DNA of 52,402 nt from Pseudogulbenkiania sp. Lineage in GTDB: Bacteria > Pseudomonadota > Gammaproteobacteria > Burkholderiales > Chromobacteriaceae. The stretch lies in assembly GCA_016192025.1 (NCBI GenBank), contig JACPUY010000350.1, positions 1-52,402 on the forward strand, in the 5' to 3' direction. The notes below the pieces were generated by a model, which made no database searches, was not told where the DNA came from, and saw nothing but the letters and a program-made list of their open reading frames with translations. Position numbers and translations under genes: made by a program. Shown piece after piece: positions 1-52,402 of the stretch (the first letter of the stretch is position 1; every line of letters starts with the position of its first letter).

Positions 1-1
1 C

Positions 2-655
2 GGCGTCGGCGGCGCGGGCTACTACAAGAAGGCCTTCGTGCAGCTCGACCAGGCCACACTGGCCGGCCCGACCACGGTCAAGGTGTGCGAAACCCTGCAA
101 CGCCTCAAGGGCTACATCGACAAGGGCGCGGCCGGCCGTGACTGGAACCTGGCCACCAACATGATCATCACCGGCAAGGCCGGCATGCAGTTCATGGGCG
201 ACTGGGCCAAGGGCGAATTCAGCGCCGCGGCCAAGCAGCCGGGCAAGGACTACCTGTGCGTCGACGCCCCGGGCACCGCCGGCATGTTCACCTTCAACAT
301 CGACAGCCTGGCGATGTTCCAGCAGAAGAATCCGGCCTCGGTGAAGGCGCAGGCCGATCTCGCCGCCACGGTGATGAGCCCGGCGTTCCAGGAAACCTTC
401 AACCTCAACAAGGGCTCGATCCCGGCCCGTCTCGACACGCCAATGGACAAGTTCGACGATTGCGCCAAGAAGTCCAAGGCCGACCTGACCACCGCCTCCA
501 AGAGCGGCGCGCTGGTGCCGAGCTTTGCCCACAAGATGGCCATGCCGTCGGCCACCGAGGGCGCCATGGTGGACGTCATCGCGCAGTTCATGAACTCGAA
601 CATGACGCCGAAGGCCGCCGCCGAGCGGCTGGCCAAGGCCGGCAAGGTCAAGTAA
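2..655 (+). CDS. Carbohydrate ABC transporter substrate-binding protein (5' truncated by window edge)
   Basis: Open frame from window start to TAA at 655; C-terminal half resembles family-1 sugar-binding proteins (IDSLAMFQQKNPASVKAQADLAATVMSPAFQETFNLNKGSIPAR); followed by two permeases and an ATPase. Confidence 0.9.
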   Translation, partial: GVGGAGYYKKAFVQLDQATLAGPTTVKVCETLQRLKGYIDKGAAGRDWNLATNMIITGKAGMQFMGDWAKGEFSAAAKQPGKDYLCVDAPGTAGMFTFNIDSLAMFQQKNPASVKAQADLAATVMSPAFQETFNLNKGSIPARLDTPMDKFDDCAKKSKADLTTASKSGALVPSFAHKMAMPSATEGAMVDVIAQFMNSNMTPKAAAERLAKAGKVK

Positions 656-745
656 GAGCCCATCATCAGGCGGCTGCGCCGACTGAAAGGCTCTAAGCCG
701 ATGACGGAAGCTGAGTGGCCCGAACCCTCGGGTCTGCTCCGCACT

Positions 746-767
746 GTCCGCCGCCCCGGCGGCGGAC
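746..767 (+). other. Intra-operonic stem-loop between binding-protein and permease genes
   Basis: GTCCGCCGCC-CC-GGCGGCGGAC, perfect 10-nt inverted arms; no U-tract follows. Confidence 0.7.
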
Positions 768-798
768 CTTCCCCGATCTCGCTACGCAAGGAATTCCC

Positions 799-1740
799 AT
801 GTCCCATTCTTCGTCACCGGCCGGTGTCCGGGCGCTTGCCGACACCACGCCGTCGTCGACCGGCCGCCAGCGGCTGGCCGACCGCTGGCTGCCCAGGCTG
901 GTCCTGAGCCCGACGATCGTCATGAGCCTGGTATTCGTCTACGGCTTCATCGCCTGGACCGCCTGGCTCTCCTTTACCGAATCGCGCCTGCTACCGCGCT
1001 ACGACTGGGCCGGCCTGACCCAGTACCTGGCGCTGTTCGACAACGAGCGCTGGTGGACCGCCGTCGCCAACTTGGGCCTGTTCGGCGGCCTGTTCATCCT
1101 GTGCACGCTGGTGGTGGGCCTGCTGCTCGCCGTGCTGCTGGACCAGAAAATCCGCGCCGAAGGCGCGCTGCGGGCCATCTACCTGTACCCGATGGCGCTG
1201 TCCTTCATCGTCACTGGTACCGCCTGGAAGTGGATGCTCAACCCCGACATGGGCCTGCAGAAGGTGCTCAACGACTGGGGCTTCGCCAACTTCACCTTCG
1301 ACTGGCTGGTCGATCCGGACAAGGCTATCTACACCGTAGTGATCGCCGGGGTGTGGCAATCGTCCGGCTTCGTCATGGCGCTGTTCCTCGCCGGCCTGCG
1401 CGGCGTGGACGATTCCATCATCAAGGCGGCGCAAGTGGATGGCGCGTCCTTGCCCACCATCTACCGCCGCATCGTGATCCCCAGCCTGCGCCCGGTGTTC
1501 TTCAGCGTGCTGTTGATCCTGTCGCACATCGCCATCAAGAGCTTCGACCTGGTGATGGCGCTGACCGGCGGCGGCCCGGGCACCTCGTCCGACGTGCCGG
1601 CCATCTTCATGTACCAGTTCGCCTTCACCCGCGGCCAGCTCGGCCTCGGCGCAGCCTCGGCGATGATGATGCTGATGACCATCGTGGCGGTGCTGGTGCC
1701 GCTGATGTACCTGGAAACGAGGAGTGCGAAACGTGGCTAA
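799..1740 (+). CDS. Sugar ABC transporter permease (MalF-like)
   Basis: ATG at 799 inside the longer ORF 715-1740; multiple TM segments and EAA-type loop (KAAQVDGASLPTIYRRIVIPSLRPVFF). Confidence 0.92.
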   Translation: MSHSSSPAGVRALADTTPSSTGRQRLADRWLPRLVLSPTIVMSLVFVYGFIAWTAWLSFTESRLLPRYDWAGLTQYLALFDNERWWTAVANLGLFGGLFILCTLVVGLLLAVLLDQKIRAEGALRAIYLYPMALSFIVTGTAWKWMLNPDMGLQKVLNDWGFANFTFDWLVDPDKAIYTVVIAGVWQSSGFVMALFLAGLRGVDDSIIKAAQVDGASLPTIYRRIVIPSLRPVFFSVLLILSHIAIKSFDLVMALTGGGPGTSSDVPAIFMYQFAFTRGQLGLGAASAMMMLMTIVAVLVPLMYLETRSAKRG

Positions 1741-2590
1741 CAAACTCTCTGTCGGCCGGCTGCTGGTCTACGCCGCGCTGGTGCTGGTGGCGGTCTACTA
1801 CCTGATGCCGCTCTACGTGATGCTGACCACCTCGTTCAAGACGCTGGACGACATCCGCCAGGGCAACCTGCTGTCCTTGCCGCAGGCGTGGTCGCCGGAC
1901 GCCTGGAGCAAGGCCTGGTCGTCGGCCTGCACCGGCATCGAATGCGGCGGCATGAAGGGCTTCTTCATGAACTCGGTGCGGATGACGGTGCCGGCGGTGC
2001 TGATCTCGACGATGATCGGCGCGGTCAATGGCTATGTCGTCTCGATGTGGCGCTTCAAGGGCTCGGACGCGCTGTTCACGATGCTCCTGGTCGGCTGCTT
2101 CATCCCGTTCCAGGTGGTGCTGCTGCCGATGGCGCAGCTACTGGGCTGGCTTGGAATCGCCAACACCACCACCGGCCTGGTGCTGGTGCACGTGATCTAC
2201 GGCACCGCCTTCACCACGCTGTTCTTCCGCAACTTCTACGTGACGGTGCCGGACGAACTGGTCAAGGCCGGACGCATCGACGGCGCCGGTTTCTGGACCA
2301 TCTTCTTCCGCATCCTGCTGCCGGTGTCCGGGCCGATCTTCGTGGTGTGCATCATCTGGCAGTTCACCCAGATCTGGAACGACTTCCTGTTCGGCGTGGT
2401 ATTCGCCGCCGGCGAATCGCAGCCGATCACGGTAGCACTGAACAATCTGGTAAATACCTCTACCGGGGTGAAGGAATACAACGTGGACATGGCCTCCGCC
2501 ATCATCGCCGCGTTGCCCACCCTGTTCGTTTACATGGTCGCCGGCCGCTACTTCGTGCGCGGACTGACGGCCGGCGCCGTGAAAGGTTAA
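1733..2590 (+). CDS. Carbohydrate ABC transporter permease (MalG-like)
   Basis: GTG start at 1733 overlapping the previous stop; EAA loop (ELVKAGRIDGAGFWTIFFRILLPVSGPIF). Confidence 0.92.
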   Translation: MANKLSVGRLLVYAALVLVAVYYLMPLYVMLTTSFKTLDDIRQGNLLSLPQAWSPDAWSKAWSSACTGIECGGMKGFFMNSVRMTVPAVLISTMIGAVNGYVVSMWRFKGSDALFTMLLVGCFIPFQVVLLPMAQLLGWLGIANTTTGLVLVHVIYGTAFTTLFFRNFYVTVPDELVKAGRIDGAGFWTIFFRILLPVSGPIFVVCIIWQFTQIWNDFLFGVVFAAGESQPITVALNNLVNTSTGVKEYNVDMASAIIAALPTLFVYMVAGRYFVRGLTAGAVKG

Positions 2591-2594
2591 GAAC

Positions 2595-3700
<1,106 letters not shown>

Positions 3701-3704
<4 letters not shown>

Positions 3705-4600
3705 GCGCGGCCATCGGCACAGCGGGGGTGGCCGAAGGCGGCCCGATGTTGTCGCCGCTGGTCGCCGGCATGTGGCGGCTGGCCGAGTGGCAGTTCAGCG
3801 CCGCCGAGCTGGACGGCTACCTCGAGTGCTGCCTGGAACTCGGCATCAGCAGCTTCGACCACGCCGACCTGTACGGCGACTTCCGCTGCGAGGCGCTGTT
3901 CGGCGCCTGGCTGAAGGCACACCCCACGCGCCGTGACGAAATCCAGCTGGTGACGAAGTGCGGCATCAAGCCCGAGGACCCGGCACGCGGCTGGACGGTG
4001 AAGCACTACGACACCGGCCGCGCCCACATCCTGGCCTCGGTCGACAACTCGCTGCGCCACCTCGGCACGGACTATCTCGATCTGCTGCTGATCCACCGCC
4101 CGGACCCGCTGATGGACCCGGACGAGGTGGCCGAGGCCTTCGCCACGCTGAAAGACACCGGCAAGGTGCGCCACTTCGGCGTGTCCAACTTCAGCCCGAG
4201 CCAGTTCGCGCTGTTGGCCTCGCGCACGCCACTCGTCACCAACCAGGTCGAGGCCTCGCTGCGGCATCTCGAGCCGCTGTTCGACGGCAGCTTCGACCAG
4301 TGCCTGGAGCGGCGCATCAGGCCGATGCTGTGGTCGCCGCTGGCCGGCGGCCGGCTGTTCGACGCGTCGGCCAAGCCGGCGCTGCACCAGGCGCTGACCA
4401 CCTTGTCCGAAGAACTCGGCGTATCCCCCGCCACGCTGGCGCTGGCCTGGCTGCTGCACCATCCGGCACGGCCGCTGCCCATCGTCGGCTCGCGCCGGCT
4501 GGCCTCGCTGCACGACGCCGCGCGCGCCGCGACGCTCTCCCTCGAGCGCCAGCACTGGTTCGCGCTGCTTGAGGCAGCACAGGGCCACGCCGTGCCCTAG
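3701..4600 (+). CDS. Aldo/keto reductase family oxidoreductase (YdhF-like)
   Basis: ATG at 3701 overlapping the ATPase stop (ATGA); AKR motifs SSFDHADLYGDF, LLLIHRPDPLMD, VRHFGVSNFSPSQF. Confidence 0.93.
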
Positions 4601-4628
4601 CCCGAATGGCAACCGTTTCTCTCTCCGA

Positions 4629-4657
4629 GGGTGATCGTCATGATCACCCTTCTTTTT
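4629..4657 (+). terminator. Rho-independent terminator after aldo/keto reductase
   Basis: GGGTGATC-gtcat-GATCACCC followed by TTCTTTTTT. Confidence 0.85.
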
Positions 4658-4723
4658 TGGCATTAGCCATGAGGTCACCTACGCTCAGGAAACGGGATGG
4701 CCCGTCGCCAGGGAGAGGTAAAG

Positions 4724-5542
4724 ATGCGTGTTGCCGATGTGTTTGACCTGGCCGGTGGGCGGCTGCCAATGGTGCCCAAGGTAGTGCAGCAGCTGATCGC
4801 CAGCTTCCAGGATGATTCCATCACGATGGACGAGGTGGCCGACAAGGTCGGCCACGACCAGGTGCTGACTGCCCGGGTGCTGCGGCTGGCCAATTCCGCG
4901 CACTTCGGCAGCGCCGGCAAGGTGGGCACGCTGCACGACGCCGTGGTGCTGCTGGGCTTCGACAAGCTGCGCGTGCTGGTGATCACCTCCGGCCTCGCCG
5001 GCGGCGCCACCAGCATCCCCGGCTTCGACATGAATGCCTTCTGGCAACGCTGCTTCGAGATCGCCAATACCGCGCGCATGCTGGGCAGGCTGGCTCGCCT
5101 CGATGCAGAGCTGGCCTACACCTGCGGCCTGCTGGCCAATATCGGCGAACTGGTGCTGCACGTGGCAGTGCCGGACAAGGCCACGCAAATCGACCGGGCG
5201 GTGGCCGGCGGCGCCGCCCGGCCCGCCACCGAGCGCATGCTGCTGGGCGTCGACCTGACCGAGGTCGGCGCCGAGCTGGCCCGGCGCTGGAACTTCCCCG
5301 ACGCCATCCAGGGCGCCATCCGTCATCAGCACGATCCCGCCGCCGCCGGCTCCCCCTACGCCGTGGTGCTCGGCCTGTCGCTGTTCCTGGTGGCCGGCTT
5401 CAACCAGGACATGAGCGAGGAAGAAATGCTGGGCAGGCTTCCCGGCGACGGCCTGGCCAGGCTGGGCATCGTCCCCGACGACCTGCGTCAGGCGATCGGA
5501 GCACTACACGAGACCAGCATCACCACCGACGCGCTGATCTGA
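4724..5542 (+). CDS. HDOD domain-containing protein
   Basis: ORF 4697-5542, likely start ATG 4724 after GGGAGAGG; HDOD-like sequence LPMVPKVVQQLIASFQDDSITMDEVADKVGHDQVLTARVLRLANSAHFG. Confidence 0.88.
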   Translation: MRVADVFDLAGGRLPMVPKVVQQLIASFQDDSITMDEVADKVGHDQVLTARVLRLANSAHFGSAGKVGTLHDAVVLLGFDKLRVLVITSGLAGGATSIPGFDMNAFWQRCFEIANTARMLGRLARLDAELAYTCGLLANIGELVLHVAVPDKATQIDRAVAGGAARPATERMLLGVDLTEVGAELARRWNFPDAIQGAIRHQHDPAAAGSPYAVVLGLSLFLVAGFNQDMSEEEMLGRLPGDGLARLGIVPDDLRQAIGALHETSITTDALI

Positions 5543-5558
5543 CACGCCGACACCGGCT

Positions 5559-6134
5559 CTAGTCCGCCGGCGGCATCAGCGCACGCTTCGCCTCCTCCAG
5601 GAAACGCAGCGACAGCTCTGGATCGCTGACCGCACGTGACAGCAGCAGCGCCCCCACCATCAGCGCCAGTGCCACGCTGGCCGTCATCCCGCCGCAGCCA
5701 CCCCGTTGCGGCTGGCAGTGCGCCAGCAGCGCCAGCTGCGCCTCGACCCCAGCGGTGAAGGCCTGCCGTGATGGCTGGTCGCGCCGCGCCATTTCGCCGC
5801 CCAGCGCCGCCGCCACACAGCCGTCGTCGGGCCGGTCGCGGTGAGCCGGGCTCAGGTAGTGCTCCACCAGCGTCGCTAGCCGCTCGTCCGGCGGCACCGC
5901 CGCCAGCACCTCGGCCAGCCGCTGCTGCAGCTCGTCGAAGCCGTGCCGGCAGGCCGCGGCGACCAGCGCCTCCTTGTCGCGGAAGTGACTGTAGAAGCCG
6001 CCATGGGTCAGGCCCAAGTCTGACATCAGATTGGCAATACCAACCGCGTCCATGCCTTCCGAACGGAAACGATAGGAGGCCATCCGGATGATTTGCTGGC
6101 GGACCTCCGCCTTGTGTCGCGAGTGATAGCGCAT
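5559..6134 (-). CDS. TetR/AcrR family transcriptional regulator
   Basis: N-terminal HTH (RQQIIRMASYRFRSEGMDAVGIANLMSDLGLTHGGFYSHFRDKEALVAAA). Confidence 0.9.
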   Translation of the reverse strand: MRYHSRHKAEVRQQIIRMASYRFRSEGMDAVGIANLMSDLGLTHGGFYSHFRDKEALVAAACRHGFDELQQRLAEVLAAVPPDERLATLVEHYLSPAHRDRPDDGCVAAALGGEMARRDQPSRQAFTAGVEAQLALLAHCQPQRGGCGGMTASVALALMVGALLLSRAVSDPELSLRFLEEAKRALMPPAD

Positions 6135-6160
6135 GTCTGCCCTTTCAAATGCCGCTTTGC

Positions 6161-6174
6161 ATGATGATCATCAT
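6161..6174. promoter_or_regulatory. Candidate TetR operator (14-bp perfect palindrome)
   Basis: ATGATGATCATCAT, 26 bp upstream of the tetR-family start codon. Confidence 0.5.
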
Positions 6175-6464
6175 CGTAAAAAGCTTGCGCTATATCAAAC
6201 AGATATGCCGTGCACGGTCCGGCGAGCCCGGCAACCGTTCAGCCATCCGGCATCGTATGGGAATGAGCCGATGACCGGTCGCCACGGCGGGAAGACGCCC
6301 CCCTGTGTTTTTTAGACCACACCCCGGGCACCGTAGAAACCGTAGAGTCGCCCTTTCTTTACCTCCGACTCTCGCTTTCTTTGCAGCAGCTCAATATGCT
6401 CGACGGATTATGACAACATGGTGCTCCACCATCCATTCCCGATGGAGCGCCGCAGGATAAGCGC

Positions 6465-8426
6465 ATGCCTGCTTTCCCACGCACCCCCAGGCAGAAAGCC
6501 CGCCATTACCTCGTGCTGCTGTCCCTCGGGCTGCTGTACTGGGGTTGCGGCTGGCTGGTGCAGCGCTTCTTCGCCCCGCACGATCCTTTTCCGGCCACCA
6601 TCTGGCTCCCCACCGGCATCGCCCTGGCCGCCGTCATCCGCTGGGGCTCCCGCGTCTGGCCCGCGCTGCTGCTGGGCGCACTGGCCGTCCACACGCCGAT
6701 CCTGGCCACGCCGCTGCCCGGCGCACTGCTGACGGCGCTGGGCGATACCCTGGGGCCACTGCTGGGCGGGATGCTGATCCGGCGCCACTGCTCGGGCGGA
6801 CTGCCGTTCTACCGCCTCGGCGACGTGTTCCATTTCCTCTGGGCCGGCGTCGGCCTGTCCGCGCTGATCTCCGCCAGCGCCAGCATGCTGGCGCTGGCCT
6901 GGTGGCCGTCCCCTGACCTTGGCGACCTGCTGCAGCAGCTGCTCACCGGCTGGCTGGCCGACGCCGCCGGCACGCTGTTCTTTGCCCCGCCGCTGCTGTT
7001 CCTGAGACTCCAGGGCCGCCTTGGCCCAACGCCGGCGCGCGCCTCGTCGCTGGAGATCGGCACGATCACCGGCGCCACCCTGCTGGCGGCGGCGCTGCTG
7101 TTTCTCGGCCTGGAGGACAGCCACGGCCGGTATTCCGCCGTGCCGTATCTATTGCTCATCCCGCTAATGTGGACCGCAGCGCGGGCATCGCTGCGCACGG
7201 CCCACTGGCTGGCGTTCGGCATCCTGCTCTTGGCCATCACCGGCTCGGCCAGCGGCACCGGGGTCCTCCATGGCGACACCGCCGGCCTGGCCCTGCTCAA
7301 TGCCGGCATGATGGTGCTGAGCCAGTCGGTGACACTGCTGATCATGGGGGCGCTGATCGCCGAGCGCAGCAGCGCGGAAGAACGGCTGCTGCGCGCCAAC
7401 CACAGCCTGGAGGAGAAGGTGGCGGAGCGTACCGCTCAGCTGGCCGAGAGCGAGGCACGCCAGAAACAGTTGGTCGACGCCGCGCCGTTCCCGCTGGCGC
7501 TGAGCCGGCTGTCCGACGGCGTCATCACCTACGCCAACGACCGTGCCGAACGCATGTTCAAGGGCCAGCTGCACAGCACGCTGGGGCTGACCGTGCACGA
7601 CTTCTACGTGGAACCCGGCACGCGCGACGAGGTGGCCGCGCTGCTGCGCGACAAGGGCCAGGTGCGCGATCACGAGGTGCGGCTGCAGGATATCGGCGGC
7701 CGGGTATTCTGGGCGCTGATCTCCTGCACGCTGGTACGCTCCGCCGGCGCCCTGCACGTCATCACCGGCATCAACGACATCAGCGAGCGCAAGCGCCTCG
7801 AACACAGCCTGAAGACCGCCAACGAGGCACTGCGCCAGCATCTGAACGAGATCGAGTCGCTGCAGTCGGGCCTGAAGGAACAACTGGTGCGCGACCCGCT
7901 CACCGGGGTGTTCAACCGGCGCTATCTGGACGACACCCTGCCGCGGCTGATGGCGCACACCCTGGCGCTGGGCAAGCCGGTGGCGCTGTTGATGCTGGAC
8001 GCCGATCACTTCAAGCGCATCAACGACACCTACGGCCACAAGGCCGGCGATTGCGTGCTGAGCACGCTGGGTGCCCGGCTACGTGACAACCTGCGCAGCA
8101 ATGACATCGTCTGTCGCTACGGCGGCGAAGAATTCCTGATCGTGTTGCCCGGCATGAGCCAGGAACACGCCATCGGCAAGGCCGAGCAATTGTGCAAGGT
8201 GGTGCGGCAATGGCCGATCGAGGCGCTGGATCACACCCTCAACGTGACCGTGTCCATCGGCCTGGCCTGCAGCCCGCTGCACGCCGAAGACGCCGAAAGC
8301 CTGGTGCATGCCGCCGACACCGCGCTGTACGCCGCCAAGACCGCCGGCCGTGACCGCATTTGCGTGGCCGAGCTGCCGGCCGGACTGTGCGCGCGGCACA
8401 CTCAAGCCGCCGCCGCAACCGGCTGA
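6465..8426 (+). CDS. MASE1-PAS-GGDEF diguanylate cyclase
   Basis: N-terminal multi-TM MASE1-like region (FPATIWLPTGIALAAVIRWGSRVWPALLLGAL), PAS-like sensor, intact GGEEF (CRYGGEEFLIVLPG). Confidence 0.9.
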   Translation: MPAFPRTPRQKARHYLVLLSLGLLYWGCGWLVQRFFAPHDPFPATIWLPTGIALAAVIRWGSRVWPALLLGALAVHTPILATPLPGALLTALGDTLGPLLGGMLIRRHCSGGLPFYRLGDVFHFLWAGVGLSALISASASMLALAWWPSPDLGDLLQQLLTGWLADAAGTLFFAPPLLFLRLQGRLGPTPARASSLEIGTITGATLLAAALLFLGLEDSHGRYSAVPYLLLIPLMWTAARASLRTAHWLAFGILLLAITGSASGTGVLHGDTAGLALLNAGMMVLSQSVTLLIMGALIAERSSAEERLLRANHSLEEKVAERTAQLAESEARQKQLVDAAPFPLALSRLSDGVITYANDRAERMFKGQLHSTLGLTVHDFYVEPGTRDEVAALLRDKGQVRDHEVRLQDIGGRVFWALISCTLVRSAGALHVITGINDISERKRLEHSLKTANEALRQHLNEIESLQSGLKEQLVRDPLTGVFNRRYLDDTLPRLMAHTLALGKPVALLMLDADHFKRINDTYGHKAGDCVLSTLGARLRDNLRSNDIVCRYGGEEFLIVLPGMSQEHAIGKAEQLCKVVRQWPIEALDHTLNVTVSIGLACSPLHAEDAESLVHAADTALYAAKTAGRDRICVAELPAGLCARHTQAAAATG

Positions 8427-8455
8427 GCCGGGCCGGGCATGCTACCATCGCGGCC

Positions 8456-9166
8456 ATGGAACTTTACCGACTGATGCAACAACAGGGCTTCGGCAGCCGC
8501 AAGGAGTGCCGCAAGCTGGTGGAGCACGGCCTCGTCGAACTCGACGGCGCGGTCGTGGACGATTACCGCCTGCCGGTCGACCCGGCCGCCATCGACGAGC
8601 TGGTGATCGACGGCGAGCCGTGGGGCATCCTACCGCTGCCGCTCTACATCCTGCTCCACAAACCCGCCGGCTATGAAACCTCGCACAAGCCGATGCACAA
8701 CCCCAGCGTGTTCACGCTGCTGCCGTGGCAGTTCTCGCAGCTGGGCATTGCCGCCGTGGGCCGGCTCGACGTCGACACCACCGGTCTCTTGCTCTTGACC
8801 ACCGACGGCCAGTTCGTCCACGCGCTGACCTCGCCGAAGAAGCACGTGCCCAAGCGCTACGAGGTCACGCTCAAGCATCCGGTAAGCGAGGCGCTGGTGA
8901 AACACCTCAAGGCCGGCGTGTTCCTGAAGGACGACAACGAAAAGGTGGCGGCGGAAGAAGTGGAAGTGGTCGACGAGATTACCCTGCTGATGACCATCAC
9001 CCAGGGCAAGTACCATCAGGTCAAGCGCATGATCGCCGCCGCCGGCAACCGCGTGCAGGAACTGCACCGGGTCGCGCTGGGCACGCTGCAGCTGGACGAG
9101 CTCGACGAGGGCGAGTGGCGCCACCTCGACGCCGCCGAGCTGGCCGCGCTGGGTTTCACCCGCTGA
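8456..9166 (+). CDS. rsuA: 16S rRNA pseudouridine(516) synthase
   Basis: N-terminal S4-like region; catalytic motif GRLDVDTTGLLLLTTDG; KYHQVKRMIAAAGNRV. Confidence 0.9.
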   Translation: MELYRLMQQQGFGSRKECRKLVEHGLVELDGAVVDDYRLPVDPAAIDELVIDGEPWGILPLPLYILLHKPAGYETSHKPMHNPSVFTLLPWQFSQLGIAAVGRLDVDTTGLLLLTTDGQFVHALTSPKKHVPKRYEVTLKHPVSEALVKHLKAGVFLKDDNEKVAAEEVEVVDEITLLMTITQGKYHQVKRMIAAAGNRVQELHRVALGTLQLDELDEGEWRHLDAAELAALGFTR

Positions 9167-9179
9167 AACCGCACGCGCC

Positions 9180-9222
9180 GGGCAAGAGAAAAGGTCGCCC
9201 CCGGCGACCTTTTCTCTTGCCC
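9180..9222. terminator. Bidirectional terminator between convergent rsuA and hemY
   Basis: Perfect 20-bp inverted repeat GGGCAAGAGAAAAGGTCGCC-ccc-GGCGACCTTTTCTCTTGCCC. Confidence 0.85.
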
Positions 9223-9234
9223 TCAAGCAGCGGC

Positions 9235-10443
9235 TTAACAGCCCTGCTGCAACGCCAGCTCCAGGCTCTGCTGATAGTGCCGCTCGGCCAGCTCGGGCTT
9301 GTCGATGGCCGTGAACAGGCGCGACAGTTCGGCGTGAGCGCACAGCGTCGGTTCGATCGAGGCGCTGGCTTCCAGATAACTTTGCGCCTTGCCCCACAGC
9401 TGCTGCGCCAGCGCCAGCCGGCCCAGCGCCAGCAACAACAGATGGTCGCGCGGGCGCTGTTTGAGCCAGTCCTCGGCGACCTTCAGCAGCTCCAGCCGTT
9501 TCTCGGCGGACAGGTGCTCGGCCAGCTGGCCCAGCTCGCGCGCCAGTTCCGGCGCGGCCTGGTCGTCGTCGCCCAGCGCGCCGGCGATCAGCGTGGCGGC
9601 ATAGTCCGCCTCGCCCAGCACGATCAGCCGTTCAACCGCCCGCCCGACCAGCACCGGGTTGCGCCGTTCCACCTCGGGCACGCGGCGCAGCCAGTCGCGG
9701 ATCTCCTGCCCTTGGGTAAAGCCGTCCAGCTGCTGGGTGTAGGCCACCAGCCGATAGCGCCGCGCGCGGTCGGCTTCCAGCGCCTCGGCCTTGAGCAGTT
9801 TCTCGGTCAGCGCCAGCACCGCTTCCGGCTGCTTCTGCAGCAGCCGCACCTTCAGTTCCAGCTTGAGGGCGTTGGTCAGGTTGGGCGAGATGGCGCGCGC
9901 GCGCTCGATGGCGGACAGCGCACCCAAGGTGTCCTTGGCTTCCAGCCTCAGTTCGGCGTCAAGCATGTGACGCGCCAACTGCAGCCGCTCCGGCAAGGCG
10001 TCGAGCTGGGACAGGTAGCCGTCGCGCTTGTCCAGGTCCTGCATCGCGGCGGCCGAACGGGCCGCCATCAGCAGGGCCAGCGCCTTGTTTTCCGGCGCCG
10101 ACTCGTCGGCCAGCGCCCTGACTGCCTCGCGCTCGGCGCGCTGGAAACGCCCCTCGAAGAAAGCGATGCCGGCCTCGCGTAGCGCGTGGCGCGCCGCCTT
10201 CAGCTTCTTCTGGCGCTGGAAGCGGCGCACTTCCTCGGGCAGGCCGGTGGCCAGGCCGATCAAGCGCAGCACCAGATGCGCCACCACGATCAGCAGGATC
10301 ACCGCCACGATCAGCAGGTTGAACGACACCTCCAGCCGGTACGGCGGCAAAAACAGGATGGCGTAGCCGGTGTTCAGCGTGGAGGCGAGCCCCACCAGCA
10401 CGGCCAGCGCAAACAGGCCGGTAATCCACAGCACGAATTTCAC
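9235..10443 (-). CDS. hemY: Heme biosynthesis protein HemY
   Basis: HemY-like N-terminus (LLIVAVILLIVVAHLVLRLIGLATGLPEEVRRFQRQKK), TPR-like remainder; in hemCDX context. Confidence 0.92.
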   Translation of the reverse strand: MKFVLWITGLFALAVLVGLASTLNTGYAILFLPPYRLEVSFNLLIVAVILLIVVAHLVLRLIGLATGLPEEVRRFQRQKKLKAARHALREAGIAFFEGRFQRAEREAVRALADESAPENKALALLMAARSAAAMQDLDKRDGYLSQLDALPERLQLARHMLDAELRLEAKDTLGALSAIERARAISPNLTNALKLELKVRLLQKQPEAVLALTEKLLKAEALEADRARRYRLVAYTQQLDGFTQGQEIRDWLRRVPEVERRNPVLVGRAVERLIVLGEADYAATLIAGALGDDDQAAPELARELGQLAEHLSAEKRLELLKVAEDWLKQRPRDHLLLLALGRLALAQQLWGKAQSYLEASASIEPTLCAHAELSRLFTAIDKPELAERHYQQSLELALQQGC

Positions 10444-11480
10444 GGCGTCACCCCCGCGCTGCTCTGCGCCTCGCGCACGGCCTTGAGGCTGGCGCTCAAA
10501 TCCGGCAGCGTCACGTCCAGCGGCGCGCCCTTGAGTTCGGCCAGCAGCGACAGCCAGGACTTGGTGACCGCGGCGTCGCCGTCGTAATAGCGTTCGACGT
10601 AGCTCTTGGCCGCTTCCACGTCGGAGCCGAAGGTCTGGCCGTCGCGCTGGATCAGCGCCAGCCGGGCATCCAGCAGACGCAGCTTGAGGTTTTCACGCAG
10701 GAAGAAGGCCTGCTCCGGCGCCAGCAGCAGCGCTTCCGGCTTGTCCATGCGGCGAATGCGCACCAGCTCGCCGAGGCTGCCGCTGACGTCGGCCAGCAGG
10801 CGCTCCCAGAACGGCGCGCCGGCGGCCGGCTGCGGCGGCTTGATCAGCCCGTCCTTGGCGCTACCGAGGCGATGATGACCGACCACCAGCGGCAGCGTGT
10901 CGGCGGCCAGCAACAGGCGGTCGATTTTCACCGTGAGGCCGACCGTATCGAGATAGGGCAGCGCCTTGAGCGTTTCCAGGTCGGTGGCCACGGCCTTCTT
11001 CACCGCGATCAGCTGCGGCTGGTCGAAGTGCGCCAGGCGGGCGTCGACCATGTCCAGCGCCTGCAGCGCGGCCGGGACGTTGGCGGCCAGCTGCAACTGC
11101 TGGCTGGCGATGGCCAGCGTGTGCTCGACTTCGGACAAGAGCCAGTCGGAGCGGTTCTTGGTCAGCTCCTGATACATGCCGTTGAGCGTGGCGTACTGCC
11201 CGGCCGACTCGTTGACGCGCGCTTCGAGCACGGCGATCTTGCCGTCGCTGCCGCGCACGGTCGCCAGGGCCTGATCGACCAGCACGCGCGTTTCCTTGGC
11301 GCTGCCGCCGGACTCGGCCAGGCGGCGTGCCAGCTCTTGGCGGGTAGCGGTCAGCTCCTGCTGGGTGGTGTAAAGCTGCCAGCCGGACAGGCCCAGCGCC
11401 GCCAGCGCCACCAGCAGCGCCAGCGGGAAGGGCTTCTTCACGGCCGGTTTGCCGATCTCGGCAGTCTGGATTTCGTTCAT
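10440..11480 (-). CDS. hemX: Uroporphyrinogen-III C-methyltransferase-like HemX protein
   Basis: Start [12 protein letters not shown] at 11480; single TM then coiled-coil; between hemD and hemY with 4-bp overlaps. Confidence 0.88.
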   Translation of the reverse strand: MNEIQTAEIGKPAVKKPFPLALLVALAALGLSGWQLYTTQQELTATRQELARRLAESGGSAKETRVLVDQALATVRGSDGKIAVLEARVNESAGQYATLNGMYQELTKNRSDWLLSEVEHTLAIASQQLQLAANVPAALQALDMVDARLAHFDQPQLIAVKKAVATDLETLKALPYLDTVGLTVKIDRLLLAADTLPLVVGHHRLGSAKDGLIKPPQPAAGAPFWERLLADVSGSLGELVRIRRMDKPEALLLAPEQAFFLRENLKLRLLDARLALIQRDGQTFGSDVEAAKSYVERYYDGDAAVTKSWLSLLAELKGAPLDVTLPDLSASLKAVREAQSSAGVTP

Positions 11481-12214
11481 GGGTGACGGGAGAACCATTC
11501 GCTGAGGCCGGCGACCAGTGCGGCGTCGTCGGCCTGGGTTGTCACGATGCGTGTCACGCCGTGCGCAGCCAGCGTTTCGGCGATGCGCGGATGCGGCACA
11601 CAGTACAGCAGGCATTGTAGCGTCAGGCTACGGGAGCGGCCAGCCAGACGGAATAATCGTTCGGCGCTGTCGGTGCTGGTCAGGATCAGCGCGTCTGCGC
11701 CGTGGTCGAGCAAGGACCAGTCCGGCATCCCGTCGACGCGGCGGTAGACCTCGGCCAGCGTCACCCGCGCGCCGCGCGCGGCGAGGGTCTCCCCCAGTTC
11801 CGCCCGCCCGCCGACGCCGCGCACAATGAGCACGCGCTGGCCGGCCAGTTGCTGCAGTTCGGGCCGCGCCAGCAGCGCGGCACTGTCGCTGCCGTCGGAG
11901 GGATACAGCACCGCGCGCCCAGACAAGGCGGCCAGTTTCGCCGCGCTGGCGGCGCCGACGCAGGCCAGCTGGGCCTTGAGCCTGGCCGAAGCCAGCACCG
12001 GCCAGGCGGCATCGATCGCGCTGGGGCTGACGAAGACTAGCCAGTCGGCCGCTTCGACCAACTTTGGCAGCGCGGCCAGCGCCCGCTCGTCGGGTGCGAT
12101 GTCGAGCACCGGCAGCAGCGCCGGATCGGCCCCTTCCTCGCGCAGCAGCGTCATCAGGCGCGTGCTCTGCGCCGGCGGCCGGGTGACGAGGATGCGCCGC
12201 CCGGCCAGGCTCAC
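11477..12214 (-). CDS. hemD: Uroporphyrinogen-III synthase
   Basis: HemD-like sequence [33 protein letters not shown]; 4-bp overlap with hemC. Confidence 0.93.
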
Positions 12215-13146
12215 TGGCTGTGGCCTTCGCCGACCACCGCCGCGATCAGCGGCGCGGCGCCGGCGTCGAGCAGCTTCTGCGCCACCGCCCGGCCAAGCGC
12301 CTCGGCGTAGTCGCGCGGCGCGCTGGCGCTGGCAGTCAGCATCACCGAACCGTCCGGATGCGCCACGAAACCACCCAGCGTGATCACATCGTCGCTGATG
12401 GTGGCGAAGCCGCCCAGCGGAATCTGGCAGCTGCCGCCGAGCACGCGCGACAGGGAGCGCTCGGCGCTGACGCAGGCGTGGGTATCGGCGTGGTCGAGCG
12501 GCGCCAACAGTTGCATCAGGTCGGCGCGGTCGGCGCGGATCTCGATGCCCAGCGCACCTTGGCCGACCGCCGGCAGGCTTTCCGACGGCGCCAGTTCGCA
12601 GCGGATGCGCTCGGTCAGCTCCAGCCGCTTGAGACCGGCGGCGGCGAGGATGATGGCGTCGAACTCGCCGTCGTCCAGCTTGCGCAAGCGGGTCTGCACG
12701 TTGCCGCGCAAGGGCTTGATGGTAAGACGCGGGAAACGCGCGCGCAGCTGCGACTCGCGGCGCAGGCTGGAGGTGCCGACCACGGCGCCGTCCGGCAGCT
12801 CGTGCAGGCTGGCATAGTGGTTGGAGACGAAGGCGTCGCGCGGGTCTTCGCGTTCGCAGATGGCGGCCAGCGCGAAGCCCTCCGGCAGGTTCATCGGCAC
12901 GTCTTTGATGGAATGCACGGCGATGTCGGCGCGGCCCTCCTGCAAGGCCAGTTCCAGCTCCTTCACGAACAGGCCCTTGCCGCCGATCTTGGACAGGGTC
13001 TTGTCGAGGATCTGGTCACCCTGCGTAGTCATGCCGAGGATCTCGACGACGAGCTGCGGGTAGAGTTGCTCGAGCCGGGCCTTGATGTGCTCGGCCTGCC
13101 ACATGGCGAGCTTGCTCTCGCGGCTGGCGATGACGATTTTGTCCAT
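12211..13146 (-). CDS. hemC: Hydroxymethylbilane synthase
   Basis: [23 protein letters not shown]...[29 protein letters not shown]; HemC hallmark sequence. Confidence 0.98.
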
Positions 13147-13408
13147 GGACGCGGTCCTGATAATAGGGAAACGATTGCCATCGATTCTAGCACGCCCGCC
13201 CCGGACGAGACCCTAGCCCGGAAGGGTGAGTAGCCGCGCCGCCGGCAGCGAGACGCCGGACAGGATCCGGGTCAAATCGGGAGTGGCAGCAGGGCGAGGG
13301 ACATGGCACTATCTTGGCAGAATGGCTGACGCTGTGTCATCCGTGACGGATAGGCACGCGTACACCATCACATATAACAATCACACTACAGACGGAGCAC
13401 AGAATTAA

Positions 13409-16114
<2,706 letters not shown>

Positions 16115-16138
16115 TCCGGCCAGCGTTGCGCACCACCA

Positions 16139-16163
16139 CGGCAGCCCACGGGCTGCCGTTTTT
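16139..16163 (+). terminator. Rho-independent terminator after ppc
   Basis: CGGCAGCCC-ac-GGGCTGCCG followed by TTTTT. Confidence 0.88.
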
Positions 16164-16334
16164 GCTGCCGTTGCCACCACCCATGGTGGACCACCACACA
16201 TGACCAAGATCAGCCCAGTGCAAATATCCTGAATAGGTATATGGTCTTTTCCTTGGAATTCATTTAGCTTATGCAGTAAGCCGTTGAGATAAATAACAAA
16301 ACCAACTAAATGCGATACGCATTAAAAAGAAACA

Positions 16335-16763
16335 ATGAATACTGAAGCAAGCCGCCTCCCGCTACACCGCCACGCCACCGGCTTTACGCTGATCGAGCTG
16401 CTGATCACCCTCGTCATCGTGGGAATCCTCGCCGCCATCGCGCTGCCGGCCTATCAGAGCTACGTGCAGAAAAGCCGCCGCACAGACGCCACCGTCGCCA
16501 TGCGCGCGATCCAGTTTGCCGAGGAGAAGTGGCGCGCCAACAACAGCAGCTACGGCACGCTGGCGCAGCTGGGCATGAGCTCCAGCACTGACAGCGGTTA
16601 TTACACGCTGGCGTTGAGCAACCTATCGGGTACCGGCTACACCATCACCGCCACCGCGGTGAGCGGCACCTCGCAGGCCTCGGACAGCGGCTGCACCGCA
16701 CTGGTACTGCAGCAGTCCGGCGCCACACTGACCACCACCCCGAGCAGCTGCTGGAGCAAGTGA
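16335..16763 (+). CDS. pilE: Type IV minor pilin, PilE-like
   Basis: Prepilin signature G|FTLIELLITLVIVGILAAIALPAYQSYV; two C-terminal cysteines. Confidence 0.9.
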   Translation: MNTEASRLPLHRHATGFTLIELLITLVIVGILAAIALPAYQSYVQKSRRTDATVAMRAIQFAEEKWRANNSSYGTLAQLGMSSSTDSGYYTLALSNLSGTGYTITATAVSGTSQASDSGCTALVLQQSGATLTTTPSSCWSK

Positions 16764-17321
16764 ATGGTGCCGACCACCCACCGCGCGCACCTTGCCGGCG
16801 GCTTCACCCTAATCGAAATGCTGGTGACGCTGGCCGTGCTGGCCATCGTGCTGGCGCTGGCCGTGCCTTCGCTCAGCGACTTCATCGACCGCGGCCGGCT
16901 CACCTCGGCCGCCGACACGCTGTACGCCGACCTGCAGTTCGCCCGTTCGGAAGCCATCCGCAACAACCAGAACGTGCTCGTCAGCTTCCAGAGCGGCAGC
17001 GCGTGGTGCTACGGCATGGTGCTGGGCAGCAGCGCCTGCGACTGCAGCGTGACCAACAGCGCCGCCGCCAACTACTGCACGCTGAAACGGATCAGCGCCG
17101 CCGACTTCAGCCAGGTATCGATTCCCGACGCCGCCAGCATCACCTTCGCCGCCAACCAGACCGGCTTCGACCCGGTACGCGGGGTCGCGCTGAGTTCCGG
17201 CGCCGTCACCGTGCAGTCGACGCAGGGCAAGCAGGCCACCGTCAGCCTGGCGCTGCTTGGCCGCGTCAGCCTGTGTTCCCCCGCCGGCAGCGGCTTCACC
17301 AGCGCCTACCCCTCATGCTGA
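16764..17321 (+). CDS. GspH/FimT family pseudopilin
   Basis: GG|FTLIEMLVTLAVLAIVLALAVPSLSDFI; GspH-like LQFARSEAIRNNQNV. Confidence 0.9.
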   Translation: MVPTTHRAHLAGGFTLIEMLVTLAVLAIVLALAVPSLSDFIDRGRLTSAADTLYADLQFARSEAIRNNQNVLVSFQSGSAWCYGMVLGSSACDCSVTNSAAANYCTLKRISAADFSQVSIPDAASITFAANQTGFDPVRGVALSSGAVTVQSTQGKQATVSLALLGRVSLCSPAGSGFTSAYPSC

Positions 17322-17968
17322 CCCGCTCCCGCCAACAAGGCGTCTCGCTGATCGAACTGATGGTGGCGCTCGGCATCAGCCTGGTGCTGCTGCTGGGCAT
17401 GACCCGCTTCCTGTCGACCAGCCTCACCAGCAACGCCAGCACGATGAAGGCCGCCCGCCTCAACCAGGAGTTGCGCGCCATCATGCTCTTGATCAGCCGC
17501 GACGTGCGCCGGGCCGGATACTGGGGCAATGCCAGCAGCGGCGTCGGTGTTGGTGCCGCCTCTTACAGCAACCCGTTCGGCACGGTGAACACCGCGACCG
17601 CCGGCTGCATCCTGTATAGTTACGACCGCGACGGCGACGGCAGCCAGGACAGCGACGAGCAATACGGCGTGCTGCTCAGCAGCGGCGTCGCCATGTTGCG
17701 CAGCGGCGGCACCGATTACACTTGTACCCTGGGCGCCAACAACAGCTGGGAAGCGCTGTCCGACAGCAACGTCACCAGCATCACCACGCTCACCTTTAGC
17801 CTAAACACCAGCAATCCCCCCTACTACGTGAGCGGATCGTCGGGCCCCAACGTGGTGATGCGCACCGTCACCATCACGCTGGCCGGGCAACTGAAGAACG
17901 ACAGCAGCGTCAAGCTGACGCTGACCGAAACGGTCAAGCTGGAAAACGATCTGTTCCAGGCCAGCTGA
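17315..17968 (+). CDS. pilW: PilW family minor pilin
   Basis: ATG at 17315 inside ORF 16760-17968; G|VSLIELMVALGISLVLLLGMTRFL. Confidence 0.87.
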   Translation: MLTRSRQQGVSLIELMVALGISLVLLLGMTRFLSTSLTSNASTMKAARLNQELRAIMLLISRDVRRAGYWGNASSGVGVGAASYSNPFGTVNTATAGCILYSYDRDGDGSQDSDEQYGVLLSSGVAMLRSGGTDYTCTLGANNSWEALSDSNVTSITTLTFSLNTSNPPYYVSGSSGPNVVMRTVTITLAGQLKNDSSVKLTLTETVKLENDLFQAS

Positions 17969-17977
17969 GGCACGCCC

Positions 17978-19051
17978 ATGACCCATCGCCCCGCCCCGCT
18001 CTCGCGCCAACACGGCCTGGCCACCTTGACCACCGCGCTGATCATGCTGTTTTTGATGAGCCTGATGATCTTCAACACCAGTTCCGGCATGCTGCTCGAG
18101 CTGAAAACCGGCAACAACCAGTACTACCAGGCCAAGGCGCTGGAGGCGGCGCGTGGTGGAATCGATTACACCGTCTCCTGGCTGGATGTCTCAAGCAACT
18201 ACAGCAGCCTAAGCTGGAGCAACGATGCCACCGGTCCGAGCGGCAACAACCAGCAGGCGACGAACCTGTCATCCTCCGTAGCCAGCCAGACCATCGGCGG
18301 CTACACGGTTGCCGTCACGCTGTGGCGCGACTCGGCCGATACCTCGATCCTGGAAGTCCGGGCCATCGCCAGTGGTGACGCCAGTGTCACGGTGCGACAA
18401 AAAATCCATGCCAAGACCATCCAGTTCAATATCCCCAGCGTGCCACCACTGGTGATCGACGGCTGCCTCAGCGGCGTCACCGGCACCCCGGACATGCACC
18501 CAGCCAACGATGGCGATTTCGTCATTGATTCATCTCAGGCCAGTAGTTGCATCGATACCGGCCACCTGAACATGACCAATGATGGAAAAACCGGGAAGGT
18601 CCATCAGACTGCCTTCAGCAGCAGTGCCTGGGACTATGTCTTTGCTACCTCCATGTCCGACATGAAGGCACTGGCGGCACAATCCTCTGCCGATGCCATC
18701 TATTACTACGATGACACGGACGCTACCAACAAGACCGCTCCTGAAAATTGGCACGACGACGTCGGCAGCGAGAGCTCCCCCGGCATCCTGGTGTTCAATT
18801 TTAGCGATGAAAAAGACTGCCCCAAGATCAACGGTGACGTCACCATCTACGGCATCGTCTATTACTCGGCCGCCTGCAGCAAGAACCCTGGCTGGGGCAA
18901 CTTCATCCTGCATGGCAGCGTGGTATTCGAGGGAGAGGTCACTCAAATGACCGCCAACACCCAGTACTATCCTTGGACTGGCGGCAGCACCCCGAGCTAC
19001 ACCATCGCCATGGATTTTGCCAAGCTGCCCGCCTCGTGGAGGGACTTCTGA
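17978..19051 (+). CDS. PilX-like pilus assembly protein
   Basis: N-terminal TM HGLATLTTALIMLFLMSLMIF, SGMLLELKTGNNQYYQAKALEAARGGIDY typical of PilX N-terminus. Confidence 0.85.
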   Translation: MTHRPAPLSRQHGLATLTTALIMLFLMSLMIFNTSSGMLLELKTGNNQYYQAKALEAARGGIDYTVSWLDVSSNYSSLSWSNDATGPSGNNQQATNLSSSVASQTIGGYTVAVTLWRDSADTSILEVRAIASGDASVTVRQKIHAKTIQFNIPSVPPLVIDGCLSGVTGTPDMHPANDGDFVIDSSQASSCIDTGHLNMTNDGKTGKVHQTAFSSSAWDYVFATSMSDMKALAAQSSADAIYYYDDTDATNKTAPENWHDDVGSESSPGILVFNFSDEKDCPKINGDVTIYGIVYYSAACSKNPGWGNFILHGSVVFEGEVTQMTANTQYYPWTGGSTPSYTIAMDFAKLPASWRDF

Positions 19052-20046
19052 TGGCCCACGGCACCTCTTTGCGCCAGCGCGGCTTCAGCCTGCTGGAAGT
19101 GCTGATCACGCTGGTGGTACTCGGCGGCGGCCTGCTGGCCATCGGCGGCCTGTACGGCAAGATCATGAACGGCAGCGCCGCCGCCAAGGAGCGCAGCGAG
19201 GCGGTGGTGCTGGCCGAACAGAAGATCGAGGAGCTGCGCTACACCCAGTATGCCAACATTGCCGACGGGTCGGATGCCAACCCCATTGCCGGCACCGCTG
19301 CCAGCTATGCCCGCAGCTGGACTGTCACCACTTCAGCCAGTCCGACCTACAAGGACGTGGCCATCACCGTCAGCTGGACCGACAGCCGCAACCAGAGCCA
19401 GAGCGCGGTGCTGACCAGCCGCATCAGCGGCATCGACCCGGTACGCTCGGCCGAGCTGATCGCCACGGTCAGCTCCAGCAGTTCGGGCACCGGCAGCGGA
19501 ACGAGCAGCGGTACCGGAACGGGCAGCAGCACCGGCAGCGATAGCGGGACAGGAACGGGAACGAACAGCGGAACCGACACAGGGACGGGAACAGGGACCG
19601 ATACCGGCACTACCGTGACGACCTGCAGCACCAGCTATAGCGTCACCGCCACCTCGAGTTCGTCCACCATCAGCGGCAGTCCGGTTTCCTGCAGCCACAA
19701 CAGCGGACAGTCGTGGACCTGCAGCACCACCGCGAGCTCCGGCACCAGCGTCACCATCAGCGACGACCTGGGCTACGCCACCGCGTCGATCCCGGCCGCC
19801 AACTGCTCCAGCAACGCGGTGACGTTCCAGTGCAGTACGACGTTCAGCATCACGGCCCAGACCGGTGCCTCCAGCATCACCACCAGCTCCGGTTCATGCA
19901 GCAATACCAGCGACAAGTCCTGGACCTGCACGTCGTCCGCCGCCAAGGGCACGACCATCACCATCACCGACAGCAAGGGCTCGGGCAACAGCGCGGCCAG
20001 TTGGCCCAGCGCTGCCAGCTGCGGCTCCCTCAGCCATTCTTTCTGA
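19051..20046 (+). CDS. PilV-like minor pilin with low-complexity linker and tandem Cys modules
   Basis: RG|FSLLEVLITLVVLGGGLLAIGGLYGKIMNG; C-terminal half is a SG/GT-rich linker plus two related 4-Cys modules. Confidence 0.85.
   Translation: MAHGTSLRQRGFSLLEVLITLVVLGGGLLAIGGLYGKIMNGSAAAKERSEAVVLAEQKIEELRYTQYANIADGSDANPIAGTAASYARSWTVTTSASPTYKDVAITVSWTDSRNQSQSAVLTSRISGIDPVRSAELIATVSSSSSGTGSGTSSGTGTGSSTGSDSGTGTGTNSGTDTGTGTGTDTGTTVTTCSTSYSVTATSSSSTISGSPVSCSHNSGQSWTCSTTASSGTSVTISDDLGYATASIPAANCSSNAVTFQCSTTFSITAQTGASSITTSSGSCSNTSDKSWTCTSSAAKGTTITITDSKGSGNSAASWPSAASCGSLSHSF
19468..19617 (+). repeat. Low-complexity Gly/Ser/Thr-coding tract in the pilV-like gene
   Basis: Degenerate 6-nt (GGN-ACN/AGC) repetition encoding SSSSGTGSGTSSGTGTGSSTGSDSGTGTGTNSGTDTGTGTGTDTGTT. 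Confidence 0.85.
19624..20043 (+). repeat. Two tandem ~70-aa modules within the pilV-like protein
   Basis: Module 1 from 19624, module 2 from 19831; C-x21-C-x9-C-x27-C versus C-x21-C-x9-C-x30-C, both with SWTC. Confidence 0.85.
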
Positions 20047-20073
20047 AGAGACCCACTCTTTGCCGTCGATTCG

Positions 20074-20115
20074 GCGGCGGGTAGCCGATCCCGCTACCCG
20101 CTGCGGCCCGCTTTT
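20074..20115 (+). terminator. Possible terminator of minor pilin operon
   Basis: GCGGCGGGTAGC-cgatccc-GCTACCCGCTGC (one mismatch) followed by GGCCCGCTTTTCCCC; weak U-tract. Confidence 0.45.
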
Positions 20116-20164
20116 CCCCTATAATCAGCGCTTCCCCTTCGCCTAACCTTGGGTATCCACCGCC

Positions 20165-21547
20165 ATGCAAGACAGCAAAGCCTGGTCCGGCCGCTTCTCC
20201 GAGCCGGTCTCCGAACTCGTCAAGAAATACACCGCCTCGGTCGACTTCGATAAGCGTCTGGCCGAGTTCGACATCGAGGGCTCGCTGGCCCATGCCACCA
20301 TGCTGAACAAGGCCGGCGTGCTGTCCGACGACGACGTGGCGGCCATCCGCCAGGGCATGGCCGAGATTCTGGACGACATCCGCGCCGGCCGGCTGGAATG
20401 GAGCGTGGACCTGGAAGACGTGCACATGAACGTCGAGCGCCGCCTGACCGACAAGATCGGCGACGCCGGCAAGCGCCTGCACACCGGCCGCTCGCGCAAC
20501 GACCAGGTCGCCACCGACATCCGGCTGTGGCTGCGCGCCCAGATCGACGCCATCGTGGTGCTGATCGCCGAGCTGCAAGAGAGCCTGCTCGATCTGGCCG
20601 AAGCCAACGCCGACACCGTGATGCCGGGCTTCACCCATCTGCAAGTCGCCCAGCCGGTGACCTTCGGCCACCACATGCTGGCCTACGTCGAGATGCTGGG
20701 TCGCGACGCCGAGCGCATGACCGACTGCCGCAAGCGCGTCAACCGCCTGCCGCTGGGCGCCGCTGCGCTGGCCGGCACCACCTTCCCGATTGACCGCCAC
20801 TACACCGCGCAGCTGTTGGGCTTCGACGACGTCTGCCACAACTCGCTCGACGCGGTGTCCGACTGCGACTTCGCCATCGAATTCACCGCCGCCGCCTCGC
20901 TGGTGATGGTGCACCTCTCGCGTCTGTCCGAAGAACTGATCCTATGGATGAGTCCGCGCGTGGGCTTCATCGACATCGCCGACCGCTTCTGCACCGGTTC
21001 GTCGATCATGCCGCAGAAGAAGAACCCGGACGTGCCGGAACTGGTGCGCGGCAAGTCGGGCCGCGTGGTCGGCCACCTGATCGCGCTCACGACGCTGATG
21101 AAGGCGCAGCCGCTGGCCTACAACAAGGACAACCAGGAAGACAAGGAACCGCTGTTCGACACCGCCGACACGCTGATCGATACGCTGCGCATCTACGCCG
21201 ACATGATGCGCGGTATCACGGTGAAGAAGGAGGCGATGCGCGCCGCGGTGCTGCAGGGCTTCGCTACCGCGACGGATCTCGCTGACTATCTGGTGAAGAA
21301 GGGCCTGCCGTTCCGCGACAGCCACGAAGTGGTGGCGCTGACCGTGCGCCACGCCGAGACCCAGGGCGTGGACATTGCCGACCTGAGCCTGGACAAGCTG
21401 CGCGAGTTCTCGCCGCTGATCGAGGCCGACGTGTTCACGGTACTGACGCCGGAAGGTTCGCTGGCGCAGCGCGACCACGTCGGCGGTACCGCGCCGAACC
21501 AGGTGCGCGCGCAGATCGCCCGCCACCGCGCGCGTCTGGCCGGCTGA
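20165..21547 (+). CDS. argH: Argininosuccinate lyase
   Basis: [11 protein letters not shown] start, fumarase/ASL signature [12 protein letters not shown]. Confidence 0.99.
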
Positions 21548-21572
21548 GTCATCGCCGCGACACCATCGAACC

Positions 21573-21596
21573 GGCCGGGACTGTCCCGGCCTTTTT
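21573..21596 (+). terminator. Rho-independent terminator after argH
   Basis: GGCCGGGA-ctg-TCCCGGCC followed by TTTTTC. Confidence 0.88.
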
Positions 21597-21727
21597 CTTG
21601 CCCGCCGGTCGCACAACCACAACGGCGGAGGAATATGTTATCGGGGTCAATTTCTTCCGATGCATAACTCGGTAAGATGAACGACTATCCGACGCGTCAG
21701 CGCCACGCCTAGCCTCCGGGAGATACC

Positions 21728-22561
21728 GTGTTGTTCAGCAAAACCCGCACCGCCCTGCAGCAGTCCGAAACCCTCAACGCCAGCCTGCAGCAGGAGAACG
21801 CCGTGCTGAAAAGCCGGCTCGCCCAGCTGGAAAGCGCCCACGCCGAACAGGCCGAGGAGCTGGCCCGGCTGCAGCGCGAACGCAGCATGCTGCAAGGGGT
21901 GTTCGCCAACGTCGGCCGCTTCGGCGACACCCTGACCGGCGTGCGCCAGTCCTTCCTCGGCCTGGCCGACTCGCTGAGCCGGGAAAAGACCTCGGCGCGC
22001 GACGTGGCAGCGCAATCCGACGCCAACCGCCAAGGCTTCGAGCGCATAGCCGTCAACCTGAAGAGCATGTTCGAGCGCATCCAGCTGGCGTCGGCCAACG
22101 TCGAGGCGCTGTACCAGCAGGCCGAGCAGATCGGCGGCATCGTGCGGCTGATCAAGGACATCGCCGACCAGACCAACCTGCTGGCGCTGAACGCCGCCAT
22201 CGAGGCCGCCCGCGCCGGCGAAACCGGCCGCGGCTTCGCCGTGGTGGCGGACGAGGTGCGCAAGCTGGCGGAACGCACCGCCAAGGCCACCACCGAGATT
22301 GCCGGACTGGTCGGCACCATCCAGGGCGAAACCCAGAGCGCCAAGGAGACCATGCAGTTGGGCGCCCACGACGCCAGCCGCTTCTCGGCGGAGAGCCAGG
22401 ACGCGGTAGCGAACATGCAGCGCCTCTGCGACCTGTCGCAACAGATGGAAACGGCGATCGCCGCGGCGGCGCAGCTGTCCGGCGTCGAACTCACCAACCT
22501 CGACGAGCTGACCGTCAAGCTGGAGCGCCTGCTGGCCGAGCTGACGCCGGCCGGACACTGA
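21728..22561 (+). CDS. Short soluble methyl-accepting chemotaxis-like protein
   Basis: Signalling hairpin [39 protein letters not shown]-terminal coiled coil, no TM segment; GTG start after GGGAG. Confidence 0.88.
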
Positions 22562-22607
22562 CCCTGGCTTCCGTTGGCCGACGTCCTGCGCGTCGGCCCG
22601 CTTTCTC

Positions 22608-24080
22608 TCAGCCAGGCGGGCTCAAGGTGCGCCCCACCGCCGCCAGCCAGCCCTGGTACAGTGCCGCGCGCCGCTCTTCGGCCATGCCCGGTTCGAAGCG
22701 CTGCTGGCGTTGCCACAGCGCCGCCAGTTCGTCGAGCGAACCGAACACCCCCGCCCCCAGTCCCGCCAGATAGGCCGCGCCGAGTGCGGTGGTTTCGCTG
22801 ACCACCGGCCGCTCCACCGGCACCGCCAGCATGTCGGCCAAAAACTGCATCAGCCAGTCGTTGCCGACCATGCCGCCGTCGACACGCAGGCTGCCCGGGC
22901 GCGCCGCGCCGTCGGCCTGCATCGCTTCCAGCAGGTCGCGCGTCTGGTAGCACACCGACTCCAGCGCGGCGCGCACGATGTGGGCGATGCCGGAGTCACG
23001 CGTCAGGCCGGTGATGGCGCCGCGCGCCAGCGGGTCCCAGTACGGCGCGCCGAGCCCGGTGAACGCCGGCACCAGGTAGACGCCGCCGGTATCGGTGAGC
23101 TGGCGCGCCAGCGTCTCGCTCTCGCCCGCCGAATGGATCAGCCGCACCGCATCGCGCAGCCACTGCAGCGCCGCCCCGGCGACGAAGATGCTGCCCTCCA
23201 GCGCGTAGGTGGTCTTGCCCTCGAGCCGGTAGCACACCGTCGACAGCAGGCGGTGGCGCGAGCGCAACACCGTGTCACCGGTGTTCTGCACCATGAAGCA
23301 GCCGGTGCCGTAGGTGGACTTGATCATGCCCGGCTCGAAGCAGGCCTGCCCGACGGTGGCGGCCTGCTGGTCGCCGGCCAGCGCGGTGATCTTCAACGGC
23401 GGGCCGAACAGCGTGGTCACGCCGAACTCGGCGACGTTGTCGCGCACCTCGGGCAGCAAGGCGCGCGGTATGCCGAACAGCGCCAAGAGTTCGTCGTCCC
23501 ACTGCTGGGTGTGGATGTCGAACAGCAGCGTGCGTGCGGCGTTGCTGGCGTCGGTGGCGTGCACCCGCCCCTCGGTCAGCCGCCACAGCAGGAAGCTGTC
23601 AACGGTGCCGAACGCCAGCTCGCCAAGCTCGGCGCGTTCGCGCGCGCCGGGGACGTGGTCGAGCAGCCAGGCCAGCTTGCTGGCGGAGAAGTACGGGTCG
23701 AGCAACAGACCGGTCTTGGCGCTCACCAGCGCCGTGTTGTCCGGCGTGGCCAGCGCCGCGCAGCGCTCGGCGGTACGCCGGTCCTGCCAGACGATGGCGC
23801 GATGCAGCACCCGGCCGCTGGCGCGCTCCCACAGCAGCGTGGTCTCGCGCTGGTTGGTCAGGCCGAGCGCCACCGGCCGCGCGCCGCTGGCCAGCACCTC
23901 GCGGCACAGCGCCAGCGTGTCGCGCCAGATATCCTCGGGCTCGTGCTCAACCCAGCCCGGCTGCGGGAAGTGCTGCGGCAGCTCGCGCTGCGCGCGCGCC
24001 GTCACCCGACCGTGCGCGTCGAACAGCATGGCGCGGGTGCTGGTGGTGCCCTGGTCGATCACCAACAATGTTGCCGTCAT
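22608..24080 (-). CDS. glpK: Glycerol kinase
   Basis: [65 protein letters not shown]. Confidence 0.98.
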
Positions 24081-24153
24081 AAGCCAGACTCCTTCCGATC
24101 GAGCTACCGCGCCGACAAAAACGCGTGCCGATTTGCCCGCAGGCGGCGAAATA

Positions 24154-24165
24154 TGTTAATTAACA
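24154..24165. promoter_or_regulatory. 12-bp perfect palindrome in glpK-glpR intergenic region
   Basis: TGTTAATTAACA. Confidence 0.45.
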
Positions 24166-24173
24166 GGCCATAG

Positions 24174-24191
24174 ATTTTCGGAATCGAACCA
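24174..24191. promoter_or_regulatory. Candidate GlpR operator
   Basis: ATTTTCG-GAAT-CGAACCA with the TTCG-N4-CGAA core remembered for E. coli GlpR sites; abuts the glpR start. Confidence 0.5.
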
Positions 24192-24193
24192 AC

Positions 24194-24958
24194 ATGAGTC
24201 GCTCCCCCCGCCACGAGAAGATCCTGCAACTGGTCCGCGAAAACGGTTTCATGCCGATCGAGGAGCTGGCCCGCTTGCTCGACGTGACCCCGCAGACCAT
24301 CCGCCGCGACATCAATCAGCTGTGCGAGGAAAACCTGCTGCGCCGCTATCACGGCGGCGCCGCGCTCGGCAGCAGCGTCGAGAACGAGGACTACGTGGCG
24401 CGCAAGGGCAAGCTGCAGAGCGAGAAGGCGCACATCGCCGACATGATCGCCGAGCATATCCCCGATCATGCCTCGCTGTTCATGAGCATCGGCACCACCA
24501 TCGAGGCGGTGGCGCAGGCGCTCACCGCCAGCCACAAGGGCTTGCGCGTAATCACCAACAATATCCATGTGGCGTCGATCATGTCGGTCAACCCCGACTT
24601 CAACGTGCTGATCACCTCCGGTGTGGTGCGCGCCTCGGACGGCGGCATCACCGGGGTGGCCACGCTCGATTTCATCAACCAGTTCAAGGTCGACTACGCC
24701 ATTCTCGGCGTCTCCGGCATCGAACCGGACGGCTCGCTGCTCGACTTCGACTACCGCGAGGTGCGCGTGGCGCAGGCGATGATGAACAACGCGCGCCACC
24801 GCTACCTCGCCGCCGACCACAGCAAGTTCGGCCGCAACGCGCTGGTGCGCATGGGCCACATCAGCGAATTCCACGCCGTGTTTACCGACGAGACCCCGCC
24901 GGAGCCGCTGGCCAAGATGATGGTCGAGCACAACGTGCGCCTGCACCTTGCAGAATAG
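24194..24958 (+). CDS. glpR: DeoR-family regulator, GlpR-like
   Basis: DeoR HTH RHEKILQLVRENGFMPIEELARLLDVTPQTIRRDINQLCEENLLRRYHGGA; divergent from glpK. Confidence 0.9.
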   Translation: MSRSPRHEKILQLVRENGFMPIEELARLLDVTPQTIRRDINQLCEENLLRRYHGGAALGSSVENEDYVARKGKLQSEKAHIADMIAEHIPDHASLFMSIGTTIEAVAQALTASHKGLRVITNNIHVASIMSVNPDFNVLITSGVVRASDGGITGVATLDFINQFKVDYAILGVSGIEPDGSLLDFDYREVRVAQAMMNNARHRYLAADHSKFGRNALVRMGHISEFHAVFTDETPPEPLAKMMVEHNVRLHLAE

Positions 24959-24976
24959 GCCGCGACCGCCCGCCGA

Positions 24977-25006
24977 CAAAAGCCCGCGTATGCCGCGGGC
25001 TTTTTT
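24977..25006 (+). terminator. Rho-independent terminator after glpR
   Basis: AAAAGCCCGCG-tatgc-CGCGGGCTTTTTT. Confidence 0.9.
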
Positions 25007-25080
25007 GCGACCGGCCGGCGGCGCGCCGGCCCCTGCTGGTATACTGCAGCGTTTGCAAGCAACGACAAGCCTGACGCGCC

Positions 25081-26964
25081 ATGAACGTATTTTACGAAGA
25101 AAGCGGCAGCTTCAAAGTGGGCGCCGTGGTGTCCCGCAATGACGCCAGCCTGCAGGTCGACACCCTCCACGGCAAACGCGCCAAGATCAAGTCGGCCAAC
25201 GTGATGCTGGAATTCAACTCGGCGCTGGCCGAGTTCCTGCCGGCGGTCGCGGCGCTGGGCGCCGAGATCGACCTCGACTTCCTGTGGGAGGTCAGCGGCC
25301 AGGACGAATTCGGCTTCGAGGCGCTGGCCGCCGACTACTGGGGCCACACCCCCAACGCAGTGGAAGCCGCCGCCATCATCCAGCGCCTGTTCGAGGCGCC
25401 GATGTACTTCTACAAGAAGGGCAAGGGCCGCTTCAAGGCGGCGCCGGAAGAGTCGCTGAAGGCCGCGCTGGCCGGCATCGAGAAGAAGAAGCGCGAGCAG
25501 GAACAGATCGACGGCTGGGTCGCCGAACTGAAGGCCGGCCGGCTGCCGGACGCCATCCGCGCCCAGCTGATGACGCTGCTGTTCCGCCCGGACAAGAACA
25601 CGCTGGAATTCAAGGCCCTCGACCAGGCCTGCCGCGAGCGCAACCTGCCGCCGCTGCGGCTGGCGGCCGAGATCGGCGGTATCCCGTCGGTGCCGGACTA
25701 CCTGATGGCCGGCTTCCTGCTGGAATACTTCCCCAAGGGCACCGGCTTCGGCCAGTACGCCGCACCGGCGCTGCCGGGCGACGAGCTGCCGCTGGCCGAG
25801 GTGGCAGCGTTCTCGATCGACGACGCGGCCACCACCGAGATCGACGATGCGCTGTCGCTGGTTGTGCTGCCCAACGGCAACCAGCGCGTCGGCATCCACA
25901 TCGCCGCGCCGACGCTGGGTGTGGCGCCGGGCTCGGACATCGAGAAGCTGGTATTCAACCGCCTGTCCACCGTGTACTTCCCCGGCGACAAGATCACCAT
26001 GCTGCCGGACGACGTGGTCGAGCTGTTCACGCTGAAGGAAGGCCAGGCCTGCCCGGCCTTGAGCCTGTACGTCGAAGTGACGCCGGAGTTCGAACCGGTC
26101 GGCTACGAGAGCCGCGTCGAGCGCGTGACCATCGCTGCCAACCTGCGCCACGACCAGCTGGAGCAGGTATTCAACGAACAGACACTGGCCGACGCCGGCG
26201 GCGGCCCGGACTATCCGTTCAAGCACGAGCTGACCTGGCTGTGGCAGTTCGCCAACGCGTTGGAAAAGCGCCGCGGCAAGTACGACCCGACGCGCCCGGT
26301 GCAGATGGACTACAACTTCAACGTGGTCGACGGCAAGGTGCTGATCACGCTGCGCAAGCGCGGCGCGCCGATGGACAAGCTGGTTTCCGAGCTGATGATC
26401 CTCGCCAACAGCGAGTGGGGCCGCATGCTGGCCGAGGCCGACATCCCGGCGATGTACCGCGCGCAGAGCATGGGCAAGGTGCGCATGACCACCCGTCCGG
26501 AACCGCACATCGGGCTCGGCGTGGCGCAGTACGCCTGGTCCACCTCGCCGCTGCGGCGTGCCACCGACTTCGTCAACCAGCGCCAGCTGGTGGCGATGAT
26601 CCGCGGCGACAAGCCCGAGTTCGAGCAGGGCAACGCCATGCTGTTCGCCATCCTGCGCGACTTCGACGCCACCTATTCGGCCTACCTCGCGTTCCAGGAC
26701 AAGATGGAGCACTTCTGGTGCCTGCGCTGGTTCAGCCAGGAAGGGGTGAGCGAGCCGACTGCGACGCTGATCAAGGAAGACCTGGTGCGTCTGGATGGCC
26801 TGCCGCTGCGCCTGCGCGTGCCCGGCCTGCCGGAGCTGGCGAGTGGCGACAAGGTGCGGCTGGCGGTGATCCGCATCGACGAACTGACGCAGGAGATCGA
26901 GCTGCGTTACGCCGGCAAGGTCGGCCACGAGGAAGTGCTGGTCGAGGAAGACAGCACGGTGTGA
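25081..26964 (+). CDS. RNB domain ribonuclease (RNase II/R family)
   Basis: RNB motifs FSIDDAATTEIDDALSL, VGIHIAAPTLGVAPGSDIEKLVFNRLSTVYFPGDKITMLP, WSTSPLRRATDFVNQRQL. Confidence 0.92.
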   Translation: MNVFYEESGSFKVGAVVSRNDASLQVDTLHGKRAKIKSANVMLEFNSALAEFLPAVAALGAEIDLDFLWEVSGQDEFGFEALAADYWGHTPNAVEAAAIIQRLFEAPMYFYKKGKGRFKAAPEESLKAALAGIEKKKREQEQIDGWVAELKAGRLPDAIRAQLMTLLFRPDKNTLEFKALDQACRERNLPPLRLAAEIGGIPSVPDYLMAGFLLEYFPKGTGFGQYAAPALPGDELPLAEVAAFSIDDAATTEIDDALSLVVLPNGNQRVGIHIAAPTLGVAPGSDIEKLVFNRLSTVYFPGDKITMLPDDVVELFTLKEGQACPALSLYVEVTPEFEPVGYESRVERVTIAANLRHDQLEQVFNEQTLADAGGGPDYPFKHELTWLWQFANALEKRRGKYDPTRPVQMDYNFNVVDGKVLITLRKRGAPMDKLVSELMILANSEWGRMLAEADIPAMYRAQSMGKVRMTTRPEPHIGLGVAQYAWSTSPLRRATDFVNQRQLVAMIRGDKPEFEQGNAMLFAILRDFDATYSAYLAFQDKMEHFWCLRWFSQEGVSEPTATLIKEDLVRLDGLPLRLRVPGLPELASGDKVRLAVIRIDELTQEIELRYAGKVGHEEVLVEEDSTV

Positions 26965-27024
26965 TGCCGCGCCCAGGTTAACCACGAGCGGCAGCGTGCC
27001 CGGCTGCGGCCAACCTGAAGTAAC

Positions 27025-27056
27025 AAAAAGCCCCGGATCGCTCCGGGGCTTTTTTC
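27025..27056. terminator. Rho-independent terminator between convergent RNB gene and cbtA
   Basis: AAAAAGCCCCGGA-tcgc-TCCGGGGCTTTTTT. Confidence 0.9.
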
Positions 27057-27075
27057 ATGGGGACCGCCGTGTGAC

Positions 27076-27816
27076 TTAGCGCTGCGCCGCGGGGAAGCGC
27101 TGGAACAGCCCGCCGAGCACGCCGCCCAGCGCCAGCCAGAGCACCGCCGCCGTGGCCAGCCCCGCCAGCATGAAGTCGCTCATCAGACGCTCCGGCACTA
27201 GCGTGTGCACCTCGGTCAGCACCGGGGCGCCCAACAGGTGCGGCAGCGCGGCCAGGGCCAGCGCTCCCGCCGCCCACAGCGGGCGGCGCTTGGCCCAGGC
27301 GCGGTACAGCGCGAACAGGGCACCGGCGGTGCAGGCCACGGTGAGCAACCACCACAGCTGGCGCTGCTGCAGGTCGGCCGCCGGCACACCCGGCGGCTCT
27401 GGCGGCAGGCCAAATGCCGGCGCCAGCTGGAACACCACGAAACCGAGCGCCCCCAGCAGCAGGCCACGCCGCCAGTTGGCCGCGCCGAACTGGGCCAGGC
27501 AGGCACCCAGCAGCAAGGCGTAGCCCATCGCCGCCAGCGTGGTCGAGACCGCCGTGGCGATGGCGCGGTGCGTCTTGTCCTCGGACGGTTCGTCGTTGGC
27601 CACCTGCGCGTGCGAGTGCCCCTCGGCCGCATCAGCTTCGTGCGAATGGGCTTCGTGAACGTGCGCCGCGGCGGGCGCCGGTGCCGCCTCGAGCTGCAGC
27701 TCGTAGCCTTCGGCCTCTTCAATCAGGGGCTGGACCAGCGCCAGCTGGACCGGCGTCGTCACCACCCCGGCCAGCAAGCCGGCCAGCAGCGAAAGCGCCA
27801 CAATGCGTGCAAACAT
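27076..27816 (-). CDS. cbtA: CbtA family cobalt transporter
   Basis: MFARIVALSLLAGLLAGVVTTPVQLALVQPLIEEAEGYE; His-rich loop; preceded by cbtB and a cobalamin riboswitch. Confidence 0.92.
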   Translation of the reverse strand: MFARIVALSLLAGLLAGVVTTPVQLALVQPLIEEAEGYELQLEAAPAPAAAHVHEAHSHEADAAEGHSHAQVANDEPSEDKTHRAIATAVSTTLAAMGYALLLGACLAQFGAANWRRGLLLGALGFVVFQLAPAFGLPPEPPGVPAADLQQRQLWWLLTVACTAGALFALYRAWAKRRPLWAAGALALAALPHLLGAPVLTEVHTLVPERLMSDFMLAGLATAAVLWLALGGVLGGLFQRFPAAQR

Positions 27817-27832
27817 GACAATCCTTCGCTGG

Positions 27833-28030
27833 CTAGTGGCAGACAAAACCCATGGTATGGCGCGTATCGTGGCTCTCGCCGTGGGCGATGCCCGGTGCAA
27901 AGCCGACGGCGTAGAGGATCACTGCGCCCAGCATGGCGGCGCACACAGCGGCGGCACGCGCTTTCCAGCGGGTGGCACTGGCGGGGTCAAGGTGGCTGAT
28001 CGGTTCAGCGGCGGATTTGTGCAACAGCAT
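27833..28030 (-). CDS. cbtB: CbtB family protein (cobalt transporter small subunit)
   Basis: Single TM and C-terminal HGESHDTRHTMGFVCH; start MLLHKSAAEP after AGGAG. Confidence 0.9.
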   Translation of the reverse strand: MLLHKSAAEPISHLDPASATRWKARAAAVCAAMLGAVILYAVGFAPGIAHGESHDTRHTMGFVCH

Positions 28031-28183
28031 GTCTATCTCCTGGGTCTTTCCATGGCCCCCCCTGTCTCGTTGCACCGGCTGGCGACACCGGCAGAACCGG
28101 TGGCGCGGGCCGGGGGCGGCGCGGCAGGGTAAGGGAGGGGCAAGCTGGAAGAAACGTTAAGCGCACCGCCCTCCGCGATGCAT

Positions 28184-28437
28184 AGCGTTGTCGCCATCGG
28201 CCGGTCTCCGGGCTCACGAGTCGGGAAAACGGGTTTTCCCACGCCGGCGCCTTCCCATGCTCCGGGAATGTACTCACGCTCATTGTCGAGGGTGAGCACG
28301 CCCAGCACAGTGGCGTCTTGCCGACGTTCACTCGATTACCGTTGCGGGGGCAGCGACGGATTTGCCGGTTGGCACACCGTCTTCCCGTTGGAGCGCTCTC
28401 CCGAGGCATCTGTCCGGCGGCACCATCGCCAAGCGCT
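28184..28437 (-). promoter_or_regulatory. Cobalamin riboswitch upstream of cbtB-cbtA
   Basis: On minus strand: CTGCCCCCGCAACGGTAA, GACGCCACTGTG, and B12 box AGCCCGGAGACCGGCC (plus 28199-28214). Ends are approximate. Confidence 0.93.
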
Positions 28438-28577
28438 GTCGCGCGGCATGACGCCGGGAAGACATATCGGGAAAGCCTCCAAGCCCGGGCCTTGTTCAGA
28501 CCCGGGCGCACCGAAGGCTGCTTAAGGATAGCAGAACCGCGGCGGCGAGACGGTCAAAATGCATAGGACAAGGCCAA

Positions 28578-28614
28578 TGAAAAATGCCGCCCACCCGGTT
28601 CGGGGGAGCGGCAT
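28578..28614 (-). terminator. Rho-independent terminator after rhlE
   Basis: Minus strand ATGCCGCTCCCCCG...GGGCGGCATTTTTCATT. Confidence 0.82.
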
Positions 28615-28647
28615 CGGGATGGTCCGGCGCGGACGCCGGCCACCGGC

Positions 28648-30258
28648 TCAGCGCTTGTTGTCGCGCTTGGGCGAGAACAGCGCCGCGGTCTGGCGGCCAC
28701 CGGCCGGCTTGCCGCGACCGGCGTCGCCCGGGCGGCCACTGCCGGAGCGGGTGTTGCCGTTGGCCGGCTTGGGCGGGCGGATCACGTTGCCGTTGACCTC
28801 TTTCGGCGGCGGCGGCATCACGTTGCCGTTGGGCTCGCCGCGCTGGCCGCTGGCCGGCGAGGTATGGCGACCCTTGGGCTGCTGGGAGCCGGTGTTGCTC
28901 TTCGGTGGCCGGGAACCCGGCTGGCGCGCGCCGTCGGCGTGCTCGTGACGACGTGCCGGCTGAGCGCTGCCGTTACGCGTGCTGGCGCCGCTGGCGCCAT
29001 TGCCGGCCGGCCGGCCCTCGCCACCACGGCGCTGGCCTTGGCCCTGACGCTGACCTTGCCCCTGACCCTGGCCGCGGCGCTGGCCGCCCATCAGGATCGG
29101 TTCCGGCGTTACCGTCAGATCGGCCTCGTAGCCGGGGACGGTAAACTGCGGGATATCCTTCTTGATCAGCTTCTCGATATCCTTGAGGAACTTGAACTCG
29201 TCCACGCACACCAGCGACACCGCCTCGCCTTCGTTGCCGGCGCGGCCGGTGCGGCCGATGCGGTGCACGTAGTCTTCCGGCACGTTGGGTAGCTCGAAGT
29301 TGACCACGTGCGGCAGCTGGTCGATGTCCAGCCCGCGTGCGGCGATGTCGGTGGCCACCAGCACCTGCAACGTGTTGGCCTTGAAGTCGGCCAGCGCCTT
29401 GGTGCGGGCGTTCTGGCTCTTGTTGCCGTGGATCGCCGCGGCGGTGATGCCGCTCTTGTCGAGCTTCTCGGCCAGGCGGTTGGCGCCGTGCTTGGTGCGT
29501 GTGAACACCAGCACCTGGTGCCAGTCGCCCTGGCTGATCAGGTGGGTCAGCAGCTCGGTCTTCTTGTCGCGATCGACCAGGTGCACCTTCTGCTCGACCA
29601 GTTCATTGGCGGTATTGCGGCGCGCCACTTCGACCAGCTGCGGATTGTTCAGCAGGCGGTCGGCCAGGGTCTTGATCTCATCGGAGAAGGTGGCCGAGAA
29701 CAGCAGGTTCTGGCGCTTGGCCGGCAGCAGCGCCAGCACTTTCTTGATGTCGTGGATGAAGCCCATGTCGAGCATGCGGTCGGCTTCGTCCAGCACCAGG
29801 ATCTCGACGCCGGACAGGTCGACGGTCTTCTGGCCGGCGTGGTCCAGCAGGCGGCCCGGCGTGGCGACCAGGATGTCGAGCGGCTTCCTGAGCGCGGCGA
29901 TCTGCGGGTTGATGCCGACGCCGCCGAACATCACCATCGACTTGTGCGGCAGGTACTTGCCGTAGGTGCGTACCGATTCTTCCACCTGTGCGGCGAGTTC
30001 GCGCGTCGGCGTCAGCACCAGCGCGCGCGGGCGGCCTTTCAGGTGGGTCGGCGCCGCGCCCAGCCGATGCAGCAGCGGCAGGGTGAAGCCGGCGGTCTTG
30101 CCGGTGCCGGTCTGGGCCGCGGCCAACAGGTCGCCGCCCTTGATCACCTGCGGGATAGCCTGCGCCTGGATCGGGGTGGGCGTGGTGTAGCCGGTTTCGG
30201 CCACGGCACGCAACAGGGGCTCGGACAGGCCGAGGTCGGTAAATTTGATATCGGACAT
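28648..30258 (-). CDS. rhlE: DEAD-box RNA helicase, RhlE-like
   Basis: [50 protein letters not shown]; long low-complexity C-terminus. Confidence 0.94.
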
Positions 30259-30530
30259 AACAACTCCAGCGACGGCCTAATCGCAGGTTGTGCGACACCA
30301 ATCCAGGCAGACGTTGATGGTGGAAACTCGGGGGACTTCAATGATGAAGCGAGACCGGCGCGCCGATTGGCCCGGCGCGGGAAGGCGCTAGTGTACAGGG
30401 GTTGGCGCCGGAAGGGAAACCCGCCGCCGTACTTGGATCACGATACGCCCCGATGACATCGGAAGAGAGGGGCTCCGGACCGCCCCCATCCCTGCGGATG
30501 GCGAGCACGCGGTCGCCCGGGGATAGGTTC

Positions 30531-31298
30531 TCAGCCGAATGCCAGCGCGTCCATCGCGATGCTGCCGTGCTCCATGCCGCTGTAGAACAGGTTCGCTGGC
30601 GCACCGCCGGCGCCGAGCGCGAAGAACAACGGCAGCAGGTGCTCGGCGGTGGGATGGTTGCGCCGTGCGTGCGGCGCCTGCCGTTCCCAGTCGAGCACGG
30701 CATCGACGTCGCCAGCGGCCAGGCGGTCGAGCATCCAGCGCTGGAATTCCAGTGCCCACGGCTCCGGCGCGGCATTCCACGCCACTTCATACAAGTTGTG
30801 GGTCAGGCTGCCGGAGCCGATCAGCAGCACGCCGTCGTCGGCCAGTTCCGCCAGCGCCTGGCCGAGTCGGTAATGGGTGGCGGCGTCCTCGGCCGGCAGC
30901 ACCGGCAGGCTCACCACCGGAATGTCGGCCTTCGGGTACATCGCCAGCAGCGGCACCCAGGCGCCGTGGTCGAGGCCGGGGCGCTCATCCGGCTGCACGG
31001 TGAAGCCGGCGCCGGCCAGGCGGCGGTCGATGTCGTCGGCCAGCGCGCGGTCGCCGTCTGCCGGATACTGCAGGCGGTAGAGCTGTTCCGGAAAGCCGCC
31101 GAAGTCGTGCACGGTGCGCCAGTGCTCCGCCCTGCCGGCCCCCGGCAGCCGCGCCGGGCGGTGCGCCGACAGGCTGACGATGGCGCGCGGCCGTGGTCGG
31201 GCCTCGGCCCAGCGCCGCCAGGCGGCCGGCGCGGGCGAGCCGTCGATCAGCACGGTCGGGGCGCCGTGTGAAATATACAGGCTGGGCAGGCGGGTCAT
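30531..31298 (-). CDS. Class III extradiol ring-cleavage dioxygenase (YgiD/DODA family)
   Basis: LYISHGAPTVLID, DHGAWVPLLAMYPKADIPVVSL, GSGSLTHNLYE. Confidence 0.92.
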   Translation of the reverse strand: MTRLPSLYISHGAPTVLIDGSPAPAAWRRWAEARPRPRAIVSLSAHRPARLPGAGRAEHWRTVHDFGGFPEQLYRLQYPADGDRALADDIDRRLAGAGFTVQPDERPGLDHGAWVPLLAMYPKADIPVVSLPVLPAEDAATHYRLGQALAELADDGVLLIGSGSLTHNLYEVAWNAAPEPWALEFQRWMLDRLAAGDVDAVLDWERQAPHARRNHPTAEHLLPLFFALGAGGAPANLFYSGMEHGSIAMDALAFG

Positions 31299-31336
31299 GA
31301 TGCTCTCCTTCGATCAGTATTCAATGATATGGCGCT

Positions 31337-31750
31337 TCAGTCGCGTCCGGTGCGACCCAACGGCTTGAGCGCAAAGGCGCCATCGCCGAGCAGGGCCACG
31401 GTCAGTGCCGCCACGGTCAGGAAGGCCGGGTATTCCCAGCCGCCGCCCGGGTTGCCGAATGCCCAGCCGTTGGCCAGGTGCACCAGCAGGGTGGCGCCAA
31501 GCAGCACCGGGCTGAGCAGCAGCGCCACCTGACGCCCGGCCACGCCGAGGAGCAGCAGCACGCCGCCGGTGATTTCGGCCACCATGGTGAGCGGGCCAAC
31601 GAAACCGGGCAGGCCGAGCGAGGCAAAGAACTGGGCCGTGCCGGCCGGGGTGAACACGAACAGCTTGGTCAGGCCGTGGGCGAGGAACATCAGGCCCAGC
31701 GACAAGCGCAGCAGGAAGGCGGCGTAGGGAGCGGTGCGGGTGTCGATCAT
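31337..31750 (-). CDS. DoxX family membrane protein
   Basis: Start MIDTRTAPYAAFLLRLSLGLMFLAHGLTKLFVFT at 31750 inside the over-extended ORF 31337-32716. Confidence 0.9.
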   Translation of the reverse strand: MIDTRTAPYAAFLLRLSLGLMFLAHGLTKLFVFTPAGTAQFFASLGLPGFVGPLTMVAEITGGVLLLLGVAGRQVALLLSPVLLGATLLVHLANGWAFGNPGGGWEYPAFLTVAALTVALLGDGAFALKPLGRTGRD

Positions 31751-31852
31751 GGTGGTTCTCCAGTGGGTGGGGTATGAGCGTATTAAAGCGCTTGCCATCC
31801 GATCGATAAACCCGCCATATTTCACAATATTGATTCCCTGCAAGAAACAATC

Positions 31853-32749
31853 ATGGACCTGATGACCGCCATGCGCGTGTTCCACGCCGTGGCCGACGGC
31901 GGCAGCTTCACCCAGGCCTCGGACAAGCTCGGCCTGTCGCGCGGCATGGCCAGCAAGTACGTAAGCTGGCTCGAGGAACACCTCGGCATGCGGCTGATGA
32001 ACCGCACCACGCGCCGGCTGGCACTGACCGAGAGCGGCGCCGACTACCTGGCGCGGGTGGCCAGCATCCTCGCCCAGATCGACGAGGCCGAAGCGCAGGC
32101 AGCCCAAGCCAGCCACGAGCCGGTCGGCACCTTGCGCGTCAGCGCGCCGCTGGCCTTCGGCGTGCGCCGGCTCGGGCCGATCCTGGCCGAATTCAACGCC
32201 CATTACCCGCGCCTGACGGTGGAGCTGCTGCTGGAAGACCGCCAGCGCGACATGCTGCAGGACGGCGTCGACCTGACGCTGCGCATCACCACCGACCTCG
32301 GCCAGAGCCAACTGGTGGCGCGCATGCTGGCGCCGGTACGGCTGGTGGTGTGCGCCGCGCCGGCCTACCTGGCACGCCACGGCACCCCGGCCACGCCGGC
32401 CGAGCTCACCCGCCACCAGTGCCTGCGCTACACCCTGAGCGAACCCACCGACGAATGGCGCTTCGGCAGCGAACGGGTCAAGATCAACGGCCCGCTCGCC
32501 GCCAACAACGGCGACCTGCTGGTGGACGCCGCCCGCCACGGCATGGGCATCATCTGCGAGCCGACCTTCCTGCTCGGCGACGACCTGAAGAGCGGCCGGC
32601 TGGTGCCGCTGCTGGAAGGCTACCCGCTGCCCGAATTCCGCCTCTACGCGCTCTACCCGCACCGCCAGTACCTGCCGCGCAAGGTGCGCGCGCTGGTCGA
32701 CTATTTGGCCGATCATTTCGCCGGGGAGCCCGACTGGGACGCCTACTGA
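31853..32749 (+). CDS. LysR-family transcriptional regulator
   Basis: MTAMRVFHAVADGGSFTQASDKLGLSRGMASKYVSWLEEHLGMRLMNRTTRRLALTESG. Confidence 0.95.
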   Translation: MDLMTAMRVFHAVADGGSFTQASDKLGLSRGMASKYVSWLEEHLGMRLMNRTTRRLALTESGADYLARVASILAQIDEAEAQAAQASHEPVGTLRVSAPLAFGVRRLGPILAEFNAHYPRLTVELLLEDRQRDMLQDGVDLTLRITTDLGQSQLVARMLAPVRLVVCAAPAYLARHGTPATPAELTRHQCLRYTLSEPTDEWRFGSERVKINGPLAANNGDLLVDAARHGMGIICEPTFLLGDDLKSGRLVPLLEGYPLPEFRLYALYPHRQYLPRKVRALVDYLADHFAGEPDWDAY

Positions 32750-32802
32750 GCAGCAAAACCGCTACACTAGCGGCCTTCTGTGCCTTCTAACCGGACCCGA
32801 CC

Positions 32803-33348
32803 ATGGCGCTCAAAGCCACCATCTACAAAGCCGAACTCAATATCACCGACCTGGACCGCAGCTACTACGCCAGCCACAACCTCACCCTCGCCCTGCACCC
32901 ATCGGAAACCGTCGAACGCATGATGCTGCGGCTGGTGGCGTTCGCCCGCCACGCCAGCGACATGCTGGCGTTCACCAAGGGCATCAGCGAGGACGACGAG
33001 CCGGACCTGTGGCAGAAGAACTATTCGGACGAGATCGAGCTGTGGATCGAACTGGGTGAGCCGGATGAGAAGCGCCTGCGCAAGGCCTGCGGCCGCGCCG
33101 ACGCGGTGTGGATCTACAGCTACGGCGGACGCGCCGCCGATATCTGGTGGCAGGGCATGGAAGGCAAGGCCAGCCGCTTCGAGCATCTGCACGTCGCCGG
33201 CATCAGCCCGGACACGCTGACCGAGCTGACGGCGCTGGCCGAACGCAGCATGCAGCTGCAGGTGACCATCCAGGACGGCCAGATCTGGCTGTCGGACAAC
33301 GTGCACAACGTGCTGGTGGAGTTCGTCGCGCTGAAAGACGCACGCTGA
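32803..33348 (+). CDS. yaeQ: YaeQ family protein
   Basis: MALKATIYKAELNITDLDRSYYASHNLTLALHPSETVERMMLRLVAFARHA. Confidence 0.95.
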   Translation: MALKATIYKAELNITDLDRSYYASHNLTLALHPSETVERMMLRLVAFARHASDMLAFTKGISEDDEPDLWQKNYSDEIELWIELGEPDEKRLRKACGRADAVWIYSYGGRAADIWWQGMEGKASRFEHLHVAGISPDTLTELTALAERSMQLQVTIQDGQIWLSDNVHNVLVEFVALKDAR

Positions 33349-33354
33349 GACCGC

Positions 33355-33386
33355 CCAGGTGGCCGAAGCCCGCTTCGGCCACCTGG
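33355..33386. other. Strong hairpin immediately downstream of yaeQ, no U-tract
   Basis: CCAGGTGGCCGAAG-cccg-CTTCGGCCACCTGG, perfect 14-bp arms. Confidence 0.7.
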
Positions 33387-33493
33387 CCCCCCTCCAGACG
33401 GCCCTGTGTCCGTCATTTCCCCCTGCGCTGTGCCTTATGCAGCGGCGCGGCGCGGCCTACCCTGACATCCATCCCGTTTCATGGTGGTGTCCC

Positions 33494-34855
33494 ATGTCCA
33501 CAGTCCCAGCCATACCCATCAAGCTCTACCCGCGCCTGACGCGCGGCCGCTTCAACAACTGGCGCGTCGTCTTTGTCGTCGTCACCCAACTGCTCTACTT
33601 CGGCCTGCCCTGGCTGCAATGGCACGAGCGCCAGGCGGTGTGGTTCGACCTGGTCGGCGGGCGCTTCCACCTGTTCGGCCTGACGCTGCTGCCGCAGGAC
33701 ATGGTCTACCTGGCCGCGCTGTTGATGGCCAGCGCCTTCGGACTGTTCCTGTGGACCACGCTGGCCGGACGGCTGTGGTGCGGTTTTTCCTGTCCGCAAA
33801 CCGTGTACACCGAGATCATGCTGTGGATCGAGCGCTGGACCGAGGGCAAGCCGGCGGCGCGGCGCGCGCTCGACGCCGCACCATGGAGCCTGAACAAGCT
33901 GTCGCGCAAGGGCGGCAAGCACGCGCTGATGGTGGCGTTCTCGCTGTGGACCGGCCTGACGCTGGTCGGCTACTTCAGCCCGTTGCGCGAACTGGCCACC
34001 GGCCTGCCGACGCTCGCCATCGGACCGTGGGAAGCGTTCTGGGCACTGTTCTACGGCGGCTTCACCTATCTGCTGGCCGGCGTGCTGCGCGAGAAGGTGT
34101 GCCTGCACATGTGCCCGTACGCACGCTTCCAGGGCGCCATGTTCGACCCCGACACCAAGCTGGTGGCCTACGACGCGCCCCGCGGCGAACCGCGCGGCGC
34201 ATTGCGCAAGGACGCCGCACCCGGCATGGCGCGCGGCGACTGTGTCGACTGCGGACTGTGCGTGCAGGTCTGCCCCACCGGCATCGACATTCGCGCCGGG
34301 CTGCAGTACGAGTGCATCGGCTGTGCTGCCTGCATCGATGCCTGCGACGCGGTGATGGACAAGATCGGCGCGCCGCGCGGGCTGATCCGCTTCACCACCC
34401 AGCGCGCCGAGGACGGCGGCGACCAGCGCCCGCGCCGCCTCTGGCAGCGCCCGCGCGTGCTGATCTACGGCGGCCTGCTGGCCATACTGCTGGCCCTGAC
34501 GCTGACCGGGTTGCTGAACCACACGCCATACAAGCTCGACGTGCTGCGCGACCGCGCCTCGCTGGTGCGGGAGGGGGATGACGGCTGGCTGGAAAACAGC
34601 TACAGCCTGCGGGTGATGAACGGCGACGAGCGGCCGCACCGCTTCCTGCTGACGGTGGAAGGATTGCCCGGCGTACAGTTGCGCGACGCCGTGCCGGTGC
34701 AGGTGCCGGCGCTGACCGTGGCCACGGTGGGAGTGCGGGTGGCGGCCGACCCAGCCACGGTACAGCGTGGCAGCCAGCCGCTGCGTTTCGTGCTGCACGC
34801 GGAGGACGATCCGCAGCGCACGGTGACGGCCGACAGCAGCTTCATCGGCGAGTGA
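33494..34855 (+). CDS. ccoG: Cytochrome c oxidase accessory protein CcoG (FixG/RdxA family)
   Basis: ATG 33494; RLWCGFSCPQTVYTEIMLWIERWTEG and ferredoxin motifs CVDCGLCVQVCPTGIDIRAGLQYECIGCAACIDACD. Confidence 0.95.
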   Translation: MSTVPAIPIKLYPRLTRGRFNNWRVVFVVVTQLLYFGLPWLQWHERQAVWFDLVGGRFHLFGLTLLPQDMVYLAALLMASAFGLFLWTTLAGRLWCGFSCPQTVYTEIMLWIERWTEGKPAARRALDAAPWSLNKLSRKGGKHALMVAFSLWTGLTLVGYFSPLRELATGLPTLAIGPWEAFWALFYGGFTYLLAGVLREKVCLHMCPYARFQGAMFDPDTKLVAYDAPRGEPRGALRKDAAPGMARGDCVDCGLCVQVCPTGIDIRAGLQYECIGCAACIDACDAVMDKIGAPRGLIRFTTQRAEDGGDQRPRRLWQRPRVLIYGGLLAILLALTLTGLLNHTPYKLDVLRDRASLVREGDDGWLENSYSLRVMNGDERPHRFLLTVEGLPGVQLRDAVPVQVPALTVATVGVRVAADPATVQRGSQPLRFVLHAEDDPQRTVTADSSFIGE

Positions 34856-36179
34856 GCACCGCCGCCAGCCAGTCCAGCGCGGCGAGCTGCCCGGCCGGTT
34901 CGGCGTAGCTCAGGTTGAGGCGCAAGGAATGGCGGCCGCCGGCGCCGCCCGGGTGGAACAACGCACCGGGGGCGAAGTGCAGGCCGTGCGCCTGCGCCTC
35001 GGCCAGCAGCGTCTGGCTGTCCGGCCCGTCGTCCTGCTCCAGCCACAGGAAGTAGCCGCCCTGCGGCTGGGACAGCCGCACCGACGCCGGCAGGCGCGCC
35101 GCCAGTTCGCGGCGCAGTACCGCGGCGCGTTCGGCCAGTTGCTGGCACAGCCGGCGCAGGCCGGGCTGGTAGCCGCCATCGGCCAAGAGCTCGGCGATGG
35201 CCATCTGGTTGGGTAGCGGCGAGGCCAGCGTGGTGCTGACCTTGAGCCGGCACACCGCATCCAGGTAGCGCCCCGGCGCGATCCAGCCGACGCGGTAGCC
35301 GGGCGCCAGCGATTTGGAAAAGGTGGCGCAGTACAGCACCCGGCCGACCGTGTCGCGCGCCTTGAGCGGCGCCGGTGCCGGTGCCTCGAACGCCAGCTGG
35401 CGGTAGGCATCGTCCTCGATGATCGGCACGTCGTAGCGCTCGGCCAGCTGCCACAAGGCGGCGCGGGCAGCTTCGCTCAGGCAGTGACCGGTGGGATGCT
35501 GGAAATTGGCCATCACCGCGATGCCGTGCACCCGGCCTGCAGCCAGGCCTTGCGCCAGCGGTGCCAGGTCGAGCGCACCGTCGAGCCCGACCGGCAGCGC
35601 CAGCGTGGCGATGCCGTGCTGCGCCATCAGGCCCAGCAGACCGGGAAAGGCCGGCGTCAGCACCGCTAGGCACGGTGCCGGCCGCTCGTGGGTCACCACC
35701 TGCACCGCCAGCGCCAGCGCCTCCATGCCGCCGCAGGTGATCACGATCTGGTCCCAGTCCAGCGCCATGCCCTCGGCATGGCACTGGCGCGCCAGCTGGC
35801 GCCGCAGCGCGTCCAGCCCGAGCAGCTCGTGACGCGCCAACAGTTCGGGATAGCGCCGCTGCACGCGGCCGAAGGCCTGCGCCAGCGCGCGGCCGTCGAA
35901 CAAGGCCGGGTTGATGAACGGCGAGCCCCACGGCAGCACCGTGTCCACCTTGGCCGCCGCCGTCGCCCCGCCGCCCGCCGCCACGCGGAACCCCGCGCGC
36001 GGCTGCGCCTCGACGTAGCCCTGCCGCTCCAGCTCGTAGTACGCCCGCTTGGCGGTGTTCATGCCGACGCCATGGGTCTGGCACAGACTGCGCAGCGACG
36101 GCAGCGCGTCGCCGGGGCGGTAGCTGCCATGTTCGATGGCGGCAACAAAAAAATCGACCAGCGTGGCGTACTTGGACAT
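34842..36179 (-). CDS. PLP-dependent aminotransferase-fused GntR regulator (MocR family)
   Basis: GntR HTH (YRPGDALPSLRSLCQTHGVGMNTAKRAYYELERQGYVEAQPRAGFRV) plus aminotransferase fold with FSKSLAPGYRVGW. Confidence 0.94.
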   Translation of the reverse strand: MSKYATLVDFFVAAIEHGSYRPGDALPSLRSLCQTHGVGMNTAKRAYYELERQGYVEAQPRAGFRVAAGGGATAAAKVDTVLPWGSPFINPALFDGRALAQAFGRVQRRYPELLARHELLGLDALRRQLARQCHAEGMALDWDQIVITCGGMEALALAVQVVTHERPAPCLAVLTPAFPGLLGLMAQHGIATLALPVGLDGALDLAPLAQGLAAGRVHGIAVMANFQHPTGHCLSEAARAALWQLAERYDVPIIEDDAYRQLAFEAPAPAPLKARDTVGRVLYCATFSKSLAPGYRVGWIAPGRYLDAVCRLKVSTTLASPLPNQMAIAELLADGGYQPGLRRLCQQLAERAAVLRRELAARLPASVRLSQPQGGYFLWLEQDDGPDSQTLLAEAQAHGLHFAPGALFHPGGAGGRHSLRLNLSYAEPAGQLAALDWLAAVLTRR

Positions 36180-36232
36180 CGGCACCGCTTCTGCAACGGG
36201 AAAGACCCGCAGTGTAGCGGAGAAACCCCCGC

Positions 36233-39232
36233 TCAGGCCGGGTCGGCCGTCGTACGCCGGGCCTGCTGGCCTAGCCACTCCAGCACCTCGTCGCCGGCGA
36301 GGGGCCGGTCGAGCGGTGCGGCGGGCCGCAGCCGGCAACCGGCGGCGCGCAGTAGGGCCTGCTGCTCCTCGTTCTCGACGCCGCTGGCCACGACCTGCAG
36401 CTCGAGCTGCCCGGCCAGCTGCAGCAAGGTCTCGAGCAGCCCGGCGCGGCTCTGCTCCTGGCCGAGCTGGTGGATGAACTCGCGGTCCAGCGTGATGTGC
36501 CGCAGCGGCAGCCGGGTCAACTGCGACAGCGAGGCATAGCTGGTGCCGAAGCCGTCCATGGCCAGGCTCACCCCCAGCCCGGCCAGCTGCGGCAAGACCG
36601 TGCGGCTCAGCGCCGGGTTGCGCATCACCTGGCCTTCACCGATGCCGATGGTCAGCCGCGACGGCGCCAGCCTGGTTTGCAGCAGGATGTCGCGCAGCAT
36701 GTCCGGCAGACCGGCCTGCAGCCCCGCCATGCCGGACAGCCGCACGGTCAGCGACACATCCAGCCCCCGCTGCTGCCAGTCCCCGCCGTCACGGCAGGCC
36801 TGGCGCAGCATCCACAGATTGAGGGTCTGGCTCAGCCCCGCCTCGTCAGCCTGCCCCAAGAAGTCTTCCGGCATCAGCACGCTGCCGTCCGGCTGGCTCC
36901 AGCAGGGCAGCGCCTCCACCGCCGCCGGCCAACGGCCGGCGCTCTCGCCGGGAGCGCCGTCGGCGGCGACGAGCGGCCGGTAGCACAGGGTCAGCTCGTT
37001 GCGCGCCAGCGCCGCGTCCAGCCGCACGCCGAAGGCCAGCCGCTGGCTGGCACGCTGCTGCATCTCGCGGTTGAACAGGCAACACTGCCCGCCCCCCGCC
37101 AGCTTGGCCTCGTACAGCGCCATATCCGCGTGCCGGCACAGCGTCTCGGCGTCGTCGCCGTGCTGGGGAAAGAAGGCGATGCCGACGCTGGCGCCGACAA
37201 AGAGCTCTTGGCCGTCCAGCACGACCGGCTGGCTGACGCTCTGGATGATGCGCCCGGCCACCTGAAAGGCCTGCTCCTCGCCGCACAGCTCGGTCAACAG
37301 CACGGTGAACTCGTCGCCCCCCTGCCGCGCCAGGGTATCGGCGTCGCGCACCACGCCGCGCAGCCGGCTGGCAACTTCGCTCAGCAGCCGGTCACCGGCC
37401 GGGTGGCCCAGGCTGTCGTTGACGAACTTGAAGCGGTCGAGGTCGATGTACATCACCGCCAGCTGGCCCGGCTCCCGGCGCGCGCCGGCCAGCGCCATCT
37501 GCAGGTGGTCGGCAAACAGCGCGCGGTTGGCCAGGCCGGTCAGCGGGTCGTAGAACGCCAGCCGCTGCAGCTCGCGCTCGCCCTGCTTGAGCAGGGTGAT
37601 GTCGCGCGAGATCCACACGGTGTGCAGCAACCGGCCGCGTTCATTGCACAGCTCGTTGAGCGTCACCCACGAGGTAAACAGTTCTCCATCCTGGCGCCGT
37701 CCGGGCAGCTCGCCGCTCCAGCAACCGCTCTCGCCCAGCGTGCGCTGCAGTTCGCGCCGCGCCGGTTCGTCCAGCAGACCTTGCGTGGCGTGAAACAGTG
37801 ACCGGCCGATCAGCTCTTCGCGCGCGGCGCCGCAGGCCGCGGCGTAGGCCGGGTTGACCTCGATGATGTGGCCCTCCGGGTTGGCGATCGCCACCGCCTC
37901 GCCGGTGCTGCGGATCACCTCGGCGTAGAGATGCAGGTCTTTTTCCGCCTGGCGCCGCCAGCTGGCGTCGCGGATATCGCTGAACACCAGCATGCCCTGC
38001 GAGCTGGGAATCAGGCTCACGCTGACTTCGATCGGCAATTCGCGGCCATCGCTGCAGCGGATGTGGATATCGGACAGGATCTCGTCGGGCGCGGCCAGCT
38101 CGCCGTTCTCCACGTGCCGGTACCAGCCGCGCAGCGCCGAGCGCAGCCGCTCCGGCACCAAGAGTTCGATCGGCTGCCCTTGCAGCTCGTCGGCCGGGTA
38201 GCCCAGCAGCGTCTCCACCCGGGCGTTGGCCATCACGATGCGGCCGTCCCGGGTGCTGATGATGACGGCGTCGGGCGCCGCCTTGAGCAAGCCGCGCGCC
38301 CAGGCCTCGCTGTCGTGTAGTGCACGGGTGCGCTCGACCACGCGCTGCTCCAGATCCTCCTGGGCGCGCTGCAGGTCGCGGTTCAGCGTCAGCAGTTGCT
38401 GCTCCTTGCTGCGCACCCGTCCCAGCACCATGCGGAACGCCTCGATCACCCCGCCCAGTCGCGCCAGCTCGTCGCCGCGGCCCAGCGCGTGCAGGTTGGA
38501 GCCGGCCTCGCGCCCGAGCTCCACCAGCGCGGCAAACTGCTGTTCCAGCGAGCGCGATAGCCAGCGCGCGCCCAGCAGCGCCAGCACCAGCAAGGCGATG
38601 CACACCCCGCCGCCGGCCAGGCTCCACCACACCACCTCTTCCTGGTTGCTGCCCACCTGACGCACTACGTCCTGGTCCAGGGATCGGGTTTCTGCCAGCA
38701 GCATCGGTTCGAACAGCATGACCAGCTGCAGGAACTGCCGGTCGGCCACGTCGAAATGGCGCCGGGCCGCGTCCGGGTCGGCCGGCAACTGAGCCACCGC
38801 GACCGCCACCTTGCGCTCGTAGTCGGCCAGCCCGAGCAGGAAATGGCCCACGCTGGGATCGTTGTCGCCGACCGGCTGGCCCGACGCGGGCTCGTTTAGC
38901 CGCGTGGCGGAGCGTACCAGCCCGGCCAGGCGCTGCCGGGCATTTTTCACCAGCGCCGGGTCGGTCGGTTCGCGCAGCAAGCCGCCCAGCTCGATGTGCA
39001 GCTGGGTCAGCCCAGCGAACTGGCCGGCCAGCGCGTTCATCTGCTGCAGCCGTGCCGTGTTGACTTCCACCACCGACAGGCTCTGACGCTGCGACGTCAG
39101 CAGAAAACCGCCGATCAGCACGACAATCAGCACCAGCGCCAGCAACGGCGCCACCAGCAGGCGCTGGCGCAGCGACAAGGCATCCAGCCAGCCGAGCCGG
39201 GCGTGGGCCCGCGTCGTTTCAGTCATTGTCAT
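36233..39232 (-). CDS. Membrane PAS-PAS-GGDEF-EAL protein with degenerate EAL domain
   Basis: N-terminal TM, HAMP-like segment, two PAS regions, RQGGDEFTVLL; EAL-like C-terminus with altered active-site motifs. Confidence 0.9.
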   Translation of the reverse strand: MTMTETTRAHARLGWLDALSLRQRLLVAPLLALVLIVVLIGGFLLTSQRQSLSVVEVNTARLQQMNALAGQFAGLTQLHIELGGLLREPTDPALVKNARQRLAGLVRSATRLNEPASGQPVGDNDPSVGHFLLGLADYERKVAVAVAQLPADPDAARRHFDVADRQFLQLVMLFEPMLLAETRSLDQDVVRQVGSNQEEVVWWSLAGGGVCIALLVLALLGARWLSRSLEQQFAALVELGREAGSNLHALGRGDELARLGGVIEAFRMVLGRVRSKEQQLLTLNRDLQRAQEDLEQRVVERTRALHDSEAWARGLLKAAPDAVIISTRDGRIVMANARVETLLGYPADELQGQPIELLVPERLRSALRGWYRHVENGELAAPDEILSDIHIRCSDGRELPIEVSVSLIPSSQGMLVFSDIRDASWRRQAEKDLHLYAEVIRSTGEAVAIANPEGHIIEVNPAYAAACGAAREELIGRSLFHATQGLLDEPARRELQRTLGESGCWSGELPGRRQDGELFTSWVTLNELCNERGRLLHTVWISRDITLLKQGERELQRLAFYDPLTGLANRALFADHLQMALAGARREPGQLAVMYIDLDRFKFVNDSLGHPAGDRLLSEVASRLRGVVRDADTLARQGGDEFTVLLTELCGEEQAFQVAGRIIQSVSQPVVLDGQELFVGASVGIAFFPQHGDDAETLCRHADMALYEAKLAGGGQCCLFNREMQQRASQRLAFGVRLDAALARNELTLCYRPLVAADGAPGESAGRWPAAVEALPCWSQPDGSVLMPEDFLGQADEAGLSQTLNLWMLRQACRDGGDWQQRGLDVSLTVRLSGMAGLQAGLPDMLRDILLQTRLAPSRLTIGIGEGQVMRNPALSRTVLPQLAGLGVSLAMDGFGTSYASLSQLTRLPLRHITLDREFIHQLGQEQSRAGLLETLLQLAGQLELQVVASGVENEEQQALLRAAGCRLRPAAPLDRPLAGDEVLEWLGQQARRTTADPA

Positions 39233-39369
39233 TTCCCCTTGCGATTGGCCGCGGTAGCTGGGTCGACACGCCGGCCATGTCAGGCATGGTCATGCACCGC
39301 ACTCCTTACTTATAGTGCATATTCGTCGCCGGCAACGCCGCAAAGTGGACCAGGCCGTATAATGCCGCC

Positions 39370-40359
39370 ATGACGACACCACCCCCGCCGCCCTTCGCCG
39401 GGCTGACCCCCGACTGCCTGCTCGATGCACTGGCAGGCCTCGGCCTGCCAGTCAGCGGCCATCTCTTGGCGCTCAACAGCTATGAAAACCGCGTCTACCA
39501 GATCGGTATCGACGACGCGCCGCCACTGGTGGCCAAGTTCTACCGCCCCGAGCGCTGGAGCGACGAACAGATTCTGGAGGAGCACGCCTTTGTGGCGGAA
39601 CTGGCCGAACGCGAGATCCCGGTGGTCGGCGCGCTGAACCTGGCCGGGCGCACGCTGCACCGGCATGCCGGCTTCCGCTTCGCGCTGTTTCCGCGCCGCG
39701 GCGGGAGGGCGCCGGAATTGGACCGGCCGGACACGCTGCAATGGCTGGGGCGCTTTCTCGGCCGCATCCACGCGGTCGGCGCGATCACTCCGTTCGCGCT
39801 TCGGCCAGTCCTGAACGTGCAAAGCTTCGGCGAAGAGCCGCTGACCTACCTCGCCGGCTGCCCGTTCATCCCGGCGGAACTGCGCGAGGTGTATCTGGGG
39901 GTGGCGCGCCAGGCGCTGGACGGGGTGCGGCGCTGCTACGACCGCGCCGGCGACGTCGCCACGCTGCGCCTGCACGGCGACTGCCATGCCAGCAACGTGC
40001 TGTGGACCGACGATGGGCCGCACTTCGTCGATTTCGACGACAGCCGCATGGGGCCGGCGGTGCAGGATCTGTGGATGCTGTTGTCGGGTGAGCGCGCCGA
40101 GCAGAGCGCCCAGCTGGCCGACCTCTTGGCCGGTTACGAGGATTTTTGCGAGTTCGATACGCGCGAGCTGTACCTGGTCGAGGCCTTGCGCACGCTGCGG
40201 CTGATCCACTACAGCGCCTGGCTGGCGCGGCGCTGGCACGACCCGGCCTTCCCCGCCGCCTTTCCGTGGTTCGACAACCCGCGCTACTGGCAGGACCAGA
40301 TCCTGGCGCTGCGCGAGCAGATCGCGCTGATGGACGAGCCGCCGCTGTGGCCGGTGTAG
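39370..40359 (+). CDS. srkA: Serine/threonine protein kinase SrkA/RdoA (YihE) family
   Basis: LNSYENRVYQIGIDDAPPLVAKFYRPERWSDEQILEEHAFVAEL; LHGDCHASNVLW and FVDFDDSRMGPAVQDLW. Confidence 0.93.
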   Translation: MTTPPPPPFAGLTPDCLLDALAGLGLPVSGHLLALNSYENRVYQIGIDDAPPLVAKFYRPERWSDEQILEEHAFVAELAEREIPVVGALNLAGRTLHRHAGFRFALFPRRGGRAPELDRPDTLQWLGRFLGRIHAVGAITPFALRPVLNVQSFGEEPLTYLAGCPFIPAELREVYLGVARQALDGVRRCYDRAGDVATLRLHGDCHASNVLWTDDGPHFVDFDDSRMGPAVQDLWMLLSGERAEQSAQLADLLAGYEDFCEFDTRELYLVEALRTLRLIHYSAWLARRWHDPAFPAAFPWFDNPRYWQDQILALREQIALMDEPPLWPV

Positions 40360-40396
40360 GCGGCCAGCCGGCGTGGTGAAGGACTGAACGGCGGGG

Positions 40397-41653
40397 TCAT
40401 GCGGCCGGACTATCGGCCGCCTCTTCCACCAGCCGGTGACGCTGCGCCAGCGTCGGGAACAGCCGCATCCACAGCGCCGCCACTGCCAAGGTGCAGACCC
40501 CGCCCAGCACCACTGCCGGCACCGCACCGAACAGCGCCGCGGTGGCGCCGGATTCGAACTCTCCGAGCTGGTTGGAGGCACCGATGAACAGCGAATTGAC
40601 CGCGCTGACCCGGCCGCGCATCTCGTCCGGGGTTTCCAGCTGCACGAAGGTCGAGCGGATCACTACGCTGACCATGTCCGCCGCGCCCAGCACCATCAGC
40701 GCGACCAGCGACAGGGCGAGCGAGGTCGACAAGCCGAAGACGATGGTGGCGAGCCCGAACACCGCCACCGCTGAGAACATCACCTGGCCCACCCGGCGCG
40801 CGATCGGGAAGCGCATCAGCCAGGCCGACATCGCCAGCGCGCCGACCGCCGGCGCCGAGCGCAGCAGGCCCAGCCCCCACGGCCCAGTGAGCAGGATGTC
40901 GCGCGCGTAGATCGGCAGCAGCGCGGTGGCCCCGCCCAGCAGCACCGCGAACAGGTCGAGCGAAATGGCGCCGAGGATGTCCGGCCGGCGCCGGATGAAG
41001 CGCACCCCGGCCAGCAGCGAATCGAACGTCATGCGGCTGTGCGACGGTTCCTGCGGGCGCACCGGCAGGCGCGCGATCAGCAGCGCGCCGGCCAGGTAGA
41101 GCAGCAGGTCCAGCGTGTAGGTGAACTCGGCGCCCAGCGCGTACAGCAGCCCGCCCAGCGCCGGCGCCAGGATCGTCGCCGCCTCGTTGGCCGACGCGGC
41201 CGCAGCCACCGCCGGCGGCAACAGCGACGCTGGCACCACGTTCGGCAGCAGCGCCTGCATGGTCGGCATGTCGAAGGCGCGGCAGATGCCGATTACCACC
41301 GACAGCGCGAAGATCAGCTCGCGGCTGACCGACCACCCCGCCCCGGCGCTGCCCAGCGCCAGCACCCCCGCCACCACCGCCTGTAGCAGCAGGCTCGCCA
41401 GCACGATGCGCTTGCGGTCGAAACGGTCCGCCGCCGAACCCACCACCAGCACCAGCAGCACCCGCGGCAGGAACTGCAGCAGCCCGACCAGGCCCAAGTC
41501 GAGCGCGCTGCCGGTGAGCGAATACACCTGCCAGCCGATGGCCACGGTGAGGATCTGGAAGCCGCTGGTGAGACACACCCGGGTTAGCCAGTACAGCCAG
41601 AACGGACGGAAATGACGCAGTGAGGAAGGCACGGCCGGGGAGGCAGGACTCAT
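40397..41653 (-). CDS. MFS transporter
   Basis: Likely start MSPASPAVPSSLRHFRPFWLYWL; 10-12 hydrophobic helices; RFDRKRIVLASLLLQ. Confidence 0.9.
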   Translation of the reverse strand: MSPASPAVPSSLRHFRPFWLYWLTRVCLTSGFQILTVAIGWQVYSLTGSALDLGLVGLLQFLPRVLLVLVVGSAADRFDRKRIVLASLLLQAVVAGVLALGSAGAGWSVSRELIFALSVVIGICRAFDMPTMQALLPNVVPASLLPPAVAAAASANEAATILAPALGGLLYALGAEFTYTLDLLLYLAGALLIARLPVRPQEPSHSRMTFDSLLAGVRFIRRRPDILGAISLDLFAVLLGGATALLPIYARDILLTGPWGLGLLRSAPAVGALAMSAWLMRFPIARRVGQVMFSAVAVFGLATIVFGLSTSLALSLVALMVLGAADMVSVVIRSTFVQLETPDEMRGRVSAVNSLFIGASNQLGEFESGATAALFGAVPAVVLGGVCTLAVAALWMRLFPTLAQRHRLVEEAADSPAA

Positions 41654-41989
41654 GGAGGCAGGCAAGAAAGGGACGGTGGGCGTCACAGAGTACGCCCGCC
41701 TCGCCCCGAGCGCCAGCCAGCGCCACTGTTCCAGGCTGGCACAACTCGCCGCCCACCCGACTGTGACAAGGTGACACAGTGTTGCAGCCTGCCACAACGA
41801 CATCTGCCCCCTCTGCACCGGCACCGTCCGGCGCAGTCGTCCCACCGCCGCCACCACGCCCTCGAACCCGATAAAAATCTTTCATCTTCAATGGGATAGC
41901 CAACTCCATACCAAAGTCGTAGCCGGTTCTCCCCCGTTCGGGAACGGCGCTTGCACCCTAGAGGCGTCTGCCACCGGAATGGAGAAACC

Positions 41990-43120
41990 ATGAAAACCAG
42001 AACTCAAACCACCCTGCTCGCCAGCCTCGTCACTGCCCTGTTCGCCGGCCAGGCGCTGGCCCTCGAAGTGTATAACGATAAGGGTTGGACGCTGGACATC
42101 AGCGGCTCGGTCAACGCCTTCTACACCACCAGCAAGACTGACGGCGGCGAGCGTTCCAGCCAGATCGAGAACGGCCTGTTGCCCGGCTACTTCAACATCG
42201 CCGCCGCCACCAAGCAGAAAGGCCTCGACATCAAGGGCGTGATCGGCATCTGGCCGGGCATCGACTCCGACTCGCCGGCATTCGCCGGCACCACCGGCGG
42301 CGTGGGCAAGTCCACGGTGGACGCCCGCACCAACTACCTGAGCTTCGGCAACGACAAGATCGGCACCTTCAAGCTCGGCCGCGATATCGGCCTGTTCCAG
42401 TCCAACGCCATCCTCAACGACATGACGCTGATCGGCGTAGGCGGCGGCGCTGGTCTGGCGCGCAACATCAACACCACGCTCGGCGGCATCGGCGGCGGCT
42501 ACATCTACGCCGAATTCCAGCCGCAGATCACCTACACCACGCCGGATTTCAACGGCTTCCACGCCAGCGTCGGCGTGTTCGACAACAAGGACGTGGACAG
42601 CAGCGGCACCACCGGCAGCCATCCCGGCTACCAGGGGCTGGCCGAGTACGGTTTCAAGAGCAACGCCGCCTCGGGCAAGGCCTGGTTGGGCTTCGTCAAC
42701 CAGCACTTCGACAAGCTCGCCAGAGACAACGCCACCGGTTTCGAGCTGGGCGCCAAGGCCGATATCGGCAACGTCGGGCTGATGGCACAGGGCTTCACCG
42801 GCAAGGGCATCGGCGACACCCTCCTGTTCTCCGGCGGCACCGACGCCGCGGGTGACAACCGCCGCTCGAACGGCTACCTGACGCAGGCCACCTACAAGAT
42901 CGACGATCTGAAACTGGGGGTGAGCTACGGCGAAAGCCGCACCAAGGCCACCAGCGCCGAAGGCAGCGGCTACGTTAACCGCGTCGCCGGCACCACGCTT
43001 GGCGCCTACTACAGCCTGACGCCGAACCTGACGCTGGTGGGCGAACTGAACCGTCGCCAGAACAAGGTCAGCGATATCGACACCGACAGCGTGTCGCTTG
43101 GCGCCATCCTGTTCTTCTGA
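41990..43120 (+). CDS. Gram-negative porin-like outer membrane protein
   Basis: Signal peptide MKTRTQTTLLASLVTALFAGQALA; repeated aromatic/Gly beta strands; terminal SLGAILFF. Confidence 0.88.
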   Translation: MKTRTQTTLLASLVTALFAGQALALEVYNDKGWTLDISGSVNAFYTTSKTDGGERSSQIENGLLPGYFNIAAATKQKGLDIKGVIGIWPGIDSDSPAFAGTTGGVGKSTVDARTNYLSFGNDKIGTFKLGRDIGLFQSNAILNDMTLIGVGGGAGLARNINTTLGGIGGGYIYAEFQPQITYTTPDFNGFHASVGVFDNKDVDSSGTTGSHPGYQGLAEYGFKSNAASGKAWLGFVNQHFDKLARDNATGFELGAKADIGNVGLMAQGFTGKGIGDTLLFSGGTDAAGDNRRSNGYLTQATYKIDDLKLGVSYGESRTKATSAEGSGYVNRVAGTTLGAYYSLTPNLTLVGELNRRQNKVSDIDTDSVSLGAILFF

Positions 43121-43153
43121 TCCCTGTCGCCCGCCGCCCGGCGGGCGGGACGG

Positions 43154-44188
<1,035 letters not shown>

Positions 44189-44323
44189 GCGGTCTCTCCC
44201 TGTCGCCGGGCTGGCCGCACACCGATGAGCGCGCGCCCGGTCATCCTGCTTTGTACAAGGGAGTGTGAGCCATCACCATTCATCTTTGGTCGGGGATGGC
44301 CGCTGCCGCGTTACAATGGCGCC

Positions 44324-44830
44324 ATGTCCGATTTTCCCTACCTCGCCGGCTACCCGCCGGCCCTGCTCGAACGCGTGCGGGCGCTGGTCGCCGGCAACCG
44401 GCTCGGCCCGTGGCTGGCCGAGCGCTACCCCGAGCGTCATACCGTGCAGACCGACCGCGCGCTGTACCAGTACCTGGCCGAGCTGCGCCAGCGCTACCTG
44501 AAGAACGCCGCGCCGCTGGCCAAGGTGCTGTACGACAGCCAGCAGCACCCGGTGAAGGGCACCCTGGGCACCAACACCTTCGTGGCACGGGTGCAGGGCG
44601 GCAAATTGAAGAGCAAGAACGAAATCCGCATCGCCACGCTGTTCCGCGAAGCGCCGCCGGCGTTCCTGAAGATGATCGCGGTGCACGAGCTGGCGCACCT
44701 GAAGGAGAAGGAGCACAACAAGGCGTTCTACCAGTTGTGCTGCCACATGGAGCCGGATTACCACCAGCTGGAATTCGACCTGCGGCTATGGCTGACCGCG
44801 CGCGAACTGGGCACGCCGGCCGTCGGCTGA
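44324..44830 (+). CDS. YgjP-like M48-type metal-dependent hydrolase
   Basis: HELAHLKEKEHNKAFYQLCCHMEPDYHQLEFDLRLWL. Confidence 0.88.
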   Translation: MSDFPYLAGYPPALLERVRALVAGNRLGPWLAERYPERHTVQTDRALYQYLAELRQRYLKNAAPLAKVLYDSQQHPVKGTLGTNTFVARVQGGKLKSKNEIRIATLFREAPPAFLKMIAVHELAHLKEKEHNKAFYQLCCHMEPDYHQLEFDLRLWLTARELGTPAVG

Positions 44831-44916
44831 GGCCTGGCCTGGAAAGGTTGGAGGGCAGTCAGCTTGGTTGACCGGGGCACACTGTGTTCGGCCACCCCCG
44901 CAAGCCGGCGAGCGGC

Positions 44917-45447
44917 TCAGCGCACCGCCGGTTGTGCGTGTGCCGACGGCTGCGCGGTTACCGTCAGTTTCAGGCGTCGGCCCGGATCGTTCGGCAGCGT
45001 TACCGTGCTGCGCTGGCCGTGATATTCGTAAGTCACCTCGTAACCGGTCAGTTCCTCGCGCTGCGACGGGCGGCATGCCGAAACATGCTGCGTCGCCGGC
45101 TGTCGGGTGCCCTGCGTGTTGCGCGCGATCTGCTGCCCGGCCATGGCCCCGCCGATGGCGCCGACGATGGTCGCCGCGGTCTTGCCGCGGCCGCCGCCGA
45201 CCTGGTGGCCGAGCACCCCGCCAACCAGACCGCCGAGCAGCGCCCCGCCGTTCTCGGCGGTCACCATACCCTCCAGCCCGCCGGTGGCCGCCGGTGCCGC
45301 CGCCGGCTCGTTCACCGGCTCGCAGTTGTCATCGTTCACCGTCTGGTACAGCGGCTCGCTCTTCAGCACCGTGGCGTAGTCGGTAAAGGTCATCGCTTGC
45401 GCGGTTCCGGCGGCCAAAAGCAGCGCGCTGATCAGCATTCGTTTCAT
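44917..45447 (-). CDS. Glycine zipper 2TM domain-containing protein
   Basis: Signal peptide MKRMLISALLLAAGTAQA; GALLGGLVGGVLGHQVGGGRGKTAATIVGAIGGAMAGQQ. Confidence 0.9.
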   Translation of the reverse strand: MKRMLISALLLAAGTAQAMTFTDYATVLKSEPLYQTVNDDNCEPVNEPAAAPAATGGLEGMVTAENGGALLGGLVGGVLGHQVGGGRGKTAATIVGAIGGAMAGQQIARNTQGTRQPATQHVSACRPSQREELTGYEVTYEYHGQRSTVTLPNDPGRRLKLTVTAQPSAHAQPAVR

Positions 45448-45522
45448 TGTCGGCATTCTCCATCGGCAACCACCAGGGTGGCGGTGACGGCCAGTATAAA
45501 CAGACGGTATGTATGCCTTGTA

Positions 45523-45542
45523 AATATCTGTTAACAGATATT
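45523..45542. promoter_or_regulatory. 20-bp perfect palindrome upstream of glycine-zipper gene
   Basis: AATATCTGTTAACAGATATT, exact self-complement in an AT-rich intergenic stretch. Confidence 0.6.
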
Positions 45543-45568
45543 AAGCCGCCCGCTTTCCCCTCCTGTGG

Positions 45569-46468
45569 CTAGTCGGTACGCCCCTTGCCCAGCTCGGCCA
45601 CCAGCACGCTGGCCACGATCAGCGCGGCGCCGCACAAGGCCGGCACGCTGAGTTGCTCGCCGGCCAGCCAGCCGACCAGCCCGCCCCACACCGGTTCCAT
45701 GGCGTAGATCAGCGTGGCGCGCGTGGCCGGGATGGTCTTTTGCGCCCAGTTCATCGCCACCTGGATCAGCGCGGTGGCGAGCCCCAGCCCGAGCACGCAG
45801 CCGATCAACCCCGGTTCCGGCCGCGGCAGCGCTTCGCCGCTCACCAGCATCGCCAGCGTCGACAGCAGCGCCACCGTCAACAGTTGCACCACCGCCACGC
45901 GGCGCGGCTCGCACTGCCCGGCGAAGCGGCCGAGCAGGCAGATCTCCAGCGCGACCATCGCCGCCCCGCCCAGCGTCAGCGCCTCGCCACGGCCGAACGA
46001 CCACTCCAGCCCGCGCGGGTCGGACAGCAGCACCAGCCCGGCGAAGGCGACGGCGATGCCGAGCCAGGCGGCCAGCGCCGGCGGGCGGCGGTACAGCAGC
46101 AGCATGATTAGCGGCACCAGCGGCACGTAGAGCGCGGTCAGGAACGCCGACTTGCTGCTGGCGATGGCGGTCAGCCCCATGGTCTGCAGCCCGTAGCTGC
46201 CGAACAGTACCGTGCCCACCAGCACCCCGGCGCGCAGTTCGGCGCGGGTTAGCCCGGCGAGCTGACGCCACGACAGCAGCAGCGCCAGCACGCCGGCCAC
46301 GCCGAAGCGCAGCGCGACGAAGCCGAACGGTCCGGCCCATTGCAGCGCGGTCTGCACCGCGAGGAAGGTGCCGCCCCAGATCAGCGTGATGAGCAGTAGC
46401 ACCAGATCGGGCAAGCGCGACGGGCGCGGGGAAGCGGCAAGCGGCAGCGCCGCGGCGGAGGAAGTCAT
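45569..46468 (-). CDS. EamA/DMT family transporter
   Basis: LPDLVLLLITLIWGGTFLAVQTALQWAGPFGFVALRFGVAG and C-terminal VWGGLVGWLAGEQLSVPALCGAALIVASVLVAEL. Confidence 0.93.
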   Translation of the reverse strand: MTSSAAALPLAASPRPSRLPDLVLLLITLIWGGTFLAVQTALQWAGPFGFVALRFGVAGVLALLLSWRQLAGLTRAELRAGVLVGTVLFGSYGLQTMGLTAIASSKSAFLTALYVPLVPLIMLLLYRRPPALAAWLGIAVAFAGLVLLSDPRGLEWSFGRGEALTLGGAAMVALEICLLGRFAGQCEPRRVAVVQLLTVALLSTLAMLVSGEALPRPEPGLIGCVLGLGLATALIQVAMNWAQKTIPATRATLIYAMEPVWGGLVGWLAGEQLSVPALCGAALIVASVLVAELGKGRTD

Positions 46469-46515
46469 AGCAGTGCTCCAGAATAACGATACGGGGATTG
46501 CCGGGGAGCGGCCAT

Positions 46516-46559
46516 GAGCACTATACTGCACATATCACTCACTGTGCAATATAGTGCTC
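46516..46559. promoter_or_regulatory. Candidate operator in the EamA/XRE-cupin divergent region
   Basis: GAGCACTATACTGCACA-tatcactcac-TGTGCAATATAGTGCTC; 17-nt arms with one mismatch. Confidence 0.7.
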
Positions 46560-46564
46560 AAATC

Positions 46565-47137
46565 ATGCCCAATACTCCGCCGCAAGTGCTGCTCAACGTG
46601 TCGACCAACCTGCGCCAGGCGCGCCAAGCGCGCGGCTGGAGCCAGGACCGGCTCGCCAGCGCCGCCGCCGTCAGCCGCCGTATGCTGGTCAACATCGAAG
46701 GCGGCGACAGCAACGTCAGCCTGGCCACGCTCGACCGGCTGGCCGGCGCGCTCGGCCTGTCGTTCGCCGAGCTGGTGCGCCCGCCCGCCGCCCACCCGCA
46801 CCAGCCGGTCGCGCCGGTGACGGTGTGGCAGGGCCGGCACGCCGACAGCCACGCCAGCCTGCTGCAGAGCCTGAGCGCACAGGGCCAGACGGTGGAACTG
46901 TGGGCCTGGCAGCTGGCCGCCGGCGAACGCTACGACGCCGAGGCCGACCCGTCCGGCAGCCATGAGATGCTGTACGTCATCGCCGGCGAGCTGGAACTGG
47001 AACGGGCCGGAACCCGCCATCGCCTCGGCGCTGGCGACTCGCTGGCGTTCGCCTCCGACTGCGCCTATTCCTACCTCAACGCCGGTAGCGCGCCGGTGCG
47101 CTTCACCAAGAACGTGATCATCGCCGCGCCGCGCTGA
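46565..47137 (+). CDS. XRE-family regulator with C-terminal cupin
   Basis: HTH LRQARQARGWSQDRLASAAAVSRRMLVNIEGGDSNVSLATLDRLAGALG; cupin-like C-terminus. Alternative in-frame ATG at 46514. Confidence 0.9.
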   Translation: MPNTPPQVLLNVSTNLRQARQARGWSQDRLASAAAVSRRMLVNIEGGDSNVSLATLDRLAGALGLSFAELVRPPAAHPHQPVAPVTVWQGRHADSHASLLQSLSAQGQTVELWAWQLAAGERYDAEADPSGSHEMLYVIAGELELERAGTRHRLGAGDSLAFASDCAYSYLNAGSAPVRFTKNVIIAAPR

Positions 47138-47151
47138 ACACCGGCTGCCGC

Positions 47152-47185
47152 AATAAAAAACCGCCATCCCGAAGGACAGCGGTTT
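47152..47185 (-). terminator. Terminator of ggt (minus strand)
   Basis: Minus strand CCGCTGTCC-TTCG-GGATGGCGG followed by TTTTTTATT. Confidence 0.85.
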
Positions 47186-47205
47186 GGCAGGGTGCCGCGG
47201 CGCGC

Positions 47206-48966
47206 TCAGTAACCGAGCGTGGCGCCGTCCGGGTTGCGCGGGTCGGAGTAGCCGTACAGGCCATCGTCGCGCAGCTGGATGGTCTGGGTACGGCCCATGG
47301 TCGGCTTGACCGCCACCTGGTAGCCCTGCTTCTGCAGGATGGACAGCGTGTCCGGACTCAGGCCCTTCTCCACGCGCAGTTCGTCCGGCAGCCACTGGTG
47401 GTGCACGCGCGGGGTGGCCGCGGCTTCGGCCGGGTTCATGCCGAAGTCGATGGCATTGACGATGGTCTGCAGCGTGGTGGTGATGATGCGCGCGCCGCCC
47501 GGGCTGCCGGTCACCAGCCACGGCTTGCCGTTCTTCAGCACCAGCGTCGGCGACATCGACGACAGCGGACGCTTGCCCGGCTGGATGGCGTTGGCCTCGC
47601 CGCCGATCAGACCGTAGGCGTTGGGCACGCCCGGCTTGGCCGAGAAGTCGTCCATCTCGTCGTTGAGCAGGATGCCGGTGCCCTTGGCGACGATGCCGCT
47701 GCCGAAGTTCAGGTTCAGCGTGTAGGTCACCGCCACCGCGCTGCCCTTGCTGTCGACGATCGAGTAGTGCGTGGTCTGGTCGCTTTCATACGGCTGCGGC
47801 TTGCCCGGCTTGATGGCGGCGGCCGGCAGCACCTTGACCGGGTCGATGCGCTGCGCCAGTTCGTCGGCGTACTTCTTCGAGGTCAGCCCCTTGACCGGCA
47901 CCTTGACGAAGCCCGGGTCGCCCAGGTACTCGGCGCGGTCGGCGTAGGCCAGCTTCATCGACTCGGCCAGGTAGTGGATGGTCTGCGCGCTGTTCACGCC
48001 GGACTGCGACAGCGGGTAGCGCTCCAGCATGTTGAGGATCTGGATGATGTGGGTGCCGCCCGAACTCGGCGGCGGCATCGACACCACCTTGTAGCCGCGG
48101 TAATCGCCGCTGACCGGCGCGCGCTCTTCCACCTTGTACTTTTTCAGGTCGTCCTTGCCGATCAGGCCACCGTGCTGCGCCATCTCGGCCACGATCTTGT
48201 CGCCGATCTCACCCTGATAGACCACCTTGGAGCCGTGCTTGGCGATCAGCCGCAGCGACTTGGCCAGATCCTTCTGCACCAGCTTGTCACCGGCCTTGAG
48301 CGGTGCGCCGTTCTTGAAGAAGATGGCGCGGGTGCTCTCCCACTTGCCGAGGTTGTCCTTTTCCACTTCAAGCATCTTGGCCAGCGTCGGGCTGACCACG
48401 AAGCCGTCCTCGGCCAGCTTGATCGACGGGGCGATCAGGTCGGACAGCTTCATCGTGCCCCAGCGCTTTAGCGCGTGCTCCATGCCGGCCACCGTGCCCG
48501 GCACGCCGACGGCGAGGTGGGTATACAGCGAGCGGCCCTCGGCCACATTGCCCTGGGCGTCCAGATACATGTCGCGGCTGGCCTTGGCCGGGGCGATCTC
48601 GCGGAAGTCGAGCGCCACGTCCTGGCCGCTCTTGGCGTCGTGCAGCATCATAAAGCCGCCGCCACCGAGGTTGCCGGCGTTGGGCAGCACCACCGCCAGC
48701 GCGAAGCCGACCGCCACGGCGGCATCGACGGCGTTGCCGCCGCGCTTCAGCACATCCACGCCGATGCGACTGGCCAGCTCGTGCTCGGCGGCCACCATGC
48801 CGTGCCTGGCGTACACCGGGTGGAAGATGTCCTGGTCGTAGTCGTACTTGACCACCTGCGCAGCGACCGGGGCCTCGGCCAGCGACAGCGCCGGGGCAAA
48901 GGCCAGTGCCAGGCCCAGCGCCATGGCGCCGAGGGCAAATGGACGACGGATATGGGAAAACGGCAT
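47206..48966 (-). CDS. ggt: Gamma-glutamyltransferase
   Basis: Signal peptide; QTTHYSIVDSKGSAVAVTYTLNLNFGSGIVAKGTGILLNDEMDDFS around the autoprocessing Thr. Confidence 0.97.
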   Translation of the reverse strand: MPFSHIRRPFALGAMALGLALAFAPALSLAEAPVAAQVVKYDYDQDIFHPVYARHGMVAAEHELASRIGVDVLKRGGNAVDAAVAVGFALAVVLPNAGNLGGGGFMMLHDAKSGQDVALDFREIAPAKASRDMYLDAQGNVAEGRSLYTHLAVGVPGTVAGMEHALKRWGTMKLSDLIAPSIKLAEDGFVVSPTLAKMLEVEKDNLGKWESTRAIFFKNGAPLKAGDKLVQKDLAKSLRLIAKHGSKVVYQGEIGDKIVAEMAQHGGLIGKDDLKKYKVEERAPVSGDYRGYKVVSMPPPSSGGTHIIQILNMLERYPLSQSGVNSAQTIHYLAESMKLAYADRAEYLGDPGFVKVPVKGLTSKKYADELAQRIDPVKVLPAAAIKPGKPQPYESDQTTHYSIVDSKGSAVAVTYTLNLNFGSGIVAKGTGILLNDEMDDFSAKPGVPNAYGLIGGEANAIQPGKRPLSSMSPTLVLKNGKPWLVTGSPGGARIITTTLQTIVNAIDFGMNPAEAAATPRVHHQWLPDELRVEKGLSPDTLSILQKQGYQVAVKPTMGRTQTIQLRDDGLYGYSDPRNPDGATLGY

Positions 48967-49339
48967 GGGTGATTCTCCTTTGTTGACTGCATCGGCCAGG
49001 GCTTCGGTGAGCCCCGTACCGCGGGTGGGCAGGCTCTGCGGCCTGCTGGTATTCCAACCCCGTTGGAGCAGCATGATTCATGCCCGGCATGACAACATGT
49101 TCGGCCCCGCTAACCCCTTCATTCTATGACGTAAGATTTGGAATGAAACCGGCCGCCGTTCGGCTTTCCGTCATTCTCCGCCGCAACGCACACGGAAATC
49201 CGAACGCAGCATGCCACGGCACCGTGAATAAGCTACCGCGCCGAGCCCCGGCTCTCTTACAATAGCCACCTTGTTGATTGGTAATGGCTTCTGCCGTGGC
49301 GCCCCTGCCGCGCGCCGAAGGTAAGGATCTGGATCACCC

Positions 49340-50956
49340 ATGTTGCGATTGTCTGAAATCAAACTGCCGCTCGACCACCCGGAAGCGGCGCTGCGCCAAG
49401 CCATCGTGGCTTACCTGGGCGTGCCCGACGCCGAGGTGCGCAGCTTCACCGTCTTCAAGCGCAGTTACGACGCGCGCAAATCGGCGATGCAGCTGATTTA
49501 CATCGTCGATGTCGAAATCGCCGGCGAGGCGGCCTTGCTGAAAAAATTCGCCAGCGACATCCACGTCGTGCCGACCCCGGACATGAGCTACCACTACGTC
49601 GGCCAGGCGCCCAGCACCCTGGGCAGCCGGCCGGTGGTGGTGGGTTTCGGCCCCTGCGGCCTGTTTGCCGGGCTGATCCTGGCGCAGATGGGCTTCAGGC
49701 CGATCATCCTCGAGCGCGGCAAGAAAGTGCGCGAGCGCACCAAGGACACCTGGGGACTGTGGCGCAAGAACGTGCTCAACCCGGAATCGAACGTGCAGTT
49801 CGGCGAAGGCGGCGCCGGCACCTTCTCCGACGGCAAGCTGTACAGCCAGATCAAGGACCCGCGCTACCTGGGCCGCAAGGTGCTGGAAGAGTTCGTCAAG
49901 GCCGGCGCGCCCGAGGAAATCGTCTACGTCAACAAGCCGCACATCGGCACCTTCCGCCTGGTCAGCATGGTGGAAAAGATGCGCGCCAACATCGAGGCGC
50001 TGGGCGGCGAGATCCGCTTCGAGCACAAGGTGACCGACGTGCTGATCGAAGACGGCCCGGCCGGCAAGCAGATGCGCGGCCTGGTGCTGGCCAACGGCGA
50101 ACAGATCCTGTCCGACCACGTGGTCATGGCGCTCGGCCATAGCGCGCGCGACACCTTCGAGATGCTGCACGCGCGCGAGGTGTTCATGGAGGCCAAGCCG
50201 TTCTCGGTGGGCTTCCGCATCGAGCACCCGCAAACGCTGATCGACAAGGCCCGCCTCGGCAAGAACGCCGGCCACCCGTTGTTGGGCGCGGCCGACTACA
50301 AGCTGGTGCATCACGCCAGCAACGGCCGTTCGGTGTACAGCTTCTGTATGTGCCCGGGCGGCCAGGTGGTGGCCGCCACCTCCGAACCCAACCGCGTCGT
50401 CACCAACGGCATGAGCCAGTACTCGCGCGCCGAACGCAACGCCAACGCCGGCATCGTGGTCGGCATCACCCCGACCGACTATCCCGGCAGCGGCCCGCTG
50501 GCCGGCATCGTGCTGCAGCGCGAGCTGGAATCGCGTGCCTTCGTGCTGGGCGGCGGCACTTACGAGGCGCCGGGCCAGTTGGTGGGCGACTTCCTCGCCG
50601 GTCGGCCGTCCAGCCGGCTCGGCATGGTTACGCCGTCCTACCAGCCCGGCGTCAAGCTGGGCGACCTGTCCAGCGCGCTGCCCGACTACGCCATCGCCGC
50701 CATGCGCGAGGCCATCCCGGCCTTCGACAAGAAGATCCGCGGCTTTGCCATGAACGATGCGGTGCTCACCGGCGTGGAAACCCGCACCTCGTCGCCGCTG
50801 CGCATCACCCGCGGCGAGGACTGCCAGAGCCTGAACGTGCGCGGCCTGTTCCCCGCCGGCGAAGGCGCCGGTTACGCCGGCGGCATCCTGTCGGCCGGGG
50901 TCGACGGCATCAAGGTGGCCGAAGCGGTGGCGCGCAGCATCCTGAAGCTGGACTGA
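49340..50956 (+). CDS. NAD(P)/FAD-dependent oxidoreductase (COG2509-like)
   Basis: RPVVVGFGPCGLFAGLILAQMGFRPIILERGKKVRERT; FPAGEGAGYAGGILSAGVDGIKVAEAVA. Confidence 0.92.
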   Translation: MLRLSEIKLPLDHPEAALRQAIVAYLGVPDAEVRSFTVFKRSYDARKSAMQLIYIVDVEIAGEAALLKKFASDIHVVPTPDMSYHYVGQAPSTLGSRPVVVGFGPCGLFAGLILAQMGFRPIILERGKKVRERTKDTWGLWRKNVLNPESNVQFGEGGAGTFSDGKLYSQIKDPRYLGRKVLEEFVKAGAPEEIVYVNKPHIGTFRLVSMVEKMRANIEALGGEIRFEHKVTDVLIEDGPAGKQMRGLVLANGEQILSDHVVMALGHSARDTFEMLHAREVFMEAKPFSVGFRIEHPQTLIDKARLGKNAGHPLLGAADYKLVHHASNGRSVYSFCMCPGGQVVAATSEPNRVVTNGMSQYSRAERNANAGIVVGITPTDYPGSGPLAGIVLQRELESRAFVLGGGTYEAPGQLVGDFLAGRPSSRLGMVTPSYQPGVKLGDLSSALPDYAIAAMREAIPAFDKKIRGFAMNDAVLTGVETRTSSPLRITRGEDCQSLNVRGLFPAGEGAGYAGGILSAGVDGIKVAEAVARSILKLD

Positions 50957-50983
50957 GCCAGCCGCCGGACGATCTCGCCAGAA

Positions 50984-51018
50984 ACAAAAACCCCGTCGCG
51001 CTGACGGGGTTTTGTCTT
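50984..51018. terminator. Bidirectional terminator
   Basis: ACAAAAACCCCGTC-gcgct-GACGGGGTTTTGT, U/A runs on both sides. Confidence 0.88.
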
Positions 51019-51028
51019 GTCCGGCCGC

Positions 51029-51151
51029 TTATTTTTTCGCCGGTTCGCGGCCCCGACCCGGCGGAATGATCGAGCCCGGCTCCACTACCTTCTGCTTGGC
51101 CTGCTTCGGCTTCTTGACTTCCTTGTTGCTGCGCACTTGACCTTTAGCCAT
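51029..51151 (-). CDS. Small basic protein, 40 aa (MAKGQVRSNKEVKKPKQAKQKVVEPGSIIPPGRGREPAKK)
   Basis: ATG at 51151 preceded on the minus strand by AGGAGATATCCC; stop TAA; not in the supplied ORF track, whose shortest entries are 60 aa. Confidence 0.75.
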   Translation of the reverse strand: MAKGQVRSNKEVKKPKQAKQKVVEPGSIIPPGRGREPAKK

Positions 51152-51401
51152 GGGATATCTCCTGATAGTGTCGGCATCGTGCCATGCCCGGCACTACGGT
51201 AAGGCTGTTGCAGGTGTCTCCCCGCAGCGGCGCCGAGGGCGGCACCGCATAAACAGATGATAGGCCGTTCGCGCAGTACGGATAGCATTATCTTGCGCGG
51301 CCGCCAAACTTGCGCCGCGCCTGACCCTGCCGTGCCGTGGCCGGCTTTGCGGTATCATCGCCCACTATCCGGCTGCCGCGCCGCCCCATCACGAGACCGC
51401 C

Positions 51402-51593
51402 ATGAACCAGACCGCCCCCGATACCCTCAAACCCTGCAACAAGTGCGGTTCGCGCGCCGAGCTGATCAAGAGCGGTTCGCGCCGCTACTGGGTGCAATGC
51501 ACGCGCTACGCCGGCAACGGCAACTGCAACGCCATCGGCGCGCAGGCCGACAACAAGAAAGAAGCCATCCACAACTGGAACAGCACGCGCTAA
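51402..51593 (+). CDS. Lar-like zinc-ribbon protein (restriction alleviation family)
   Basis: LKPCNKCGSRAELIKSGSRRYWVQCTRYAGNGNCNAIGAQADNKKEAIHNWN; Lar-type CxxC...C...C...A..WN layout. Confidence 0.75.
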   Translation: MNQTAPDTLKPCNKCGSRAELIKSGSRRYWVQCTRYAGNGNCNAIGAQADNKKEAIHNWNSTR

Positions 51594-51643
51594 GAGCGGG
51601 TGAATAAATCTGCTGCGCCCCCCGATCCCGGCCCTGTGATGCT

Positions 51644-51750
51644 CGCCGTACCATTTGTACGGCGGTATCTTTCGAACTTCTTTGGGTCGACCCGGCCGGA
51701 GGCTGCGGCGATGACCGCAGGGAATCCCTGTGGGACGATTTCTTTCCCAC
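51644..51750 (+). other. Hairpin-dense leader upstream of ABC transporter gene
   Basis: CGCCGTAC-N5-GTACGGCG (51644-51664), GGGTCGACCC (51684-51693), CTGCGG-N6-CCGCAG (51703-51720), CAGGGA-A-TCCCTG (51718-51730), GTGGGA-N9-TCCCAC (51730-51750). Confidence 0.5.
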
Positions 51751-51795
51751 GCTCTGAATTGCCCCTGGACACACAGGACTAAGGACACCCTCCCC

Positions 51796-52402
51796 ATGTT
51801 CGCCTGGTTCGAAAAACGGCTGCATCCCTACCCCGACACGCCGCCGGCCCAGCCACCCAAGGGCTTCTTCCCCTTCGTCTGGTCCTGCACACGCGGACTC
51901 AGGCCGCTGATCGCGGCGATGACCACGCTGACCGCGGTAATCGGCGCCTTCGAGGCGCTGCTGTTCTCGATGCTCGGCTCGGTGGTGGACTGGCTGAGCC
52001 GGGTGCCGCCGGCCCTGCTGTGGACGCAGCAGAAACACACTCTGCTGCTGTTGGCCGGCATCCTCTTGGCCAGCCCGCTGCTGATCGCGCTACAGTCCTT
52101 ATGCAAGTACCAGCGACTGGCCGGCAACTTCCCGATGCTGCTGCGCTGGAATTTCCACCGCCATCTGCTTGGCCAAAGCATGAGCTTCTACCAGGACGAA
52201 TTCGCCGGCCGCGTCTCGGCCAAGGTGATGCAGACCGCGCTGGCGGTGCGCGAAACGGTGATAATCGTCGCCGATATCCTGGTGTTCGTGGTGATCTACT
52301 TCGTCACCATGGTGGCCGTGGTCGGCCGCTTCGATAGCAGCCTGCTGCTGCCCTTCCTCGGCTGGCTGGCGCTGTACGTCGCCACGCTCGCCTTCTTCGT
52401 GC
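51796..52402 (+). CDS. ABC transporter permease/ATP-binding protein, N-terminal part (truncated by window end)
   Basis: Open frame from ATG 51796 to window end: MFAWFEKRLHPYPDTPPAQPPKGFFPFVWSCTRGLRPLIAAMTTLTAVIGAFEALLFSMLG...SFYQDEFAGRVSAKVMQTALAVRETV. Confidence 0.85.
   Translation, partial: MFAWFEKRLHPYPDTPPAQPPKGFFPFVWSCTRGLRPLIAAMTTLTAVIGAFEALLFSMLGSVVDWLSRVPPALLWTQQKHTLLLLAGILLASPLLIALQSLCKYQRLAGNFPMLLRWNFHRHLLGQSMSFYQDEFAGRVSAKVMQTALAVRETVIIVADILVFVVIYFVTMVAVVGRFDSSLLLPFLGWLALYVATLAFFV

Follow-up and report, generated by a model that had tools for sequence, protein, structure and literature searches.

The protein of 331 amino acids encoded at positions 19051–20046 of the window (the whole stretch of 52,402 nucleotides analyzed, which is contig C342 of a 3.2-Mb, 356-contig, 84% complete Pseudogulbenkiania assembly) is most plausibly a modular type IV minor pilin that presents ligand-binding heads at the tip of the pilus, with a cassette-like module segment. 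As judged from sequence comparisons, the protein has a modular architecture, its C-terminal module is duplicated and recurs in relatives, the gene belongs to a minor-pilin operon, and the modules have diverged discordantly from the pilin carrying them. The architecture is already known, that of the modular pilins, a diverse class of more than 1,200 proteins with 264 architectures, most of which carry one module and some several copies (PMC8179133). The module family, its variation in copy number and its cassette-like history look new: searches of the open-licence literature yielded no account of a core minor pilin whose orthologues carry zero, one or two modules and whose modules diverge discordantly. 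Undescribed modules were expected by the authors of the modular-pilin survey (PMC8179133).

Gene layout and domain architecture

The genes of the operon and the parts of the modular pilin are as follows:

16335..16763, + strand: PilE/ComP-like minor pilin, operon gene 1 (PF16732, ComP_DUS, 72.1 bits, over cut-off)
16764..17321, + strand: FimU/GspH-like minor pilin (PF12019, 52.9 bits, over cut-off)
17321..17968, + strand: PilW/GspJ-like minor pilin (PF07963 over cut-off; NF007848, PpdB-type, 62.4 bits, below the cut-off of 120)
17978..19051, + strand: PilX/GspK-like minor pilin with a long C-terminal region (PF14341 and NF037980 (GspK), 13.6 bits each, both sub-threshold; operon position)
19051..20046, + strand: PilV/GspI-like modular minor pilin, 331 aa (TIGR02523, 35.7 bits, cut-off 52.2; TIGR01707, 28.5 bits, cut-off 44.35)
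19051..19470, + strand: prepilin leader, hydrophobic helix and pilin head, residues 1–140 (PF07963 over cut-off; the orthologue in the genus g10 ends at the same point; likeness to GspI structures 5bw0/2ret, not significant)
19471..19623, + strand: Ser/Gly/Thr linker, residues 141–191, with repetitive DNA (composition; tandem repeats of 6, 18 and 30 bases)
19624..19827, + strand: module 1 (M1), residues 192–259, four Cys (cysteine pattern, M1/M2 alignment, shuffle test)
19831..20043, + strand: module 2 (M2), residues 261–331, four Cys (cysteine pattern, M1/M2 alignment, shuffle test; seven strands in AlphaFold2, pLDDT 70.5)

The open reading frame of the modular pilin is intact, and its start is well placed since the ATG overlaps the stop codon of the PilX-like gene (TGATG). 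An assembly artefact is excluded by the intact copies of the gene in P. ferrooxidans 2002 (L019) and P. subflava DSM 22618 (L020). The coordinates, frame and motifs given in the first-pass annotation were all recovered, and its cysteine spacing is exact. The prepilin motif, RQRG/FSLLEV, is of the class III signal peptide (N-methylation) type and is recognized above the cut-off by both PF07963 (24.2 bits, cut-off 21.2) and TIGR02532 (25.1 bits, cut-off 16.3). The protein falls short of the GspI pseudopilin model TIGR01707 and also of the PilV equivalog model TIGR02523, on which the relatives score 32.7, 36.4 and 39.6 bits; because of the shortfall on TIGR02523 it is labeled here PilV/GspI-like rather than PilV proper.

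A full PilV/GspI-like head of about 130 residues (about residues 12–140) lies between the N-terminus and the linker. Two points of the first-pass annotation have to be revised on this account: the linker does not directly follow the prepilin N-terminus, and the modules do not replace the pilin head, which is a normal one to which the modules have been added, as in the modular-pilin architecture (PMC8179133). Pilin module, linker and extra C-terminal module are all present. The flexible stalk and the duplicated modules described in the same annotation were both retained: the linker has 51 residues, 46 of which are Ser, Thr or Gly (13 S, 18 T, 15 G), and is followed by two related four-cysteine modules. 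The cysteines are at positions 192, 214, 224 and 252 in M1 (spacing x21, x9, x27) and 261, 283, 293 and 324 in M2 (x21, x9, x30), and the SWTC motif is common to the two.

Origin and predicted structure of the module

M1 and M2 are identical at 24 of 50 aligned positions (48%; BLASTP E=2e-13), which upholds the duplication proposed from their cysteines. Their Smith-Waterman score of 153 was reached by none of 3000 composition-preserving shuffles (mean 52; z=14), so that their likeness is not explained by their S/T-rich composition. The identity of the two copies at the DNA level is 63%, which makes the duplication an old one. The family was indeed as unfamiliar as first supposed: no match was obtained in Pfam, NCBIfam or PDB sequence searches, so the module does not correspond to a domain known outside pili, the criterion used in the InterPro survey. 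Pfam WRC (E 0.0044, under cut-off), RNaseT2L_C (E 0.047) and azurin (E 0.58) were all judged to be chance matches. The C-terminal disulfide region of the major pilin, which also contains WTC, was dismissed as a counterpart since only 12 columns were aligned, with a probability of 1.4%.

The modules might also be duplicates of the beta-sheet of the pilin head itself, without its helix. M2 does align weakly to about residues 88–120 of the pilin domain (z=3.1), where the module profile scores 5.5 bits; but the E-value of that profile match is 0.66, M1 and the P. subflava module reach z values of only 1.5 and 1.4, and the cysteines are missing from the pilin sheet. This origin is scarcely credible and was rejected.

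The AlphaFold2 model of the module, built on a five-sequence module alignment, is a small, low-confidence beta-sandwich of seven strands (pLDDT 70.5, pTM 0.55, i.e., moderate confidence). The first cysteine precedes the first strand and the fourth precedes the last, and a hairpin (22–27/30–35) is likely to bring the second and third cysteines close together; C2-C3 and C1-C4 would be the putative disulfides. A fold search against the PDB gave nothing significant, the best matches being CGTase (E 0.28) and the CBM20 of STBD1 (E 0.30). The module was not placed significantly among the CBM20, Ig-like or phage collar-fibre beta-sandwiches: CBM20 and Ig-like folds were matched at E 0.3 and above, and the likeness to viral models in BFVD was weak (best E 0.008, with an uncharacterised phage protein; collar fibres 0.07–0.2). 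The model of the full-length protein is poor (mean pLDDT 48.7), yet the order of the strands is similar in M1 and M2; its pilin part resembles the GspI proteins XcpV and EpsI, not significantly.

Distribution of the module among relatives

The number of modules varies among close relatives. P. ferrooxidans 2002 (85% identity over the PilV-like protein) has two modules and P. subflava DSM 22618 (65% identity) has one, and in five genomes of the Chromobacteriaceae genus g10 the orthologous pilin (54–57% identical) ends directly after the head. The existence of these module-less orthologues indicates that the module is an addition to the pilin.

A profile of five Pseudogulbenkiania modules was run over 61 Chromobacteriaceae genomes. 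The best match outside Pseudogulbenkiania was found in genome G032 (E=6.8e-4), followed by a weaker one in G031 (E=0.026). Both are located at the C-terminus of a PilV-like prepilin in the genus g4, encoded at the end of the same operon of five genes; G031 was examined because its match is near a PilY1 gene, and neither genome was chosen for having its match on PilV. The two g4 modules keep the four cysteines and the tryptophan two residues before the third cysteine, and pairwise profile comparisons between the Pseudogulbenkiania and g4 modules gave E-values of 2e-4 and 1.2e-3. Once the two sequences had been added to the profile, all four g4 genomes matched (the non-seed genomes G030 and G033 with E-values of 5.4e-24 and 1.8e-22), which, since these genomes are closely related to the seeds, confirms the presence of the module throughout g4 rather than independent homology. 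The alignment of eight modules has the invariant columns C, T, C, W, C, A and C. Homology of the module between the two genera is considered probable.

The g4 PilV-like proteins (208–210 aa) probably carry a single module, and those of g3 (110–116 aa) carry none. Module-bearing PilV proteins thus form two lineages, both of which have a relative without the module, a pattern that fits either two graftings or repeated loss. The module was seen only at the C-terminal end of the terminal PilV of this operon and not on other secreted proteins. The first-pass annotation had proposed to check whether other pilins carry the module in different copy numbers; such cases were observed in P. subflava (one module) and g4 (probably one). 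Profile searches extended to the order (399 genomes) and the class (369 genomes) yielded only spurious or out-of-frame matches, with about 15 candidates scored per genome, so that distant members may be missed; none was found on the viral contigs and plasmids searched. What emerges is a small, apparently undescribed module family. One and the same orthologous core minor pilin naturally exists with no, one or two copies of the module, and these alleles allow a direct test of what a head grafted onto a PilV-like subunit adds to pilus function.

Discordant divergence of the module segment

Three genomes (those of the window, P. ferrooxidans and P. subflava) were compared in terms of synonymous divergence. 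Between the window and P. ferrooxidans, dS is 0.155 in the modules (bootstrap 0.08–0.27) versus 0.48 in the pilin part (0.32–0.67). Between the window and P. subflava the relation is reversed: M2 has a dS of 1.7 (0.9–3.6; 69 codons, less certain alignment) or, with a tblastn-based alignment, 1.2, and the pilin part 0.31 (0.19–0.45). The flanking genes have dS values of 0.29 and 0.31 (ppc) and 0.22 and 0.31 (argH) with respect to P. ferrooxidans and P. subflava, respectively. At the amino acid level, the pilin part is 75–78% identical in both comparisons, whereas the identity of the modules amounts to 93–96% with P. ferrooxidans and about 40–46% with P. subflava. These contrasts show that the history of the module segment differs from that of the pilin domain and the flanking genes. 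Recombination through the repetitive linker DNA would be the simplest explanation, one that three genomes do not prove. The segment behaves as if it were an exchanged cassette, which can be absent, single, duplicated or replaced, on a pilin part that stays orthologous. If the discordance holds with more strains, it would mean that recombination moves binding heads between tip pilins.

Most orthologues do without the extension, and slippage can produce a repetitive linker, as would be expected if the extension were tolerated without any selected function. This is very improbable, given that the four cysteines and the tryptophan are kept across two genera, that an old duplication is still intact, and that dN is 0.035 against a dS of 0.155 between the window and P. 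ferrooxidans; the resulting dN/dS of about 0.22 between close copies indicates constraint on the modules.

The discordant divergence is also compatible with the idea that modules and S/T stalk serve mainly as a glycosylated, variable shield or decoy against pilus phages or predators and are exchanged under that selection, not for the choice of ligand. The S/T-rich stalk and modules, the presence of a PglL homologue in the genome and the fast evolution of the neighbouring PilX-like protein (63–75% identity) speak in its favour, but the invariant cysteines and tryptophan, together with the low dN/dS of the two close copies, indicate that the fold is maintained, and a protein at the tip would cover little of the filament. 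A shield function seems improbable.

As regards the PilX-like neighbour itself (17978–19051), its conservation is the lowest in the operon, with 63% identity to P. ferrooxidans and 75% to P. subflava, the corresponding values for the Ppc and ArgH proteins being 93–98%; on the strength of this low conservation, it may also be under diversifying selection or recombination.

Organization of the minor-pilin operon

The PilV-like gene closes a minor-pilin operon of five adjoining or overlapping genes, with pilY1 not among them. The operon sits between ppc and argH, with a terminator-like stem (16138–16159) after ppc. The same five-gene order without pilY1 occurs in g10 (L040, L041), g4 (L059, L060, L097, L098) and g3 (L094, L095); in another g10 locus (L042) four prepilins fit the order, and L096 has it in a divergent form. 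The g3 and g4 operons share their location, being preceded by a gene for a small membrane protein; downstream of the operon, L094, L095 and L098 encode the same protein family, starting with PELVCPAGSLPALKxA. The PilX-like protein at the same position in g4 has about 600 aa in two loci (L059:2154–3956, − strand, and L060:1599–3404), where it looks repetitive and is possibly a beta-solenoid, and 318 aa in two others (L097:3829–4785 and L098:3986–4942).

The order GspH-GspJ-GspK-GspI with the PilV-like gene last and without PilY1, in which the GspK assignment is based on sub-threshold scores and operon position, is that of ppdAB-ygdB-ppdC of E. coli and comNOPQ of Haemophilus influenzae (PMC12616744, PMC5131608). 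This match makes DNA uptake the main rival function: the operon would be a competence minor pilin set, and the PilV modules would help to capture DNA or hold partners of the DNA-binding tip. comNOPQ is required for DNA uptake (PMC12616744), and in Kingella kingae transformation depends on the core minor pilins, PilV among them (PMC12607826). In the window, the FimU- and PilW-like proteins score best or near-best with Ppd-type NCBIfam models, and the product of the first gene matches ComP_DUS. However, the cut-offs of the NCBIfam Ppd equivalogs are missed (PpdA-type 47.1 bits versus 158, PpdB-type 62.4 versus 120, PRK10332 14.9 versus 86), and the operon differs from ppdAB-ygdB-ppdC and comNOPQ in having the PilE/ComP-like gene in front and, in two genera, a module-bearing terminal PilV. 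The modules are nearly neutral and poor in basic residues (none in M1, three Lys in M2), and, by eye, basic character is not a feature that the genera share. They are also missing from orthologous operons, and in Pseudogulbenkiania sp. NH8B and strain 2002 no DNA uptake sequence has been detected (PMC3630211). A role of the modules in DNA uptake is rather unlikely on these grounds.

Proposed function and comparison with known systems

According to the favored reading of a modular pilin with displayed heads, the PilV/GspI-like pilin domain would join the PilX-, PilW- and FimU-like products of the operon in a priming complex at the pilus tip. This tip location is suggested by models of PilV and of GspI in type II secretion, where the GspI-GspJ-GspK tip provides an analogy for the priming complex (PMC5131608), and a FimT-PilV-PilW-PilX tip has been proposed in Kingella (PMC12607826). 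The 51-residue Ser/Gly/Thr stalk, flexible and possibly O-glycosylated, would hold the modules beyond the tip. Glycosylation of the stalk is plausible, since contig C228 of the source genome (L047, L099) has a PglL-type O-oligosaccharyltransferase motif at a distance of about 1 kb from the gene for the major pilin and in the same orientation; the location of this motif is also suggestive of pilin glycosylation. The one or two small four-cysteine beta-modules would most likely bind a surface, cell or polymer ligand, by analogy with the modules of other modular pilins, which bind ligands directly (PMC8179133). Against this reading, the confidence of the module model is moderate, with no significant match in the PDB, and PilY1 genes are present elsewhere in Pseudogulbenkiania and in g4, so that the pili of these bacteria could adhere without PilV. 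Since many orthologous operons lack modules, any function would be strain-specific.

Like PilB (vWA) and PilC (lectin) of Streptococcus sanguinis, the protein consists of a pilin domain, a linker and an extra C-terminal module (PMC8179133). Unlike them, it has a PilV/GspI-like core minor pilin as carrier, a long, low-complexity linker, and a module with putative binding function that matches no database family and numbers zero, one or two copies among close relatives. CofB and TcpB of type IVb pili also have extra beta-rich domains after the pilin module and a flexible linker, and are located at the pilus tip (PMC8179133), but their domains are others, they are trimeric and belong to another class of pilus, and neither was matched in the PDB sequence search. 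The fimTpilVWXE core minor pilins of K. kingae are of the same five subunit types, and the tip complex proposed there is needed for adherence and twitching (PMC12607826); their order differs, and adhesion in Kingella proceeds via the PilC1/PilC2 adhesins (PMC12607826).

One might go further and regard the terminal PilV-like subunit of PilY1-less minor-pilin operons as a socket for interchangeable binding heads, with small four-cysteine modules being grafted onto it, duplicated, and exchanged among species via the repetitive S/G/T stalk, in a role like that of the variable N-terminal region of PilY1; this generalization is a speculative one, and we consider it unlikely to hold as a whole.

With regard to PilY1, the contigs C194 and C203 of the source genome (L043, L044) carry PilY1 genes, each with several prepilin motifs nearby, which indicates further minor pilin clusters of the PilY1-bearing kind. 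In g10, the genomes carrying the close PilV relative (G048, G050–G053) gave no PilY1 match at E<=0.001, and most of the other g10 genomes gave one to four; it is possible that one tip system has been replaced by another in this genus. The absence of PilY1 alongside the operon is not general, as Pseudogulbenkiania and g4 have both.
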